Source: Ustilaginoidea virens (Eukaryota > Ascomycota > Sordariomycetes > Hypocreales > Clavicipitaceae). Taken from it: a DNA stretch of 64,000 bases. Below, piece after piece: positions 1 to 64,000 of the stretch; within the stretch, counting starts at the first letter, position 1, and every line of letters starts with the position of its first letter. A program made the position numbers and the translations under genes. Location: positions 4,206,001 to 4,270,000 of the forward strand of contig NC_057319.1 of assembly GCF_000687475.1 (NCBI RefSeq), read 5' to 3'. Below the pieces are notes generated by a model. That model searched no databases and was not told the origin of the DNA. It saw nothing but the letters and a program-made list of their open reading frames with translations.

Positions 1-1960
1 TTTGCCAACACAAAGGCCATTAGCCTCGATGTAAACGACGCGTCTGCTTTGGAGACGGCCGTGGCTCAACACGACGTCACCGTGTCGCTGATTCCTTACA
101 CCTACCACGCTGCCGTCATCAAGGCTGCCATCAAGACGAAGAAGCATGTTGTCACGACGTCGTACGTGTCGCCCTCCATGCTGGAGCTACATGACGAGGC
201 AAAGGCCGCAGGAATCACCGTCATGAACGAGATTGGTGTAGGTTCAATTACAGCCTCTATTCTTTGGGCTTTTCCCCCCCCCTGACCATTCGTCACAGCT
301 TGATCCTGGGTATGCTCCCCTTGCCGTGAAGTTCATACTACTCTGTCGGCCAACTCATCTCCCTTAGTATCGACCATCTTTACGCCGTCGACCTGATCGA
401 TCGCGTTCACAAGGAAGGGGGCCTCATTCGTTCGTTCAAAAGCTTCTGCGGTGGCTTGACTGCACCAGAGAGTATGATTGCAACCCGATCAAGAAGCGAA
501 CATTAAAGCTAACTGATGCTGCTAGACTCGGATAATCCTCTAGGTAATGCACCAGTTGGCGAAGCAAGAAAAAAACCCTTCCCCGCGTCATCTGACCGAA
601 TCTAGGCTACAAGTTCAGCTGGAGCAGCCGCGGAGTCTTACTTGCGTTGAAGAACAACGCAAAGTACTTGGAGGACGGCAAGGTCATGGACATCAATGGC
701 GTGGACCTTATGGAAACCGCCAAACCGTATCACACTGGCTTCATCGGCTTCAATTTTGTTGCCTACGGAAACCGTGATAGTACCGGTTACTCAGAGCGGT
801 AAGAAACCCTGTGCAAAGTGCGCCGTGTGTAGCAGAACACACGAAAAAAAAAAGAGAGAGAGAGAAAGAAAAAAATGGCTAAGCCGCCTTACCTCCTCCG
901 CAAGATACAACATCCCGGAGGCTCACACCATCATCCGAGGCACTCTTCGCTACGCCGGCTTCCCTCGATTCATCAAAGTGCTCGTTGACATGGGATTCCT
1001 CCGCGACGACGAACAAGACTACCTGAAACAGCCAATCGCCTGGAAGGAAGCCACCAAGCAGCTCCTCGGCGCCGCTTCATCCCGCGAGAACGACCTGCTT
1101 TCAGCAATTGCGTCCAAGACGTCAATGTTCAGGGACGAGGATCAGAAAAACCAATTGATTGGGGGCCTGAAGTGGCGTGAGTAGCTGGAAACGACCCCTA
1201 AGATGACCCCGACGCCGGCAAACGTGCGAGGTTCCGAGATTCTGACGCGCTATCCCTTCCAGTGGGCATCTTGTCCGACGCCAAGATTACTCCCCGGGGC
1301 AACCCGTTGGACACGCTGTGTGCCACCCTTGAAGAAAAGATGTCCTTTGAAGAGGGCGAGCGTGACTTGGTGGTATGTGAGAGCCATTGTCATTCCCCTT
1401 TCGTGGCGTATTCGAAATATCCAGGATGTTTGCTGACAGCGACCCCCAACATGTAGTTCCTGCAACACAAATTCGAGGTGGAGAACAAGGACGGCAGCAA
1501 AAACACCATCACTTCCACCCTCTGCGAGTACGGGGCTCCCATCGGGTCCGGCGGCTACTCCGCCATGGCGAGGTTGGTTGGGCTGCCCGCCGGCGTAGGC
1601 AAGTTTTGGTTCCCCTCTGAGAGCGACTTCTCCTCTGAAAGCGACCCGGGCACCTCGAGGAAGCTGGGACGTCCGACGTGGAAGCCCTCGCTATTCCAGG
1701 CATGTCATGAACCAACGAGTAGCCGCTGACAATGGGCATCCAATAGCCGTCAAGCAAGTCCTCGACGGCACGATTTCCGAGCGAGGGGTCATTGCGCCAA
1801 TGACGACCAAGATCAACACTCCGTTGATGAAGGAACTCAAGGAGAAATATGGGTTAGTCTCGAGCCGCGTTTCCACCCTCTCCCCCCCCCTCCCCCCCTC
1901 GCCACTACTCTGCTGACTCTGGGGCGCAGAATCGAATGCAAGGAAAAGATACTCGACTAG
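1..1960 (+). CDS. LYS9: Saccharopine dehydrogenase (NADP+, L-glutamate-forming), 5' end outside window
   Basis: Penultimate enzyme of the fungal alpha-aminoadipate lysine pathway; it joins aminoadipate semialdehyde and glutamate to give saccharopine. The readable protein runs from within the Rossmann domain (SLIPYTYHAAVIKAAI, then MNEIGLDPGIDHLYA) through YNIPEAHTIIRGTLRY, ITPRGNPLDTLCATLE and GSGGYSAMARLVG to an IECKEKILD end, all typical of LYS9. My exon model is <1-237, 299-309, 368-471, 526-543, 606-798, 905-1176, 1263-1372, 1457-1598, 1747-1852, 1930-1960. Two exons are very small (11 and 18 nt) and are placed by the conserved LDPG and SDNPLG residues. The intron at 1599-1746 has to start with GCAAGT to keep the AGVAVKQVLDG reading, so it appears to be a GC-AG intron. 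The N-terminal nucleotide-binding motif lies upstream of the window. Confidence 0.95.
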
Positions 1961-3483
1961 GGCGCAAGGTAAGAGACAGCCCAGAAGCAGGCTTTGAAGG
2001 TCGAGCCGGCTCCCATGGCGCGCCAAGCTGGGATTTTCGACGCAAGCAAGACGAGGGCGAGCAGGTGGAAGCGCAGCTTCCCGCTCTGCATCTTGGAACT
2101 TACTGTGTCCCATGCCAGCCGATGTCAGCGACATGCTTGGCGCGGGGGAAGACGGAGATGGCCGCTTGCGAACGGTGCATGTTTCCGGTGTTGTCTGGTG
2201 CTTACAGTGACGAAGGGTGCGTAAAAGGGCTGAATCTAACACAAGGCCATGATGGACTGCTCTTGTGCCATGTCGAGTTCCGTGATGATGTACTCCGTAG
2301 CCGGTTCATTACGCATGCCTTGCTAGACTCCCACTACGATGACACGACTGTTCCTAGAACGCAGCTGCGAAGATGCATTCCCACGCCCACTCCCACGCCA
2401 GGGGTGACATTGCCAATGCGGGGGAGAAATTTTGTCGTCAACCCGGATCCGGACGCAACTGATGATCAACCAGTCTCGAAGGCCATGCTAGACAGTCTCA
2501 AATTATACCGCATCTTGTGAGAGCAGAGCGTACGTCCGTATTAGGCCTAAGGGATGTCCAGCATCCGGGCCGGGCGCGCCGAAGTACTCGGGAAATGGCC
2601 AGTCCCCATGCCTGTTAATTAAAATTAATATTAATAAATATCTAGCCGTGGGCCAGTTGCACATCTCAGATTCTAGGCTCCACACTTCGTACTCCAGAGT
2701 ATCCACAGTGCAAGTTCCGTACAAGTACCCAGGTTGTCCTCGCTCAAAGCTACCAGGTACCGAAGGTTGGTAAAAACGCGCCTCCAGGTACCGGCATGTA
2801 CTTACGTGATCACCTTCCTAGCAGGTACCTAAGGCAAGCCATTTGCATAAACCCTGGCCCACCCCCACCCGGTTTCTACACCACCTGCTTGCTTTGCTGT
2901 TCAGGAATCAGGATCTGCCTCGCCTTTCCCTTTTCCCCAACTCCAAAGCTACTCGCGGTGCTCGATTTCCTCGACCCAGCTGTCACCCTCTGTCACCCTC
3001 GGTCATTTCGTTTTCCCTTCTTATTCTTCCTAGACCTTTTGAACGGCCTGGAGTGCTTGACAAGATGGCTTGCATTGTCCAACTTGTTGTCTCCAAGATG
3101 AAGTCTTGTCCCTGTTAAGGCGCCTTGCGCACAACGCACGCGACCAGACAGACCTCTTTTGTCGGCAGGCTTCCACCAACGCTGATTGAAGATTGCCGCT
3201 TGTGTCGCTTTGCCCGGCGTTGAACTCATCCATCAGCCTCCATCACCAACCAGGAACCCTTTCGCCTTGTATCCTTCCTTGCACTCCTTTTCGACATCTC
3301 CCCCGCCTCCACCAACCAGTCATATTCTCTCGTATCATCCACCTTTTTATTTTGATTTTTTTCTTCTTCCGCGAAGCGGCCGCTCTCACGAATTCATCCA
3401 CACGAACTACGCAACTCCTGCTCCCTGATCGAGAAGGTGTGCCAAGGCGCTGGAGCGGCGAAGTGACCAGGCTTCTTCAAGTC
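1961..3483. other. Spacer between LYS9 and the phosphatase gene; no gene seen
   Basis: No reading frame here resembles a protein family. The right half (from about 2860) is rich in C and T, as expected for the promoter and 5' leader of the next gene. Copies of the GGTACC/TACCTA intergenic motif occur near 2755, 2786 and 2823. An AT-rich patch of TTAATTAAAATTAATATTAA type lies near 2615-2640. Confidence 0.5.
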
Positions 3484-4606
3484 ATGGCATCGAAGAGGAC
3501 TCTCCGGGTCTACACAGAAGAAACGAGTCAAGACGACGACGAACACTGTCAAAAACAGATGGCGTCTGCGTCTGCTTACCTATCGCGACGCGGCTCTCGA
3601 AACTCCCTAAAAGACGACATGATATCGGTTACGGAAGAGTTGGACGACGGTGCACGGAACGAAACAACAGCTTGGGATTCGCAGATTATATCTTGTCGGC
3701 CACAAAACCTGGCATCTGGCGGTAAAGAGACGACTCAGTTCGGAACCTCGACGAGTAGGTTTTCCGAGAAATCATGTAAGCAGAGATCTCCTCCCCCCCC
3801 CCTTTTTTTTTTCTTTTTTCTTTTTTTTTTTGGATGCCAAGTTCTCATTATTGTGTCACAACTGACGCCGTCTTCAGTCAACTCTCTTTCTTCGTCATCT
3901 TCCAACTCAGACTCGGTAGATTATGCTCTACCGAACCCAAATGAAGGGCCGCTGAATTTTGGTTTGGTCGTGCCGGGTGTTTATCGCAGCAGTTATCCCA
4001 AGCCCCAAGATTATGAGTTCTTGGAAGGCTTAAAGCTCAAGACTGTCATGTATGTCGCGCAAGAAGTCTTGCTATCGACGCAGGGTCACTGCTAACTTGG
4101 CACGCAGAACATTGGTGAAGAAGGATAAAGTCGACCATGACTTGGACTCTTTTATCGCTGCCAATGGCATTCGTCAAATCATCTTCAACATGAAAGGCAC
4201 CAAAAAGGAAGCCATCCCTATCAGCACCATGAGACATATCTTGCAACTGGCGTTGAACCGGGAAAACCACCCTTTGCTTGTGCACTGCAATCATGGCAAG
4301 CACCGGACAGGCTGCGTCGTCGCCGCCATCCGCAAACTCTCGGGTTGGCAGCTGCGTCATATTGTCAACGAATACAAGACATATGCCGAGCCGAAAATTC
4401 GAGAGTGTGATGTCGACTATATCAGCAGTTTTCAGTGTGCGCCGCTACAAAATCTCTACGACCTGTACTACGAACCGACCAGGTTCAATGCGGTACAGCG
4501 GCGAGTTTTTGTCCGGATTCTTTTGTTTTCGACATTTGTAATGGTCTTGTGGCTCGTGTCGGGCTCGAAGATGCTTGTGCTCAGGGATAACACGGCCTTG
4601 AGATAG
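3484..4606 (+). CDS. SIW14: SIW14-family atypical dual-specificity phosphatase with C-terminal membrane segment
   Basis: Exons 3484-3775, 3878-4049 and 4108-4606 give 320 residues. Residues 1 to about 118 are Ser- and charge-rich and probably disordered. The phosphatase domain follows (NFGLVVPGVYRSSYPKP onward). Its active site HCNHGKHRTG has Cys215 and Arg221 in the CX5R arrangement of plant and fungal atypical dual-specificity phosphatases. Yeast Siw14 removes the 5-beta phosphate from inositol pyrophosphates and affects stress responses; the same reaction is inferred here from the motif. About twenty hydrophobic residues near 290-309 (ILLFSTFVMVLWLV) predict a C-terminal membrane anchor. 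Intron 1 contains a C10 and T-rich tract. The start is the first ATG in frame after a pyrimidine-rich leader. Confidence 0.85.
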
Positions 4607-5479
4607 CCCGTCGTTTGTCGCCTCCCCGATGCGGCGTAAAGCACAACCCTGGCCTTCGTTCTACTTGGCGAGCTGAGTTGGAATAATCAAACGTGGACAA
4701 CAGCCCGAAGGACTAGCCGCAGGACGCTGGCGAAACATGGTGCGCGATTGGTAAAAGCCGAGAACAAGTTGCGACCTCGAGGGTTTTCTTCTCGCCGTTG
4801 GACAAGGCGAAGGAAATTATTTGCCGGCTTTGCAGAAATGCGTAATCTCGACTGACTTGCGCCGTGGGAGCGCCTCGGCACCACGCGTATTGCCTGCAAC
4901 GGGCAGCAAGGTTTTGGCTCAAGACAAGAATCGAAAGGTGGGAATACTTGGAGGGGCGACGTGGCAAAGAGGGTTTGGTTTTGGGCACTGGAGACCCGGC
5001 CGCTTGAACCACAACCACGGATTGGGCATTGTGCAGAATGAGAGAGAGGCACAGGCGAATTTGGTATGGGTGTCCGATTTTGAATTTTCCCATGTCAATC
5101 TTTGCGGCGTTTTGGGGGATTTGCCTGACTCTCGCTGCGGCAGCACCTTGTAGACTATGTGAGGTTCTTTTGTTCTTTTTTTTTTTTTTTGTCCTTTTAA
5201 TATAAATGCAAGCGTTGATGGAAACCGCATTCCGCATGGCGTTTGTTTATACAAGTCATGGACAAGCAAACCTGCCACGAAGGCGCTGGACATGGCGGTT
5301 CCAAACCCCGGCCGACATGTCAGATGTGAGATGTGCTAGAGTTTCGCCCGATTTGGACATATGTGTTGAGATTTTGGTTGCGGCATCTTTGGACATTTAT
5401 TGCCATCAACCTCTGGAATTTTAAGAAGCAGCGTGGCTAGGAGGTGAAAATATGGCGTCTTCTATCCAGACTGGGGGAC
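4607..5479. other. Convergent spacer after the SIW14-type gene; no gene seen
   Basis: Lies between the 3' ends of the SIW14-type gene (plus) and the AIM19-like gene (minus). It contains a 14-nt T tract near 5178-5191 and frames that look like chance. No coding similarity is recognised. Confidence 0.5.
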
Positions 5480-5570
5480 GACAGCATTAGGACAGCGGTA
5501 GGGACAGCATTAAGACAGCATTAGGACAGCATTAAGACAGCATTAGGACAGCATTGGGGACAGCATTCTA
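5480..5570. repeat. 11-bp minisatellite, unit GACAGCATTAR
   Basis: About eight imperfect copies of an 11-bp unit (GACAGCATTAG alternating with GACAGCATTAA) in tandem. It lies in the convergent spacer just before a perfect inverted repeat. Confidence 0.9.
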
Positions 5571-5572
5571 GC

Positions 5573-5602
5573 GGGAACTATTAACTCCAGTTAATAGTTC
5601 CC
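5573..5602. repeat. Perfect inverted repeat, 14-bp arms, 2-bp centre
   Basis: GGGAACTATTAACT at 5573-5586 is followed by CC and by its exact reverse complement at 5589-5602. It directly follows the GACAGCATTAR minisatellite and precedes the 3' end of the AIM19-like gene by about 120 bp. It could form a strong hairpin in DNA or RNA. Possible roles include a 3'-end element for either convergent gene, or the remnant of a small inverted-repeat element. Confidence 0.9.
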
Positions 5603-5724
5603 ATGAGCAAAGCAAGTACACGGCGGCCTCCCAGACAAGGTCAACAACATCATCATCACCATCACCACCAGTCCCTCCAACCCAAGGCATCCTCGCAACC
5701 GGGCCCTCCGAGCGCGAGACTTTT

Positions 5725-6171
5725 TCACCCCCCACCCCCCCATCTGTTGCGCCTCAGCCGCTCCTCCTCGTCTCGCCGGAAGTCGCCCATGAAATACACC
5801 CAGCCGCCGGCAACGGCGTTGCCGCCGCCCAGCGCGACCGCCGATCCTCGCACCAGGCCCCTCGCGGAAACCTTGCTCCGCAGGGGCTGGCGTCTGCGCA
5901 GCGCCAGCAGGGCGTACAGGCCGGACCAGGCGGCGGAGAGGCCCGCGCTGCCGGTCGGGTACCCGGACAGGTTGAGGTACGAGGAGAAGAGGAGCGGAGG
6001 GACGAAGACGAGCAGCGGGAAGGCCTGCAGGGGACGGGCGTGCAGGGCCGTGACCAGCGTCGCCAGGAGGGCGGGCGGCAGCGACGACGCTGTAGCCGCC
6101 GAGTCGAGGTGTCAGTCAGTCGGGCGGCTTCGGGCCATCTGTTGGTCCGGACTGCGTTTTTTTTTTTCTTT

Positions 6172-6204
<33 letters not shown>

Positions 6205-6378
6205 TTTTGCGCCAAAGGGGGGAACGCCGGCAACAACGCGCAGGCCAGCCACGTGGAAAGGAGGATGAGCGACGAGGGGGGAGACGGGTTTTCACTCACA
6301 GCCCCAGTCGTGCAGGTGCGCGAGAGCCGATTTGCTCCGCGGAGGGGGCGACGCCGTGTCCCCCGGCATGGTGGCCAT
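5725..6378 (-). CDS. AIM19-like mitochondrial membrane protein
   Basis: Two exons on the minus strand (6378-6300, 6089-5725) give 147 residues. The short first exon encodes MATMPGDTASPP... ending DWG. The second continues SSSLPPALLATLVTAL, then LLFSSYLNLSGYPTGSAG, AAWSGLYALLALRRRQPLRSK, VRGSAVALGGGNAVAGGWVYF and ends RRNRWGGGG. The join uses donor GTGAGT at 6299 and acceptor CTACAG, and the intron carries a long homopurine (A-rich) tract on the coding strand. The pattern of hydrophobic segments plus the AAWSGLY and RRRQPLRSK strings matches what I know of fungal homologues of yeast Aim19, a small mitochondrial protein of unclear role. A second in-frame ATG lies at 6369. Confidence 0.72.
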
Positions 6379-7462
6379 CGAGCTTTGGTCGTTTGGGGGG
6401 ATAAGGGCAGAGTGGAAAAGGGGTGGAAGGGTGGGCGTTCTGTTTGCTGCTGTGGCGGAGAGCGTGGTGCGAGCGATGGATGTCTTCTCCTCGGGCTTTG
6501 AGGGCTGTTGAAATCCTCGAGCCTTGTGCCTTGTTCAGGGGGAGAAGGGAAGGGGAAGGAAGGGGGGTCGAGTTGAAAGAAGTGCCGTGCCGTTCGGATT
6601 TGCCAACGCAATCAAGTTCGGCCGAGACGCCTCAATGACTAAGCGGCAGCCTCTCTCGGAGGGAGGTTCGAGAACGGACCAGGGGGTGGGTGTGGTGGGT
6701 GGGCTTTGACAGCCACAAAAAGGCCCCGGCGAGGCGCACACCCCCCGCCACACCCCCCGCCACACCCCCTTCCCCAAAGATCCGGCCAGCGCGGGCTTAC
6801 GCTGCGCTTGGCCGCTGTCAGTTTCCTCTTTGCCCCGGCAAGCAAGTGAAACAAGCAGCGGCATAATACATGTATGCAGCGATCGAAAGGCACACACAGA
6901 GATGGGATGGCACATGCATTGACGGGCTCAAGTCAGCACTAGCAGCACTGCTGGAACCCCTTGTCGCCGTCTCCGACTCGACGCAACAGATGGAGGAAAA
7001 GGCCACACCACACACAGTACCGAGCCAATTCGTATGCTATCGCCTAGTACCTATGTACCGTATACATACATGCTTGAGAGTGGATGGGGGGGAAACACGC
7101 AAGACAGCTCTTCTCGTTTTTATGAAGCCTCCAATTGCAGCGCTTGGCGAAACGAAACAGGAAAACAAGAAAAGTGACAAAAACTCAAAGTAAAAAAGGC
7201 CCGGCCAGATTCTTCCCATTGTCCTATTTTGTGTGTTATAGCAACCCGATTTTTTCGTCTCCTCGTTTTGTTGCATGGTGATGGGGGGGGGATAGAGATA
7301 TCAGGATATTAGGGAAGGGGTAAGGGGAGTGGGTTAGTTGCCAGTGGAATGAAATGCGAAATGTATTTAATCCCTCCTTTTGGGCAAAACAGAAAACTCG
7401 CTGGCTGGACTTGGAGCACTCTATGTAGTTTTGCTTCCGCTTGCTGTCGTACGACCGAGATT

Positions 7463-7493
<31 letters not shown>

Positions 7494-7675
7494 TCCTTTT
7501 CTGTTTCTTTTTTATAGCAGGTTGGATTTTCCGCCACCGTCGTAAAGCGCTGGTTTGGGTCTCTGCACGCCGGCAACTTGGCACGGTTGAGTTGCTGGCT
7601 GGATTTGGCAAGAATGTGGCCTGCTGCAATGCTGATGTACACGCTGAAACCAAAGAAAAAATCGCGCCGTCTTTG
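6379..7675. other. Spacer with simple repeats; no gene seen
   Basis: Contains the upstream region of the AIM19-like gene and the 3' side of the Zn(II)2Cys6 gene. Visible features are C-rich CACACCCCC repeats near 6738-6770 and a (CT)n microsatellite at about 7467-7493. No protein family is recognised in any frame. Confidence 0.5.
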
Positions 7676-8572
7676 CTACTGGTGGCTCAGGTCCCAAAGC
7701 CGTGGGTCGTTGTGATACGCATCGTACGCCGGGTGGTTGGCAAAGTCGACGTATACACTCCCGTCGTGGCCGTAAGCCTGGCCAGAGCTCAGCATGTAAG
7801 GGCAGCTCATGCTGGCAGAGGCGGTGGCGCCGGGGACCATCCAGTGCTGCGAGAAGTCTTGGCTGTGGCTGGCATAGTCGGCAATCGGCGCGAACGCATG
7901 GTAGCTGGAGTGCGTGGATGGAGCCAGGGCCGCCGGCACGTCCATGCCGTACACGGCCTGTCCGCTTTTCGACTTGCCTGCTATCGAGTAGGGACTGCCG
8001 CCACTGCCCTTGACGTCTGCGGCGGAGGAGAATGAAGGCCCGCAGTTGCCGCGGGACGTCTGGCCATTGACGCGCCTTGACGGACGCGGTGCTTGGGCGG
8101 AAGACGAGTTCTTGGGGCTGCTCTTGGCTTCCGCGGTTCTGGAACTGCACGGATATCGCTCGGGTTGTCTACTTTTCCTTGAGTTGCGAGACCCGGGGCG
8201 GCTGTACTCGCAGTGGAATCCAGACGCAGCGCAGCGGTCACATCCGTCCTTGTTTCCGCTGCACCTCAGCTGCACGAGGCGACAGTTAGTAGCGAGCAAA
8301 GAATTCCTTAAAAGGGGGGCAAGTACATGATGCAGCATGGCGGGTGACGCAAATGGTTTACGACGGGATAAGGCTTCATATAAAGGGTAGAAATCTTGTT
8401 CCATGACGGGGCAAACCCCACTAGGGCAAAAACCAACACTCACTTTCTTATCATGGCACCTGTTGCAAGCCTGATGCGTATTCTGGTTGAAAATCCGAGG
8501 ATCGTCAGACTCTTTGAGGATGTGGGCCTCGCCTGTTTCGGGGCTGAATCGGAACGTGGTGAATGCCGCCAT
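7676..8572 (-). CDS. Small Zn(II)2Cys6 transcription factor
   Basis: Exons 8572-8444 and 8269-7676 give 240 residues. The join (donor GTGAGT, acceptor GTGCAG) is required to complete the binuclear cluster: ACNRCHDKK from exon 1 is followed by LRCSGNKDGCDRCAASGFHCEYSRP in meaning, giving CX2CX6C then CX2CX6C spacing near residues 37-66. The remainder is Ser/Pro-rich, then Tyr/His/Ala-rich with no recognisable fungal-specific middle-homology domain, so the protein is much shorter than most members. The C-terminal Tyr/Asp/Trp-rich part (DPRLWDLSHQ end) could be an activation region. An in-frame ATG exists further upstream (near 8713), but MAAFTTFRF follows the better leader. Target genes cannot be deduced. 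Confidence 0.85.
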   Translation of the reverse strand: MAAFTTFRFSPETGEAHILKESDDPRIFNQNTHQACNRCHDKKVSVGFCPSGVCPVMEQDFYPLYEALSRRKPFASPAMLHHVLAPLLRNSLLATNCRLVQLRCSGNKDGCDRCAASGFHCEYSRPGSRNSRKSRQPERYPCSSRTAEAKSSPKNSSSAQAPRPSRRVNGQTSRGNCGPSFSSAADVKGSGGSPYSIAGKSKSGQAVYGMDVPAALAPSTHSSYHAFAPIADYASHSQDFSQHWMVPGATASASMSCPYMLSSGQAYGHDGSVYVDFANHPAYDAYHNDPRLWDLSHQ

Positions 8573-9542
8573 GGTCTTATGATGCTTCTCTTTCGTTTCC
8601 CCCTTGTTTGCGAGAGAAATAAGAGGGGAAAGGGAATAACAATATAAGAACAAAAAAGGAAGAGACAGCAGTGTCAATAAACTCGATTTGGTGCTTTGCT
8701 TGCCCAAGAGCAACTACCCAACTGAAACTGCTTGTCAACAGCGGCGTCAACATCAATTACCGGCCAAAGCCAAAGCCACCGAAACTGGCAAGCGAGGAAA
8801 TATATGCTCTCGAGAATAAACATCACCGGGCATTACAAGCCGCAACGAGGCAAGGCTGAGATAGTGTCGGCCCTTTATAGAATACTAATCGCAAGCACCG
8901 ACAGCAAGTCGCAGCACTAAGCAGGCACCCGTGGAGGCGGGAGTAACGTTGGCCGCGGCCGCAGCCGCACATCTCATCCCACGCCCCGCAAATAAATAGC
9001 ACGGGGACTAGGTAAAGCTTATCGTGACATCGTAGGGAGGCGTGTCCTAGGGAAAGTCGAAAGTCGAAACTGGCTAGTATGCAAGGCAAAGCAAGGCAAG
9101 GGAGCCGGGTACCGGGTACCTGTGGGTCGGTATATCAGTATATACTGCAGCGCAAGGGCGTGGGTGTTTGTTGACTGGGCTATTTCCACCCATATTTTTT
9201 TTTTTTTTCAAATTTCTCTTCTTTTTCCTCCTTTCCTTCTTTTCTTGTTTCCTTTTCCCCAAGCAGGCACGCGGGCTGCGACAAAGCACATGCGGCCAGG
9301 CGGGGCCAGCTGCCTCTTGGGAGTTGGGTGGTATGATTGATACCTTGGGGAAGAGGTAGGTACCTAAGAGAACGTAGTACGGGCTACGAAGTACCTACCT
9401 GTTAGCTCGGGGTTCTTGTCAAACTTCGGCCAGGCTGGTCTGGTCGTCCATGTCCGGGCAGGGATCGTCATGTCGGCAAGAAGCTTACCAGAAGTGCGGG
9501 ATCAGCCAAGACCGGGCAAAGCGAGAGAGAGAAAGAGAGAAA

Positions 9543-9574
<32 letters not shown>

Positions 9575-10103
9575 AACAAGCCCGGCAGCAAGGCAAGAAA
9601 ACAAGAAAGCAAGAAAGCAAGCAAAAGCAATACAAGGCAAGAGGCGTCACTTCCACCTTCCCAGCGGCGGCCCCCCCCCCCCCCCCCCTTCTCCCCGGGG
9701 TTACCGGTGGGACCTCCGGTCGCCGTCGCCCACTTGTTTCCCCAAGCTAAGAACTCACATAGCACCCGAGTCAGAGTGCTCAACTGCCTCCTGTGCAAGG
9801 GGTGCATCGGCAAAGTGGATGTGGATCCGATTTCAATGCGATCCCGCTAGATGATTACTATATGGCATGTGCTAATGTAGCATGTACTAGGTATGTATGC
9901 TCAGCAGACATGACATGAAATATTGCGACAACCGTCCCGGGGAGTTTAGCCATCTTCAAGTCAAAGGCCAGTTGGGCAAGGGGTTTCAAATGCTGGCACC
10001 CTTAATTTTCTCCTGCCAAGCTAGCCTCCAAGTAATCGTACCCAAGTGCCCGTTAGCCTGCCAAGCCATGCTACGCCAGCTTGGACCTGCCGACCCCATT
10101 TTT

Positions 10104-10136
<33 letters not shown>

Positions 10137-10405
10137 CCCAAGCACAGTCAGCGGGCTCAGCCACGGACAAGGAAGGAAGGGGTCATCAGCATCAGGGCAG
10201 GCAGGCACTGAACGGACCCCACCAGGAAGCACCTGCCTCTCATATCGACCCCTTCCTATTTGACAGCCGTCCGTAACTGGTTAGTACATCGATACGACAT
10301 GCATCCTCCGTCAGGTTGCTACACTCCAGTCCTCTGCTTCGCCTTTTCGCCTGTTCGCGCTCTCGGAAGTTTTGACTTTGAATTCACCACCCGCCAGGAC
10401 ATACA

Positions 10406-10438
10406 TACCTACCTACCTACCTACCTACCTACCTACCT
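10406..10438. repeat. (CTAC)n tetranucleotide repeat
   Basis: About eight consecutive TACC/CTAC units ending in CTGGTAG. The unit is the same short word that recurs in the dispersed TACCTA family elsewhere in the window. Confidence 0.85.
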
Positions 10439-10474
10439 GGTAGTCGACCGAGGCACCAGTGGACTGACTCATCT

Positions 10475-10528
10475 GCGGCCTGCGGCCTGCGGCCTGCTGC
10501 CTGCTGCCTGCTGCCTGCTGCCTGCTGC
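10475..10528. repeat. 7-bp tandem repeat GCGGCCT / GCTGCCT
   Basis: Three copies of a GCGGCCT unit are followed by about five copies of the one-base variant GCTGCCT. The ordered block structure suggests the variant spread by slippage after a single substitution. Confidence 0.85.
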
Positions 10529-13500
10529 CCTATCTGTATGGTACGTTATGCCCGCCCTCGCATGCCGCTCGTTGTTTCGCTGCAAAGGCCAAGTCACCTC
10601 CGCAACTGTCCATGAGCTAGTTGTCCCTGTTTCCTTTCCTTGCTGCCACTTCACTTTTTTCGACTTGCTACTCCCGCTCTAACCTCCCCCAGCTCGTTCA
10701 CTGCACGATCCTCCGCTGCGTCCGTCTCTCGCTGAGACACGCTTAATGAGTCCTCGCTGCTCATAACATGGGGGTGCCGCTCTTCTCAAAGGCGGAGTGA
10801 CAGCTGCCCGCTACAATGATGGCTACTGTTGACTCACGCTGATGAACATTTGCAACATGACTCCGATTGAGATTCCAAGACCAATGAGAGAACCCGTCGG
10901 GAATCGGGCGGTGCCTTGGATCGGAACAGGCATTATTGCATGGCATCTATGATTGATTATATTGCCATGCTCATTTGCACCATGGGCCCATGGTTGTTAA
11001 TCTAACATGTGTTTGAGCTGTGCTTCTCACTACTAACTATCCCCTTTTTGGTTTTTCTCTGATTCCCCATTGCTCTACCGGACATTTATACCGGGGGTGG
11101 ACATAACATTTGTCATTGCTTGGTCTAGCGCATCGCCCTACCCACACTTTCCCAACCCCGCTCGACGAGGTGAATCATTCATCATTCCGGACGAGGTACT
11201 GTGATTCTTTTCACTTCTTTGTTATTGCTTTTTTTTTTCATGGCGGCTAATAAGTTCGAGGTTAGCCAAGTTGGCTATCCTTTGTTGAACCCCTGAGCCA
11301 CGCACACACATCCTTGGTGGCCACAGAGGCAACCAGCGCACGGGAAGACGTGAAAAGTCATCAATGGCGATGGTAAGCAAGGCTACAAACCAATCGGAGT
11401 TGCAAGGGAACGCAATTTAAAGGTCGATTATATCAAAGACCGTCCGGTTGCCGTATTGACCTCGAGGAAATCTGCGCTGGCAGGAAAAGGCTAGTTGGAC
11501 GCGCGACTCATTGGTCACCTTATAAAAGACATACCTGCATACCGTATGCTCGCATGGGCTGTCAACAAATGTTTGGCAGAGTACCGTCTTGAAGTGCCTA
11601 TCAGACACCTGAGACGCTATGGACAATGTTTTGCATTTAAAAGTCGAGGGTAGGATTCTGATTTATACGCCATGATGGGATAGATGATGCAAAGCAAGAA
11701 CGACAGCCTAGGTGCTGTCTTATCCGCAAGCAAAGCACTGCGGTGTGGAAGAAACAATAATTATCCCCGTAGCCAAAGTCACTGACTGACCCAGGAGTGC
11801 TAGTTATATTTCCCACTTTTTTCAAAACTCCGAGCGGCTGCGCAGCTTTGCTTGTAACGCTCCCATCGTCGAAGAATACGAGGCCCCTGCAGCTGTATGT
11901 ATGGCTCTGCCAGTATACAGCTCGTGTTTATACAGCCTCGTAATGGGTGTGTGGTCGAGTCTTCGCATGCCGCTCAGAGCCCCTGATAGCGGAAGCCTCA
12001 ATGAAGTCTTGCTGCAGGATGCATCCTGGCTACAGATATTTGATCATTCAGTAATCCCGAAAGCGGATGGCTTGGCCCCTGTCTGGGGGTCGAGTAGGGT
12101 CAAGAGGGTTGTAACTGGACCATTTCTCGTCGGCGCCTTCTGATCAAGATGGCATTCTGGTACCACGTCATTGGATATCTTTGTTGGAAGCAGTAGGTAT
12201 ACCGCCCAATTTAGCAAGTGCCGAAACATCCATTTGAAGCCCGGACGTGCTGCTAGGGTTGATCTGGTTATAGCCTTTGGAGACGTCTGAATCAAAAGGC
12301 GGCAGTCTGTCAGCATTGCACCAATGTTTATCTTTGACATGCATAGTTGGGCGAAAACGTCAAGCAACGGGCAACGTATCACGTCGTTGACATGCTACTG
12401 CATATTTATATTGCCCGCTTTTTAATCTTGCTTGGCCTCGAAAAGCCTGGGAAAGCGAGTCGGACAAGGTGGAAGTCCCGCCGCGTTCGATTTTATAAGC
12501 TCGCATTGTCGCACAGTCCTGGCACTTGATGATCGATTCTCCGATGGCATGCATTCCGTCTTGATTTACTCTGCAGTCTTGCATCATGTTAGTCAAGGTG
12601 GCAAAAACCATCTCCCCTGTCTCCGACCCGGACGAGGACAGCAAAGCTGCGGGTGTCTACACCGGGCAGCTATAGAACTGGCGAATTGTCAGTTTTGGGG
12701 TTCGACCGCTTTGATCGGGCTGCAAAGGCAGTAAGTGTGACTCTTCCGCTCACACTCCGGAAAGGCAGAGCCTGACATCTGGCTCATGTGCCGCCCGCGT
12801 CGATAATGAGATCTTTCAGCCACCTACCTCAGCCATGTAACTGAACGTGCTTCAGACAGACGGCGCTGATCAGTCTTTACTCGACAACACGTACCTTTCC
12901 GCTCGGCCAAGGCTTGACATAGAACACTATCCTTGATCCGTTGGACTCAAACAGGGTGGCAGAGGCTGGCTTATACGTCAGGATGGCCATCATCATGGCA
13001 ACATTTGCCTGCGCTGGCGGTGGTGGCGAGGCGGAAGTGAGCAGACGAAGCCGAACCCTTTACCCACCATGGCGTCAAACATTGTTGCACCTCTTGCTCC
13101 ATACCTGTTGCTATCAACAACTGAACAAGCAAGCATACATGGGACAGGAAGTGCTTTCCCCCAGACTCCACCATTACTAGACAAAGTCCCTGAACACTCT
13201 CACGAGGGGTATCCGCATGTGTGTTTCCCGGGCGTTGGAACTCGAGCTAGGCAGCATACCTTTTCCCCCCAGGTTTGTTTCCGGCACTTGGCTACACACT
13301 ACTGCGCTACCGTTGCCGGTGTCTTTCCAAGCAGCAACATACACAGGTGTCACCAAGTATGTATATATATGAAGGTAGACGGGCCTCGCTGCACAAATCA
13401 GTGGGCCGGTCGGCTGCGCCTCTTTTGTGATGCAACAACAGGAACAAGCACAGAATTATTTGCAATACAAAAGTTCAGATTTGCAAACCAGCCTTGTCTA

Positions 13501-14059
13501 CACGCGTACCATGAAAAGCCGATGTCGAAATTAGCAGTAGCTACAGAATTTGTTGCAAGTCTCACCGCAACCATCAACACCATCATCACCATCACCAACT
13601 TGCATCGAACCGAATCAATGACCGTTGCTCGCCCTGCCACCCCACACATTGCTCAGGGAAAAAGCAAAAAAAAAAAAAAAAAAAAAAACAAAAAAAAAAG
13701 AAACAAAAAAGGAAAACAAGAACAAGAAGAAAAACATCAAAGAACAACAATAAGGAATCTGGTTGTGCATCCTATTACATGTCAATCTTTGAGCCACACG
13801 AGGCTGATCCGCAGCTGACTGCGGATGAAGACTGCTTCACAGTCGGGGCGGTTTTTGCGACGCCAGCATTTGCAATGACCAAACAGCCATGGAAGACGGA
13901 CCACCAGCGATCCTCCGATTTGCCGCGGTGGCTGTTTGAAGACATGACAGGTCCAAGGTACGTTTCACCCTGACGGTTTCGGGACGAAGCAAGCCTAGCC
14001 GTTGCCACTCGGTACTCGGTGGCAGGCGAGGTCAGGGGTCGACCATCAGGCACCTTTGG

Positions 14060-14578
14060 CTAAGACAGATCCCCCGGCGCGAAGGCGATGAGTCTTTCCT
14101 TATTGACGGCCTGCCGTTCCATGATTTGAAGCATCCTGCCCCTTTCCTGGAGCTCCCTTCCCCTGATGGGGAAAGCCAATTCCTCTGTTACACCGCCCTG
14201 TCCTACCCAGTATACCATGATCTTGTATTTGCCAGGGTTTGACGTGAGGCACTTTATGATGTCTTCTGCTTTGAAACTAAGGGGAAACTCGGCCCGCCAT
14301 TCTTTGCCATTCCGAGCTGGGATCCTGTTGGGGGTTTGGTCAACTATGTCGATCTGAAACGTATTCGTGGCAGGAGCAGGCGCAGGGGCAGGCGCAGGGG
14401 CAGGCGTCGCCGCCGCGGGGCCTTCTTGGCAGCAGTAGTAGTGGTGGTGTTGCACCATATCGTCCAGATGACGGGTGAAACGACGGAGAAGGTGACTGTC
14501 GCCTTGGTCGCGATGACGGGAGTGTCTGAAGCTGACCAGGAAGCGAGATTCTCGATCTTCCAAATCGTAAACAGACAT
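14060..14578 (-). CDS. Unrecognised 172-residue protein with Pro-Ala repeat
   Basis: A single exon from ATG at 14578 to TAG at 14060. The N-terminal part (MSVYDLEDRESRFLVSF, then basic/His-rich) is followed by a Pro-Ala repeat near residues 76-88, encoded by a short GCAGGGGCAGGC-type minisatellite. A compact, coding-looking C-terminal half then contains FQIDIVDQTPNRIPARN, EWRAEFPLSFKAEDIIKC and KYKIMVYWVGQGGVTEELAFPIRG. There is no signal peptide or membrane segment. I do not recognise the family. The balanced composition and amphipathic strands of the C-terminal half argue for a real folded domain. It may be a lineage-restricted fungal protein. Confidence 0.6.
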   Translation of the reverse strand: MSVYDLEDRESRFLVSFRHSRHRDQGDSHLLRRFTRHLDDMVQHHHYYCCQEGPAAATPAPAPAPAPAPATNTFQIDIVDQTPNRIPARNGKEWRAEFPLSFKAEDIIKCLTSNPGKYKIMVYWVGQGGVTEELAFPIRGRELQERGRMLQIMERQAVNKERLIAFAPGDLS

Positions 14579-15986
14579 GCTCGTGCCACCAGAAACTGTG
14601 TGGGAACCGGCTACCAATGGAACGCCGGGCTATAGTACTGCTGCTCTTTTTGAATCGTTGGTCTGCCTGTTTCCTCTTGTGTGCGGGCCGCTGCCATGCG
14701 GAAACGGGTTGTCGCGCTGGATCGTGTTGTTGAAGCTGGTTTCTCGGTTCCGGCACCTGGGGGAGTCTGTACTGATATAATGACAGACTGGGGGGAATGA
14801 TTCACAGGGAGAGAGTTGAGAGACAATGCGACAGCCCCTCTCTTTCAACCGTGGCTATTCCCTGGGAGTTTTTGTTGTTTTGTTCCTGATGTTCAAACAT
14901 GGTTCACAGTTTGCGTCTTGTATGCCATTCCGCCTCCCCCCCCCCCCTCCTTTCTGCAGTAATTTTCCATTTGTTTGTTCCCGGCGACAAAGGCGAGGTT
15001 GCACCGAAATCCCAGGCTCTAGCCAGGAAACCAGGCCTGTCCCGTCGGGGAGAAGTGAACAGTGAAGGCTGCGGGACATCTGCCGCTGCCTGCGACTGAA
15101 CATGCCGGCGACACAAAGAAGCAAGAAAAGAGAAAGCCGGGCCGTGCAAGGAGCCGCTCGACTGGGGCTGTTGTTGTGTTTCGCCAGGCGACAAAGAGAA
15201 AGGCGGCAACTACGGCGACGCAGAGCACAAGGAAAGACGGGGAGAGGCGCTGAAGGTGACAAAGACGTCAACAGCCGCCGAGGAGGGGGGGGGAGGGGGG
15301 GCGTGAATTCGAAGTCAATTGATGTCAAGTTCTGCAATTCGTCATCGTAGGGCTGACACGGGCAAGATTGCATGTGCTTTGATTGAGGTCTGCCGTGTGG
15401 CGGCCTTGGAGACAAAGAACGGCAGCCGGGTGGGTGGCATCCTCGGCGGTCGGGCCAGAGGCCAAGATACGTCGGACAGGTTGGTGGTCTTTGGTGGTCT
15501 TTCGTGGGTGTTGACTCTTGACGGCAGGGTTGCTGGAGATGCTTTGGCTCAAAGGGATGCCTGGCGTGTGCTTGACCTTTTTGGCGAGCAAGGCAGGCTG
15601 GCGGCTGGCGGAAAGTTAGTTCAGGTCGGGCAACGCAAGTAGCCTCAGGCTGCCAGGAAAGGGCGTCGGCGAGGCTGTGCCGCTGTGGGAAGACGTGGCG
15701 CCTCGCCTCATTCAGGCAGGGCTGACTGCACGCCGCAAGAGCAGATGTGCCAGAAGAAGACCAGCGGGAAAAGAAAAGGCAAAAAAAAAAAAAAAAAAAA
15801 AAAAAAATCAACGTCCCCCCCCATTGTGGCATTGGCACTGCAACCTTTTTGGGCTTCCACCTTTGCACCCGCACCTCCTCTCCACCCCAGCTCAACCTAT
15901 CTACGATCCTCGACCGCCATCTCTTGCGTCCGGCTTGGGGCTTTTTCTCCTTCGTTTTCTACCTCTTCTGCGAGATCCTCTTCACA
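14579..15986. other. Divergent spacer before PHO88; no gene seen
   Basis: Upstream region shared by the unrecognised minus-strand gene and PHO88. It contains C13 near 14937-14949, G-rich tracts near 15282-15301, and a 27-nt A tract at about 15781-15807. The last 150 bp are a CT-rich leader for PHO88. Confidence 0.5.
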
Positions 15987-16858
15987 ATGGCCGGTCTCAG
16001 CCCCCAAATGTTAGTCCTGCGCTGTTCGGATCCGCCCTGCAAGGCCTCGCCGTCGGCGTCTCGTGGCGCCGTTTTGCGACGAAGAAATTGGGGGGGTCGC
16101 TGTCCGGTTTGGAAAACGATGCTGACATGTGGCCTAGCACCAACCTGCTCATCATGCTGGGCATGATGCAGGTATCGAAGCGGATCCCGTTTGACGAGCC
16201 TGGCGTCCTGACGACGGTTCGGGCCGTGTACCTGGGAAGCAACGTCCTCATCGCGCTGCTGTACTTGTACATTCATGCTCAGATCAACAAGAAGAAGGGT
16301 GAGTGGGCACACGGGCTCGCCGGCTGTGCCGGTTGTTCGACGTGCGCACCTGTCGGAGCTGGAGCCTCCCCTACAAAAAGGAAAAAAAAAAAAAAAAAAA
16401 AAAAAACAATAGAGAAAAAGAAGAAGAAACAGAAAACATCTGTTGCTCACTTTTGCTTTGCAGACTTGACCACGCTCAAGTACGTCGAACCGCCGCCAAT
16501 GGGCTCCACCGAGGAAGGCAAGCTCGTCACCACCACCATCCAGGCGTACGACAAGGACCAGCTCAAGGCTCTCGTCCGCGGCCAGATGATGGGCATGGCC
16601 ATCATGGCCTTTATGCACCTGTACATGAAGTACACGAACCCTCTGCTGATCCAGTCCATCCTGCCCGTCAAGTCGGCCCTCGAGAGCAACCTCACCAAGA
16701 TCCACGTCTACGGCCAGCCTGCCATTGGCGACCTCAAGCGCCCGTTCAAGGCTGCCGCCGGGTTCATGAGCGCCATGCAGCAGGGTGCTGCTCAGAGCGA
16801 CAAGAAGGCCGTCGAGGCTGCCGAGAAGTCTGGCCGTGGCGGCGCCAAGGAGGAGTAG
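15987..16858 (+). CDS. PHO88: PHO88/SND3 ER membrane protein
   Basis: Exons 15987-16009, 16138-16298 and 16464-16858 give 192 residues. The sequence reads MAGLSPQITNLLIMLGMMQVSKRIPFDEP, RAVYLGSNVLIALLYLYIHAQI, LTTLKYVEPPPMGS, then MGMAIMAFMHLYMKYTNPLLIQSI and RGGAKEE. This matches the Pho88 family in order and length. Yeast Pho88 (Snd3) is an ER membrane protein of the SND targeting route and was first linked to phosphate transport. Three hydrophobic segments near 10-20, 35-57 and 103-120 are visible. The first exon is only 23 nt and is supported by the QITNL junction. Intron 2 carries a 27-nt A tract. The C-terminal tail is charged and presumably cytosolic. Confidence 0.93.
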
Positions 16859-17626
16859 ACTTGCGCATGGCCCACAGCTTGGGTGAGGGGGATGGGCTTT
16901 TGCCAAAAAAAGAGTTGTGTCCAAAAGAGGGACATTTTACTTTATCGATCCTGGCAAAGGGTGTGTTTTCGGGATTGGGACTGTGCCGTTTGCCTGGTTG
17001 GTGTCCCAGGCAAGGAATTTTCAATGGTGAATTGCAACTGTCCTGCAAAAGGGAATAAAAGGCAATAAAATTGATATAAAAAAAGAAAAGGAAAAGAAAG
17101 GAAGGGCAAGGAGAAAAGCTGGCAATCACACCTACACGGCCTTTTGTATGCATGATCCCGCGTCCAGACGAGCTCGCCGTTGGTTTGACCATGGACACCC
17201 AGTAAACAACAAGATGCAAGCTTTCAGCGTGGACAATTTGGGCAATTTCGGCAAGAACAGACATTGCCGGGCAATGTTGCCACTCGGCACAAAGTATGTC
17301 ACGTCACGTCCATTGACCTGCATCGCCATTCTGCATTGGATGCCAAACTACTGAGTTATGTACTACTCCTTCACCATGCATGCCATGGGGCCGACGACTC
17401 ATCCCACGCCCAGCCCAGCCCAGCCCAGCCCCACAGCCTCAACCCGGCTCAACCCCACCGGCCGAGTGACATCAGCCATCTTAACCGTCGGAAACAACTT
17501 CTTCATCAAACCCCTTCTTTCACGGGGCCCCTCTCTCACACTCCCGCCTCTGCCAGTCTGCCAGTCTGCCATTGTCCTCACTCTTCCGTCTCAAACACTA
17601 AAACACTCAAACACTCGCCACCCGCA
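16859..17626. other. Spacer between PHO88 and RAD14
   Basis: Contains the PHO88 3' region (AATAAAA-like strings near 17054-17068), a (CCCAG)n repeat near 17406-17431 and a CT-rich, CACTCAAACACTC-type leader for the next gene. No gene is seen. Confidence 0.5.
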
Positions 17627-18994
17627 ATGCAGCGAGCCGCAACACCACCTCCCTCGCAACCTCCGCCTGTCGCATCCCCACCAACCCCAGAGGTCACCAG
17701 ACGCATCGTACGTCCGTCCGTCCGCCCGTCCATCCGTCTGTCCGTCTGCCCCTGCGGCGCAATCGAGATCTTCCTCATACCCGCTTTCCCCCGCTGACCG
17801 ATCCTCCGACACCGCCAGCTAACTCTCCAGACAGGAGCAAAACAGACTGCGCGCGAAAGCGATCCGGGACCAACGTGAAGCGCAACATCGGGCCGCGGGG
17901 ACCGCCCCGGCAGGCCCCAAATCCGCCTCGGGCCATGTGCCTACCAAAGACGTCCACGTCTCCAAGTCGGTGACGGGGAAGCGCCCCTACGACTCGACGT
18001 CCTTGGCCGCGCCCTCCTCAACCCAGATGGGGACCAACCGCGACGGGCGCCACCAAGGCGACCCCGAGGCGCTGCGCCCGGCCCGCAAATTCGCAAAGTT
18101 TGTCGACTTCAACATGAGCTCCATGACCGACACAAAGGGCGGCTTCTTGTCCACCGAGGACGACCCCCACAACTACGCCCTCGGGGCCAAAAAGGCCGGT
18201 CGGCCGGATGACGAGCAACGGCCCAAAGACATGACTGTGCAGGAGTGGGAGCGCCTCCAGCTCATCCGGAAGCTCCAGCGGCAGAAAGCAGGCCCGTTCG
18301 AACCCGGCCTCAGTGTTTTGGACGACGCGGAAAAGAGGAAAAAGTGCAGAGAGTGCGGCAGCCTAGAGATTGACTTTGTCTGGAACGAAGTCTTTCACAC
18401 GTCCGTGTGCAACAAGTGCAAAGAAGCGCATCCTGAAAAGTACTCGCTGTTGACCAAGACAGAGTGCAAGCAAGATTACTTGTTGACGGATCGTAAGTCC
18501 TTTGCACTCTCGCCGTCGTTCCTGTCCCCCGAAGGAGCCAGGTTCACCAGTGGTCTAACCTCTCTTCTCTCTTCCTAGCCGAGCTGCGAGACCCAGAGCT
18601 GCTGCCGCACCTGTCGCGACCGAATCCCCACAAGTCACACTGGCACGACATGATGCTGTTTTTGCGCTTCCAGGTCGAGGAGTACGCTCTCAGGACCAAG
18701 TGGGGGTCGGCTGAGGCGCTGGATGCCGAATATGAGCGGAGGGAATCGCACAAGAAGGCGAGGAAAGAGGCAAAGTTCAAGGAGAAGCTCCTGGATCTGA
18801 AGCGCAAGACGAGGACGGATGCCTTTCGTCGGCAGGCCGGCACGCTCGACAAGTCGGGGGCAAGCAAGTTTGGCGACTCGATACGGGATGCGAGGCACGT
18901 TCATCAATGGGGACGCACGGTGCAGAATGAGGAGGGCATGACGATCAAGACTTGTGTCGATTGTGGTATGGAGGTGGAAGAGCTGGAGCTGTAG
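17627..18994 (+). CDS. RAD14: RAD14/XPA nucleotide-excision repair damage-recognition protein
   Basis: Exons 17627-17707, 17835-18492 and 18579-18994 give 384 residues. RAD14/XPA binds damaged DNA and helps assemble the excision complex with RPA, TFIIH and the XPF-type nuclease. The zinc finger is clear: CREC at 198-201 and CNKC at 219-222, in the CX2C-X17-CX2C spacing of the family. It is followed by [22 protein letters not shown] and PNPHKSHWHDMMLFLRFQVEEYA, which are XPA hallmarks. The N-terminal ENRLRAKAIR-type basic helix follows the first intron join (EQNRLRAKAIRDQRE). The C-terminus has an extra CVDCGMEVEELEL element. Intron 1 is mostly a CCGT-type tandem repeat. Confidence 0.93.
17708..17834 (+). 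repeat. RAD14 intron 1 with (CCGT)n repeat
   Basis: The intron begins GTACGTCCGTCCGTCC and continues as imperfect CCGT/CTGT units to about 17750, placing the 5' splice site inside the repeat. Length change by slippage could alter spacing but not the coding sequence. Confidence 0.7.
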
Positions 18995-19936
18995 GAGCTG
19001 ATGAGATGTCTGGGCCGCAAAAAAGTCGTCTTTGAATTGGCTTGCAGCTGCCTTTTGTCTCTTCTTCTTCTTCTTCTTCTTCTTCTTCTTCTTCTTCTTC
19101 TTGATATTATTTTTTGGGAGCGTACGGAGCGGAATCTCACCGCGTGTTGTCGTATACGTACATAGCCGGCACATGTGGAAGTGTGTACAATCTTCGATTC
19201 TTTCATATAATCATATTGCATGGTTTTCCCGACTGAGGAGGGTTCATGTCTTGAATGGCTGGCGGGCGCGAGGTTTCCAATCCCACTCCCATGTTTTCAA
19301 CGATTTTAGCTTCCAACCGCAAGATGGAAACAGGCTCCAGCTTCCGCGTGCAAAGAACAGTAGGAGGAATGAGTCTGCCGTATGGCTCGACGGGTCAACT
19401 GCCAGGAGACGGATGCTAGGAGGATGGGTGATTTGAAATTCCCGAACTGACGCCAGAGTGCAAAGCGTCATCGTCATTGCCACTGTCACTGTCCACTGTC
19501 CCTGTCCACTGTCCCTGTCCACTGGTGGCTTCAGGGGGGCGTCAAGTTCTTGCTGCCTTGCGGCCTCACAGAGCTATGTCCACGTCCACAACCATTGATT
19601 GGCCGGGGCTAACCCACTAGCAGCCCCCAGCAAGGAAACAAGCAAAACACCTTGGGTCTGGTTGGAGCTTCGAAGCAAGTTGAAGGTCTGGCTGCTCTGC
19701 TGCTCAACGCACACATAACTCAAGTTTTGTTCCCCAACCTCGCCCAGCCCGCACCAGCTACCAACCAGCTCGGCAAGTGCCATCGCAACCCAACGATACG
19801 CGACGTTCGCTACCGTAAGCGTATTCATCAACGCCCGGCTCAGGGACCTTGTCCGAGGAAATCGAGCGCCCCCCCCGTCTTCTTCTTTCGCCTGGCCCAG
19901 GCTCTCCATGAGCCCGCCCATTCACCGAGGCGCGCC
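18995..19936. other. Spacer with CTT and CCACTGT repeats; striatin leader
   Basis: Contains a (CTT)n trinucleotide array at about 19059-19102 and a CACTGTCC-type minisatellite at about 19483-19523. A CA/CG-rich leader for the striatin gene follows. No gene is seen. Confidence 0.55.
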
Positions 19937-22624
19937 ATGATGGGCCCCAACCCTGGCAACGGCGTGGGCGGTATGGAAGCGGGCGTGGGAAGCCATCCAA
20001 ACGGGCCGAACCAGCCCCAGGCGACAGAGTATACTCTGCAAGGTGTGATGAGGTTTTTGCAGACGGAATGGCATCGGCACGAGCGGGAACGGAACTCGTG
20101 GGAAATCGAGAAGCAGGAAATGAGGGGAAGGATAGCTCATCTCGAAGGGCAGGCCCGGAGAGCGGATGCCACTCAGAAAGCGCTCAAGAAGTACGTTGCA
20201 ATACTGGAGCGAAAAGTAAAGGACCAGGCGGGACAGCTCAAGGGGACCCCGGCCAAGGAGGACAAGGACGCGGCCAAGAACAAGCGTGCGGCCAAGATTC
20301 AGGAGAAGCTTCAATGTGAGTCAGACGCGCCACCGCTGCCGTCATCCTGCCGTTGATTCTGATCAAACTCTCGATGCTGGTTTTCTGCCCCATTTAGCCT
20401 CGCTCGGCGGCAAGCACCATGTCCCGGGAGTCCAAGACATCGAGATGGAGAAACCTGACGACGACACGCAACGCAATGAGCTCAAGACGTTTCTCGATCA
20501 GTGCCAGTCGGAGTTCATGTATCTCATGATTACACCTGCCAACCCTCCACCACCTCGCGATTCGCCCTTACTGCCGTTCATGGAGGATATGCGCGAAGCC
20601 GAAGCGTTTGGGATGCCCCCGTCGCAACATCACCTGGAGCGACAGTACCCCGTTCAACGGCCGACGGCAAACCATGTGCACGATTTCAACGCCATGGGCA
20701 CCAGGCAGCCGCCTGCCCAAAATGCCCCTCCGCAGATGCAGCAAGCTCCATCCAATTTCGGGACCCGACAGAGCGACCTGCAGCCCCAGCCCATGATTCG
20801 GTCGGCCGGCGATAACCAGCAGGCCATGTATGGCTCATCCAGCGACTGCTGGTCCGCGCCGTCGGTAACCACACATGCCATCGACGACAACTCTTTGGCG
20901 GCCAGCCAGGCTGCGGAGGCTCTGGGCGGTATGCGTGATAACCCCGAGCCGAGAGAGAAGCCCGTCCCCGGCTCCGATCCTGACGGTTGGGAGTTTCCGG
21001 AAGGCGCGTTCCCCGAACCGGGTGCCGCCCAGCAGACTTTCCAATCTGCTAGCAACCGTCCCGATACCGATGCGTTCCCCAATGCCGACTACCTGCCCAA
21101 GTCGCCCAGCAGGGTGCCCAGTGGCGCGCACCGGCGCAAGGGCTCCATGTCGAGGAGACGCAGCAGTGAGCACGAGCCAAGTCTCGGCGCTGCTCAGAAA
21201 TCGGACAGCGGCAGCTTCAAGCTGAGGTTTGGCTTGCGGGGCCACTTGGATACGGTCCGTACCGTCATCTTCTCAGGCGGTGGGAGCCCGGGAGAGCCCG
21301 AAATCTGCACCGCGGGGGACGACGGCATGATCAAACGATTCCACATCCCGAGACTCGACGGCCACGCCGGATCCTTCGGCGGAGCCGCTTCTGACCTGGA
21401 CGTCATTGCCAACTTTACCCACCGAGGCCATTCCGGGTCAGTCTTGAGCCTGACTTCCTGGTCGCCGGCGCCGAATTTCTCTACCGGAGGGCGCGCTTTG
21501 GGCGACGGATGGATCCTTTCGGGCGGTCAAGATGCGACCATCCGTGTCTGGGAACGCGGGCGGGTCGATCCCAAGGCCACGCTGGAGGGCCATACAGACG
21601 CCGTGTGGGCTCTTTGCGTGCTGCCCGCGACTCTGGGTGCCATCTTTGGGACGTCGAGCCGCTACGGCAGCGCAGATCGCATCCTCGTCGTGTCCGGGGC
21701 CGCAGACGGAACGGTTCGGCTCTGGTCCGTGAGCGCCCCGCCGCAGTTGAGCTCGCCGCAGCCAGGTTCGAACCGCAGCATGACGGGACGCGGCGGTCGC
21801 GTCCGCGGCAACTCCATGAGCTCTGGGAGCGGCTTCTCCACCTCACCCCAGGCCACTGTCGCGTCAAGCTCTCCCTTCCACCACACGCTGGTCCACGTCA
21901 TCTCGCGAGCAGATGGCTCCAAGGCCAGCCCCACCAGCATCGCTTCTCTGGGCACCTCGGGCGAGACCTTTGTGGTTTCCTACTCGGACGCCGCAGTCAT
22001 TGTCTACGACACCAAGGCAGGCGAACAGGTCGGCTCGATGGACAGCATGGAGACGTATGACGGATCGATGAAGACGGGCGTGAACGCCATTGTCGCAACG
22101 ACGAGCGGCCTGGACCAGAGCAATCAGCACCACGGCGGCAGCATGGGAGGCGACGACGAGAATGCCGGCGGCGGCGGTCCCACCGGCGGACGATCCATTG
22201 CAGACTCCGGCGTTGAGGGCACAATCATCTCGGGACACGAAGATCGCTACGTCAGATTCTTCGACGCCAACAGCGGTAAGCATGATTTGCTGTGTTACTG
22301 CATACTCTCCCCCCCCCCAATGTCCCACCCCTAAGATGACCACACGATTAACGCAAAAGTCCAGGCCAATGCACGTACAACATGCTGGCTCACCCGGACG
22401 CCATCTCCAGCCTGTCGCTCAGCCCCGACGGCCGGGAGCTCGTGAGCGCCGGCCACGATGCCTCGCTGCGATTCTGGAGCCTGGAAAAGAGATCGTGCAC
22501 CCAGGAAATCACAAGCCACCGCGTGATGCGCGGCGAGGGCATTTGCTCCTGCGTCTGGAGCCAGGACGGACGATGGGTCGTCAGCGGCGGCGGCGACGGA
22601 GTGGTCAAGGTGTTTGCGCGGTGA
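19937..22624 (+). CDS. Striatin homologue (STRIPAK scaffold, PRO11/FSR1 type)
   Basis: Exons 19937-20315, 20398-22275 and 22365-22624 give 838 residues. Striatin is the regulatory B-type subunit that joins PP2A to kinases and SIKE/STRIP partners in the STRIPAK complex. In filamentous ascomycetes this controls hyphal fusion and fruiting-body development (Sordaria PRO11, Fusarium FSR1). Visible domains: the N-terminal [22 protein letters not shown] caveolin-binding/coiled-coil segment near 31-110 with [16 protein letters not shown]; a long Pro/Gln/Ser-rich linker; then WD40 repeats from about residue 390 ([66 protein letters not shown]). It ends [16 protein letters not shown]. Start choice: tandem ATGs at 19937 and 19940. 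Confidence 0.93.
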
Positions 22625-23030
22625 TGCGAGCGGTTCGTCGGCACTCGGGGTTCTCTTACCTTTTTTTTTTTTTTTTTTTTCTTTTGTCTTTTTTTTTTCC
22701 TCGTTTTTTTTTTTTTTTTTCCCCTCTTGTCCCTGGGGCTTTTTGTATGAATCTAGCATGTGGGCGAGGTAGAGCACATCGGGGACCCGGTATACCACGT
22801 ACTAGCCGATCAGGATGGACCAGCCCGCCGCGGCGACCCGGTGAAATGCATATCGCCCATACATATGACGGGCGTGTACTCCGTATCGCAATCGCTATGT
22901 ACCATGGGCCGGGGGGCGGCAGGCCAGGAAAAAGCTCGTGCGTTCTGCCGGGTCCTGCAACGGCCTCATATACCGTGATGGCGGGGCCGACCTCCACGCC
23001 CCGCTACAGTGGTTGCTGAACAACCATCCG
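22625..23030. other. Striatin 3' region with long T tracts
   Basis: Two T-rich tracts at about 22661-22720 follow the stop codon. A TACTCCGTA motif lies at 22877-22885. No gene is seen before the tRNA. Confidence 0.6.
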
Positions 23031-23102
23031 TCTTCCGTAGTATAGTGGTCAGTATGCAAGCTTGTCACGCTTGAGACCCGGGTTCAATTCCCGGCGGGAG
23101 AG
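23031..23102 (+). tRNA. tRNA-Asp (anticodon GUC)
   Basis: The 72-nt cloverleaf can be drawn by hand. The acceptor stem TCTTCCG pairs with CGGGAGA (one G-U). The D arm contains TATAGTGGTCAGTAT. The anticodon stem CAAGC/GCTTG encloses loop TTGTCAC with anticodon GTC. The T arm is CCGGG-TTCAATT-CCCGG. No intron is present. A T-rich run after about 23150 is too distant to be the usual polymerase III terminator. Confidence 0.93.
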
Positions 23103-23446
23103 CCACGTTCCACCCTCGGGTGCTCTTTTTGGCCATGTCATCGGGGCTTTTTTCTTTTTTTTTTTTCATCATTGAGTCTCTTTTGAGCACGCGGGTCGTA
23201 GGTGGTCGGCCGCGTGTGTGTGTGATATCAAACGAGTTTGGGCGTTTGGCCAAGTTTCTCCTGGCGCTAATTCATATGCCTGTGAAGGCTCTAGTGGCTG
23301 TGGGCTGATTTGCGCGGGTGGGCTTCGGAATGAAAAAAGAGGCACGTTCTATGGTAGCTCAAGGATTCAATAGCGGCATACAGTATCGCGCTAAAAGAAA
23401 GTGGTCGAGGCCACTGCCGTTATCGAGGGCCGACTACGAGATACAA
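23103..23446. other. Spacer between tRNA-Asp and the MLH3 3' end
   Basis: Contains T tracts at about 23150-23166. No gene is seen. Confidence 0.5.
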
Positions 23447-26204
23447 TCAGCCACCGCCATGAAGCCATTTCCTCCACCGTCCTCGTCCAATCTCGGACCT
23501 TGCTTCGCTCCATCGCCCAAGTCGACCACTGCCTGACCCTATATCGACCAGAGGCACCATGCTTGGTCGACCGTGCGCACACTGAAACGGGTACGCACAC
23601 TCGGATAGGCGCCGCAAGAGCCCCTCGCATTCGCTCATTGTGAGCTCGTCATAAAACATGATGGCACCTATCGCGCGTCAGGTACACCTTGGTGCGTATA
23701 CATGCCCATGCCCATGCGGCGAGGCTTTACTTACTTCGGCATGCCCGAGAATGTAGCAGTTCCAATATCCCGTGCGGGCAGTTGTGAAAGCTCGAAACCA
23801 TTGAGTTGCCGGCTTTGTGCACCGGCAGGGGTGGCGGCATGCCCCTCTCCTCCAGCTTCCAAATCTCCTTTCGCAAGACGTTCATGACCAGCCCTGGGTC
23901 GCTCCGGCATCTCCTCAGTATGGAGGGTGGAAGTGCTGTGACTTTGACCGTGCATGGCTTGGCCTCTTCCGCTGGCTTGGCTGTGTAAGCAATCCCCCAG
24001 GCGTCGAAATGGGTGTGGAAACGATCAAGCAATTCCCTTTCCCTGGCGGATACTTCCAACGTGATTGGCTGGTCCAAGATCTCTACAAAGGCGCGTAGAG
24101 GACCACTCTGGGGTGGAAAGTAGTCCGACATCAGCCTCTCCAAGCGACATCTCTCATCTGCTGCGTGTTGATCGAGCATGACCAAAGCCGACGACGGGTC
24201 CGCCTTTGGATTGCCCGAGGGCGAGTGCAACGGCAACTGGAGAAGAATGAATTTCCGATCAACCTGGCCGAGCACCTCTGCATCAGACAATGTCTTTCGC
24301 GACAGTCGGCCATTCAGTCCCATGGCGACGGCTTCAAATTGCACGTCATTTTGCTTCGAGTAATACTTGCTCGTGGGGCCCTCGCGTCTCATTTCGACTA
24401 CCCGCTGCACATCGGGACCGCCTTGATGTAGTGTTGGTATCGGAATTTCAGTCAACTCGAACACGGGATTTTTCCAACAACGGAGAACATCTTGGAGCCA
24501 TTCTTGCGCTGACGGCTCTGGGAACCCTTCCAAGGCTTGTGAGCGTCGCCCGGTGGCCTCGCCCATCGCTGGCTTGGGCTGACCAGCGCTCTCTGCTTGG
24601 CCCGTGCCAATGGTGACGGGCGCTCCAGACAATACGTTGCCAATCTCAGGTTGTGCTGACGGTTGAGTATCGACAAGTTCCTTCGCTTCATCGACCTTAT
24701 CGAACGGCCTGCGCAACATGGCTCCGCTTTCCCCCGCAAGGCGACGGCAGGAACCTGTTGCGGCTGAAATGGCGGGCTTTGTGTCATCTTGACGTACCAC
24801 CACTTGGGCTCCTTCTTTCACACCAACTGCTGTTCCGACTTTGATGTGATTCCACCCGTCAAATGGGCTATATGGAAGGGTCAGCTCGGGATTCGGAGCT
24901 GCGTCAGAAGACGGGCGGGTAACAGCAGTGGCCAGGCTTTTTGCTGCGTTGTACCCACGTCTCCAGCCAAAGCGTGTGCTTGGTTGGTTTGAATCTGCAG
25001 CCATGTGACGGATACGTTTAGGCTGCAGACAATGCTTTTTCAGAAATCCGTGGCAAGTCACCCTGAGCAGGTCAATAATGGCCTGCAAGGTGTGTTGAGA
25101 GTCTCCCAAGGTTATCTCCAGGGCTGAGCAACCATCTCTGCCGAGAAGATGAATCTCAAAGTAAAACATTGGCCATCGCTCGATGCCCTTTTTTGCTTTT
25201 CCGTGTTGTCGCCCCGGCCCCGGCGACAGGTCTTCATCTTGGACTAATCCGAAACTCGAAGCCTTGAAGATTTTGTTTGCTACATCGTAAAGCACGTTTG
25301 TACCAAAGTTATTCGGGATGGGCCGGATTCCGAGGCTCATGATTTGACAGCGACGGGTTGCGACAGGAGTTTGAGAAATGGCGCCTTTAATCCTCACGTG
25401 GCGGCTAGATGCTGACACAGGTACCCACGAGGGTGCATCTTCAATCCCTGCCAAGCCTGTCTGAGTGAACAATCTCGAGGTCCGGGACACGATATCGGTG
25501 CTTCCAGACCTCAGCCGAACTTCTCTCTGCGTGTTGGATTCCCTCAGCAAAATCGATACCTCGGATGGCCATGCGAGCAACAGGCTGGCAACCTCTTTGA
25601 TGAGAGCATCCCACTCTTTATCGATCCGTGCACGCTCGGAAAACAAATTAGCACGTTGTTTTGCCCTCACGGGCATCGACCCAAAAAGATCACGAACAGA
25701 CACACGCGTTCCGGCGGCAAAAGTTTCGAATCGTTCATCTGGCGGCGGCGGGACACGTCGCGACAGAACTATACCGTTGTGGAGGGACACGGCCGCTTGA
25801 GTCTCGTGCCTGTAGCGACGGGAAACCACGGTAAGAAGTGAAAAGGCGGCAACAGAAGCGATAAAATTGCCATGCCTACCATGAGTCGTCGCATTTGGCG
25901 GCATCTTGGACGAATCTGACGAGACGGGTCAGTTTGGAGTTCCTCGTGCTATCGTCATGTTAAAACACGCACGGTGCAGTTTTGCCAATCCGCCAGTCTC
26001 CTCGAATTCACTTGCGTCGATTCCAGTCCCGTCATCGTCAACGGTGCAATTTCCCAGGACAAAGTTGAGATGTATGTTCAGTTTCGAGGAGCTTGCATCA
26101 AGAGAGTTCTTCACGAGGCCGCACACCACGTCGTTCAAGGAGGTAATCGCAGCCGATGACTGGATTTTGTCGACGGCGCCTTGTGGGAGCGGCCTGATGG
26201 ACAT
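23447..26204 (-). CDS. MLH3: MLH3 mismatch-repair endonuclease subunit
   Basis: Exons 26204-25973, 25915-23735 and 23667-23447 give 877 residues. MLH3 pairs with MLH1; the complex nicks DNA in mismatch repair and resolves meiotic crossover intermediates. The N-terminal GHKL ATPase begins [15 protein letters not shown], with [20 protein letters not shown] (motif I) and VDDDGTGID (motif II). The metal-binding endonuclease motif [12 protein letters not shown] fits DQHA-X2-E-X4-E near residue 658. CPHG and the last exon's [15 protein letters not shown] complete the C-terminal metal site. The last exon is needed for this motif; its join uses donor GTAAGT at 23734 and acceptor GATAG. Position 29 in motif I is Gly where MutL-type ATPases carry the catalytic Glu. 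Confidence 0.95.
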
Positions 26205-27226
26205 GATGCACACGTCCCCATGATGCCTTTGACGTCTGTGATGCTGTTGTCTGATGTTGCCGTTCGTTGATTGATGATGAGACGAGAGACGAGAGCTGCA
26301 GTCAGGTACAGGAGCCAAAGGGAAGGTGCGGTGGGGCGTTGCATTCCGTGCCAGGTTTAATGTCATTGGTCGTGTTACCTGCGGGCGGATGGAAGAGTGG
26401 GGCTCAGCTCGCTGCCTCGTTCTTTCTGGTACTCCGTACTCCGTACTCTTGTCCTCTTGTGCCCCGCACTCCTTATCGCCCAGAAGCCAAGGCGTATACG
26501 GAGTACTCTGTACTCCGTACGGAGTAGTGCTGACGGATTCCGGTAGGGCGGCGGTGGGGACGCCAACGCCACCAACGGACTTGCATGAGCCTGGCAAGTG
26601 CCAGGCTGTTGCCAGGCTGGTGCCCAGCAAGCAGCAGCGGGCCCGCAGCGGGTTACATCCTTCCAAGGGACCAGGACCAGACCCATTCAGTTGTCAACTG
26701 ATTGTCTGGTGGATTGTGGTTGTGGACCGCCCACGCCCTTGTACGGAGTACCAACCAACGTAGATCCTTCCAGGCAGCCCGACTCATCCGAATGCTTCCA
26801 TGGCAATGGCCACTCCCAGCCTGCATAATCAGCAGTGTCTCGCACTCCGCCTGGCTTTTCATGCTCTTTTCTTTTTTCCTCAAACACACTCGTCGTCATA
26901 GACGGTATTTATCCAACGCATCAGCGCAGAATTGAACCGCAGCACGGCACAGCAACAGCAAGCACAGCAACAGCAAGCACAGCAACAGCACAGCAACAGC
27001 ATAGCACGCGAGCGATTGACGCCCACGCCCGCGCGCCCAACCAAACCCATCGAATATAATCAGCAACGTCAGCCACAGAAGCGACAGCCGGCGTCTTGCT
27101 CCTGACAGCTCGAGTCAGACGTCTTCGAACCGGGTGTCCCAAGTCGGCAAGCAATCGGTATTGGCCGAAATAGCGTCACCGGCACAGCAGAATCACCGGC
27201 ATTATAGCCTCGCTGCTCCTCTTCCC
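26205..27226. other. Divergent spacer MLH3 / disordered-protein gene
   Basis: Carries clustered TACTCCGTA/TACGGAGTA motifs at 26430-26448, 26497-26527 and 26742-26750. An AGCAACAGCAAGCAC-type repeat at about 26938-27003 lies in the leader of the downstream gene. No coding similarity is seen. Confidence 0.6.
26430..26527. repeat. Cluster of TACGGAGTA / TACTCCGTA motifs
   Basis: At least four copies of the 9-mer lie within 100 bp on both strands, including two overlapping direct copies at 26430-26448 and a head-to-head group at 26497-26527. Single copies occur at 22877, 26742, 48567, 53676 and 55465, all outside coding exons. Confidence 0.85.
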
Positions 27227-28552
27227 ATGGCAGCAGATATGCTCAACGAACCCCACGGTAAGATGACTTGCAATCCTAGCCACATCCCGGGCAGCACAGC
27301 TGCAGTCCGTTCCCAGCACCATCGGCAACCGTTGTCTAACTCGGACGCAGATCAACAGGCGCATCGACGACGGCCATTTTCAACGTGGGTCAAGAAATTG
27401 ACAAACTTCAAGTCATCCTCAGACGGCGATCATCCCAAACGACGCATGAGAGTGAGGCGCGGGCGCAAGTTGAACAATCCCTACCCCCAATCCGGTCATG
27501 TCAGCGATACGCATGGCAACGGCAAGGTCAACGGTAGCAGCCATCGTCGTAGTGATGCCAACCTTCAGAGCTCCTACTCTCTCACCACTGCTCGTACAGC
27601 AAGTGCCACCTCACTGGACCGACCCACACATAGCTCGGTAGACGGCTTGGCTCCCGCAACAGCCGGGGCCAGAAGCATGGCGGGCACTATGTCAACAGAG
27701 AACGAAGCGTCGCAATCTCTGGCTCCAAGCCATGGCGGAGCCAGCTCCCTCGGGGGGACCAGTCGCACAGTTGGCGGAGGCTTGGACGGGCGAAGAGGCG
27801 GTGACAGCACCTTTTCCAGTCCAGCGCCGTCCGTTCGATCCTTGACTACGACATTGACGACAATCCAATCCCTCGGCCCAAATGGACATGCTCCGTACGC
27901 CCAATCGTCTCAGAACCATAGCGACAACACCAACAACACCAACACCATCATCAGCACCATCAACACCAACGCCAACACGAATACTCAGTCCATCCAGTTC
28001 AGCCAGCCTTTCCCTACCGCTTCTCCAGCGTCTGCTATACCACCTCACCTGGCTGCCTTTACTGCCCCAACGACGTACACTACAGCTACTGCAAACAACT
28101 TGCTGACAGACAACGCCTCTATCCTGACACTGGCTTCCTCCAGCAAGCGTCGCCGCCGTCGCTCAATGGACACGGACGCATCTGTCCGCGCGCTGGCACC
28201 TTCTTCGCTCTGGGGCGGCAGCCGCGAAAGTCTCCCTCTCAGCGTTCTCAGTTCGAACATTGAGCAGGGAGGGTATCCAACGACTCCCGGATTGGCCAGT
28301 AGCGGTTCACGTCTTGGAGCAGAAAGGAACAGCATCTACTCGACAACGGGCATCGCGCCAGCCCTCGCCAGCGAAAGGAACAGCACTCTTGCCAAGCAAG
28401 GCGATGGATCCAGCGTTAGGGGCGGGCCTATGGCACATGGAAGGCCAGACAGTATCAGTGGGGGCATCGGAGGTGTTGCGAACCCGTTGGCTAGTACGCG
28501 AGAGGTCAAGGATGAGCAGGAAGCCGAAAGAGCTGCAGTTAACAAGGAATAG
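27227..28552 (+). CDS. Disordered fungal protein, 'polycystin-like' by database habit only
   Basis: Start is ATG 27227 (MAADMLNEPH). A canonical intron is likely at 27258-27350 (GTAAGA donor, CTAAC branch, GCAG acceptor); being 93 nt it keeps the frame open either way. Exons 27227-27257 and 27351-28552 give 410 residues. A basic N-terminus (RRRPFSTWVKKLTNFKSS, KRRMRVRRGRKLNNPYP) is followed by long Ser/Thr/Asn/Gly-rich stretches. A segment that looks constrained then reads LTDNASILTLASSSKRRRRR, VRALAPSSLWGGSRESLPLSVLS. As far as I recall, fungal relatives carry a label of Ca2+-modulated cation channel polycystin. There is no membrane segment here, so that label is not supported by the sequence. 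Function unknown. Confidence 0.75.
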   Translation: MAADMLNEPHGKMTCNPSHIPGSTAAVRSQHHRQPLSNSDADQQAHRRRPFSTWVKKLTNFKSSSDGDHPKRRMRVRRGRKLNNPYPQSGHVSDTHGNGKVNGSSHRRSDANLQSSYSLTTARTASATSLDRPTHSSVDGLAPATAGARSMAGTMSTENEASQSLAPSHGGASSLGGTSRTVGGGLDGRRGGDSTFSSPAPSVRSLTTTLTTIQSLGPNGHAPYAQSSQNHSDNTNNTNTIISTINTNANTNTQSIQFSQPFPTASPASAIPPHLAAFTAPTTYTTATANNLLTDNASILTLASSSKRRRRRSMDTDASVRALAPSSLWGGSRESLPLSVLSSNIEQGGYPTTPGLASSGSRLGAERNSIYSTTGIAPALASERNSTLAKQGDGSSVRGGPMAHGRPDSISGGIGGVANPLASTREVKDEQEAERAAVNKE

Positions 28553-29217
28553 AAGATGTGTGTTTTGCTATGGAACCTGATTCTTACATGCGGGGGTTTT
28601 TATATTTTTATCTGTAAGTTTTTTTTGTTGTTTCTTTCTTTCTTTTTTTTTTCTTTGGTGGGGGGGAGGGAAATCGAAGCCTGTATGGCATATCGTCGTC
28701 GGATGACGATCGATGGCTATTAATGGGCTCATGGGACGGTGAATGGAGTTGAATTCGAGATACCCTAAGCTTGCCTTGTGAGGTTGCGCCTCAGTCTACT
28801 CGAGTTGTGCGCCGCCGAAATTTATTGTTTCGATGCATTGCACTCTGCCAGCCAGAATAAGATTTGGAATTGCCGCTATTCAGTTTATAGCTAAAGTGCA
28901 CAACCGTCAATACATGCTATGCATCATTGATGCTGTCAGAAGGCGCTAGGGGTGGCTTAGAAGTCTGGTTGGAACATCAGGAACATAGCAACCAGCAGAA
29001 TCTTAGCCGGAGCTGCAGTACTTTTAGGTAACCTCAAGGTACCCAAGGCTGCGTCGCCGGGGCCTCGCCACTCACTGCCAAGCTTCGGCGAAGATGCTCT
29101 GTAATCCTACCGTCGTCATCGCGCCTCGTAGCTCCCAGCCTCCATCTCTCAAACCCAACACCTCCATTCCGCCCGCAGAATTTGGATTCATCACCTAATC
29201 CTACCTGATGCGTCACC
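28553..29217. other. Spacer before VPS11; no gene seen
   Basis: Contains a T-rich tract near 28619-28660 in the 3' region of the preceding gene and a TAGGTAACCTCAAGGTACC motif near 29025-29043. No gene is seen. Confidence 0.5.
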
Positions 29218-32200
29218 ATGGCCATTTCGGTATGTACGAGCAGCACCCCGGGGGCGGTGGGCTGGCGGGCTGGTGGGCAGAAAAACAAACTTGTCCAGCC
29301 AAAGAAGTCGGCAGAACCCGTTTAACAAGCTTCTAGTGGAAGTCATTCGACTTCTTCCAAGTCTCTCAAGTGTCCCTCCCCGATGACGACGCACGCCAGC
29401 TCTTCGAAGGCAACGAGATATCCAGCGTCTGCGCAGGCTCCGAGAGCCTCTTCCTAGGTGGCAACGACGGGTCCGTCAGCATCGTCGGCAAGAGCTGGAA
29501 GGTGGTAAGGAAGTTCCAGGCCCACGAAACCGGTCGAGTCACCCACATGCGCCAGGTTGAGGGGACGAGCTTGCTCGTCACTGTCGCCGAAGACTTGAGC
29601 AGCGAGCCGGTGCTCAAGGCCTGGGCGCTGGATAAGCTGGTGAAAAAGACCAACATGCCTACCTGCCTGAGCACGCTGACCATCAACAATGGGAGGCGGC
29701 AATTCCCAATCTCTGCCTTTGCGGCGCTGCATGACTTATCTCAGATTGCCGTGGGCTTTGGAAACGGCGCAGTGACTGTTATTCGAGGCGACCTTGTTCA
29801 CGACTTGGGTACCAAGCAGAGGATTGTGTACGAGTCCCAGGAGCCCGTCACCGGGGTGCAGCTGGCGACAGATGAGAAGCTTACCACGCTTTTTATTTCG
29901 ACAACGACGAGGATTTTGAAGTTGGGTCTGTCTAGAAAGGGTCAAGGGCTACCTCCGAAGATCATGGAGAATATCGGATGTGCTTGGGGGTGCATGGCGC
30001 TTGATAAGGAGACGGGCGATGTGGTCGTGGCCAGGGACGATGCCATCTATACGTATACCATGGATGGGCGCGGGCCCCCAAAGGCGTATGAGGCACAAAA
30101 GACTATGATTGCCATGTATGAAAACTACGTGGCGCTGAAATGCTTGCCGTCTGGGGCCAGCGGGAGAGATCCCGACAGCATGAGGAGGCGATTTGGGAGC
30201 AACGGCCACGAGGATCTCTTCACCGCAACCACGTTTGTGCTGCTGGAACCGGACCTCAGAATTATTGCGCATTCAGAGACCATGATTTCACCCGTGCGGT
30301 TCGTCTTTGATGTCTGGGACGACCTGTACACCATGTCGGAAGAGGGCAAGGTAGGCTGGATTCAGGGTGTCGAGGCGGGAAAGGGTCGTGTGTCGTGTTC
30401 TGATGTTTCGACAGGTTTACCGATACCATGAGAAACCGTTGCAGCAGAGATTGGAAATGTTGTTTCAACGCAACATGTTTCCTCTCGCGATCGAGTTGGC
30501 GCAAAATTCGGGCTTGGACGGCCAACAGCAAAGCGCCATCTATCGTAAATTTGGCGACCATCTTTACCAAAAGGCAGACTACGATGGGGCCATGGTACAA
30601 TACATTCGCGCCATCGACACTACAGAGCCATCTCAGGTCATTCGAAAGGTACGCCAGCCCTGTTTTGAAAATAAACCGCCCCGATTCTCTTGACCTGCGA
30701 GAAGAATCTGACGGGAGCAGTTTCTCGATACGCAACGAATACACAACCTCATACAATACCTGGAGCAACTACATGAGCATCGAAAAGCCACTTCCGACCA
30801 CACAACCCTTTTACTCAATTGCTACGCCAAGCTGAAAGACATTGCCAAGTTGGAAAAGTTTATCAAATCCCCTGGGGACTTGAAATTTGACCTGGACACA
30901 GCCATCGCAATGTGCAGGCAGGGGGGATACTATGAGCAGGCGGCATATCTTGCCAAAAGGCATGGCGAGACTGAACTGGTAGTTGACATTCTGATTGAGG
31001 ACTCCAAGAGTTATGCCGAGGCACTGGACTATATATGGCGTCAGGATCCGGAAGTGGTATGTTGTTTTTCTTTCTTTTTTTTTTTTTTTTCTCTCTCCAC
31101 CAAATCAAATACACGTCGTCGCACAAACGACCGCATCAGTGGGGTTAATTGTTCCCTAGGCGTATCCCTGCATGCAAAAGTATGCCCGAGTACTCATCGA
31201 AAACTGTCCTGAAGAGGCTACGAAGCTGTTTGTTCTCTACTATACTGGAAAGTTCCGTCCAAGGAAGACGCCAGTGCCCATTGTGGGGGAACCGACATCG
31301 ACGGGCGGATTCACATCTGGAGCCGCCAGCGCGGTTCAGAATTTGTCCAGTTACTTACCATTTCCGTACATTGGCGCCTCATCTGCCGCCTCCCCGGGCA
31401 CTCCCAGCTACAATAAGCAACTGCCGCAAAACGGAGTGGAAGCGAGTGAGGAAGAAGACGCGCCGCCCAAATACAAGGTCCCGGCGCCAAGAACAGCGTT
31501 CTCCTCGTTCATCGACCACGCAGACGAATTTATCACGTTTCTCGAGGCATGCCTCAAGGAGGAGGACCTCAAGGCTGCAGACAAGAGCGATTTGTACACG
31601 ACCCTGTTCGAAATGTACCTCTACAAAGCCGGCGAGAAAAAGGGCCATCATCGGGAAGAGTGGGAAGCAAAGGCAAAGAAGCTGATTGAGGGAGAGCACG
31701 TGCCCATGGAGAGCTCCAGCGTTTTGCTCCTGTCGGATCTGTCCAACTTCCGCGATGGCACAGTGCTGGTCAAGGAGCAGGCAGGCCTTTTCTTTGACAT
31801 TTTCAGATCATACACATCGGCAAAGGACACGAGGGGGGCCATCAAATCCCTGCGCAAATACGGCCCCGACGAGCCCCAGCTGTACCCGGCTGCCCTTGCA
31901 TACCTCACGTCGGACCCCAAAGTGCTCGACGAAGCAGGCCCCGACGAGCTGGCCAACGTGCTGTCCAAGATCGACAGGGACGGGCTCATGGCTCCCCTGC
32001 AGGTGGTGCAGACCCTTGTAGGCCAGTCGTCGGGAGGTGGCGTTGCCACAATAGGCATGATCAAGCCGTATCTGCAAGAGACCATCCTCCGCGAGCGCAA
32101 AGAGATCGACGACAACCGCCGGCAGATAGAAGCTCTACGAAGCGACACGGAGAAACGGCGGGCCGAGATTGCCGATCTGGGGTCCAAGCCGGCCGTGTTT

Positions 32201-32497
32201 CAAGCCACGAGATGTTCGGACTGCGGACAGGGTCTGGATCTACCTGCTGTGCATTTCCTGTGTAAACACAGCTTTCACCAGCGATGTCTAAGAGGAGGAG
32301 GAGGGGGGGGGGAAGGGGAAGAAGGCGAGGATGTGGAATGTCCACAGTGTGCGGGAGGCAACGAGTTGATCAGGAAGATGAGGGAGGAACAGAAGAAGGC
32401 GGCGGAGAAGCATGATTTGTTCAAGGCAGAGCTGGAGGGCAGTGACGACAGGTTCGGTACGGTGGCGAAGTGGTTTGGACGGGGGGTGATGGGGTGA
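29218..32497 (+). CDS. VPS11: VPS11/PEP5 subunit of HOPS and CORVET tethering complexes
   Basis: Exons 29218-29229, 29337-30350, 30415-30648, 30721-31056 and 31160-32497 give 977 residues; every intron is phase 0. VPS11 is a core scaffold and RING subunit of the endosomal and vacuolar tethering complexes. The 12-nt first exon (MAIS) joins WKSFDFFQVSQVSLPDDDAR. The N-terminal propeller contains GTSLLVTVAEDLSSEPVLKAWALDK and STLTINNGRRQFPISAFA. The helical repeat region contains YRYHEKPLQQRLEMLFQRN and RQGGYYEQAAYLAKRHGE. The C-terminal RING-H2 is CSDCGQGLDLPAVHFLCKHSFHQRC ... CPQC in meaning, but the loop before the last CPQC carries an unusual Gly/Glu run encoded by a G-rich tract. Confidence 0.95.
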
Positions 32498-32562
32498 TGG
32501 GGTGATGGGGTGACGGGTGGCGGGTGGCGGGTGGCGGGTCGTCGGTGACGGGTGACGGGGTG
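32474..32562. repeat. GGGGTGAT / GGGTGGC minisatellite at the VPS11 stop
   Basis: Tandem GGGGTGAT units overlap the VPS11 stop codon and continue into GGGTGGC units and then GGTGACG units. The repeat starts inside the last codons, so copy-number change could alter the C-terminus by a few residues. Confidence 0.75.
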
Positions 32563-33069
32563 CTGATGTAGGTGCTGATGTTGGTATGCGCGGGTCATGA
32601 TGATGACAATAGGTTGAGCAGCGGGCATGGAAATACGAAACGGGATGCAGAGGCCCTGTGACATGCACGATCATTGTCTGAGTGTGAAAGGCTTGGATTC
32701 CTCTAGCTAAGCTATCTGTGGCGGAGAACTCTATACATGCAGGGGACACGTGCACGTGACAGTGACAGCCCCCTTCTTTGGGGTTTCTGCCTGCACAGAT
32801 GCTGGCTTGGCGGATGGAGGAGAGCAGATTCGTCCCGAGAACTCGACTCTAGGCCAGATATTGCAAACAAACGCTCGTAGCATCAAATAACCAAAAGACT
32901 AAACTTTCTAGCCAACCAAGGTTACCGCAAAGTGGCTGCAACCAGGACATGTGGCGCAGACATAAAAAGGTTTCAAGCTCCAGTCACGATTGGAGAGACT
33001 GGGAGTGAGGGTTTTGTTTTTCGGCCTCGGGACTTTTGCACCTCGTCAATCTCACCAAGCTCGACAGCC
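32498..33069. other. Spacer VPS11 / POF1-like gene
   Basis: Beyond the minisatellite there is a GACACGTGCACGTGACAGTGAC stretch near 32744-32766 with two overlapping CACGTG/GCACGTG E-box-type cores, about 310 bp before the next start codon. No gene is seen. Confidence 0.5.
32746..32759. promoter_or_regulatory. Candidate E-box pair (CACGTGCACGTG)
   Basis: Two overlapping CACGTG palindromes about 310 bp upstream of the POF1-like start. bHLH factors bind such cores in fungi, but no binding is demonstrated here. Confidence 0.35.
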
Positions 33070-34032
33070 ATGCAGCCGGCAGAAGGGGACTCTGCCGCCA
33101 TGAGGCGAAAGCAAACGCTGGAGTACTTTACACGCGCGCTGCAAGAGGTCCAGGCGTCCAACGAGGCATTCCGGGTGCTGAAGACGGTGTCGGCGCAGCC
33201 CACGCGCGGCAGCGGCAGCAACAGCAACATCGACAGCAACGGCAGCGGCAGCGGCAGCGTCACCTCCAACCGCTCCAGCAACCCCCTCGTCATCCTCGAC
33301 TCGAGCTTCAACCCGCCCACCGTGGCCCACGCGCAGATGGCCACGTCGGCCCTCAACGCGGAACCCCCGGATTCGCGGCTGATGCTCCTCCTCGCCGTCA
33401 ACAACGCCGACAAGAAGCCGGTCCCGGCAGCGTTCCCCCACCGACTGGGCATGATGGAGGGGTTCGCCAGGGACATTCTCTCGTCGGGTGACGTGCGGGA
33501 CCGCGGCGGCGGCGTGCAAATCGACCTGGCCGTCACGACCGAGGCGTTTTTCCACGCCAAAGCCAGCAGCATCGCCGGGAGCGGGCGGTACGGCGGCCCG
33601 TCCCGGTTCCTGTTCCTGTGCGGGTTCGACACGGTCGTGAGGATCTTCGACCCGGCGTACTATGCGGCCGCGGAGGAGGCCGGCAGGTCGGGGCAGCGGG
33701 CGGCGATGCGGGCGGCCCTGGGGCCGTTTTTCGACCGCGCCAGGCTGCGGGTGACGATGCGGCCTGGCGACGATGATGATGATGGGTGGGGCGGGGCGCA
33801 GGACCAGGTCGCGTACGTGGAGGGCTTGAGGGCGGGCGGGCTAGAAGCGATGGGTGGCGATGCGGCGTGGGGGAGGAGGCTGGAGTTGGTGGAAGGGGTT
33901 GGCGGCGCGGTGAGCAGCTCGAGCGTGAGGGCATCGAGGAGGAGGGGGGGGGAGGGGGCTGGCGAGCTGGACGGCGTGGGCGACGAGGTGAGGGCGTGGA
34001 TCGAGGGCGAGGGGCTGTACAGGGATGGATGA
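33070..34032 (+). CDS. POF1-like nicotinamide/nicotinate mononucleotide adenylyltransferase family protein
   Basis: Single exon of 320 residues starting MQPAEGDSAAMRRKQ. The nucleotidyltransferase signature is LVILDSSFNPPTVAHAQMA (residues near 74-92), the (S/T)FNPPTxAH form of the TxGH motif. NNADKKPVPAAFPHRLGMMEGFA and a C-terminal SSSSVRASRR, equivalent to the ISSTxxR motif, follow. The layout fits the fungal Pof1 branch of NMNAT-like enzymes, which make NAD from NMN and ATP in yeast. The N-terminal insert (residues about 45-70) is a Ser/Asn/Gly repeat and residues about 236-241 are a run of Asp; both are encoded by simple repeats. GC content is higher than in the flanking genes. Activity is inferred from motifs only. 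Confidence 0.8.
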   Translation: MQPAEGDSAAMRRKQTLEYFTRALQEVQASNEAFRVLKTVSAQPTRGSGSNSNIDSNGSGSGSVTSNRSSNPLVILDSSFNPPTVAHAQMATSALNAEPPDSRLMLLLAVNNADKKPVPAAFPHRLGMMEGFARDILSSGDVRDRGGGVQIDLAVTTEAFFHAKASSIAGSGRYGGPSRFLFLCGFDTVVRIFDPAYYAAAEEAGRSGQRAAMRAALGPFFDRARLRVTMRPGDDDDDGWGGAQDQVAYVEGLRAGGLEAMGGDAAWGRRLELVEGVGGAVSSSSVRASRRRGGEGAGELDGVGDEVRAWIEGEGLYRDG

Positions 34033-34355
34033 CACGACACGATGGAAGTGTTGAAAGCTTCAAAGCTGAGCTACCTTGGACACGTACCCAGGCTACCCTA
34101 CACCGAGGGTGGGGGACATGGCCCCACTAAAAAAAACACCTGCGACCGTGACTGAGACTCCATCTCCATCCTTGCCGCCCACCCAGCGAAGCGCTCGCGA
34201 CTCGCCATTTGTTCTTCTTTATCAGTCTTCTTCTTCTGCTTCTTCTGCTTCTTCTTCGTCCCAAAAAGAGAGAAAAAAAACATCTCGATACTCGCCAGCC
34301 CTTTTTCCGCGCGTGCTCTTCTGGGCCAGCACCAAGGCCCAGGGCCGCCGTCGAA
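34033..34355. other. Spacer before eIF2B-gamma gene
   Basis: CT-rich leader with a (TTCTTC)n-like stretch near 34213-34256. No gene is seen. Confidence 0.5.
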
Positions 34356-36347
34356 ATGCCCCACGCAATGTCGATGCCCTCAACCGGGCTCCAGGCGCTC
34401 ATCCTCTGCGGGCCCGGCTCGTCGTTTCCAACCTTTACCTCCAACCCGGACGAGAGCCCAAAAGCTCTTTTGCCGATTGCCAATAGACCCATGGTCTGGT
34501 ATCCCATAGACTTTTGCCACCGCATGGGCATCACCGGTAAGTCGTGCGGGCAAGCAGCAACGTCGCCGTGGGACCTCTTGGGGACTCCCGTGATGCTCCC
34601 AATGATATTCCTCTTGGGAAAAGCGGCCCGAGAAAGCGCCTTCCTTTTACATCAACCTAACCGATGCGTAATAGATATTACGCTGATATGTCCTCCGTCT
34701 GCCTCCAACGCCATGAACTCGGCCTTCAGCATCAACCCCTCCCTCACCAGCCTCCCGCTTCCCAAACCGGACATAGTCTCGCCAAAGGACTTGGACTTCA
34801 ACACGGGTACTGCGAAAATTCTTTGCCTTGCCGAGGTCCGGGACTTGGTCAAGCTAGACTTTGTGGTTCTACCGTGCGACCTGGTTTGCGAACTGGGAGG
34901 CGACAAGCTCCTGCAAGCCTGGATGATAAAAGCGGCGAGTCTCGCGCATCTCGTGGGCCACGGCGGCTTCGCAGACGGCCACGGCACACGCCACAGCGGC
35001 GGGCTCGGCGTGTGGTACAACACCAAAACCGCCGTGCCCGTCAAGGGCGAAGAAACCGACTTCATCGCCACGGCGCCGTTGCCGCCCTCGCAACCGGATG
35101 CCCTCAAGGGACCCGTCTTGTCCAACCTGTCGAGGCTCGTGTACTCGATGCCCACCGACTCGCTCAACGACCTGATGGAGGAGAAAAAGTCCCTGCCTAT
35201 TCGCCACGGCTTGCTGAGGGCGCATCCTCGCCTTCGCATGTACACTGCTCATCGAGACGCCCACATTTACATATTTCCTCGGTGGATCATGGACTTTATC
35301 AACGTGAACCAGCGGCTCGACAGCATTGGCGAAGACGTTGTCGGATGGTGGGCCAAGGCTGGTTGGCAAGCCGGCCTGGCCGACAAGCTTCACATCACCT
35401 CGCTTTGCAGCACCAGAAACCCGGACGACGACCAGGATTCCATCCCCGACAGCGTGTCCAGCCATGCCTCCTGCGCGGAACATTCTGCCGCAGGGCCAAG
35501 CGATGAAGCCCCAGCAGGGCCGGAGCCGTTTGGGCAAGGCGACGGTAGGCGGCAGAACGACTCGGGCCATTCTTGGCATGCCACCGACGTACCCCCTATT
35601 CTCGCCTACCTTCACTCCTCCGAAGGACAAGCAAATGCCCCCATCCTGAGGCGAGTCGACAACGCCCAGCTCCTGCTGGCCACGTCTCTGCAGCTGGCCA
35701 AGCTCGAGTCCGTCGAAGAAGTAGGGGCCGAAGCAGCTTCTCCCTTTGCACATGCCAGGAAAGTCGCCTACCCCGAGGGTGTCAAACCGCGCACCACAAT
35801 CACGAAGCCGGACAGTCTGATCGCAGAGAACGTGACAGTCGAGGAAAAGACGGCCATCAAAGAGTCGGTCGTCGGGGCCAATTGTCAGATCAAGGAAGGT
35901 GCCAAATTGTCGCAGTGTTTGCTGATGGACGGAGTGGTCGTTGGCAAGGGATGCAAGTTGACAAAGTGCATACTGGGCAGGAGGTGTGTTATTGGAGACT
36001 ACTCGGTTCTTACAGACTGCGAAGTACAAGAGAACCTGTTGGTGGAACCTCGAAGTGAGTATTTTCTTTTTCTGCTTTTTCTTCTTCTTCTCCTGGCCCC
36101 CCCCCCCCATGTCCGATTCCGTATCCATGGAGATGCAGTCCCCCGCCGCCGGAGGGGCAAGACCCAGAGCTCAGCCAGCATCGCATGGTTGGAAACCAAC
36201 GGCTAACAGGTTGTGGCAGCCGAGGATAAGGATCAAAAGCTCATGAGCTCCGAGGGCTTGGAGGCAACAGAAGCCGAAATGGACCGAGTCCTGCAGGATG
36301 TAGACAGAGAAGTCACAGCAATGACAGACGAGGCTGCAGAGAAATAG
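34356..36347 (+). CDS. GCD1: Translation initiation factor eIF2B subunit gamma
   Basis: Exons 34356-34536, 34675-36054 and 36220-36347 give 562 residues. eIF2B-gamma works with the epsilon subunit in guanine-nucleotide exchange on eIF2 and is part of the stress control of translation. The N-terminal nucleotidyltransferase-like domain shows LQALILCGPGSSFPTFT, PKALLPIANRPMVWYPIDFC and LDFVVLPCDLVCELGG. The C-terminal left-handed beta-helix has hexapeptide-like turns: IAENVTVEEKTAIKESVVGA, GAKLSQCLLMDGVVVGKGC and CVIGDYSVLTDCEVQENLLV. The last intron has acceptor GTGGCAG at 36219, chosen because it keeps EDKDQKLMSSEGLEATEAE in frame. It contains a C12 tract. Gamma rather than epsilon is chosen because no C-terminal W2-type domain follows. 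Confidence 0.88.
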
Positions 36348-36841
36348 AATCGGGATGGGTGGGCACTCCGCAGCTGGCTGGATGCTGCAGCATGTCCGGG
36401 ACCTAGCCATGGCCTTTCTGTGCCGCCGCGCACACTGGCACTTGATGACCTGTAAAATGGTAGACATTTCACGGCCTGCTGCTTGACAAAGCCGTGGTCG
36501 CGGCCATGACGGGAAGTCCGTGACGCGGCGTCGGCCGGGGGAAGCATCGAGGCAACCCGAGTCTGCTCCCGTCCCATTTGATGATGAGAACCAGATGGGT
36601 CTGCGTTCCAGCGACTCTGCACTGCTGATGCCTCCAGGAGAGCCACTTTGCAGTCGTAGTTGGTGACATGTTGACTTTCGACAGCCATTGACGTGAACTG
36701 AAGCGTCAACTGAGAGTTGGCTGGCTGGAAAGCCTCCCTGTCCTCCGTAAAAGGTCTGGTTCCTTTGTCAGGTACGAAGAGTGGGGCGAGGACGGGGACG
36801 GCTTGGCAAGCGCGAAGTGCCGACTGGCTGCTGACCAGCCC

Positions 36842-36872
<31 letters not shown>

Positions 36873-37007
36873 AAGGAAGAAAAGAAGAAAAGAAGAGAAA
36901 AGGGCAACTTCCTCGTCGAGGTCACAAGTCCACAACCTACCTAATGCAACCATCCAACCTCGAGCCTTGACCTAAAGAAAAGCACTCGCAATCAAATAAC
37001 CCACCCG
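36348..37007. other. Spacer with long A tract; MAK5 leader
   Basis: Contains an A29 run at about 36842-36870 followed by GAAAGGAAGAAAAGAAG purine-rich sequence, just upstream of MAK5. No gene is seen. Confidence 0.55.
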
Positions 37008-39540
37008 ATGCTGCCTCCCTCCAGCAAGCGCAAGGTCCCCCCAACCCCCGGACCTGCACCGAAGCGAAACAAGAACGAGTCCGGCACTGGCCCACGGTCG
37101 AAAGCAGCAGCAGCGGGCGGGAAACCAAAGAGCAAACCCAGGGCCTCCTCCTCGTCCATCGGCAGAAAGGTGCTTGACGCTTCCTCGCTTGGCTGGGAAG
37201 CAGTTGGCCAGGACGACTTTGGCGCGCTGCAGGTCATCTCGGGCGTCGACGTGGTCAGAAACGGTGGAAATGTCCAGTTCATCGTGAAGGACGAGGAAAA
37301 GGAGCTTTCGCGTGCGCCTTCTGAAGCTGGAGATGAAGAAGACTCTTTTGAAGGGTTTAGTGACGGCCCTGTGGAGGGCCAAGATGTCCATCCCCGCAAA
37401 GCTGGCGATGCTGGAGCTGACTTGGAGGGCGACAAGTCTCCGCCAGAGAGTGGCGAGGTTTGCGGCCTCGCCAAGGCGGAGGAGGAGGAGCAAGCCAAGA
37501 CGGCCAACAACCGGGGCAAGATCCAAGCCGCGCGGAAAAGGGAGGCGGTGCCACCGAGAGACGCCGGCAAAACCACGCCGAGGCCCGCTCCAGACGGCAG
37601 CGGGAACGAGTTTCTGGCGCTGGCGGAGATGACGGATCAGGACGCCGAGGCGGACAACCTCGACATGGCCCAGTGGATGGCGCTGAATCTGTCGCCGGCC
37701 TTGGTCTCCGCCATTGCAAAGCTGGGCTTCACCGCCCCAACCGCCATCCAGAAGCAAGCAATCCCCGAGATCATCGCGGGAGAGGATGTGATTGGCAAGG
37801 CGCAGACTGGTTCGGGGAAAACGCTGGCCTTTGGCATCCCCATTGTCGACAAGTGGCTCGAGCAAAACGAGCGAACTCACGCCGAGTCGGACGACGACGA
37901 CGACGACGGCGACGACCGGAAACCCCAGGCGAGCAAGCCTCCCATGGCGCTGGTTCTCAGCCCGACACGGGAGCTGGCCAAGCAGATTGGCAGCCACATC
38001 AAGGCCGTGTGCGACGGCCTGCCTGCGTCGCCCCATGTCTGCGTCGTCACGGGCGGGCTGAGCGTGCAAAAGCAGCAGAGGCAGCTGGCAAAGGCGGACA
38101 TTGTCGTTGGCACGCCCGGTCGTCTGTGGGAGGTCTTGGACGGCGACGCCGCCCTCCAGCAGCAGTTTACCAAGATCCAGTTCCTGGTCATTGACGAAGC
38201 CGACAGGCTGTTCAAGGCGGGGCAGTTTAAAGAGGCAGAAAGCATCATTGGCGCCCTGGACAGACGCCGCCCCGCGGCCGACGGTTATTCTGACGGTTCC
38301 GACCCCGACGATGCTGCCGACGATGCTGCCCGCGACACCGCCCACCGGCAGACGCTTGTCTTTTCGGCCACGTTTGACAAGGATCTGCAGACCCAGCTGG
38401 CCGGCAAAGGCAGGGGACCCAAGCCCGGGAGCCAGGAGGAGAAGATGGCATACCTCACCAAGTGCCTCAGGTTCCGGGGGGAACCCAAGTTCATCGACGT
38501 CAATCCTGCCAGCCGCATGGCCGACAACCTCTGCGAGGGCTTGATTGAATGCGGAGCCATGGAAAAGGTGAAGCAGTAAAAAAAGCAGCCCCCCCCCCAT
38601 CCACCCCCCCCCTTTATATATGTATATATTATATTTTCACCCTGCTAATCCAGCCCCCCATCTACAGGACTTGTACTTGTACACGGTTCTTCTACTCAAT
38701 CCCGGCCGCCGCACCCTCGTCTTCACCAACTCCATCTCCGCCGTCCGCCGAATCACGCCCCTCCTCCAGAACCTCAACCAGGCCGCCGTGCCGCTGCACT
38801 CGCAGATGATGCAGAAGGCGCGGCTCCGATCCCTGGAGCGCTTCGCCGCCGCCCGCCACGCCGTCCTCGTCGCCACCGACGTCGCCGCTCGCGGTCTCGA
38901 CATCCAGCAAGTCGACCAGGTCATCCACTACCACGTGCCCCGCGCCGCGGACACGTACATCCATCGCTCGGGGCGCACCGCCCGCGCCGACCGCAGCGGC
39001 GCCAGCATCCTGCTCTGCTCGCCGGACGAGGTCCTCCCCACGCGCAGGCTCGCCGGCAAAGTCCACGCCGAGCGCGCCCCGGCCGGCAGGAAGCAGCACG
39101 TCATCGAGAGCCTGCCCGTCGACAGGAAAGTCGCGTCGCGCCTCAAGCCGCGCGTGGACCTGGCCAAGAAGATTACCGACGCCATGCTGGCCAAGGAAAA
39201 GGCCCACAGCAACGACGCCTGGCTCCGCAACGCCGCCGAGGAGCTCGGCGTCGACTACGACTCGGACGAGTTCGAGGCCACCGCGGCGAGCGGCTGGGCC
39301 GGGGCCAGCCGCGGCGGCGGGCGGCGGCGCAAGGAGAAGGAGGCCAGGGCCTTGTCCAAGGCCGAGATGGGGGCGCTGAAGGCCCAGCTGAGGCACGAGC
39401 TGAGCCAAAGAGTCAACTTGGGCGTCAGCGAACGGTACATCACCGGCGGGCGGGTCGACGTCGCACAGCTGCTGAAGGAGAGGGACAATTCCGTCGCCGG
39501 GCTTTTCCTCGGAGGGGGCAACCTGGGGTTGGGCTTATGA
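37008..39540 (+). CDS. MAK5: MAK5 DEAD-box RNA helicase (60S ribosome biogenesis)
   Basis: Exons 37008-38567 and 38668-39540 give 810 residues. Mak5 is a nucleolar helicase acting early in large-subunit assembly. Helicase motifs in order: GFTAPTAIQKQAIPEII (Q motif); AQTGSGKT near 264-271 (motif I); SPTRELAKQI (Ia); TGGLSVQKQQRQL, which is characteristic of Mak5; VIDEADRLF near 393 (motif II, DEAD); FSATF near 451 (III); LVFTNSISAVRRI, VATDVAARGLDI and HRSGRTARADR (VI). The N-terminus is basic and low-complexity, with WEAVGQDDFGALQVISGVDVV typical of this subfamily. The intron falls before DLYLYTVLLLNPGR and contains two C tracts. The N-terminal acidic stretches are usual for nucleolar helicases. 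Confidence 0.94.
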
Positions 39541-40250
39541 GGCACATGGTCGCAAGAAAAGCACGGCATGATTTGATACCCTTGCAAGCTTGCAAGAAAA
39601 ACAGGGCTTTTATACTAGTATTGCTACTTCCTATTTCTGCGCGAAACCAACTCGCCACCCTTCTAGCTGCTCATTGTGGCACTGGCAGTTTTCCCCCCCA
39701 AGTAGACTCTTGACGCCCGTCTCTTTGACTTGACGCCGGTTCAATTCGACAGACGTTGTTTCGAGTAGCCAATTGTTTTGTTGTCCGGGGTGTAATATGC
39801 CCGAACATTGGGGGAACTGTCCATGCATGCATGGTCAAGGCCCAGCGTCGGTGCCGGCGGAGACGCTTTCGGTACGACCGAACCGAGCTCTGGGTGCTGA
39901 GAGAGCAACGGGCAACTTCATCTCGGGGAAGACGGCTGCCATGAGTGAGGCGGGGCGACGCTGAATACGCAAAGGATAGACCTCACAGGGCAATCAGGAG
40001 GCTTCCGTTTTACCTACTGCGGCTCTGCCACAGCATAAGAGGTTCCAGTAGAGCCGCGCTTGGTGTGGCGTCACATTTCACATCTTCCCCCGCTTCCTTG
40101 ATTCTTGCTTGACGATGAACTTTGCGGATATGATGGAGCTCGCACTATGCAACCCAGATAGCCGTGAAGCGGTCTGGCACAGCACCACATTGAGGAGCAA
40201 TCCCCCCCACTTCCCCCCGCGCACGGCGTAAATGAACCAGTCTTTTCCAC
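39541..40250. other. Convergent spacer MAK5 / Artemis-type gene
   Basis: 3' regions of two convergent genes. No coding similarity or notable repeat apart from short C tracts. Confidence 0.5.
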
Positions 40251-42790
40251 TCACAACTCCACGTCCGCGCTTTGGTGATTGCCATCGGTTGAGAGCAGAG
40301 ATATCGGTTCCCAAGTGTCGCCGTTGGAGCTGTTTCGCACCATGACACTGTACGCTTCGCGGCGCAGCAAAGAATGGCCCGGGGATATGGTTGAAGATTC
40401 CGACACGTTTGTGGTTTGAGAATCCGCTTCGAGATGGGATGCAAGAGCCTGGCTTGGATCGTCAGGCTCGTTGTGTGACAGCGTTTGCGACACGGAAACC
40501 GAGCAGTCGCCCCACTGAGCTGGAGAGTCCAGCCCATCTTGATTCCCAGATGTGGGCAATTCGCTTTCAGAGAGCAGGTTCGTGGTTGATATTGACAGCC
40601 TTGCCGGGAAAGCGTTTGGGGAGAGTTGCTTCGGGGCTGGCAGACCTGCTTCACAACCCGCGGCCTTTTCTGAAACAGGCTCATTCAGGCCCTTTTCAGC
40701 ATTGGCTGTCTCATGACTGCTTACCAGGCTTATTGTTTCGTGGCCGACGCTGGTTTGAGTGTCAAAGTCTGGTATCTGTTGTTGCCGGAAGCTTACCCCT
40801 TGCTCCTGGCTGAAAAGAGCTGCTCGCTGTTGGTCAAATTCGAAGATGGCTTCGGAGCAATACCTGCCGAACAGAGACCCAACACTCGCTCCTAGAAAGA
40901 TCTCACATGATTCAGGTCAGTCGGAGTTCCATCAGACTGCGACATCAAGGTCTGCCACGCACTGTTGCGTATCCACCACTGGTCGACTGTACACGGCCAG
41001 ACGTCCTTGGGCTGGAATGTTTGCGTGAGATGGCACAGCTCGCGGTAAGAAGAATGTCTCGCAAACGGGAATAGTATCACACTGGGCAACCCGTCGGCTC
41101 GTGGGCTGGCATGAGTCGCCTCGGTTCCCGTTGGCTCATGGCGCAAGCGTTCAAGGAGAGATTCCAGCGCAGCCGTCATGTCGGCAGATAGTTCGTCGTT
41201 GAATTCCTCAATGCCCATGTTCAAAGACAGATCTCGACCACTGGCTGCCATGTTTTTCAACACGACCGCGAGCTCCTGTTTCATTTGACCGTTTATTCCG
41301 CCACTTGCGGGTAGGCTGAAGGTTCTTCTCAGCTGACTGCAACTGTGTTTTCTTGTTGCCCAGAGTCGATCACTTACGAGGCAAGTAGCTCTTCGATGTC
41401 ATTGCTAGGAATCCAGTTTAAGGCAGCTTCGCGAGACAGATCCGTGCCACCTCCACCTACACCCACTTCCGCGACTGTTTGTCCGCTAGGGAGGCGACAC
41501 ACGACTGGTCGGATGGAAACCACGTCAGGGCCCATGGCAACGGGGCACATATTGGTCTTTTCACAACTATGTATGCGCACATTCTGTTCTGATGTGAGGC
41601 AGCCTTGATGCTGAGTATTACCACACATGTGACCATTCAAGGCAGCAATACCAACGGTATGGTGAAAGTCTGGCGAGTACGGGTCGTCTGACGTTCTACT
41701 TTTCAGTGACTGATATATTCGTAACTTGTACTGGTCCACGTGAATCTAAAGGTAGTTGGTGAACACGCATTTTTTATTTAAATTTCTTTTCTTTTTTATT
41801 TTGTTTTAATTTTTTTCTTTTAGAAAAATTCGAAGCAGAGTAAGGTGAGAACTTACAGGAGAATCGAGAGCTTTGGACAGCGCAACCCAAACCTCCTCGT
41901 ATCCAAACGTCCAAAAGGAAAAGTGAAAGACTGTGTTTGGAGGATACTTGATTACTTTCGTCAAAAGGTCAACAATACCTTCAGACTTTGTCTGGAATGG
42001 GACGTCTTCGAGGCATGAAGTATCCAGGTACATCTTATCTAGTCTTTTCAAGCCGGACGAGTACTCAAGAATCGCTGGATTCCGCGCAATCGAGGAGACA
42101 AACCATTGCTCAGCGCGAACGTCCCCGGTATACAGCACCGCTTTCCCCTGGCCTTCGATAACTGAAAGGCTCGAGTTATATACGCGTGAGGGGTTGCTCT
42201 AGTACACAAGGCGCTCATGACTTACGAAACATGGTAGAGCCGGGGCAGTGGTTGGCATCAAAGAGTGTGACTTGAATTTCGTATCCCGGGCGCAACTGTA
42301 GCCTCGTCGGAGCCTCCAAAGGAAGTGCTTTCTGCGCAAAAGAACTCAGCAAGACGACATCTGAGAGACGTAGTCGTTGAAGCATTGCATTTACCAGAAC
42401 CTTGCGCAGATGCTTATAAGTTTGCTGCCGGGCTTCAACGATTCCCCTTGCGTGGTTGATTCTGCAGGGGAACCTTTCCAGACGCAGCAAAATCTCTCTT
42501 GTGGCAAGGGAGCAGTAAACACTGCGTGAATCAGAAGAAAGAGCCGCCAGATGAATGGCAAGAGGTCATGACTTACAAGGGGGATCGCAGAGCGTCGAGA
42601 CCAGCCAGGTGGTCGCTGTGGACATGGCTCAAGAAGCAGGCTAATGGTGGCAGCTGGTCCGGGTTTCTCCTAAAGAAGTCGACTGCGGAAAAGCCTAGAT
42701 TAGATGAAGGACAAGTTAAAAGAGACGAGGTGATTCAAAAGTACTTCTGATTTCTGGAAATTCAGAAACGATGCCGTTGAATGTTGACAT
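40251..42790 (-). CDS. Artemis/SNM1-type DNA-repair metallo-beta-lactamase nuclease
   Basis: Eight exons on the minus strand: 42790-42745, 42682-42577, 42521-42395, 42331-42226, 42161-41857, 41745-41378, about 41336-40963 and 40891-40251, giving about 690 residues. Members of this family process hairpins, crosslinks or broken ends. The beta-CASP core is clear: CFLSHVHSDHLAGL with metal ligands H35, H37, D39 and H40; then [57 protein letters not shown] and FHFSFWTFGYEEVWVAL. The DRMBL-type region holds EVGVGGGGTDLSRE, then DVWPCTVD and SVGSLFGRYCSE. It starts at the nuclease fold with no N-terminal zinc finger, which favours Artemis over PSO2. The exon 5/6 acceptor is uncertain (41336 or 41342), and the intron there would be only 35-41 nt. 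Confidence 0.85.
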
Positions 42791-43732
42791 GCCGCGAGGT
42801 GTGTGTGAGGCTCGACAGTCATGTAAACCTTTTGTGTGCTGGAGGCTGTAGACAGAGGAAATTCTTGACTCATTCCAGTGCATCAGTTTTTGAAGACCTG
42901 TATAAAGTAGGCTGCCTCAAAGGAGACTGTGAATAGTCAACGGTAGATGCAAGCCTGTTGAGGATGAGAAGCTGGAAAGTAAAGACGGGCCGTATATGGG
43001 CCGTATGCTCGGGAGTGCCGCACTGTACGTATTCTTGGCTCTACCGGGCAAGTGGGGATAACCGGCGGCATTGCAGTGTAGCCGTCGATAATGTCCACAG
43101 TGCGGGGTCGAAGCCGCTAAACGCTAAACCACAATGCACCAAGACATCCCTTTAACCCTTCTTGGTCTCGTGCAAGGCGCCGCCAGGGCCCAGCTCACCA
43201 CGATCGATCCAGGAGCCACCCCTGTTTTTCCCCAGATGCCAGACAGCAATGAGCACTCGGATTCCCACTCCTTTGGCAGACGCGACACCGCCGTGCACGA
43301 AACCATAAGGCTTGACCCGAACGAAGAACTGGGAACTAGGTGGAGAAACTTCCCGCGTTGCAAGATGACGACTAAATAGACTCACCTTCTAATGATGTAG
43401 TTGATAAAACTAGGCAGCTTGGAATGACAAAAAAAAAAAAAAAAAAAAAAAAACATGGGTTTCACTCCCCAGTCTCCTTTGGAGCGCCCTCTTGGGCCCT
43501 CTGCCTCTAGCATGATGGATTGCGTCTTCCGTGCGCCGTTCAACACCATGCTGCAAGTCCCTAAATCTGGACTCACCATCCCGAACGCTTCACTACCATC
43601 AAGCCCTCACTACATAAAAACGTTAACAAGATATAATAAAAGAAAGAACAGAAAATAAACAAAACTGCCATTTGTCAAATAAGCTACGCCAGAACATGCA
43701 ACCAAGATCAACTGATCGGCCCCCGGCCCATT
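42791..43732. other. Spacer between Artemis-type gene and ICS-dioxygenase gene
   Basis: Contains an A25 tract at about 43429-43453. A weak 81-codon frame at 43134-43379 has no family resemblance. No gene is supported. Confidence 0.5.
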
Positions 43733-45896
43733 TCAGTCCAGATGTATTCTCCACAACTCTCTGTCACTTCCAGACAGGAAAGCACTTCTAGTGTGCAACG
43801 CCAAAGTATTGTCACTCAGGAGCAAATCCCCCTCCTTCCAAGCATGATAGTAGGCCACGCGCCTGTCACGTAGTGTCGAATTGATGGCCTCGCAGATGGC
43901 CTGGCTCGTTGCCTCGTCCTCATGGTCAATGCTCACACGAGTGGGGTCAAACTTGGTTTTGGACTGCGGCCACGGTTCGTGATATCGGAGGCACGGCCTC
44001 CCAGTGGTAGGGTGTGGCACAACCAGTGGCAAGCCTCTTAGCACAGCCGAGCCAAAACACGGCGTTGCTGCCGTCCAAGTCTTGGACGAGAGATCTTCCA
44101 CCGTCATCCACTTGGGGATATGCTTGAAAACCGCCGTCGATGACGAGAACAGGGTGTATCCCGAGTCCGGGGGGGACGGGGTGACGCCGGCGAAGAACTG
44201 GAACCTGAGGTTCGATAGTTAGCCCGGGGAAATACTCCCTCCCATTCGCTGCGGATTACCCAGGCAACTTACTTTGGGGGCAGAGAGGCTAGGATCTCTT
44301 CACCATTGTCGTCCACCCTTTTAGCAGTCTTGAAAAGGCCATCGTAGTGGAAAGGCATAAGTTCGGCACTCAGGGTGTTGTTCAACCCTCGAGAGTCTGA
44401 TCCTCGATCCTTAACCTCGAGAAGAAGACCGAAGCTCCATGGCTGTGGCTCGCCGACCTCCTTGGCTTTTTCTATGAACGCTTCCTTCTTTGGGGACTCG
44501 AAGAAGCCTCGCAAGACGACAGGGGAGTTTACTTCGGCCAGTGAGCGGACTTTCTTGGCATCTACGTCGTTGATCGAAAGTGTCGAAAGTGGTTCAGGTC
44601 CACCGGCGGGCCGAACCATCCACCCACAGGGGTAGATTGGCTCAAAGCTCACAGCGCCCTGGGCAAGATCCCAAGAGAATAGAGGCGACTTTTCGCGATA
44701 ATAGCTCGGAATCCCGTTTTCTGTCACGAGTTCGTATGTCGCATCGTTATCAAAGTCGGCCCTCATGCCAGACACGACAGTACCGTCCACCTTATAAGCC
44801 ACCGAGCAGTGCCAGGGCGTGGTGAAGGTCGTTTCTGTGGGAAGAAGACTGATTGGGATCTTGGTGGCGCCCGTAGATTGGTGAATGGACAGACGAACAT
44901 GGTCCTTGTACCTTTGTCGAACCGCGGTGGCAAATGCCTAGAATATATATACCATGGTGAGTCCCGCAGCGCCGGCAGCATCGGCAAGGAGGGAAATGCT
45001 CAACCTACATTTCCGCGAGCCATCATGTGCTTCGCAATGTATTCAACCCCCCGCTTGTACTTGGACTTGGTGCGCCCCTCTCGGAGAGGGTAGACGTCTG
45101 CAAGGTCGGTCTCGAGAAATTTGATATATCCCCGGTAAGTGAGGCAGACGTCTTCGACCTTGCTGACCTCTTTCCACTCCCAGTTTGGGTCAGCAAAGGT
45201 GTTTAGAAGCGCAAGGCGAAAGTTGGATGCGTTGGCGACATAGGTCATCTCGTCAAGTTGCTCGGGAAGAGGTACGGATACGAGATCCCGCAGCCGCGAG
45301 AACGCTATGCTAGTGAAGCGCTTGGCTTCCGCAACTTGCCGAAGAGCTTCTCCATAAGCCCACACATCTCTGTCTGGAACCCCAAGTAAATCTGCGCGCG
45401 TTGGTCGTTTCCTCTGTCAGCCGACGAGCGCCAAACTCCCAACACCGTCGGCAAGAGCGTCTTCTTCTTACTTACCGTTGTATACAAGGCCATCGGAGAT
45501 GATGGTGAGCGTGGCGCCAGGAGCATATACATCTCGGATGGCCATGCAAAGTCCATGGAGGTGAGACAAGGCCAGTTCTTCGGCCTTGTCGGGAAGTTTG
45601 CCGAGGACTTTTGTGGATCTGTTCGGCGATTTGAAGGGGAACGCAGGCAAGCACATGGGGATGGCTTGCCCAGCTCGTACGTGGCTATATATCGTAGCCA
45701 GAAACTTGAAAGTACCGTTGTCCGACTTGGCGGGATTATCGTGTGATGGTTGCAAGCGGTAACGATTGATGACACCCAAGATCTGGGCAGCGGTTCCCAG
45801 AGCAGAGATGTCCAACAAGGCTGGATCATTGTGCCTGCTGAAAGTCCCAAGATGATCGGCTGCTCTGCTTGGGAACTCTGAAACAGCGACCGACAT
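43733..45896 (-). CDS. Isocyanide synthase-dioxygenase fusion (DIT1/PvcA + TauD)
   Basis: Exons 45896-45476, 45391-45009, 44937-44273 and 44204-43733 give 646 residues. Residues about 20-340 are a DIT1/PvcA isocyanide synthase: LTIISDGLVYNDLLGVPD, RLSIHQSTGATKIPISLLP and HCSVAYKVDGTVVSGMRADF. This family converts an amino acid's amine to an isonitrile. Residues about 380-646 are a TauD-type Fe(II)/2-oxoglutarate dioxygenase: NSPVVLRGFF, MPFHYDGLF with H465 and D467, distal H627 in LALHTRS, and RELWRIHLD. In this pairing the dioxygenase normally desaturates or hydroxylates the isocyanide product. Fused enzymes of this order are known in fungi (Aspergillus fumigatus icsA type); yeast Dit1 has only the first domain. 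The nearest divergent neighbour is an FAD monooxygenase. The substrate cannot be told from sequence; the start is the first ATG before the conserved region, and an upstream in-frame ATG may exist. Confidence 0.9.
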
Positions 45897-48713
45897 GTTG
45901 CTGAGTCCGACAGGGGGGGGTTGTGTGAGAATGCAATGAGCTATCAACAAAGAATCGGTGCCACACCAGCAATATACTCAATTGTCAACGCGTGAATCGC
46001 TTTTGATGCTTCTCAAGACATTTCTGGTCATGGAGAAGCTGACTCCGAACCCTGTCAAGAGCCTGCTTTTTATACCTCGGCCCTGTCGACATCCAGCTGG
46101 AAACCCTTCTTTTTCTTCGACTTCTCAGCCTCGCTCCTTTCTCCTCCGCACCGCTGTCAGCATCCCACCAGGGACCAGTCAGTTCGTAACGACAAGGAAG
46201 GCCTTGATAATGGCCAAATCAGCAGGGATTGTGCTCGGTGGGATGATTGGGGATCCAGTCCTATAACCAAACCAGGCACCTAGGTACCGCAGCACGCGTC
46301 GCTACAGCCCACGACAGCCCCTCCCCTACTGGCTGCCGTCTGGTCGTAGTCGTTACTTGCGATGCGAGGCTGCAAGTCGCGGCCTCCTCAGATATACGGG
46401 GACAAGGTGCGGCACAATCAGCCTAACCTTGACACGCAATGCGCTAGCCTAGACTGGGTTCATACGTATCCGCCCCCGTTGTGGTCGCGTGCTTATAAAG
46501 ATCAGGAAGGTGTGCGCCTTTTCCTCATCTCATCCAAAGGGTCCGCCAACACGAGCTGCTGCTGCTCTTTACGCCGGCTACTAGTGGCAGCAGCAGCATC
46601 GCTGGAACTTACTCAGCGGCGATGCGATCACGACATTGACCTTTACTAGTAGCGGATCTTTTGTTGGGTTTATAGGGATACAAGCCGACGGCCAAACCCT
46701 GTCGTATCTTACAGTCATCGCACAAGAGTATGTGGGAAATAACTTACTCATCAAAGAACAGGCCTATTCTTGGGTGACCATGAATCGACCGCCTCCACGT
46801 GCCAGCCTGGATTGTGTGTTTATACGCTCAGTTCGTCATCCAATCGTCAAACAGCTAAATATTATCACAGGCATGCTTGCGAGAGGTCTCAGGATGAGCC
46901 TGTGACTAACACAAGGAACCAGCTGGGCCCAGGGAGGCGAAATGGGTCCCCCGAGGGTATTCTACACGTTGCAGTGGATTTCTCGACCCTATGCAAGGGT
47001 CAGTCACCAGTGACTGAATAGCGGGAAAAGAGCCGAGTTGTAGTTCCTCGGAAGAAGGAGGTGTGCCAAGTATCAGCATCATTGGCCGGAACCGCGAACC
47101 ATCCAGGGCAGACCTTTCAGGGCAGAAAGGGAGAGCGAGTCCAGATGATGCATAGAAATGGTGAGATGAGCCAACCAAGAGCTCAAGTGGCTAGGCCAAG
47201 CAACATGCGGAACACAGCATGCAGGCGACTGGACTGGCAAGCACCTGAAACCATTCTTTAGTTTTTCTCGGATTATTTCTGGATCGAACCTCGGGTCGCT
47301 GTTGCAGCAAATAAAGATAGCCCGTGTGCGCAAGAACGTTCGATTGTTGTTCGAGGTTGCGTCAAGGACTTGCCCAGTTTGTGCACCGGTCCGACGTCCC
47401 GAACATACCGCTGTTTCCCCACGCAGGAGAGGAAGCTCTACGGGGTTGGAGTCTTTTGCGTATCCATCAGCCTGTTGGCGCGGCTGCATGCATTTGCTAG
47501 CACTACCTGCTCAAGTAGGCCTAGGAGGTAGGTTGTTCGACGTTTGGCCCCGCTTCCATTGCCTGGCAGCAGCGGCTGCGCCAAGCTGGAGTGGCATCGT
47601 GATGCAAGTCCAGACTGACGTGCTTGCAGTAAGTCGAAAATGAGCTACTGCATGTGGGTTTTGCAGCTCTGATCTTGCATGGGACTTGGTTATTATCATC
47701 CGCCATCCTGGGCAGCAAAGGATGGGGGCGAGGAGAAACCGGAAAGCAGGTGAGTCGAGTCGCCCCGGAAAAGGCTGGCGGATGGGAGGTTGTTGATTAC
47801 GCGCGGCACCACCGTGTGTTGATGTCGTCTTCTGCCCCCCCAACTTAGCACCCTGCTTGGATAGTGCGGTTGTATAGGGGGTTTGGATGAAAGCTGTACA
47901 TGTGTTGTCTTCGCATTACTTCTGGGCCTGGTAAGAGAGTCGTCTTATAGCCCTGTGATGAAACCTGTCGGGGAATTTTTCTCTCTTCAAAGCTGCTTCG
48001 AGCTGGTTCGATCCCAATGGCCCGCCCTTGGACAGCGGCGCAACTCGCCAAGAGCAACAAACTCCGTCGTTCTCCATAGTATTGGCAACCCATGCATATG
48101 GAAAACTCGCAATCATCGTAGCATTGCTCAGACAATCGGTATTAAGGCATGGCTAGTAGCATTGATGCTATCGTTGTTGTTCGCACCGCTATAGCGATGT
48201 CGACATGTCCCAAGCAGCGGCTCTTTCAGCAGCATCAAGCATCGTCAACAGCTGACAACAGGCATTGACAGCGGGTCCGGCGGCGATAAGCGAGAGGGAT
48301 GGCCCGAAATCGCCCCAAATGGTTGGTACTTGGCAGATCGGCCTCGGATTGAAGGAGATTCGGGGCAGCGTCAACCTGGGGGCCGCTATCTGCCTAGAGG
48401 CGCTTTCGACGGAGTAATGATTAGTAAGAGCCGTCAAACCTTGAACAAGTGGCGCAAAACGTCCATGCATGGGATTTATTTAGTGCGACGCGGGCGTGTC
48501 AACGTTCCAGAATCTTGATCCTTCGTACGCGCTAGTCAGTTCTGAGCGATGAGGCTATACAGGGAGTACGGAGTAGGGTATCCAACTTTCTTCCACAATA
48601 GTGGCTGAACTGGCCATGGTCATATTTCATCCAAGAGAAAGGGGCCTCGCAAGCACTAGAAAAAAAAGGCGAGGGGGGGAGGGGAAGAAACGAGACTCCC
48701 CATCAACGATACG
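45897..48713. other. 2.8-kb spacer between ICS-dioxygenase and FAD monooxygenase genes
   Basis: This is the shared upstream region of two divergent genes. I found no convincing gene, tRNA or transposon signature. Short frames here lack codon regularity. A TACGGAGTA motif lies at 48567-48575 and a CACCTAGGTACCG motif near 46275-46287. There is one TGTGCTCG octamer at 46230. It is unusually long for a bidirectional promoter in this window. Confidence 0.5.
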
Positions 48714-50908
48714 ATGCATGCTGACAAGGACGTGGCAGTTGGCATCTTTACGACGGATGTCTGCATCATTGGCGGTATGTTTTGAATCCTGGTTATCAAC
48801 GCAAGACAAACCCTGATCTATCAAGGGAAATGCGGAGGAATCGAGCTGACAGTTGATAGGAGGACCGACTGGTCTCTTCACTGGCCTTTTGCTTCACCGA
48901 CTCGGAGTGTCCATCTGCGTTATAGGTTAGATTCAGTTTTGATGCAAGGAAAGGAATGGAAATCATGTATAAATCAGAACTGCTGGGACTAACTGACTTG
49001 GTTTCCAAGACGCCAAGCCTGGTCCACTCGAGTTAGGAAGAGCCGATGCGCTCAATGCGCGAACGCAGCAGTATCTTGAGGTAGCAGATTTGTTGGACGA
49101 GCTGCTCCCCGTCGGTCTCAAGTGCAACAGTAAGTAGGGACTTGAATACGCTCATACGCTCACATGGACGGATTGATCTTTCCTCAGTCTTCTTCATCAG
49201 TTTTCTTCCTCGCTTTTCTCACCTTCTTCTTCCATCCCAGCAAGCTCTACATTCGCGGAAGGAGAGTTCAAATCACGACAAAATGCATGGTGGGTTGGTC
49301 TGGAGCATGCCCTGCACAAAAACTTCCTCATGGTTGGGCAGCCAGTGATTGAGAAGATGCTGGCCAGTCGACTAGCAGGGCTGGTTAGGTTTGGTGAAGA
49401 AGTTGTCTCCATCACCGAGGACGAGAGCTCGGTCGAGGTCGTCACAGATTGCGGGCTTAAAGTGCGAAGCAAATACGCCGTAGGAAGCGACGGCGCTCGC
49501 TCCTTGGTCCGAAAGCAGATCGGGGCCGCGTTCACGGGCACCAAGCCCGAGATGCTGTGGGCTGTACTGGACACATTCATCGACACTGATTTCCCAGCGT
49601 GCCCGGAAATCATTACGTTTGAGCACAATGGACAATCGCGGGTGTCTTGGATTCCGCGAGAAAGAGGAATGTGCCGCTTCTATGTTCTTCTCGAGGGCCG
49701 CGTCAGCCAGGCTCTGGCTGAAGAGTCAATCAAGAAGCATCTGGCCCCGCACAGTGTCGAGTTTAAGAAGACGGAATGGTACAGCACGTTTGAAGGTGAG
49801 TCCATCAGAGTCCAGAGAAGCCGGAGGTAAAGTGGGTGGGGGATGAACCAGATGAGACTCGGGGAAGAAAGGGAAGAAAGGGAAGAAAAGGAAGATGAAG
49901 AAGAAGAAGAAGAAAAGGCCAAAAGAAAGGCAAGCTTTGGTCGTGATATGCCCCCGCTGACCGGTTCGGCATGGGCAGTCAAGGAGAGGATAGCCTCGAC
50001 GTTTGTGTCGAGAGACGGGGCCGGTCGCATCCTTCTCGCGGGGGACGCGGCTCATGTTCACTCGGTGAATGGCGGCCAAGGTCTCAACACGGGCATGTCT
50101 GATGCGTTTGGCCTGGCCTGGCGCCTGGCGACAGCCGTCAGCGACGCGCCGCAGCTGCAACGCGGGGCTGCAGAAACCATTCTCCGCAGCTACGACACAG
50201 AACGGCGAAGCATCGCTCGGGACGTGATTGACGTCGCAGCCCGGCTGGTTCGACATACCGTCCACACGGCCGAGCAGTACGTGGGCACCATCGAGAAGAA
50301 TGCCGGCTACATCACCGGTAAGGCAGCCAGCCAGCCCGCTAGACGATGGGCGGATAGAGAGAGCGAGGCTTCTTACCCCCCTCCCCCTTGCTCCCCCCTC
50401 CCTTTTTCTCGTCGCGCGATTTTTCGCTAACCAACCGGTGTGGCAAACATGAAAACTGCCAGGCATGGGCGTGACGTACAGCGAATCTGCTTCACCGCTG
50501 GTGAAAGCGTCAGAGCTCGGCCCGTGGAAGGCAGGCAATCGATGCCCAGACATGATCGTCGCGCATGCCGACGGCGGCGAGACCAGGTTGTACACGGAAG
50601 CATCGTACGGCAAGTACATTGTACTGCAGGTAGGAAAAGGCGAGGACGCCAGCGCCGACTTTGGATTCCGACATGTGGCAGAGATCTACCGCGTCGCACC
50701 GTCTACGGCAGCGAGAGCTGATTCTGGTTCTGCCACTGCTTCTGCTGCCACTGCTTCTGCCACCGGTCGAGACCGCCGGTACATTGCTGATTGGGTTGCG
50801 GGGGACCAAGCGTACTTTGTTGTCGTCCGACCCGACATGTACATTGGGTTTGTCGGCCGAGACAAGCTGGAAGCGCAGCAGTATCTGGCGGACTTGTACC
50901 TGACATAG
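48714..50908 (+). CDS. FAD-dependent aromatic-type monooxygenase (phenol hydroxylase-like)
   Basis: Exons 48714-48774, 48860-48925, 49010-49129, 49241-49795, 49979-50317 and 50463-50908 give 528 residues. A class A flavoprotein hydroxylase would use NADPH and O2. The dinucleotide fold CIIGGGPTGL has G20, G22 and G25. KYAVGSDGARSLVRKQIG is the DG motif, and GRILLAGDAAHVHSVNGGQGLNTGMSDAFGLAWRL holds the GD motif with D290. The C-terminal part, from GMGVTYSES to YLADLYLT, has the thioredoxin-like fold position of phenol 2-monooxygenases but with an Ala/Ser/Thr-rich insert. It is shorter than the roughly 600-650 residues usual for the family. The intron at 49796-49978 is purine-rich (GAAGAAGAA). 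Divergent from the ICS-dioxygenase gene, it may oxidise an isocyanide or aromatic intermediate; that is inference. Confidence 0.85.
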
Positions 50909-51718
50909 AAGGCCTGTCGAGCGATGGAAATGGTCATATGCCTGTTCCCGTTTTCCATTCCCACAGTGTTGCACATCCAACCCGAACGGTCGGGCCAGAT
51001 GAGACGTTCCGTCTCAAGAAGCCAGCTTCAACTTTCCGAAAATGGGGACAACTACGTACAGCGCGGGAGAACCGCTGAAGAAATTGGAGACGGGGATAAT
51101 GTAAAGAAAGCATGGTACCGCTGCATTGACAGTTGAGTGGTTTGCGGTCTAGACTCTAGAACCCCCTGCCAAGACGTTTCATCCGTCTGCAAGGCATTTC
51201 CATGTTCCTGGTTTGAAACCTTGATCAAAATCGCTCCATGCCGCACTACTTTTAGGTTTCAAGCTGGAAAGGACCCATGCCATCCGGTACCGTCCATTTC
51301 CCCTGGATTTCCCCTTTTGTCGTCGCCATACGCAGACAATCTGCACGACATCCGCACCCACGTGTACACCAGACCCATTCCATGTCTATGCGATAACCTT
51401 CTAACGAGCATGTCTGTCATCCTTGAACCCCGAGCAAAGAAAAAGTCTTGTCTTTTTTCCTGTTTCATTCCTTTCCTCATTCACAATGTACCCTGAAATA
51501 TATGCAATGAAAAGAAAAGAAGGAGAAAGCAATCGGGGGAAAAAAAAGACAAAAAAAAAAAAAAAGAAGAAAGAAAGGAAAGGGTGGGGATAAAGATTGA
51601 GAAAAGCGGGAAATTACCTCCTGCTTCGTGCTTCTCTTCCAGCTTGCTTTGAGCAGCCGGCCATGAACAAGTCCTTTATACAGACACAGTCACGGTCGTG
51701 GGGAGATGCTGATCGGTG
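50909..51718. other. Convergent spacer FAD monooxygenase / xylanase
   Basis: Contains an A/G-rich tract at about 51538-51575 on the xylanase 3' side. No gene is seen. Confidence 0.5.
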
Positions 51719-52637
51719 TTATTGACAACAGTCACCGTTGCCGTCGTCGCCGTCATCGCCGTCGTGGCACGGCGGTGGTTTCTCTCCTCCTTCGTCGCCA
51801 CCCGCCTCCCCATCCTCCTCTAATTGTATCTGGACAGCCGCATGTCCCTGGCTATAAAGTCCCTCTGTCGCAACAATCTGATAATCATGCGTACCGAGTG
51901 GCATGCCCATCGACTTCCAAGCATTGAAGTGGTTTCCAATCGTGACTTTTCCGCTGCTAGACTTTTCGCGTCGGACTGACCAGTACTGCGGAAAGGTTCT
52001 GGTGCCCTTGATGGAAGGGGCGTTCACACGCAATGCCTGATAGACGTCGTAGACGGATCCATCGGACTCGAATTCACCCATTTTCTTAGCCCCTTTCGCC
52101 GGGTTGTATTTACCGAAGTTTTCCAAAATGTAGTATTCCCTGACGTGTTCACCCTTGGTCCAGCCGTATAGAGACAAGTAGCTGGTGCCGTCGGAGGTGA
52201 AGTTGGCCGAGTACGAGATTGCACTGTTTTGTTCGTTGGGCATCCCCCCCCCACCGCCCCCAAAAGTAAGCAATGTGTCCGTCTTTGCGTGCAACGGGAG
52301 AAAAGGAGGAAGATTTGGTGCGTAGGTTCTGTGCTGAGGAGGAGAGACTGGTGCTTAAGAGATCCTTGTTCGGGATGATGCATGTTTCATACCCTGATGT
52401 GCCCGGATTTCTGCCCACTCCAGCGACAAAGTTGCCGCCGGATGACCAAGAGACCTCGTAACTTCCAGAATCGCCGTTTTTATACACCACGTCTTGGTAG
52501 TCTCTCCAGAAGGAGTAATAGTAGCCGTGGCGGTAACCACCCTGAATGGCGCGCTCAGCAAGGCGAGGCGCGGGAGACGGCGCAGCCAAGATGCCGCCGG
52601 CCCCAAGCTGAAGCGCGAGAATAGCCTCAAGACGCAT
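51719..52637 (-). CDS. Secreted GH11 endo-1,4-beta-xylanase with acidic Cys-ended tail
   Basis: Exons 52637-52393 and 52223-51719 give 249 residues. GH11 enzymes cut xylan backbones outside the cell. An N-terminal signal peptide is visible (MRLEAILALQLGAGGILAA, cleavage near 19-20). The jelly-roll core reads YYYSFWRDYQDVVYKNGDSGSYEVSW, YLSLYGW, EYYILENFG, FPQYWSVRR and HFNAWKSMGMPLG. The nucleophile is E111 in the EYYI strand and the acid/base is E202 in the VATEG strand. The join GTSG-AISYSAN uses donor GTATGA and acceptor AACAG; the intron contains a long G tract. Residues 217-249 form an unusual acidic tail (Glu/Asp/Gly with a PPPC element) ending CCQ, not found in standard short GH11 enzymes. 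Confidence 0.9.
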
Positions 52638-54046
52638 GATCTGCTGTCAAGACGCAAAGGAGGACCTTGGCCTGGTATGAACCTGTCATGTATGAGATGG
52701 CAGCTGCCCTTCGCCTTTGAAAACAGGAACGCGAAGCTGGAGTTGGCGTGTGTCGCGGGAAACCGTCTCCGGTATTAAATAATCTTTCCCTGCCCGCGAT
52801 TGATTTGCTGTTTCACCGTGACAGATTCATCTCGGTCCCTTTTTGATAATCTGCCAGCCCCTCTGCCTCGGTTCGTTACTTCAGTTCTCCCCTGAAACCA
52901 AGGCTTGATTGAAACCTTGTTCGCGGGGTAAGAAGGACACGCGAGGATTTTTTCTCATCAATTCATGTCATGCCTGCGGGGAATAGCTTATAGATTTTCC
53001 ACTGAGAGGCAAGGGTATGATGTCTTGCAGTAGTCCATTGAACCCATCATCTCTTATAGGGCACCTTGAAAGTGTTCATAGATTGTATTCCCACAAGGCC
53101 TCTGGCTGACGGGGTGTTTCAGAATCCCGTGGGATTTCGGATTCCGGCTGCTCATGTCGGAAGAATTACATCAACTTCATGCTTTCCCCGGGTAGTCGTT
53201 GAAACGAGTCTTGATCCGTGGCCGGCAGGGTTTTGGTCAAACCAGACTCGAACAGAAAGACTCGATGGATACATTGATGAATCCACCAGCAGAGCACATA
53301 TCCTGCTGGCACCCAGAGTTACAGTGCAGTGCTGTGCTGTGCTGTGCTGTGCCGTGCCGTGCTGTGCTGTGCTGTGCCGTGCCGTGCTGTGCTGTGCTGG
53401 CAGCCTCCAAAGCCCCGGGACAGCCACTCGGCCGGGTAAGGTCTGGTGTCAATGCATTGCTGACAAAAGCAGCGCGTTTTTGAGCGATTTAAAGTCCGTC
53501 CCTGACAGGCTCATTAGTTTTAGTTTAACCATTGCCTCCAATTAAGCACCTTTGACGCCAAGAATTTGGACCAAAGGAAGAATATATGCATACCGCGGAA
53601 CTACATTAAATATCCTGAGGGCTGGCCAGCTAGCCTTAAGCAGTATAGCGCCAACACCGCGCAGTGAGAAGAGACTACTCCGTACTTGTTAATGCGTTTG
53701 CTTGCAATAGCCAATCGGCAGGCCGGCGCAAAGCATAGCTCTTTGGCAGTAGTACTAAGTTTCTCCTCGGTGAGATTGCGCATCCCAGTGAGTTGACCGC
53801 ATAAAGTAGAGACGAAGAGGAGATATATACACACGCACGTGTATGTAGATAGATGGAATGGAATGAATCCAACCGACAATCTACCAGGGCGTCATTACGA
53901 CCTACAGTCCAATCCTAACCAGCCGTGCCTCTGCTGAGATTTGTCCGCGATGCGAAGACTTTGCTTTGCGCTCCTCCTTGGCCACGTCATGAAACCACGC
54001 ATGACGCATCCTCCGATTCTTGCCATGGAGCCGAGGGCGCCAAACC
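52638..54046. other. Gene-poor spacer with pentanucleotide array
   Basis: Contains the xylanase upstream region, the GCTGT/GCCGT array and a TACTCCGTA motif at 53676-53684. No gene is recognised. Confidence 0.55.
53325..53399. repeat. GCTGT/GCCGT pentanucleotide array
   Basis: About fifteen tandem 5-bp units, GCTGT with interspersed GCCGT variants. The CT/CC variants occur in pairs, indicating duplication of a larger block. Confidence 0.9.
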
Positions 54047-55298
54047 CTAGACTGGTTCCGTCACATCTAGAAAGACCCTGAATACAAAAATGTTATCAAG
54101 ACGCGTCCGTCGCCCTGCATACCGAGCCCCAGCAGCGCCTGTTCACTTACCACGAGACTGACCAGCGCGGTGTTCCATTGAGACTCAGGCATAATGCATG
54201 ACTTTGCCGATTATCTGGAGATACATCTGCCGAAAACCAATCGGAACCTGCAAACATGTCGTCTGAATAAGCTTGTACGGCTTGGCGAAGAAGCTTGGCT
54301 GCCAACGTCTTTGCAAGTCCTCTTCTCCGATACCCTTCCTACCATTTCACTTAGCGACTTGGTGTTTCCGCATAATTTCATGCCATTAGAGTTGACCTAC
54401 TTCGCAGTGTACACTGATCAACGAGCCGTCGAGATCTTTGAAACAGAAAAAGTAGAAATAAAAAATAGTCAGTTCGCGATATGATGGCTTGTGCTTTTAG
54501 AGAGCATGACGCACCGATAAAGGCCCAGCAAATGGGCGTCTCGTCCTGAAGCTTAAGCATCAGGCCCGGGAGTTTCACTAAACTCTGGCTAAAATTCGCC
54601 GCAGAAAAGTCAGTCTTCTTCAGCACCCAGTAATGGAGTAGCGTCGTCTGGGTCAATGAAGCAAGTCATACATACGGCAGTCTGGGAACAGCTGCCCTCG
54701 AGGCCACGAGCCCACAGTCTTCCAAGGAAGCCTTTCCCCAATGCATTTCCTTTGGAATCTCCCGAGGCTCCGGGACATTCTCCATCCTAAACAGAAATTT
54801 TTCATAATTCCCCGTGGGCCGCATTTCCACCCGTCTGTGCTTGATGAGAATCTTGCAAACTCGGGAGTGCAAGCTTCCAAGTAACAAACCATGCCCGTAC
54901 ACTAGTCTTCCATCGTACTCTTTCCGTAGACGAACTAAGCCGCCAACAACACTCATGATATTCTCTTCATGCGCCGGGTCCTTGACATCAGCGCTTTCAG
55001 GCTCCATGGAGGAATACATAAACATTTGTGTCTCGGGTCCGGCAGAAAACTCGGCGTAAGCCACGCAGAAATGCTGTAGCCTCGACGATCCATGCATGAC
55101 AGCCGCTCTCACGGGTGAGAGAATCACTCGAGCGTCGGACTTGGTCAAGTTCTTGTACGCAGCGGATTGCAGTCGGCGGAGGAGCGTGAGAGAGTAGGGC
55201 AGGTGGGCTGTTAGCAAGTCCAAGAGGTCATGGGGGACCGAGGTAAATGTTTCAATGTTGGAAGCGTGACCAGGCCGTCCCATTGTGACCAAGCGCAT
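54047..55298 (-). CDS. GNAT-family N-acetyltransferase (FR47-like)
   Basis: Exons 55298-54676, 54588-54515, 54435-54401, 54338-54151 and 54077-54047 give 316 residues. The N-terminal half (from MGRPGHASNIETFTSV; an upstream ATG gives MRLVT first) is a fungal extension. The catalytic half has WGKASLEDCGLVASRAAVPRLP, LVKLPGLMLKLQDETPICWAFIDLDGSLISVHCE and EGYRRRGLAKTLAAKLLRQAV. The RRRGLAK string is the acetyl-CoA pyrophosphate-binding (Q/RxxGxG/A) motif. The final exons read DWFSADVSPDNRQSHALCLSLNGTPRWSVSWVFLDVTEPV. All joins use GT-AG introns of 62-87 nt and close the frame. Such GNATs resemble glycine N-acyltransferase-like and FR47 proteins; the substrate is unknown. Confidence 0.82.
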
Positions 55299-55969
55299 GC
55301 AAGTACCTACCTACCTTAGGTACTTAATAGGTAGGTACCTAAGTTGGTCAGGACGTAAAGGGGCGGATGGCAGGGGGACTCAAATCTTGGATCACGGCCT
55401 CAGAGTCGAAGATGTTTCTGAATCCCCCCATGCCTTGCACTGTGCGCAGCGCATACAAACCACGTACGGAGTATGTAGGCGGGGCCCCATGGGGGGAAGT
55501 TCATTTGCTCAATAGCGCTGTTGCGCCAAGCGCCCGATGCTCGACCCGTTACTACTACACGTGTATCGCTAATAGAGCCAGCGTTCGACCTGTTTCCATC
55601 GTTCAAGACGCATCCAAGGTTGCAAAAGGAGGAACTAAAATCGCAATAGCATGCGAATGCAAATGCCCGGCATCAAGACAACCAGGACTCGTATATTCAT
55701 AGGTTGCAAAGATGGCGAGGCTCTCGCGCCTTGAATGCACGTCGTCCTCTATATTGTCGAGCTCGGAAGACCCACGTCTCGTTGCACTGCATCGGCTTGG
55801 TAGGTATTCTGATATCGCATCATAACCAACAAAATAGCTGGCACATGGTTTAGGGCTGTCAAGAGGTTTGGCTTAGCATCGAGCCCAAGGCGCGGGTTGA
55901 TTTTCCCCATTACTTATGTACCTCGAAACTTTTCGTCATGGTATATCCCCTCATCTACCCAACCTTTGA
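55299..55969. other. Spacer with TACCTA-family motifs upstream of the GNAT gene
   Basis: CCTACCTACCTTAGGTACTTAATAGGTAGGTACC-type sequence at about 55303-55342, immediately upstream of the GNAT start. A TACGGAGTA motif lies at 55465-55473. No gene is seen. Confidence 0.6.
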
Positions 55970-57890
55970 CTAGAAATCGTTATCATCCGCCCCAGAAACA
56001 ATCACATTGTTTACCTTAAGAACCATGCGACACAATTGAGTAGCTAGTTGCAGCTGCTGCTTCTTGCCAATCAACGGGTCAATGACGAAAGCCTCCTTCA
56101 TGTTATTGTCGCCTCGACCCATACAGTCGACACCAAGCATACCCCGGTTCTCGAAACCAGCCTTGACTTGCTGACTCTTGACTTCGGCCAAAGTTGAGAT
56201 GGGATTCAGGCCGCTGTTCTCGGCAAGTGTCATTGGGATAGTATCCAGCGCCTCGGAGAATGCACGCATAGCATACTGCTCCAGACCAGGAGTCCTGACA
56301 GCGGCATCTTCCACCGCCAGCGAGCAGGCAATTTCGGCAGCACCACCGCCGTACACCACTCGATTGTCTCGTACCAGATTTCTGACGACACACAAGGCAT
56401 CATGAAGTGAACGCTTGGCTTCGTCGATGATCTGAGCGAATAATTTTTAGCTCCAGTAGACTTCACCTCCCAAGCTCTCAATTTTTTACGCGACTTACCA
56501 TTTTGTTGCTTCCGCGGCAGAAGACAGTCACGGCTCGGGTGTTTGCACACTCTTCAATAACCAGCATCTTCTCTCTTGTAGTGCCAAAAGACATCTCTCT
56601 GACAACGCCAGCAGAACCAAGCTTCTCGGGTTTCAGATCCTCGAATCTAGGCACTATTCTGCCGTTGGTGGCAATAGCAATTAGTTCAATCTCTGGGCCG
56701 CCGACCCATCGGACGGCGGGGAGTCCGTTCTGAAGTAGCAAGTGATTCGCTTCATCGTCAAAGCCCCACTGGCAGATGGCCAGGTTGGCGCCCGTGTCCT
56801 TGACCTGCTGAATCATTTCAATAAACTTTTCTCTTTCGTAGTTCTGCAGCTTCTTGAACTCTTCGACACTGGTAATCTCCAGTTTATGCTTCGTCTTCGG
56901 CTTGGGAGGCTCAAAGGCGCACGTGAGGATGGCAATTTTAGCATCCCGCACTTCCGATGGCATCTGAGGGTGAGAAAAGTCCTTGTCGACAATGACGCCC
57001 TTGACAAGAAGGGTGTCCTCCAAGGAACCTCCGACCTTACCATCAACCTTGATCAACTCGAAATCCACGTCCTTGCGTTCTAGGTCTGCAACAGATAGTA
57101 CCGCATCAACGGCAATGTTGGCAAACTGATCGTGTGCCTTGGAAACAATTTTGCTTCCCAAGCTTGTACGTGCGACCTTGACCAGGTTGGCTGTATCTTT
57201 TTTCGTAAACTCTATCGTGTCCGAAATTCTATCCAACTCCGCAACGGCAATATCACAGGCCTGGTCGTAACCGTCGGCGATCCGGATAGGGTGAATGCCC
57301 TTGTCAATGAGATCGGCTGCTTGCTCGAGCAAAGCCCCAGCCAGAACGACTACGCCAGTGGTTCCGTCACCAATCTCGTCATCCTGAGACTTGGAGAGCT
57401 CCACCAGAAGCTTGGCGACATGATTGCTAATTTCCATTTGTTGAAGAATGGTCGCGCCATCGTTCGTTACCGTGATATCTCCGTCTGACGAGATGAGAAT
57501 CTTGTCGAGGCCGCGTGGCCCCAGAGAAGACTTTACAATGTTGGCAACGGTTCTTGCGGCAAGGATGTGCGATTTGACTGCTTCGTTCCCAAATTGACGC
57601 TTCTTTTTTCCCTGGCTATATTGTCGTTAGTAGTTTCCTTCTAAAGCAAACACACGCCCATCAGGGTGCAGCATACTCTCTCACAACGATGAAGGGACGG
57701 CCCTGCTCATCCTTCATCACCGCCGCTTTTGGGAACAAAGAGCGAGCCGTTAGCGAGCCCTGCAACTTGGAGCCTGGTTATGACCTAATTACCATTGGAA
57801 ACGTCTAGATCTAGCTTTTGGGTTAGCTTTGGTACATGGATCGGATGTATGGTTTCGTGGTGATTAGGGGCTGCACATACTTAGCGACAT
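55970..57890 (-). CDS. CCT5: T-complex protein 1 (CCT) subunit epsilon
   Basis: Exons 57890-57881, 57810-57793, 57725-57677, 57615-56499 and 56431-55970 give 551 residues. CCT is the eight-subunit cytosolic chaperonin that folds actin and tubulin. The first two coding exons are only 10 and 18 nt, encoding MSLNLDVSN. Then come [65 protein letters not shown] (nucleotide binding), [22 protein letters not shown] (GDGTT), and later [17 protein letters not shown]. The epsilon assignment rests on the N-terminus MSLxLD and [16 protein letters not shown], which are distinctive of CCT5. It is divergent from HBS1 with 689 bp between start codons. Confidence 0.95.
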
Positions 57891-58579
57891 GGCGGCTTCG
57901 AGCTACCCTTGCGAAAACTCTTAAAGTTCGTGCCCAAACTAGTAGCTCGTTCTAGCCGGTCTTCAAGTTCTAACCGGTCTTCAAGGCGGTCCAACTGGAG
58001 GGGGATCCAGGCTTCAAGATTCCTTGTCGCGGCCGAATTTTTTGAGCTATTGGCGTTGCTGCGCACCAGGCTTATTGCGGTGTGGGGGACAACGGGAAAA
58101 AGAAATCCCCGCCGGGAGTTGACGTTAGGGGCTGAAGCTCTAGCGGGGTAACTCGATAGCGATTTCGCCCCTCTACGGAATACAGAGCAACCCGCGGAAC
58201 AAATGACTGACTGCCCCGCGCGTTGTCAGTCATTCGTTTTGTCATGGCATAGCTTCGAGGTGGCCGTTGACATTAATTTCGCTTCTCGCAATCAGCCCCC
58301 CCCCCCGACCTTTGGCACATGCTGCATCTCTTGCCCTGGCCTTTCACAACAGACCCGTTGAGTTTTCTGCTCAAGTCATTTAGGTTTACCTCCGGTGATG
58401 TTGAAAACGTTTGTCTTGTCCGCTCCTGAACACTTTGAAACTTTACTGATGAGCGAAGTTTAATTTCCCACCAACATATTCCTGCTATTAAATACTTCAA
58501 CCCAACCCGCGATTCCCAGAGCAGGGCCTTTTCCTTTTTCTTCCAGCAAAAAGTTTTTGAAATCTTTAAACAACTCATC
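57891..58579. other. Divergent promoter region CCT5 / HBS1
   Basis: Bidirectional upstream region. It carries an 18-bp tandem repeat 60-95 bp upstream of the CCT5 start (separate entry) and a C10 tract near 58297-58306 on the HBS1 side. No gene is seen. Confidence 0.6.
57949..57985. repeat. 18-bp tandem repeat in the CCT5 promoter
   Basis: GTTCTAGCCGGTCTTCAA at 57949-57966 is followed directly by GTTCTAACCGGTCTTCAA at 57967-57984 (17 of 18 identical). The position, about 60 bp upstream of the CCT5 start, is that of a proximal promoter. Each unit contains TTC and GAA-type half sites on opposite strands, so a heat-shock-factor site is conceivable but the spacing is not canonical. Confidence 0.8.
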
Positions 58580-61186
58580 ATGGCGCCTGCCGATCTTTAC
58601 GACAATGGGGACTACTTGTACGATGGAAACGACTACGACGAGGGTCAGGAAGAGCAACTGAGCCCTGAGGATAAGGCTGCCATGGAGCAAGGCACTGCTG
58701 ACGTCAAGAAGTCGCTCGGGGCCAATGCAAACAAAGTCACCATTCAACAAATTGAAGAGGCCCTTTGGCATTATTATTACGACGTGGACAAGTCGGTAGC
58801 TTATTTGAACAAGACATTCATTGCCCCGCCACCAAAAGTCTCTCAGAAAACACCACCGGACAGTAAGTTTATCGGATTCTGTTTTTCACCCAGACTCGGC
58901 CTGTTTGTGAGATCTACTGGAGCGGATCCTGGATTGTCGCGGGCAACCTGTCCGCAAGCAGCTGAGGCCCTGACCCCACTACCCTCCGCCACTGGCTACT
59001 CGTCGGACTCGATGCTAGGCCAGCAAGCATTTCATGACATGCCCTGGTTGAGTGTGCCCAAGGATCGTCAAGCGACACTGCTACCCCCTGCCCAGCCGCC
59101 TGGAGGATTACTTGGCGGAGGGGAAAGGCCACCAAAAGTGTCCAAACTCCAAGCCTTGGCTGCTGCTAGGAAAAAGAAGAATGATGAGAAGAAGGAACAC
59201 GAAACGGCTTTTTCGGCAGAATGCGGAATCAAGAGGCTTTCCATAGCCGATGATTCGCAGAAAGAGAACAAGGTGACACCGATTCCTGTAAAGAGGCGAC
59301 GTGGTCCGGATAACGGGGCCATTCCTTCAATTTCGACAAACACCGGAGACATCGAGCCGAGCCATGAGGGACATCCAATGAGTCAGTCAGAAGTGGCAAA
59401 CGAAAGCACCAGTACTTGCAAGATACATCCCAGCATATCAGGGCCATCTTCTGCCAGCGACCAAGGAGTGGCCATCACACCCGGCAGGGCGGTCCCATCG
59501 GCTTTTGCTAGGGCAATACTCGAATCCGCTCCAGATAGTCGTCGAGCAAACAGGCCTGAGTTCTATGTTATGCCATATGCATCTTCATCTTCCTTCCTTG
59601 CCTCAGCATTCTCCGGACCTAGTCCCGATGACATTGTCCTGACAGCGCAAGCGAAAGGTTCGATTTTTGCAAGAAAAAAATGATAAACTAATTCTAATGT
59701 TTCTTCAGCGGGGAAGAAAACGGGCCCTTCTGCTAAGAAGAAGGCGTCTCCGGCGGCGAAAAAGCCACAGAAGAGTGACGCGACGATAAAAGAAGCGGAT
59801 GTGGAACAGGATCTTTCCAACCTGAAAGTGGGCGATGTACCTCTTCCCAAGAGTAAAGGCCTGGACGTTGTAAAAGAATACAAGAGCAGCAATAGTAAAA
59901 AGAGCATCAGCTTTGTTGTCGTCGGTAAGTCAAGCATTTGCGCTGCATGGTTGAACGTTTTCACTGAGACGTGGTTAGGTCACGTTGACGCCGGCAAGAG
60001 CACGCTGATGGGCCGCCTATTGCTGGAGCTAAAGTATGTTCAAGAGCGAACCGTCAACAATTACCGAAGAAAAGCAGAAAAGTCTGGAAAGCAGTCGTTT
60101 GCTCTGGCGTGGGTCTTGGACCAGAGAACAGAAGAAAGAGAGAGAGGGGTTACAATTGACATTGCCACCAATCACTTCGAGACGCCGAACACGAGGTTCA
60201 CCATTCTAGACGCTCCTGGTCATCGAGACTTTGTGCCCAATATGATTGCAGGTGCTAGTCAAGCCGACTTTGCTATTCTTGTAATTGACGCAAATACGGG
60301 TGCTTACGAGAAAGGCCTCAAAGGCCAGACAAGGGAGCACGTCTTGTTACTCCGCAGCCTCGGCGTGCAGCGTTTGATTGTCGCTGTCAACAAGCTCGAC
60401 ATGGTCGGTTGGTCTAAAGAGCGATTCGACGAAATCTCACAGCAAGTCACCGGATTTCTCGCCGGTCTAGGATTTCAACACAAGCTGATAAGCTTTGTTC
60501 CGATTTCGGGTCTCAATGGGGACAACATCGCTACCAAAACCACGGAGGCTGCCGCCGCCTGGTATCAGGGGTCAACTCTTATCGAGGCTCTGGAGGCCAC
60601 AGAGCCTTCGTCGTCGCGGGCAATCTCCAAACCATTCCGCATGACAATTTCCGAAGCTTTCCGGTCTCAACAAGGCACCACGACACTTGCTGGCCGTATC
60701 GATGCTGGAAATATACAAATCGGCGACCGGGTCCTGGTGCAGCCCAGTGGAGAATCGGCTTATATCAAGTCAATAATGACAGATGCCGAGTCTCAAGAAT
60801 GGGCAGTTGCTGGCCAGAGCATCAGCATCGCTTTGACTGATATAGACCCCATTCACATTAGAGTGGGTGATATCCTGTGTGGTGTAGCGAGCCCCATCAG
60901 CGTCGGGGACACGTTCACCATGAAGGCCATGGCATTTGAGCATCTCATGCCGATGCCGGTGGATTTACACCGTGGTCGCTTACATGCAGCTGGGCAAATA
61001 CAATCAATACCTGCAACGCTCAACAAGGCTACGGGCGAGATTGTCAAGAAGAAGCCAAAAGTTGTTCAGCCAGGAGAAGTGGCCCGAATAACGGTCAAAT
61101 TGGCCTCCAAAGTTCCCTTGGAGAAGGGTCAAAGGGTCGTTGTTCGAAGTGGAGGAGAGACGATCGCTGCTGGCTTGTTGGAGTAA
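58580..61186 (+). CDS. HBS1: HBS1 translational GTPase (ribosome rescue)
   Basis: Exons 58580-58862, about 58962-59657, 59709-59924 and 59979-61186 give about 800 residues. Hbs1 with Dom34 frees stalled ribosomes in no-go and non-stop decay. The N-terminal HBS1 domain (QQIEEALWHYYYDVDKSVAYLNKTF) is followed by a disordered linker with DMPWLSVPKDR, GGLLGGG and PPKVSKLQALAAARKKK. The G domain reads GHVDAGKST (G1, residues 399-407), RGVTIDIATNHFET, DAPGHRDFVPNMIAGASQAD (G3) and NKLDMVGW (G4). eEF1A-like beta-barrels end GGETIAAGLLE. The GVTID string separates it from eRF3 and eEF1A. The intron 1 acceptor is ambiguous by 3 nt (AAGCAG); intron 2 has a weak GTTCGA donor. Confidence 0.93.
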
Positions 61187-61193
61187 TGGATTG

Positions 61194-61224
<31 letters not shown>

Positions 61225-62538
61225 ACATTAGGCGGTGGCTGCCTAACGTGAGTGGTTAGCCTTTCTCTCTTGTCTTTTCCTTCTTCTTTCGTCCTTTCTT
61301 TTTTCTTTTTTTTTTCTTTTTTCTTTTGCAATGGCGTAATACATGAGGGCATATGCCAGGTGGTAGAATTGGCCAGATTTCAAAAGAGAAAAATTCGGTT
61401 GTGATCAAGACGTGATGACAGAGCTTAAAACTATTGATGAGTCAATGCCAAACGCGGCATCTGCCCCACAACCTTTCTGACTACTCCTAGGCACCTATGT
61501 AAAGACGTAAGGTCATACTGGAACATGGGACTAGAAATTAGGTGCCAAGAACCTCGGCATTTCCTTGCACCCCAAGAGCGTAAGTGGTAAGGTTGCCTTG
61601 TACTTGGAATATTCTCGAAGCCCCCACTTAGCTCTTGTTAACCCCAACGTGGCCGATCATTTCATAAGCGTGAGTTTGGAGGAAAGAAATGATCGCAAGT
61701 ATGCTTCAACTATTAAAGCCTAGCAAGCTGACTGCAATGCTAGACAGACCGATGTCAACATGTCGATTGCGGGCGAAATCTATCAAATGATATTCGACCT
61801 CATATGAAAACAAGTTCTCGCATTTATGATTTGAGGCCTTGCTTAGGCAGGTAGGTACCCAAGGTAGGTTAGGTACCTACCTTAGGTAGGTAGGTAGGTA
61901 CTGTAGTAGCTATTAAGCAAACCATAGTACTGCTATTGCCAACGTTAGCCAGCACAAGGCGTTGTTCCCAAGTCCAAAAATTTAATGACTAACGCTGTGA
62001 GTCGACAGCTTGTGGCGCATATGAGAAGCTAGAAGGTGCGATGGGCCGCAGGTGGGTCGCTTTGGTCCACCGTGATTAGCACTGTTGCTGCTGCTATTAT
62101 TAAGCGGCGGTAAGCCCAAGGGAGGGTGCACAGTGCAAAAGCAGTCCGAGACCTTCACTCACAACCCCTGTCAAGTGGGGCTTTTGGGGGATCGGGGCTG
62201 GCCAGGTACCTTGAGCTGAAATCTGGCCTTTTGGCCCTTTGTGCATTCTTTTGGACACCTCGACACTTTTTCGAACAGCATTGCCTATTTTTAAATCGGT
62301 GTGTTGCTTCTTCTTGCCCAGAACTTTTTTTCCTCTTCTCAACATCATAACCCGATCAACACGCATACCACCATTCCATTGGTGAAGACGCTGGTGCGAG
62401 GACACAAGGGAACCTCGCTGCGCGTAAAGAACTGCCATCTTCTTTTTTTTTTCTTTTTTTTTTGCCTTTCCTTTCTTTTCTTTCGTGTACAATCCTTGCG
62501 AGCCGAAGCTTAGCAAGCCTCACACAAATCCGTCCACA
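61187..62538. other. Spacer with TACCTA cluster and BiP leader
   Basis: A T28 tract follows the HBS1 stop (61194-61222). A dense TACCTA/GGTAGG cluster lies at about 61846-61902. The last 250 bp are a CT-rich leader for BiP. No gene is seen. Confidence 0.6.
61846..61902. repeat. TACCTA/GGTAGG motif cluster
   Basis: Overlapping TAGGTACC, GGTACCTACC and GGTAGGTAGGTAGGTAC words on both strands, forming several short palindromes. The same words occur upstream of the GNAT gene and around 9350. Confidence 0.85.
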
Positions 62539-64000
62539 ATGGCTCGATCACGGAGCACATTGGCGTTAGGCCTCGGACTCCTTTGTTGGATCACCCTCCT
62601 GTTTTCGCCCCTGGCTTTTGTCAAGACTGTTCAGGCTGATGATGCGGATAACTATGGCACTGTCATCGGTATCGTGAGTATTTGACCTTGAAAGAACAGC
62701 ACGGCCAGCTGTGCGCGTTTAATGCGCCTACTTTTGGCGTTGTGGCATTGTGTGCAACGTGGCCTCCTTCAGGGAGGAATGCGGGACTAACTCGGGTCGT
62801 TTGAATTCAGGACTTGGGTACAACGTATAGCTGTGTCGGTGTGATGCAGAAGGGCAAAGTCGAAATTCTCGTCAACGACCAGGGCAACCGAATTACGCCT
62901 TCATACGTCGCCTTTACTGACGAGGAGCGCCTGGTTGGGGATTCAGCCAAGAATCAGGCCGCCGCCAACCCCGAACGAACCATTTTCGATATCAAGTGAG
63001 TATGGTGTGCTGTTAACTAACACATTTGCCGGATGACATGTCTTGCAGCCTTGCTGACTCTGCAAAACACAGGCGTCTGATTGGCCGAAAGTTCAACGAG
63101 AAGGATGTCCAGAACGATGTCAAGAACTTTCCCTACACCGTGGCTTCCAAAGATGGCAAGCCTGTCGTCAGGGTCAATGTGAATGGTTCCGACAAGACTT
63201 TCACTCCCGAGGAAGTGTCGGCCATGGTTTTGGGCAAGATGAAGGAGGTTGCTGAGTCATACCTCGGCAAGAAGGTCACCCATGCTGTTGTTACTGTCCC
63301 GGCCTACTTTAATGTGAGTACTCGTCTCACTTCTACGACTCTGGCATGAGCTGGTCACTGACACTCGCTGCAGGACAACCAACGTCAGGCCACCAAGGAT
63401 GCTGGTGTCATCGCCGGTCTTAACGTGCTCCGAATCGTGAATGAGCCCACCGCCGCTGCCATTGCCTACGGTCTGGACAAGACCGAGGGAGAGCGACAGA
63501 TCATTGTCTACGACCTCGGTGGTGGCACTTTCGATGTTTCCCTTCTCTCCATCGATCAGGGCGTCTTTGAAGTGCTGGCCACTGCCGGCGATACCCATCT
63601 TGGTGGCGAGGATTTCGATCAGCGCATCATCAATCACTTCGCCAAGTCGTACAACAAGAAGCACAACGTGGACATTACCAAGGATCTCAAGGCTATGGGT
63701 AAGCTCAAGCGCGAAGCTGAGAAGGCCAAGCGTACTCTGTCTTCTCAGATGAGCACTCGCATCGAGATTGAAGCCTTCTTTGAAGGCAAGGATTTCTCCG
63801 AGACCCTGACTCGCGCCAAGTTTGAGGAGCTCAACATGGATCTTTTCAAGAAGACTCTGAAGCCTGTCGAGCAGGTACTCAAGGATGCCAATGTCAAGAA
63901 GACGGAAGTGGACGACATTGTCCTCGTCGGCGGTTCTACTCGTATCCCCAAGGTGCAGGCTCTCATCGAAGAGTACTTTGGTGGGAAGAAGGCATCCAAG
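62539..64000 (+). CDS. KAR2: ER Hsp70 chaperone BiP, 3' end outside window
   Basis: Exons 62539-62673, 62811-62995, 63073-63313 and 63374->64000 give 396 residues before the window ends. BiP folds proteins in the ER lumen and senses unfolded proteins through IRE1. An N-terminal signal peptide ([22 protein letters not shown]) marks it as luminal. Nucleotide-binding domain motifs are [86 protein letters not shown] and [13 protein letters not shown]. Intron positions after YGTVIGI, FDIK and PAYFN fall in frame. The substrate-binding domain and the HDEL-type tail lie beyond the window. Confidence 0.95.

What the first reader, a model, noticed from the sequence alone, without database searches (positions are those of the whole stretch)
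43733..45896. Isocyanide synthase fused to a TauD-type dioxygenase
Seen: one spliced 646-residue frame carries DIT1/PvcA motifs (SDGLVYND, RLSIHQS, DGTVVSGMRADF) followed by a complete Fe(II)/2-oxoglutarate dioxygenase triad (H465, D467, H627). Known: such fusions are isocyanide natural-product enzymes in fungi. Inferred: this genome makes an isonitrile, possibly a copper- or metal-binding metabolite. The neighbours are not those of the well-known xanthocillin locus, so the product may be new.
Basis: partly seen in the sequence, partly recalled or inferred. Interest (0 to 1): 0.8.

Follow-up and report, generated by a model that had tools for sequence, protein, structure and literature searches.

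The report
Isocyanide synthase-desaturase fusion with flavin partner
The rice false smut fungus carries an intact-looking gene for a known kind of two-part enzyme expected to turn tyrosine into a reactive isocyanide, and it sits beside a flavin enzyme gene that travels with it through many other fungi, which points to a small, little-studied two-gene pathway.

Summary
A four-exon minus-strand gene (45896..43733) encodes 646 residues with a near full-length isocyanide synthase domain (PF05141, E 1.4e-97) and TauD-type Fe/2-oxoglutarate domain (PF02668, E 1.6e-23). The genome is Ustilaginoidea virens; the deposited model UVI_02045310 lacks the first 188 residues. The fusion is a known architecture ("ICS-TauD", 36.2% of fungal ICS proteins in one survey). 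Orthologues sampled are 55-72% identical. Catalytic residues are kept, and the dioxygenase half has both residues that mark PIsnB-type (vinyl isonitrile-forming) enzymes. Among the top 120 homologues of each, 43 ICS/FAD pairs share a contig length (against 5 ICS/Artemis pairs for the gene on the other side), and 15 of 15 shared locus-tag prefixes show adjacent tags. Best reading: L-tyrosine to tyrosine isonitrile to hydroxystyryl isocyanide in one protein, then ring oxidation, perhaps to a catechol, by the flavin enzyme. Chemistry and any copper role are inferred. The enzyme is a new member of a known kind; the conserved pair deserves follow-up. My searches found no description of it; the survey's figures and supplements were not seen.

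The parts
43733..45896 (-). ICS-TauD fusion gene, 4 exons (45896-45476, 45391-45009, 44937-44273, 44204-43733), 646 aa
   Evidence: splice model; PF05141 and PF02668; homologues; alignment
44728..45692 (-). isocyanide synthase domain, residues 69-338 (span includes introns 1 and 2)
   Evidence: PF05141 E 1.4e-97; PvcA 3e59 E 9.4e-33 and PIsnA 9dhm/9dh4; coordinates
43745..44577 (-). TauD-type Fe/2OG domain, residues 389-643 (span includes intron 3), triad H465/D467/H627, PIsnB-type markers K471 and H565
   Evidence: PF02668 E 1.6e-23; PIsnB 7tcl E 3.1e-18, PvcB 3eat E 1.9e-15; marker rule; coordinates
48714..50908 (+). FAD-dependent aromatic hydroxylase gene (group A type, class name recalled), 6 exons: 48714-48774, 48860-48925, 49010-49129, about 49262-49795 (5' edge of exon 4 uncertain), 49979-50317, 50463-50908
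   Evidence: PF01494 on two ORFs and a below-cut-off Rng_hyd_C match; exons against P0121; splice model; linkage
45897..48713 (.). 2.8 kb divergent intergenic region between the two genes; one ORF in it (47170-47640) was scanned without a Pfam hit, smaller ORFs were not scanned
40895..42790 (-). SNM1/Artemis-like DNA repair metallo-beta-lactamase gene directly downstream; a locus landmark, not part of the pathway (3' end uncertain)
   Evidence: tblastn with the C-terminal part of P0005; homologues named artemis; weak DRMBL match

Best explanation
The gene encodes a bifunctional ICS-TauD enzyme. Its N-terminal half condenses an aromatic amino acid, most likely L-tyrosine, with ribulose-5-phosphate to tyrosine isonitrile. 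Its C-terminal Fe/2OG half, of PIsnB type, then performs decarboxylating desaturation to a 4-hydroxystyryl (vinyl) isocyanide. The divergently transcribed flavin hydroxylase 2.8 kb away is its conserved pathway partner and oxidises the phenol ring, most simply to a catechol. Shown here: open spliced frame, domains, catalytic residues, PIsnB-type markers, open spliced partner gene, conserved linkage. Inferred: substrate, products, order of steps, expression and biological role.
For: Domains and motifs. The ICS half matches PvcA and PIsnA, the TauD half matches PIsnB first and PvcB second, by sequence and by the fold of the Conoideocrella orthologue P0001 (mean pLDDT 84.7; 3e59 TMt 0.87, 9dh4 PIsnA with L-tyrosine 0.86, 7tcl PIsnB with tyrosine isonitrile 0.80, 3eat PvcB 0.77). 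Metal ligands and carboxylate-anchor residues (W435, G468, R642, equivalent to PIsnB W74, G104, R265) are kept. K471 and H565 fit the published PIsnB-type rule (K/R and N/H) rather than the PvcB type (L and C). In 120 aligned proteins K89, H287, W310, H311, H465, D467, G468 and H565 are 120/120, and H627 is 118/120. Control: the same comparison with the Artemis-like gene on the other side, also 120 by 120 rows, gives 5 shared lengths. ICS and FAD distances correlate, r=0.92 over 47 taxa, 0 of 999 permutations as high. PDB relatives of the partner's orthologue P0121 are VibO, then rifampin monooxygenases, 3-hydroxybenzoate hydroxylase and phenol hydroxylases, which mostly act on phenols (recalled). 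Bacterial parallel: in 10 of 10 fetched loci of the genus of L009 (Pectobacterium) a flavin hydroxylase 40-44% identical to P0121 lies beside a TauD gene; the one read in full has the PvcB-type markers.
Against: No activity, transcript or metabolite was examined. The PIsnB/PvcB marker rule is correlative: single mutations at both sites did not change the product. The substrate could be Trp or another amino acid. The mirror-tree correlation also follows from shared species history. Linkage rests on contig lengths and tag numbers, not on gene-order tables; 14 of the 15 tag prefixes are from Hypocreales (order recalled). The U. virens ICS branch is long (0.41 against a median of 0.10), although only 4 of 182 strongly conserved columns changed, none of the residues named here. 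The partner could do para- or ipso-hydroxylation or epoxidation rather than ortho-hydroxylation; a rifampin monooxygenase is its second PDB hit. In the bacterial parallel no isocyanide synthase is adjacent: in 11 of 11 genomes with the FAD hit it lies on another contig (3) or 0.31-0.46 Mb away (8).
Confidence: 0.6

Rival explanations
1. The ICS-TauD protein works as described, but the flavin hydroxylase is only a chance or regulatory neighbour with an unrelated job.
For: Adjacency alone does not prove a shared pathway; no joint expression data. A clade of 10 listed ICS-TauD proteins shows no linked FAD homologue in the top 120 list.
Against: All 15 shared tag prefixes (14 Hypocreales and Neoarthrinium, orders recalled) have an adjacent pair and 43 pairs share a contig length; the Artemis-like neighbour on the other side gives only 5 shared lengths among the same numbers of rows, with adjacent tags in Epichloe bromicola, far-apart tags in Fusarium culmorum and a fused gene model in Tolypocladium. 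A homologous FAD gene also lies beside a TauD in 10 of 10 bacterial loci.
Confidence: 0.15
2. The fusion makes a vinyl isocyanide that is then dimerised as in xanthocillin; the locus is a rearranged xan pathway.
For: Same domain architecture as XanB, PIsnB-type markers; the xan ICS is nested in another ICS-TauD family in the survey.
Against: None of the 20 ORFs scanned at 34.1-64 kb is a P450, isocyanide hydratase or transporter; the conserved partner is a flavin hydroxylase. XanB itself could not be fetched for a direct comparison.
Confidence: 0.1
3. The gene makes an N-formyl tyrosine or dityrosine precursor for spore walls, as Dit1 does.
For: Several homologues are named 'Spore wall maturation protein DIT1'.
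Against: The genome has another ICS on contig C3 with a divergent P450 next to it, the dit arrangement; a fragment of it is only 37% identical over 105 residues to the Conoideocrella ICS-TauD P0001 (not compared with the U. virens protein itself). Lim 2018 lists Dit1 as single-domain.
Confidence: 0.05
4. The U. virens copy is decaying and no longer functional.
For: Long terminal branch.
Against: Open frame, canonical splice sites, residues named here kept, only 4 of 182 conserved columns changed, fewer than in 14 of the other 119 proteins though above the median of 1; partner gene also open.
Confidence: 0.05

Closest known systems
ICS-DOX / ICS-TauD proteins (A. fumigatus XanB, IcsB; V. cholerae IsnAB; Lim et al. 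2018 PMC5974471, passages and section 6 seen)
   Same: one polypeptide with PF05141 and PF02668, conserved active-site residues
PIsnA + PIsnB (rhabduscin pathway; PMC9467999, passages and section 12 seen)
   Same: tyrosine isonitrile then vinyl isonitrile logic; PIsnB-type marker residues
   Different: separate proteins in bacteria; rhabduscin is then glycosylated (recalled), here a flavin hydroxylase
PvcA + PvcB + PvcC (paerucumarin pathway, P. aeruginosa)
   Same: ICS, Fe/2OG desaturase and an aromatic hydroxylase acting together (role of PvcC recalled)
   Different: the TauD half has PIsnB-type, not PvcB-type, markers; PvcC belongs to another hydroxylase family (recalled)
Gene cluster family 6 of Nickles et al. 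2023 (PMC10153163, preprint; passages and sections 20, 21 seen)
   Same: ICS-TauD backbone, widespread in Ascomycota
   Different: identity with this locus not established; the main text has no hit for FAD, flavin, monooxygenase or hydroxylase, figures and supplements not seen

Membership tests
ICS-TauD (ICS-DOX) | PF05141 and PF02668 on one open frame | tested here: met
ICS-TauD (ICS-DOX) | ICS core residues conserved with PvcA/PIsnA | tested here: met
   alignments; K89, H287, W310, H311 in 120/120 (which of these are catalytic was not established here)
ICS-TauD (ICS-DOX) | HxD...H iron triad and carboxylate anchor | tested here: met
ICS-TauD (ICS-DOX) | isonitrile product | not testable with these tools
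   needs enzyme assay or metabolomics
PIsnB-type (vinyl isonitrile forming) desaturase | K/R at PIsnB 107 and N/H at PIsnB 188 | tested here: met
   K471 and H565 alignment; rule: K 115 and R 3 of 120, H 120 of 120
xan (xanthocillin) cluster | P450, ThiJ/PfpI, transporter and regulator neighbours | tested here: not met
   none among 20 ORFs scanned at 34.1-64 kb; only larger ORFs were scanned
dit cluster | single-domain ICS beside a P450 | tested here: not met
   this gene has a TauD half and a flavin hydroxylase neighbour; the C3 ICS has a divergent P450 beside it
crm (ICS-NRPS-like) | AMP-binding and transferase domains on the ICS protein | tested here: not met
   one search shows two domains only
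Nickles GCF 6 | same gene content as that cluster family | tested here: inconclusive
   text seen does not list its genes
group A flavoprotein aromatic hydroxylase (partner) | PF01494 with GxGxxG, DG and GD motifs (motif names recalled) | tested here: met
   PF01494 on ORFs of the gene and its homologues; IIGGGPTGL, SDGARSLVR, LAGDAAHVHSVNGGQGLN in the model

The most novel reading that the evidence does not exclude
An undescribed two-gene pathway, an ICS-desaturase fusion plus a group A flavin hydroxylase, has been kept together through much of the Sordariomycetes and makes a catechol-bearing vinyl isocyanide: one small molecule with two metal-binding ends that could take copper or block phenol oxidases of hosts and competitors. 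Its spread through insect, plant and fungal parasites as well as saprotrophs would make it a core, not a niche, metabolite.
Probability: 0.3. Interest if true: 0.75.

Novelty: new member of a known kind. Interest (0 to 1): 0.45.

Why it matters
ICS-TauD enzymes are about a third of fungal isocyanide synthases, yet the 2023 survey names only three characterised fungal ICS clusters (xan, crm, dit). A compact pair conserved in dozens of genomes, some of them laboratory fungi such as Trichoderma, gives a directly testable route to one of the uncharacterised products. The truncated public gene model in U. virens may be one reason why the gene was overlooked there.

Tried and rejected
Search of bacterial and archaeal genomes with the U. 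virens protein found no relative. With alignment A2 it gave three distant loci, which led to the Pectobacterium parallel. The idea that the fungal trio (ICS, TauD, FAD) is an intact bacterial operon was tested and not met: in 369 genomes of the class, ICS at E 1e-10 occurs in 4 and the FAD family at E 1e-60 in 1; in 25 genomes of the genus, ICS in 23 and FAD in 11, 10 of these over the cut-off, and in those 11 genomes the two are never adjacent. The three other class genomes with ICS carry ICS, TauD and a P450 instead. In 295 genomes of the order the FAD family at E 1e-150 was found only in the starting genome; one partial plasmid relative, 42% over 75%, in Burkholderia. Copper motif scan: no enrichment. 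Structure of the spliced U. virens protein was not attempted; the Conoideocrella orthologue was used. Paper searches for the gene pair or the U. virens gene gave nothing specific; searches on ICS structures, Trichoderma isonitriles and rhabduscin added little.

Full report
What is there. The window (64 kb, contig C4 of a 37.2 Mb, 8-contig assembly) holds on its minus strand a four-exon gene, 45896..43733, with GT..AG introns of 84, 71 and 68 nt and a 646-residue product. Pfam gives DIT1_PvcA over residues 69-338 and TauD over 389-643, and nothing else up to E=1. The organism is Ustilaginoidea virens: the deposited protein UVI_02045310 is 100% identical but only 458 residues long and starts at residue 189 of this model, so it lacks 120 of the 270 residues of the synthase domain, including SDGLVYND.

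Both halves look active. Against solved structures the first half matches PvcA (E 9.4e-33) and PIsnA, the second PIsnB (3.1e-18) and PvcB (1.9e-15). Counting along that alignment, the PIsnB metal ligands H101, D103, H250 fall on H465, D467, H627; the residues that hold the substrate carboxylate (R265, W74, G104) on R642, W435, G468. Two positions reported to separate vinyl isonitrile formers (K/R and N/H) from isocyanoacrylate formers (L and C) carry K471 and H565, the vinyl type; the same paper says that single swaps did not change the product, so this is a correlation (section 12 of PMC9467999 and passages seen). An AlphaFold2 model of the Conoideocrella orthologue (mean pLDDT 84.7) matches PvcA, PIsnA, PIsnB and PvcB first among solved structures.

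The family. 605 proteins passed E 1e-3 and 120 were listed; identity of the query to a sample of 21 is 55-72%. In an alignment of 120 proteins (119 listed homologues without P0003, plus the query) K89, H287, W310, H311, H465, D467, G468 and H565 never vary and H627 is kept in 118. The U. virens protein groups with Metarhizium, Epichloe and Conoideocrella (support 0.999) on a long branch (0.41, median 0.10); it departs from 4 of 182 columns that are at least 95% conserved (median of all proteins 1). The gene is most simply explained by vertical descent and is not special to this genome. Fungal ICS-dioxygenase fusions are described in Lim et al. 2018 (PMC5974471; passages and section 6 seen), make up 36.2% of ICS proteins in Nickles et al. 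2023 (PMC10153163, preprint version; passages and sections 20, 21 seen), and one is noted in Metarhizium brunneum (PMC11457142, passages).

The partner. Between 48714 and 50908, divergent from the synthase gene, lies a six-exon flavin aromatic hydroxylase gene with an open spliced frame (the 5' edge of exon 4 is uncertain). Its homologues were listed (1193 hits, 120 shown) and compared with the ICS-TauD list. Fifteen locus-tag prefixes occur in both lists and all 15 have an adjacent pair (for Cosmosporella, tags that step by 10, taken as consecutive); Hirsutella has a second pair 7 tags apart, and Neonectria a second ICS-TauD without a listed neighbour. Fourteen of the 15 prefixes are from Hypocreales and one from Neoarthrinium; the shared contig lengths add Colletotrichum, Verticillium, Plectosphaerella, Discula, Daldinia, Hypoxylon and others (orders recalled). 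As a control, the gene on the other side, an Artemis-like repair gene, gives 5 shared contig lengths with the ICS list (120 by 120 rows); it is adjacent by tag in Epichloe bromicola and by a fused model in Tolypocladium capitatum, but far away in Fusarium culmorum. ICS and FAD distances over 47 taxa correlate with r=0.92, no permutation of 999 as high, which fits joint descent but would also arise from species history. Ten listed ICS-TauD proteins form a clade without a listed FAD partner, so the pairing may be particular to one branch; the FAD list was cut at 120, so this is not firm.

A bacterial echo. The NCBIfam model nearest the fungal flavin enzyme (P0121 scanned) is NF005531 (E 6.9e-121, 404 bits, below its cut-off of 530). 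Pectobacterium (named record of L009, genome G001) carries a member over the cut-off, 40% identical to P0121, directly after a TauD gene whose sequence carries the PvcB-type markers, within a run of DltD-, DltB- and DltA-like genes. All 10 loci of that genus fetched for this family have a TauD match beside the FAD gene. No synthase is next to it: in the 11 genomes of the genus with a FAD hit the synthase is on another contig (3) or 0.31-0.46 Mb away (8). Thus desaturase and flavin hydroxylase pair up in bacteria too, which strengthens a functional tie between these two activities, though not an identical pathway.

Neighbourhood. The ORFs with Pfam hits at 34-64 kb, besides the pair, are an eIF2B epsilon hexapeptide domain, DEAD helicase, Artemis-like, GH11 xylanase, chaperonin, HBS1-like GTPase and an NAD-GH match at the window's end (20 ORFs scanned). 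No P450, transporter, isocyanide hydratase or regulator was among them; a Zn2Cys6 ORF at 7.7-8.7 kb is 35 kb away (10 further ORFs). Smaller ORFs were not scanned. A second ICS lies on contig C3 with a divergent P450 and an ATG22-like transporter gene beside it: the dit arrangement (ICS with a P450), which leaves the C4 gene for another product.

Mechanism and what is not shown. The most likely course is L-Tyr plus ribulose-5-phosphate to tyrosine isonitrile, decarboxylating desaturation to 4-hydroxystyryl isocyanide in the same protein, then ring hydroxylation by the flavin enzyme, perhaps to a catechol as PvcC does in Pseudomonas (PvcC recalled, not read). The residue evidence supports the second step. 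For the third, the PDB relatives are VibO, rifampin monooxygenases, 3-hydroxybenzoate and phenol hydroxylases, which fits a phenolic substrate but does not fix the position. The substrate of the first step is inferred from PIsnA and PvcA. No transcript, protein or metabolite was examined. The copper idea rests on xan and crm in Aspergillus; a Mac1-like motif is at chance level here.

Novelty. The fusion itself is known. I found no paper describing the ICS-TauD plus flavin hydroxylase pair in searches (listings), and the survey's main text has no hit for FAD, flavin, monooxygenase or hydroxylase; but its figures and supplements were not seen and the journal version is not held, and its widespread 'GCF 6' may be this locus. 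I therefore file the enzyme as a new member of a known kind and carry the pair as the novel case.

Noticed in passing
G000:C3:3460154-3461519 (L008:4655-6020): Second isocyanide synthase (PF05141 pieces only) with a divergent P450 and an ATG22-like transporter gene beside it: looks like a dit1/dit2 cluster in a filamentous fungus.
   Followed up: partly
window 43733-45896: Deposited gene model UVI_02045310 (458 aa) is truncated at the N-terminus by 188 residues and misses 120 of the 270 residues of the synthase domain.
   Followed up: yes
L020:3547-10151 (Pectobacterium genome G001): Run of DltD-, DltB-, DltA-like, PvcB-like TauD and flavin hydroxylase genes without an adjacent isocyanide synthase; TauD-FAD adjacency seen in 10 of 10 fetched loci of the genus. 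A PvcB-type desaturase next to amino acid activation genes is odd; it may act on carrier-bound tyrosine.
   Followed up: partly
L017, L018, L019: Three bacterial ICS loci with ICS, TauD and a P450 as third gene (NCBIfam best match for the two scanned: cyclodipeptide synthase-associated P450, below cut-off).
   Followed up: partly
P0005 (Tolypocladium capitatum): Annotated 1102-residue protein looks like a false fusion of ICS-TauD with the downstream Artemis-like gene.
   Followed up: yes
ICS tree clade P0112, P0117, P0115, P0113, P0107, P0111, P0094, P0098, P0101, P0100: Well-supported ICS-TauD clade with no FAD partner among the listed homologues; Neonectria ditissima and a Trichoderma viride genome hold both kinds.
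   Followed up: partly
window 51722-52354: GH11 xylanase ORF (minus) just beyond the flavin hydroxylase.
   Followed up: no
window 53324-53399: GTGCT pentanucleotide array, 15 copies.
   Followed up: no
window 49862-49916: Purine-rich GGGAAGAAA-type repeat inside the fourth intron of the flavin hydroxylase gene.
   Followed up: no
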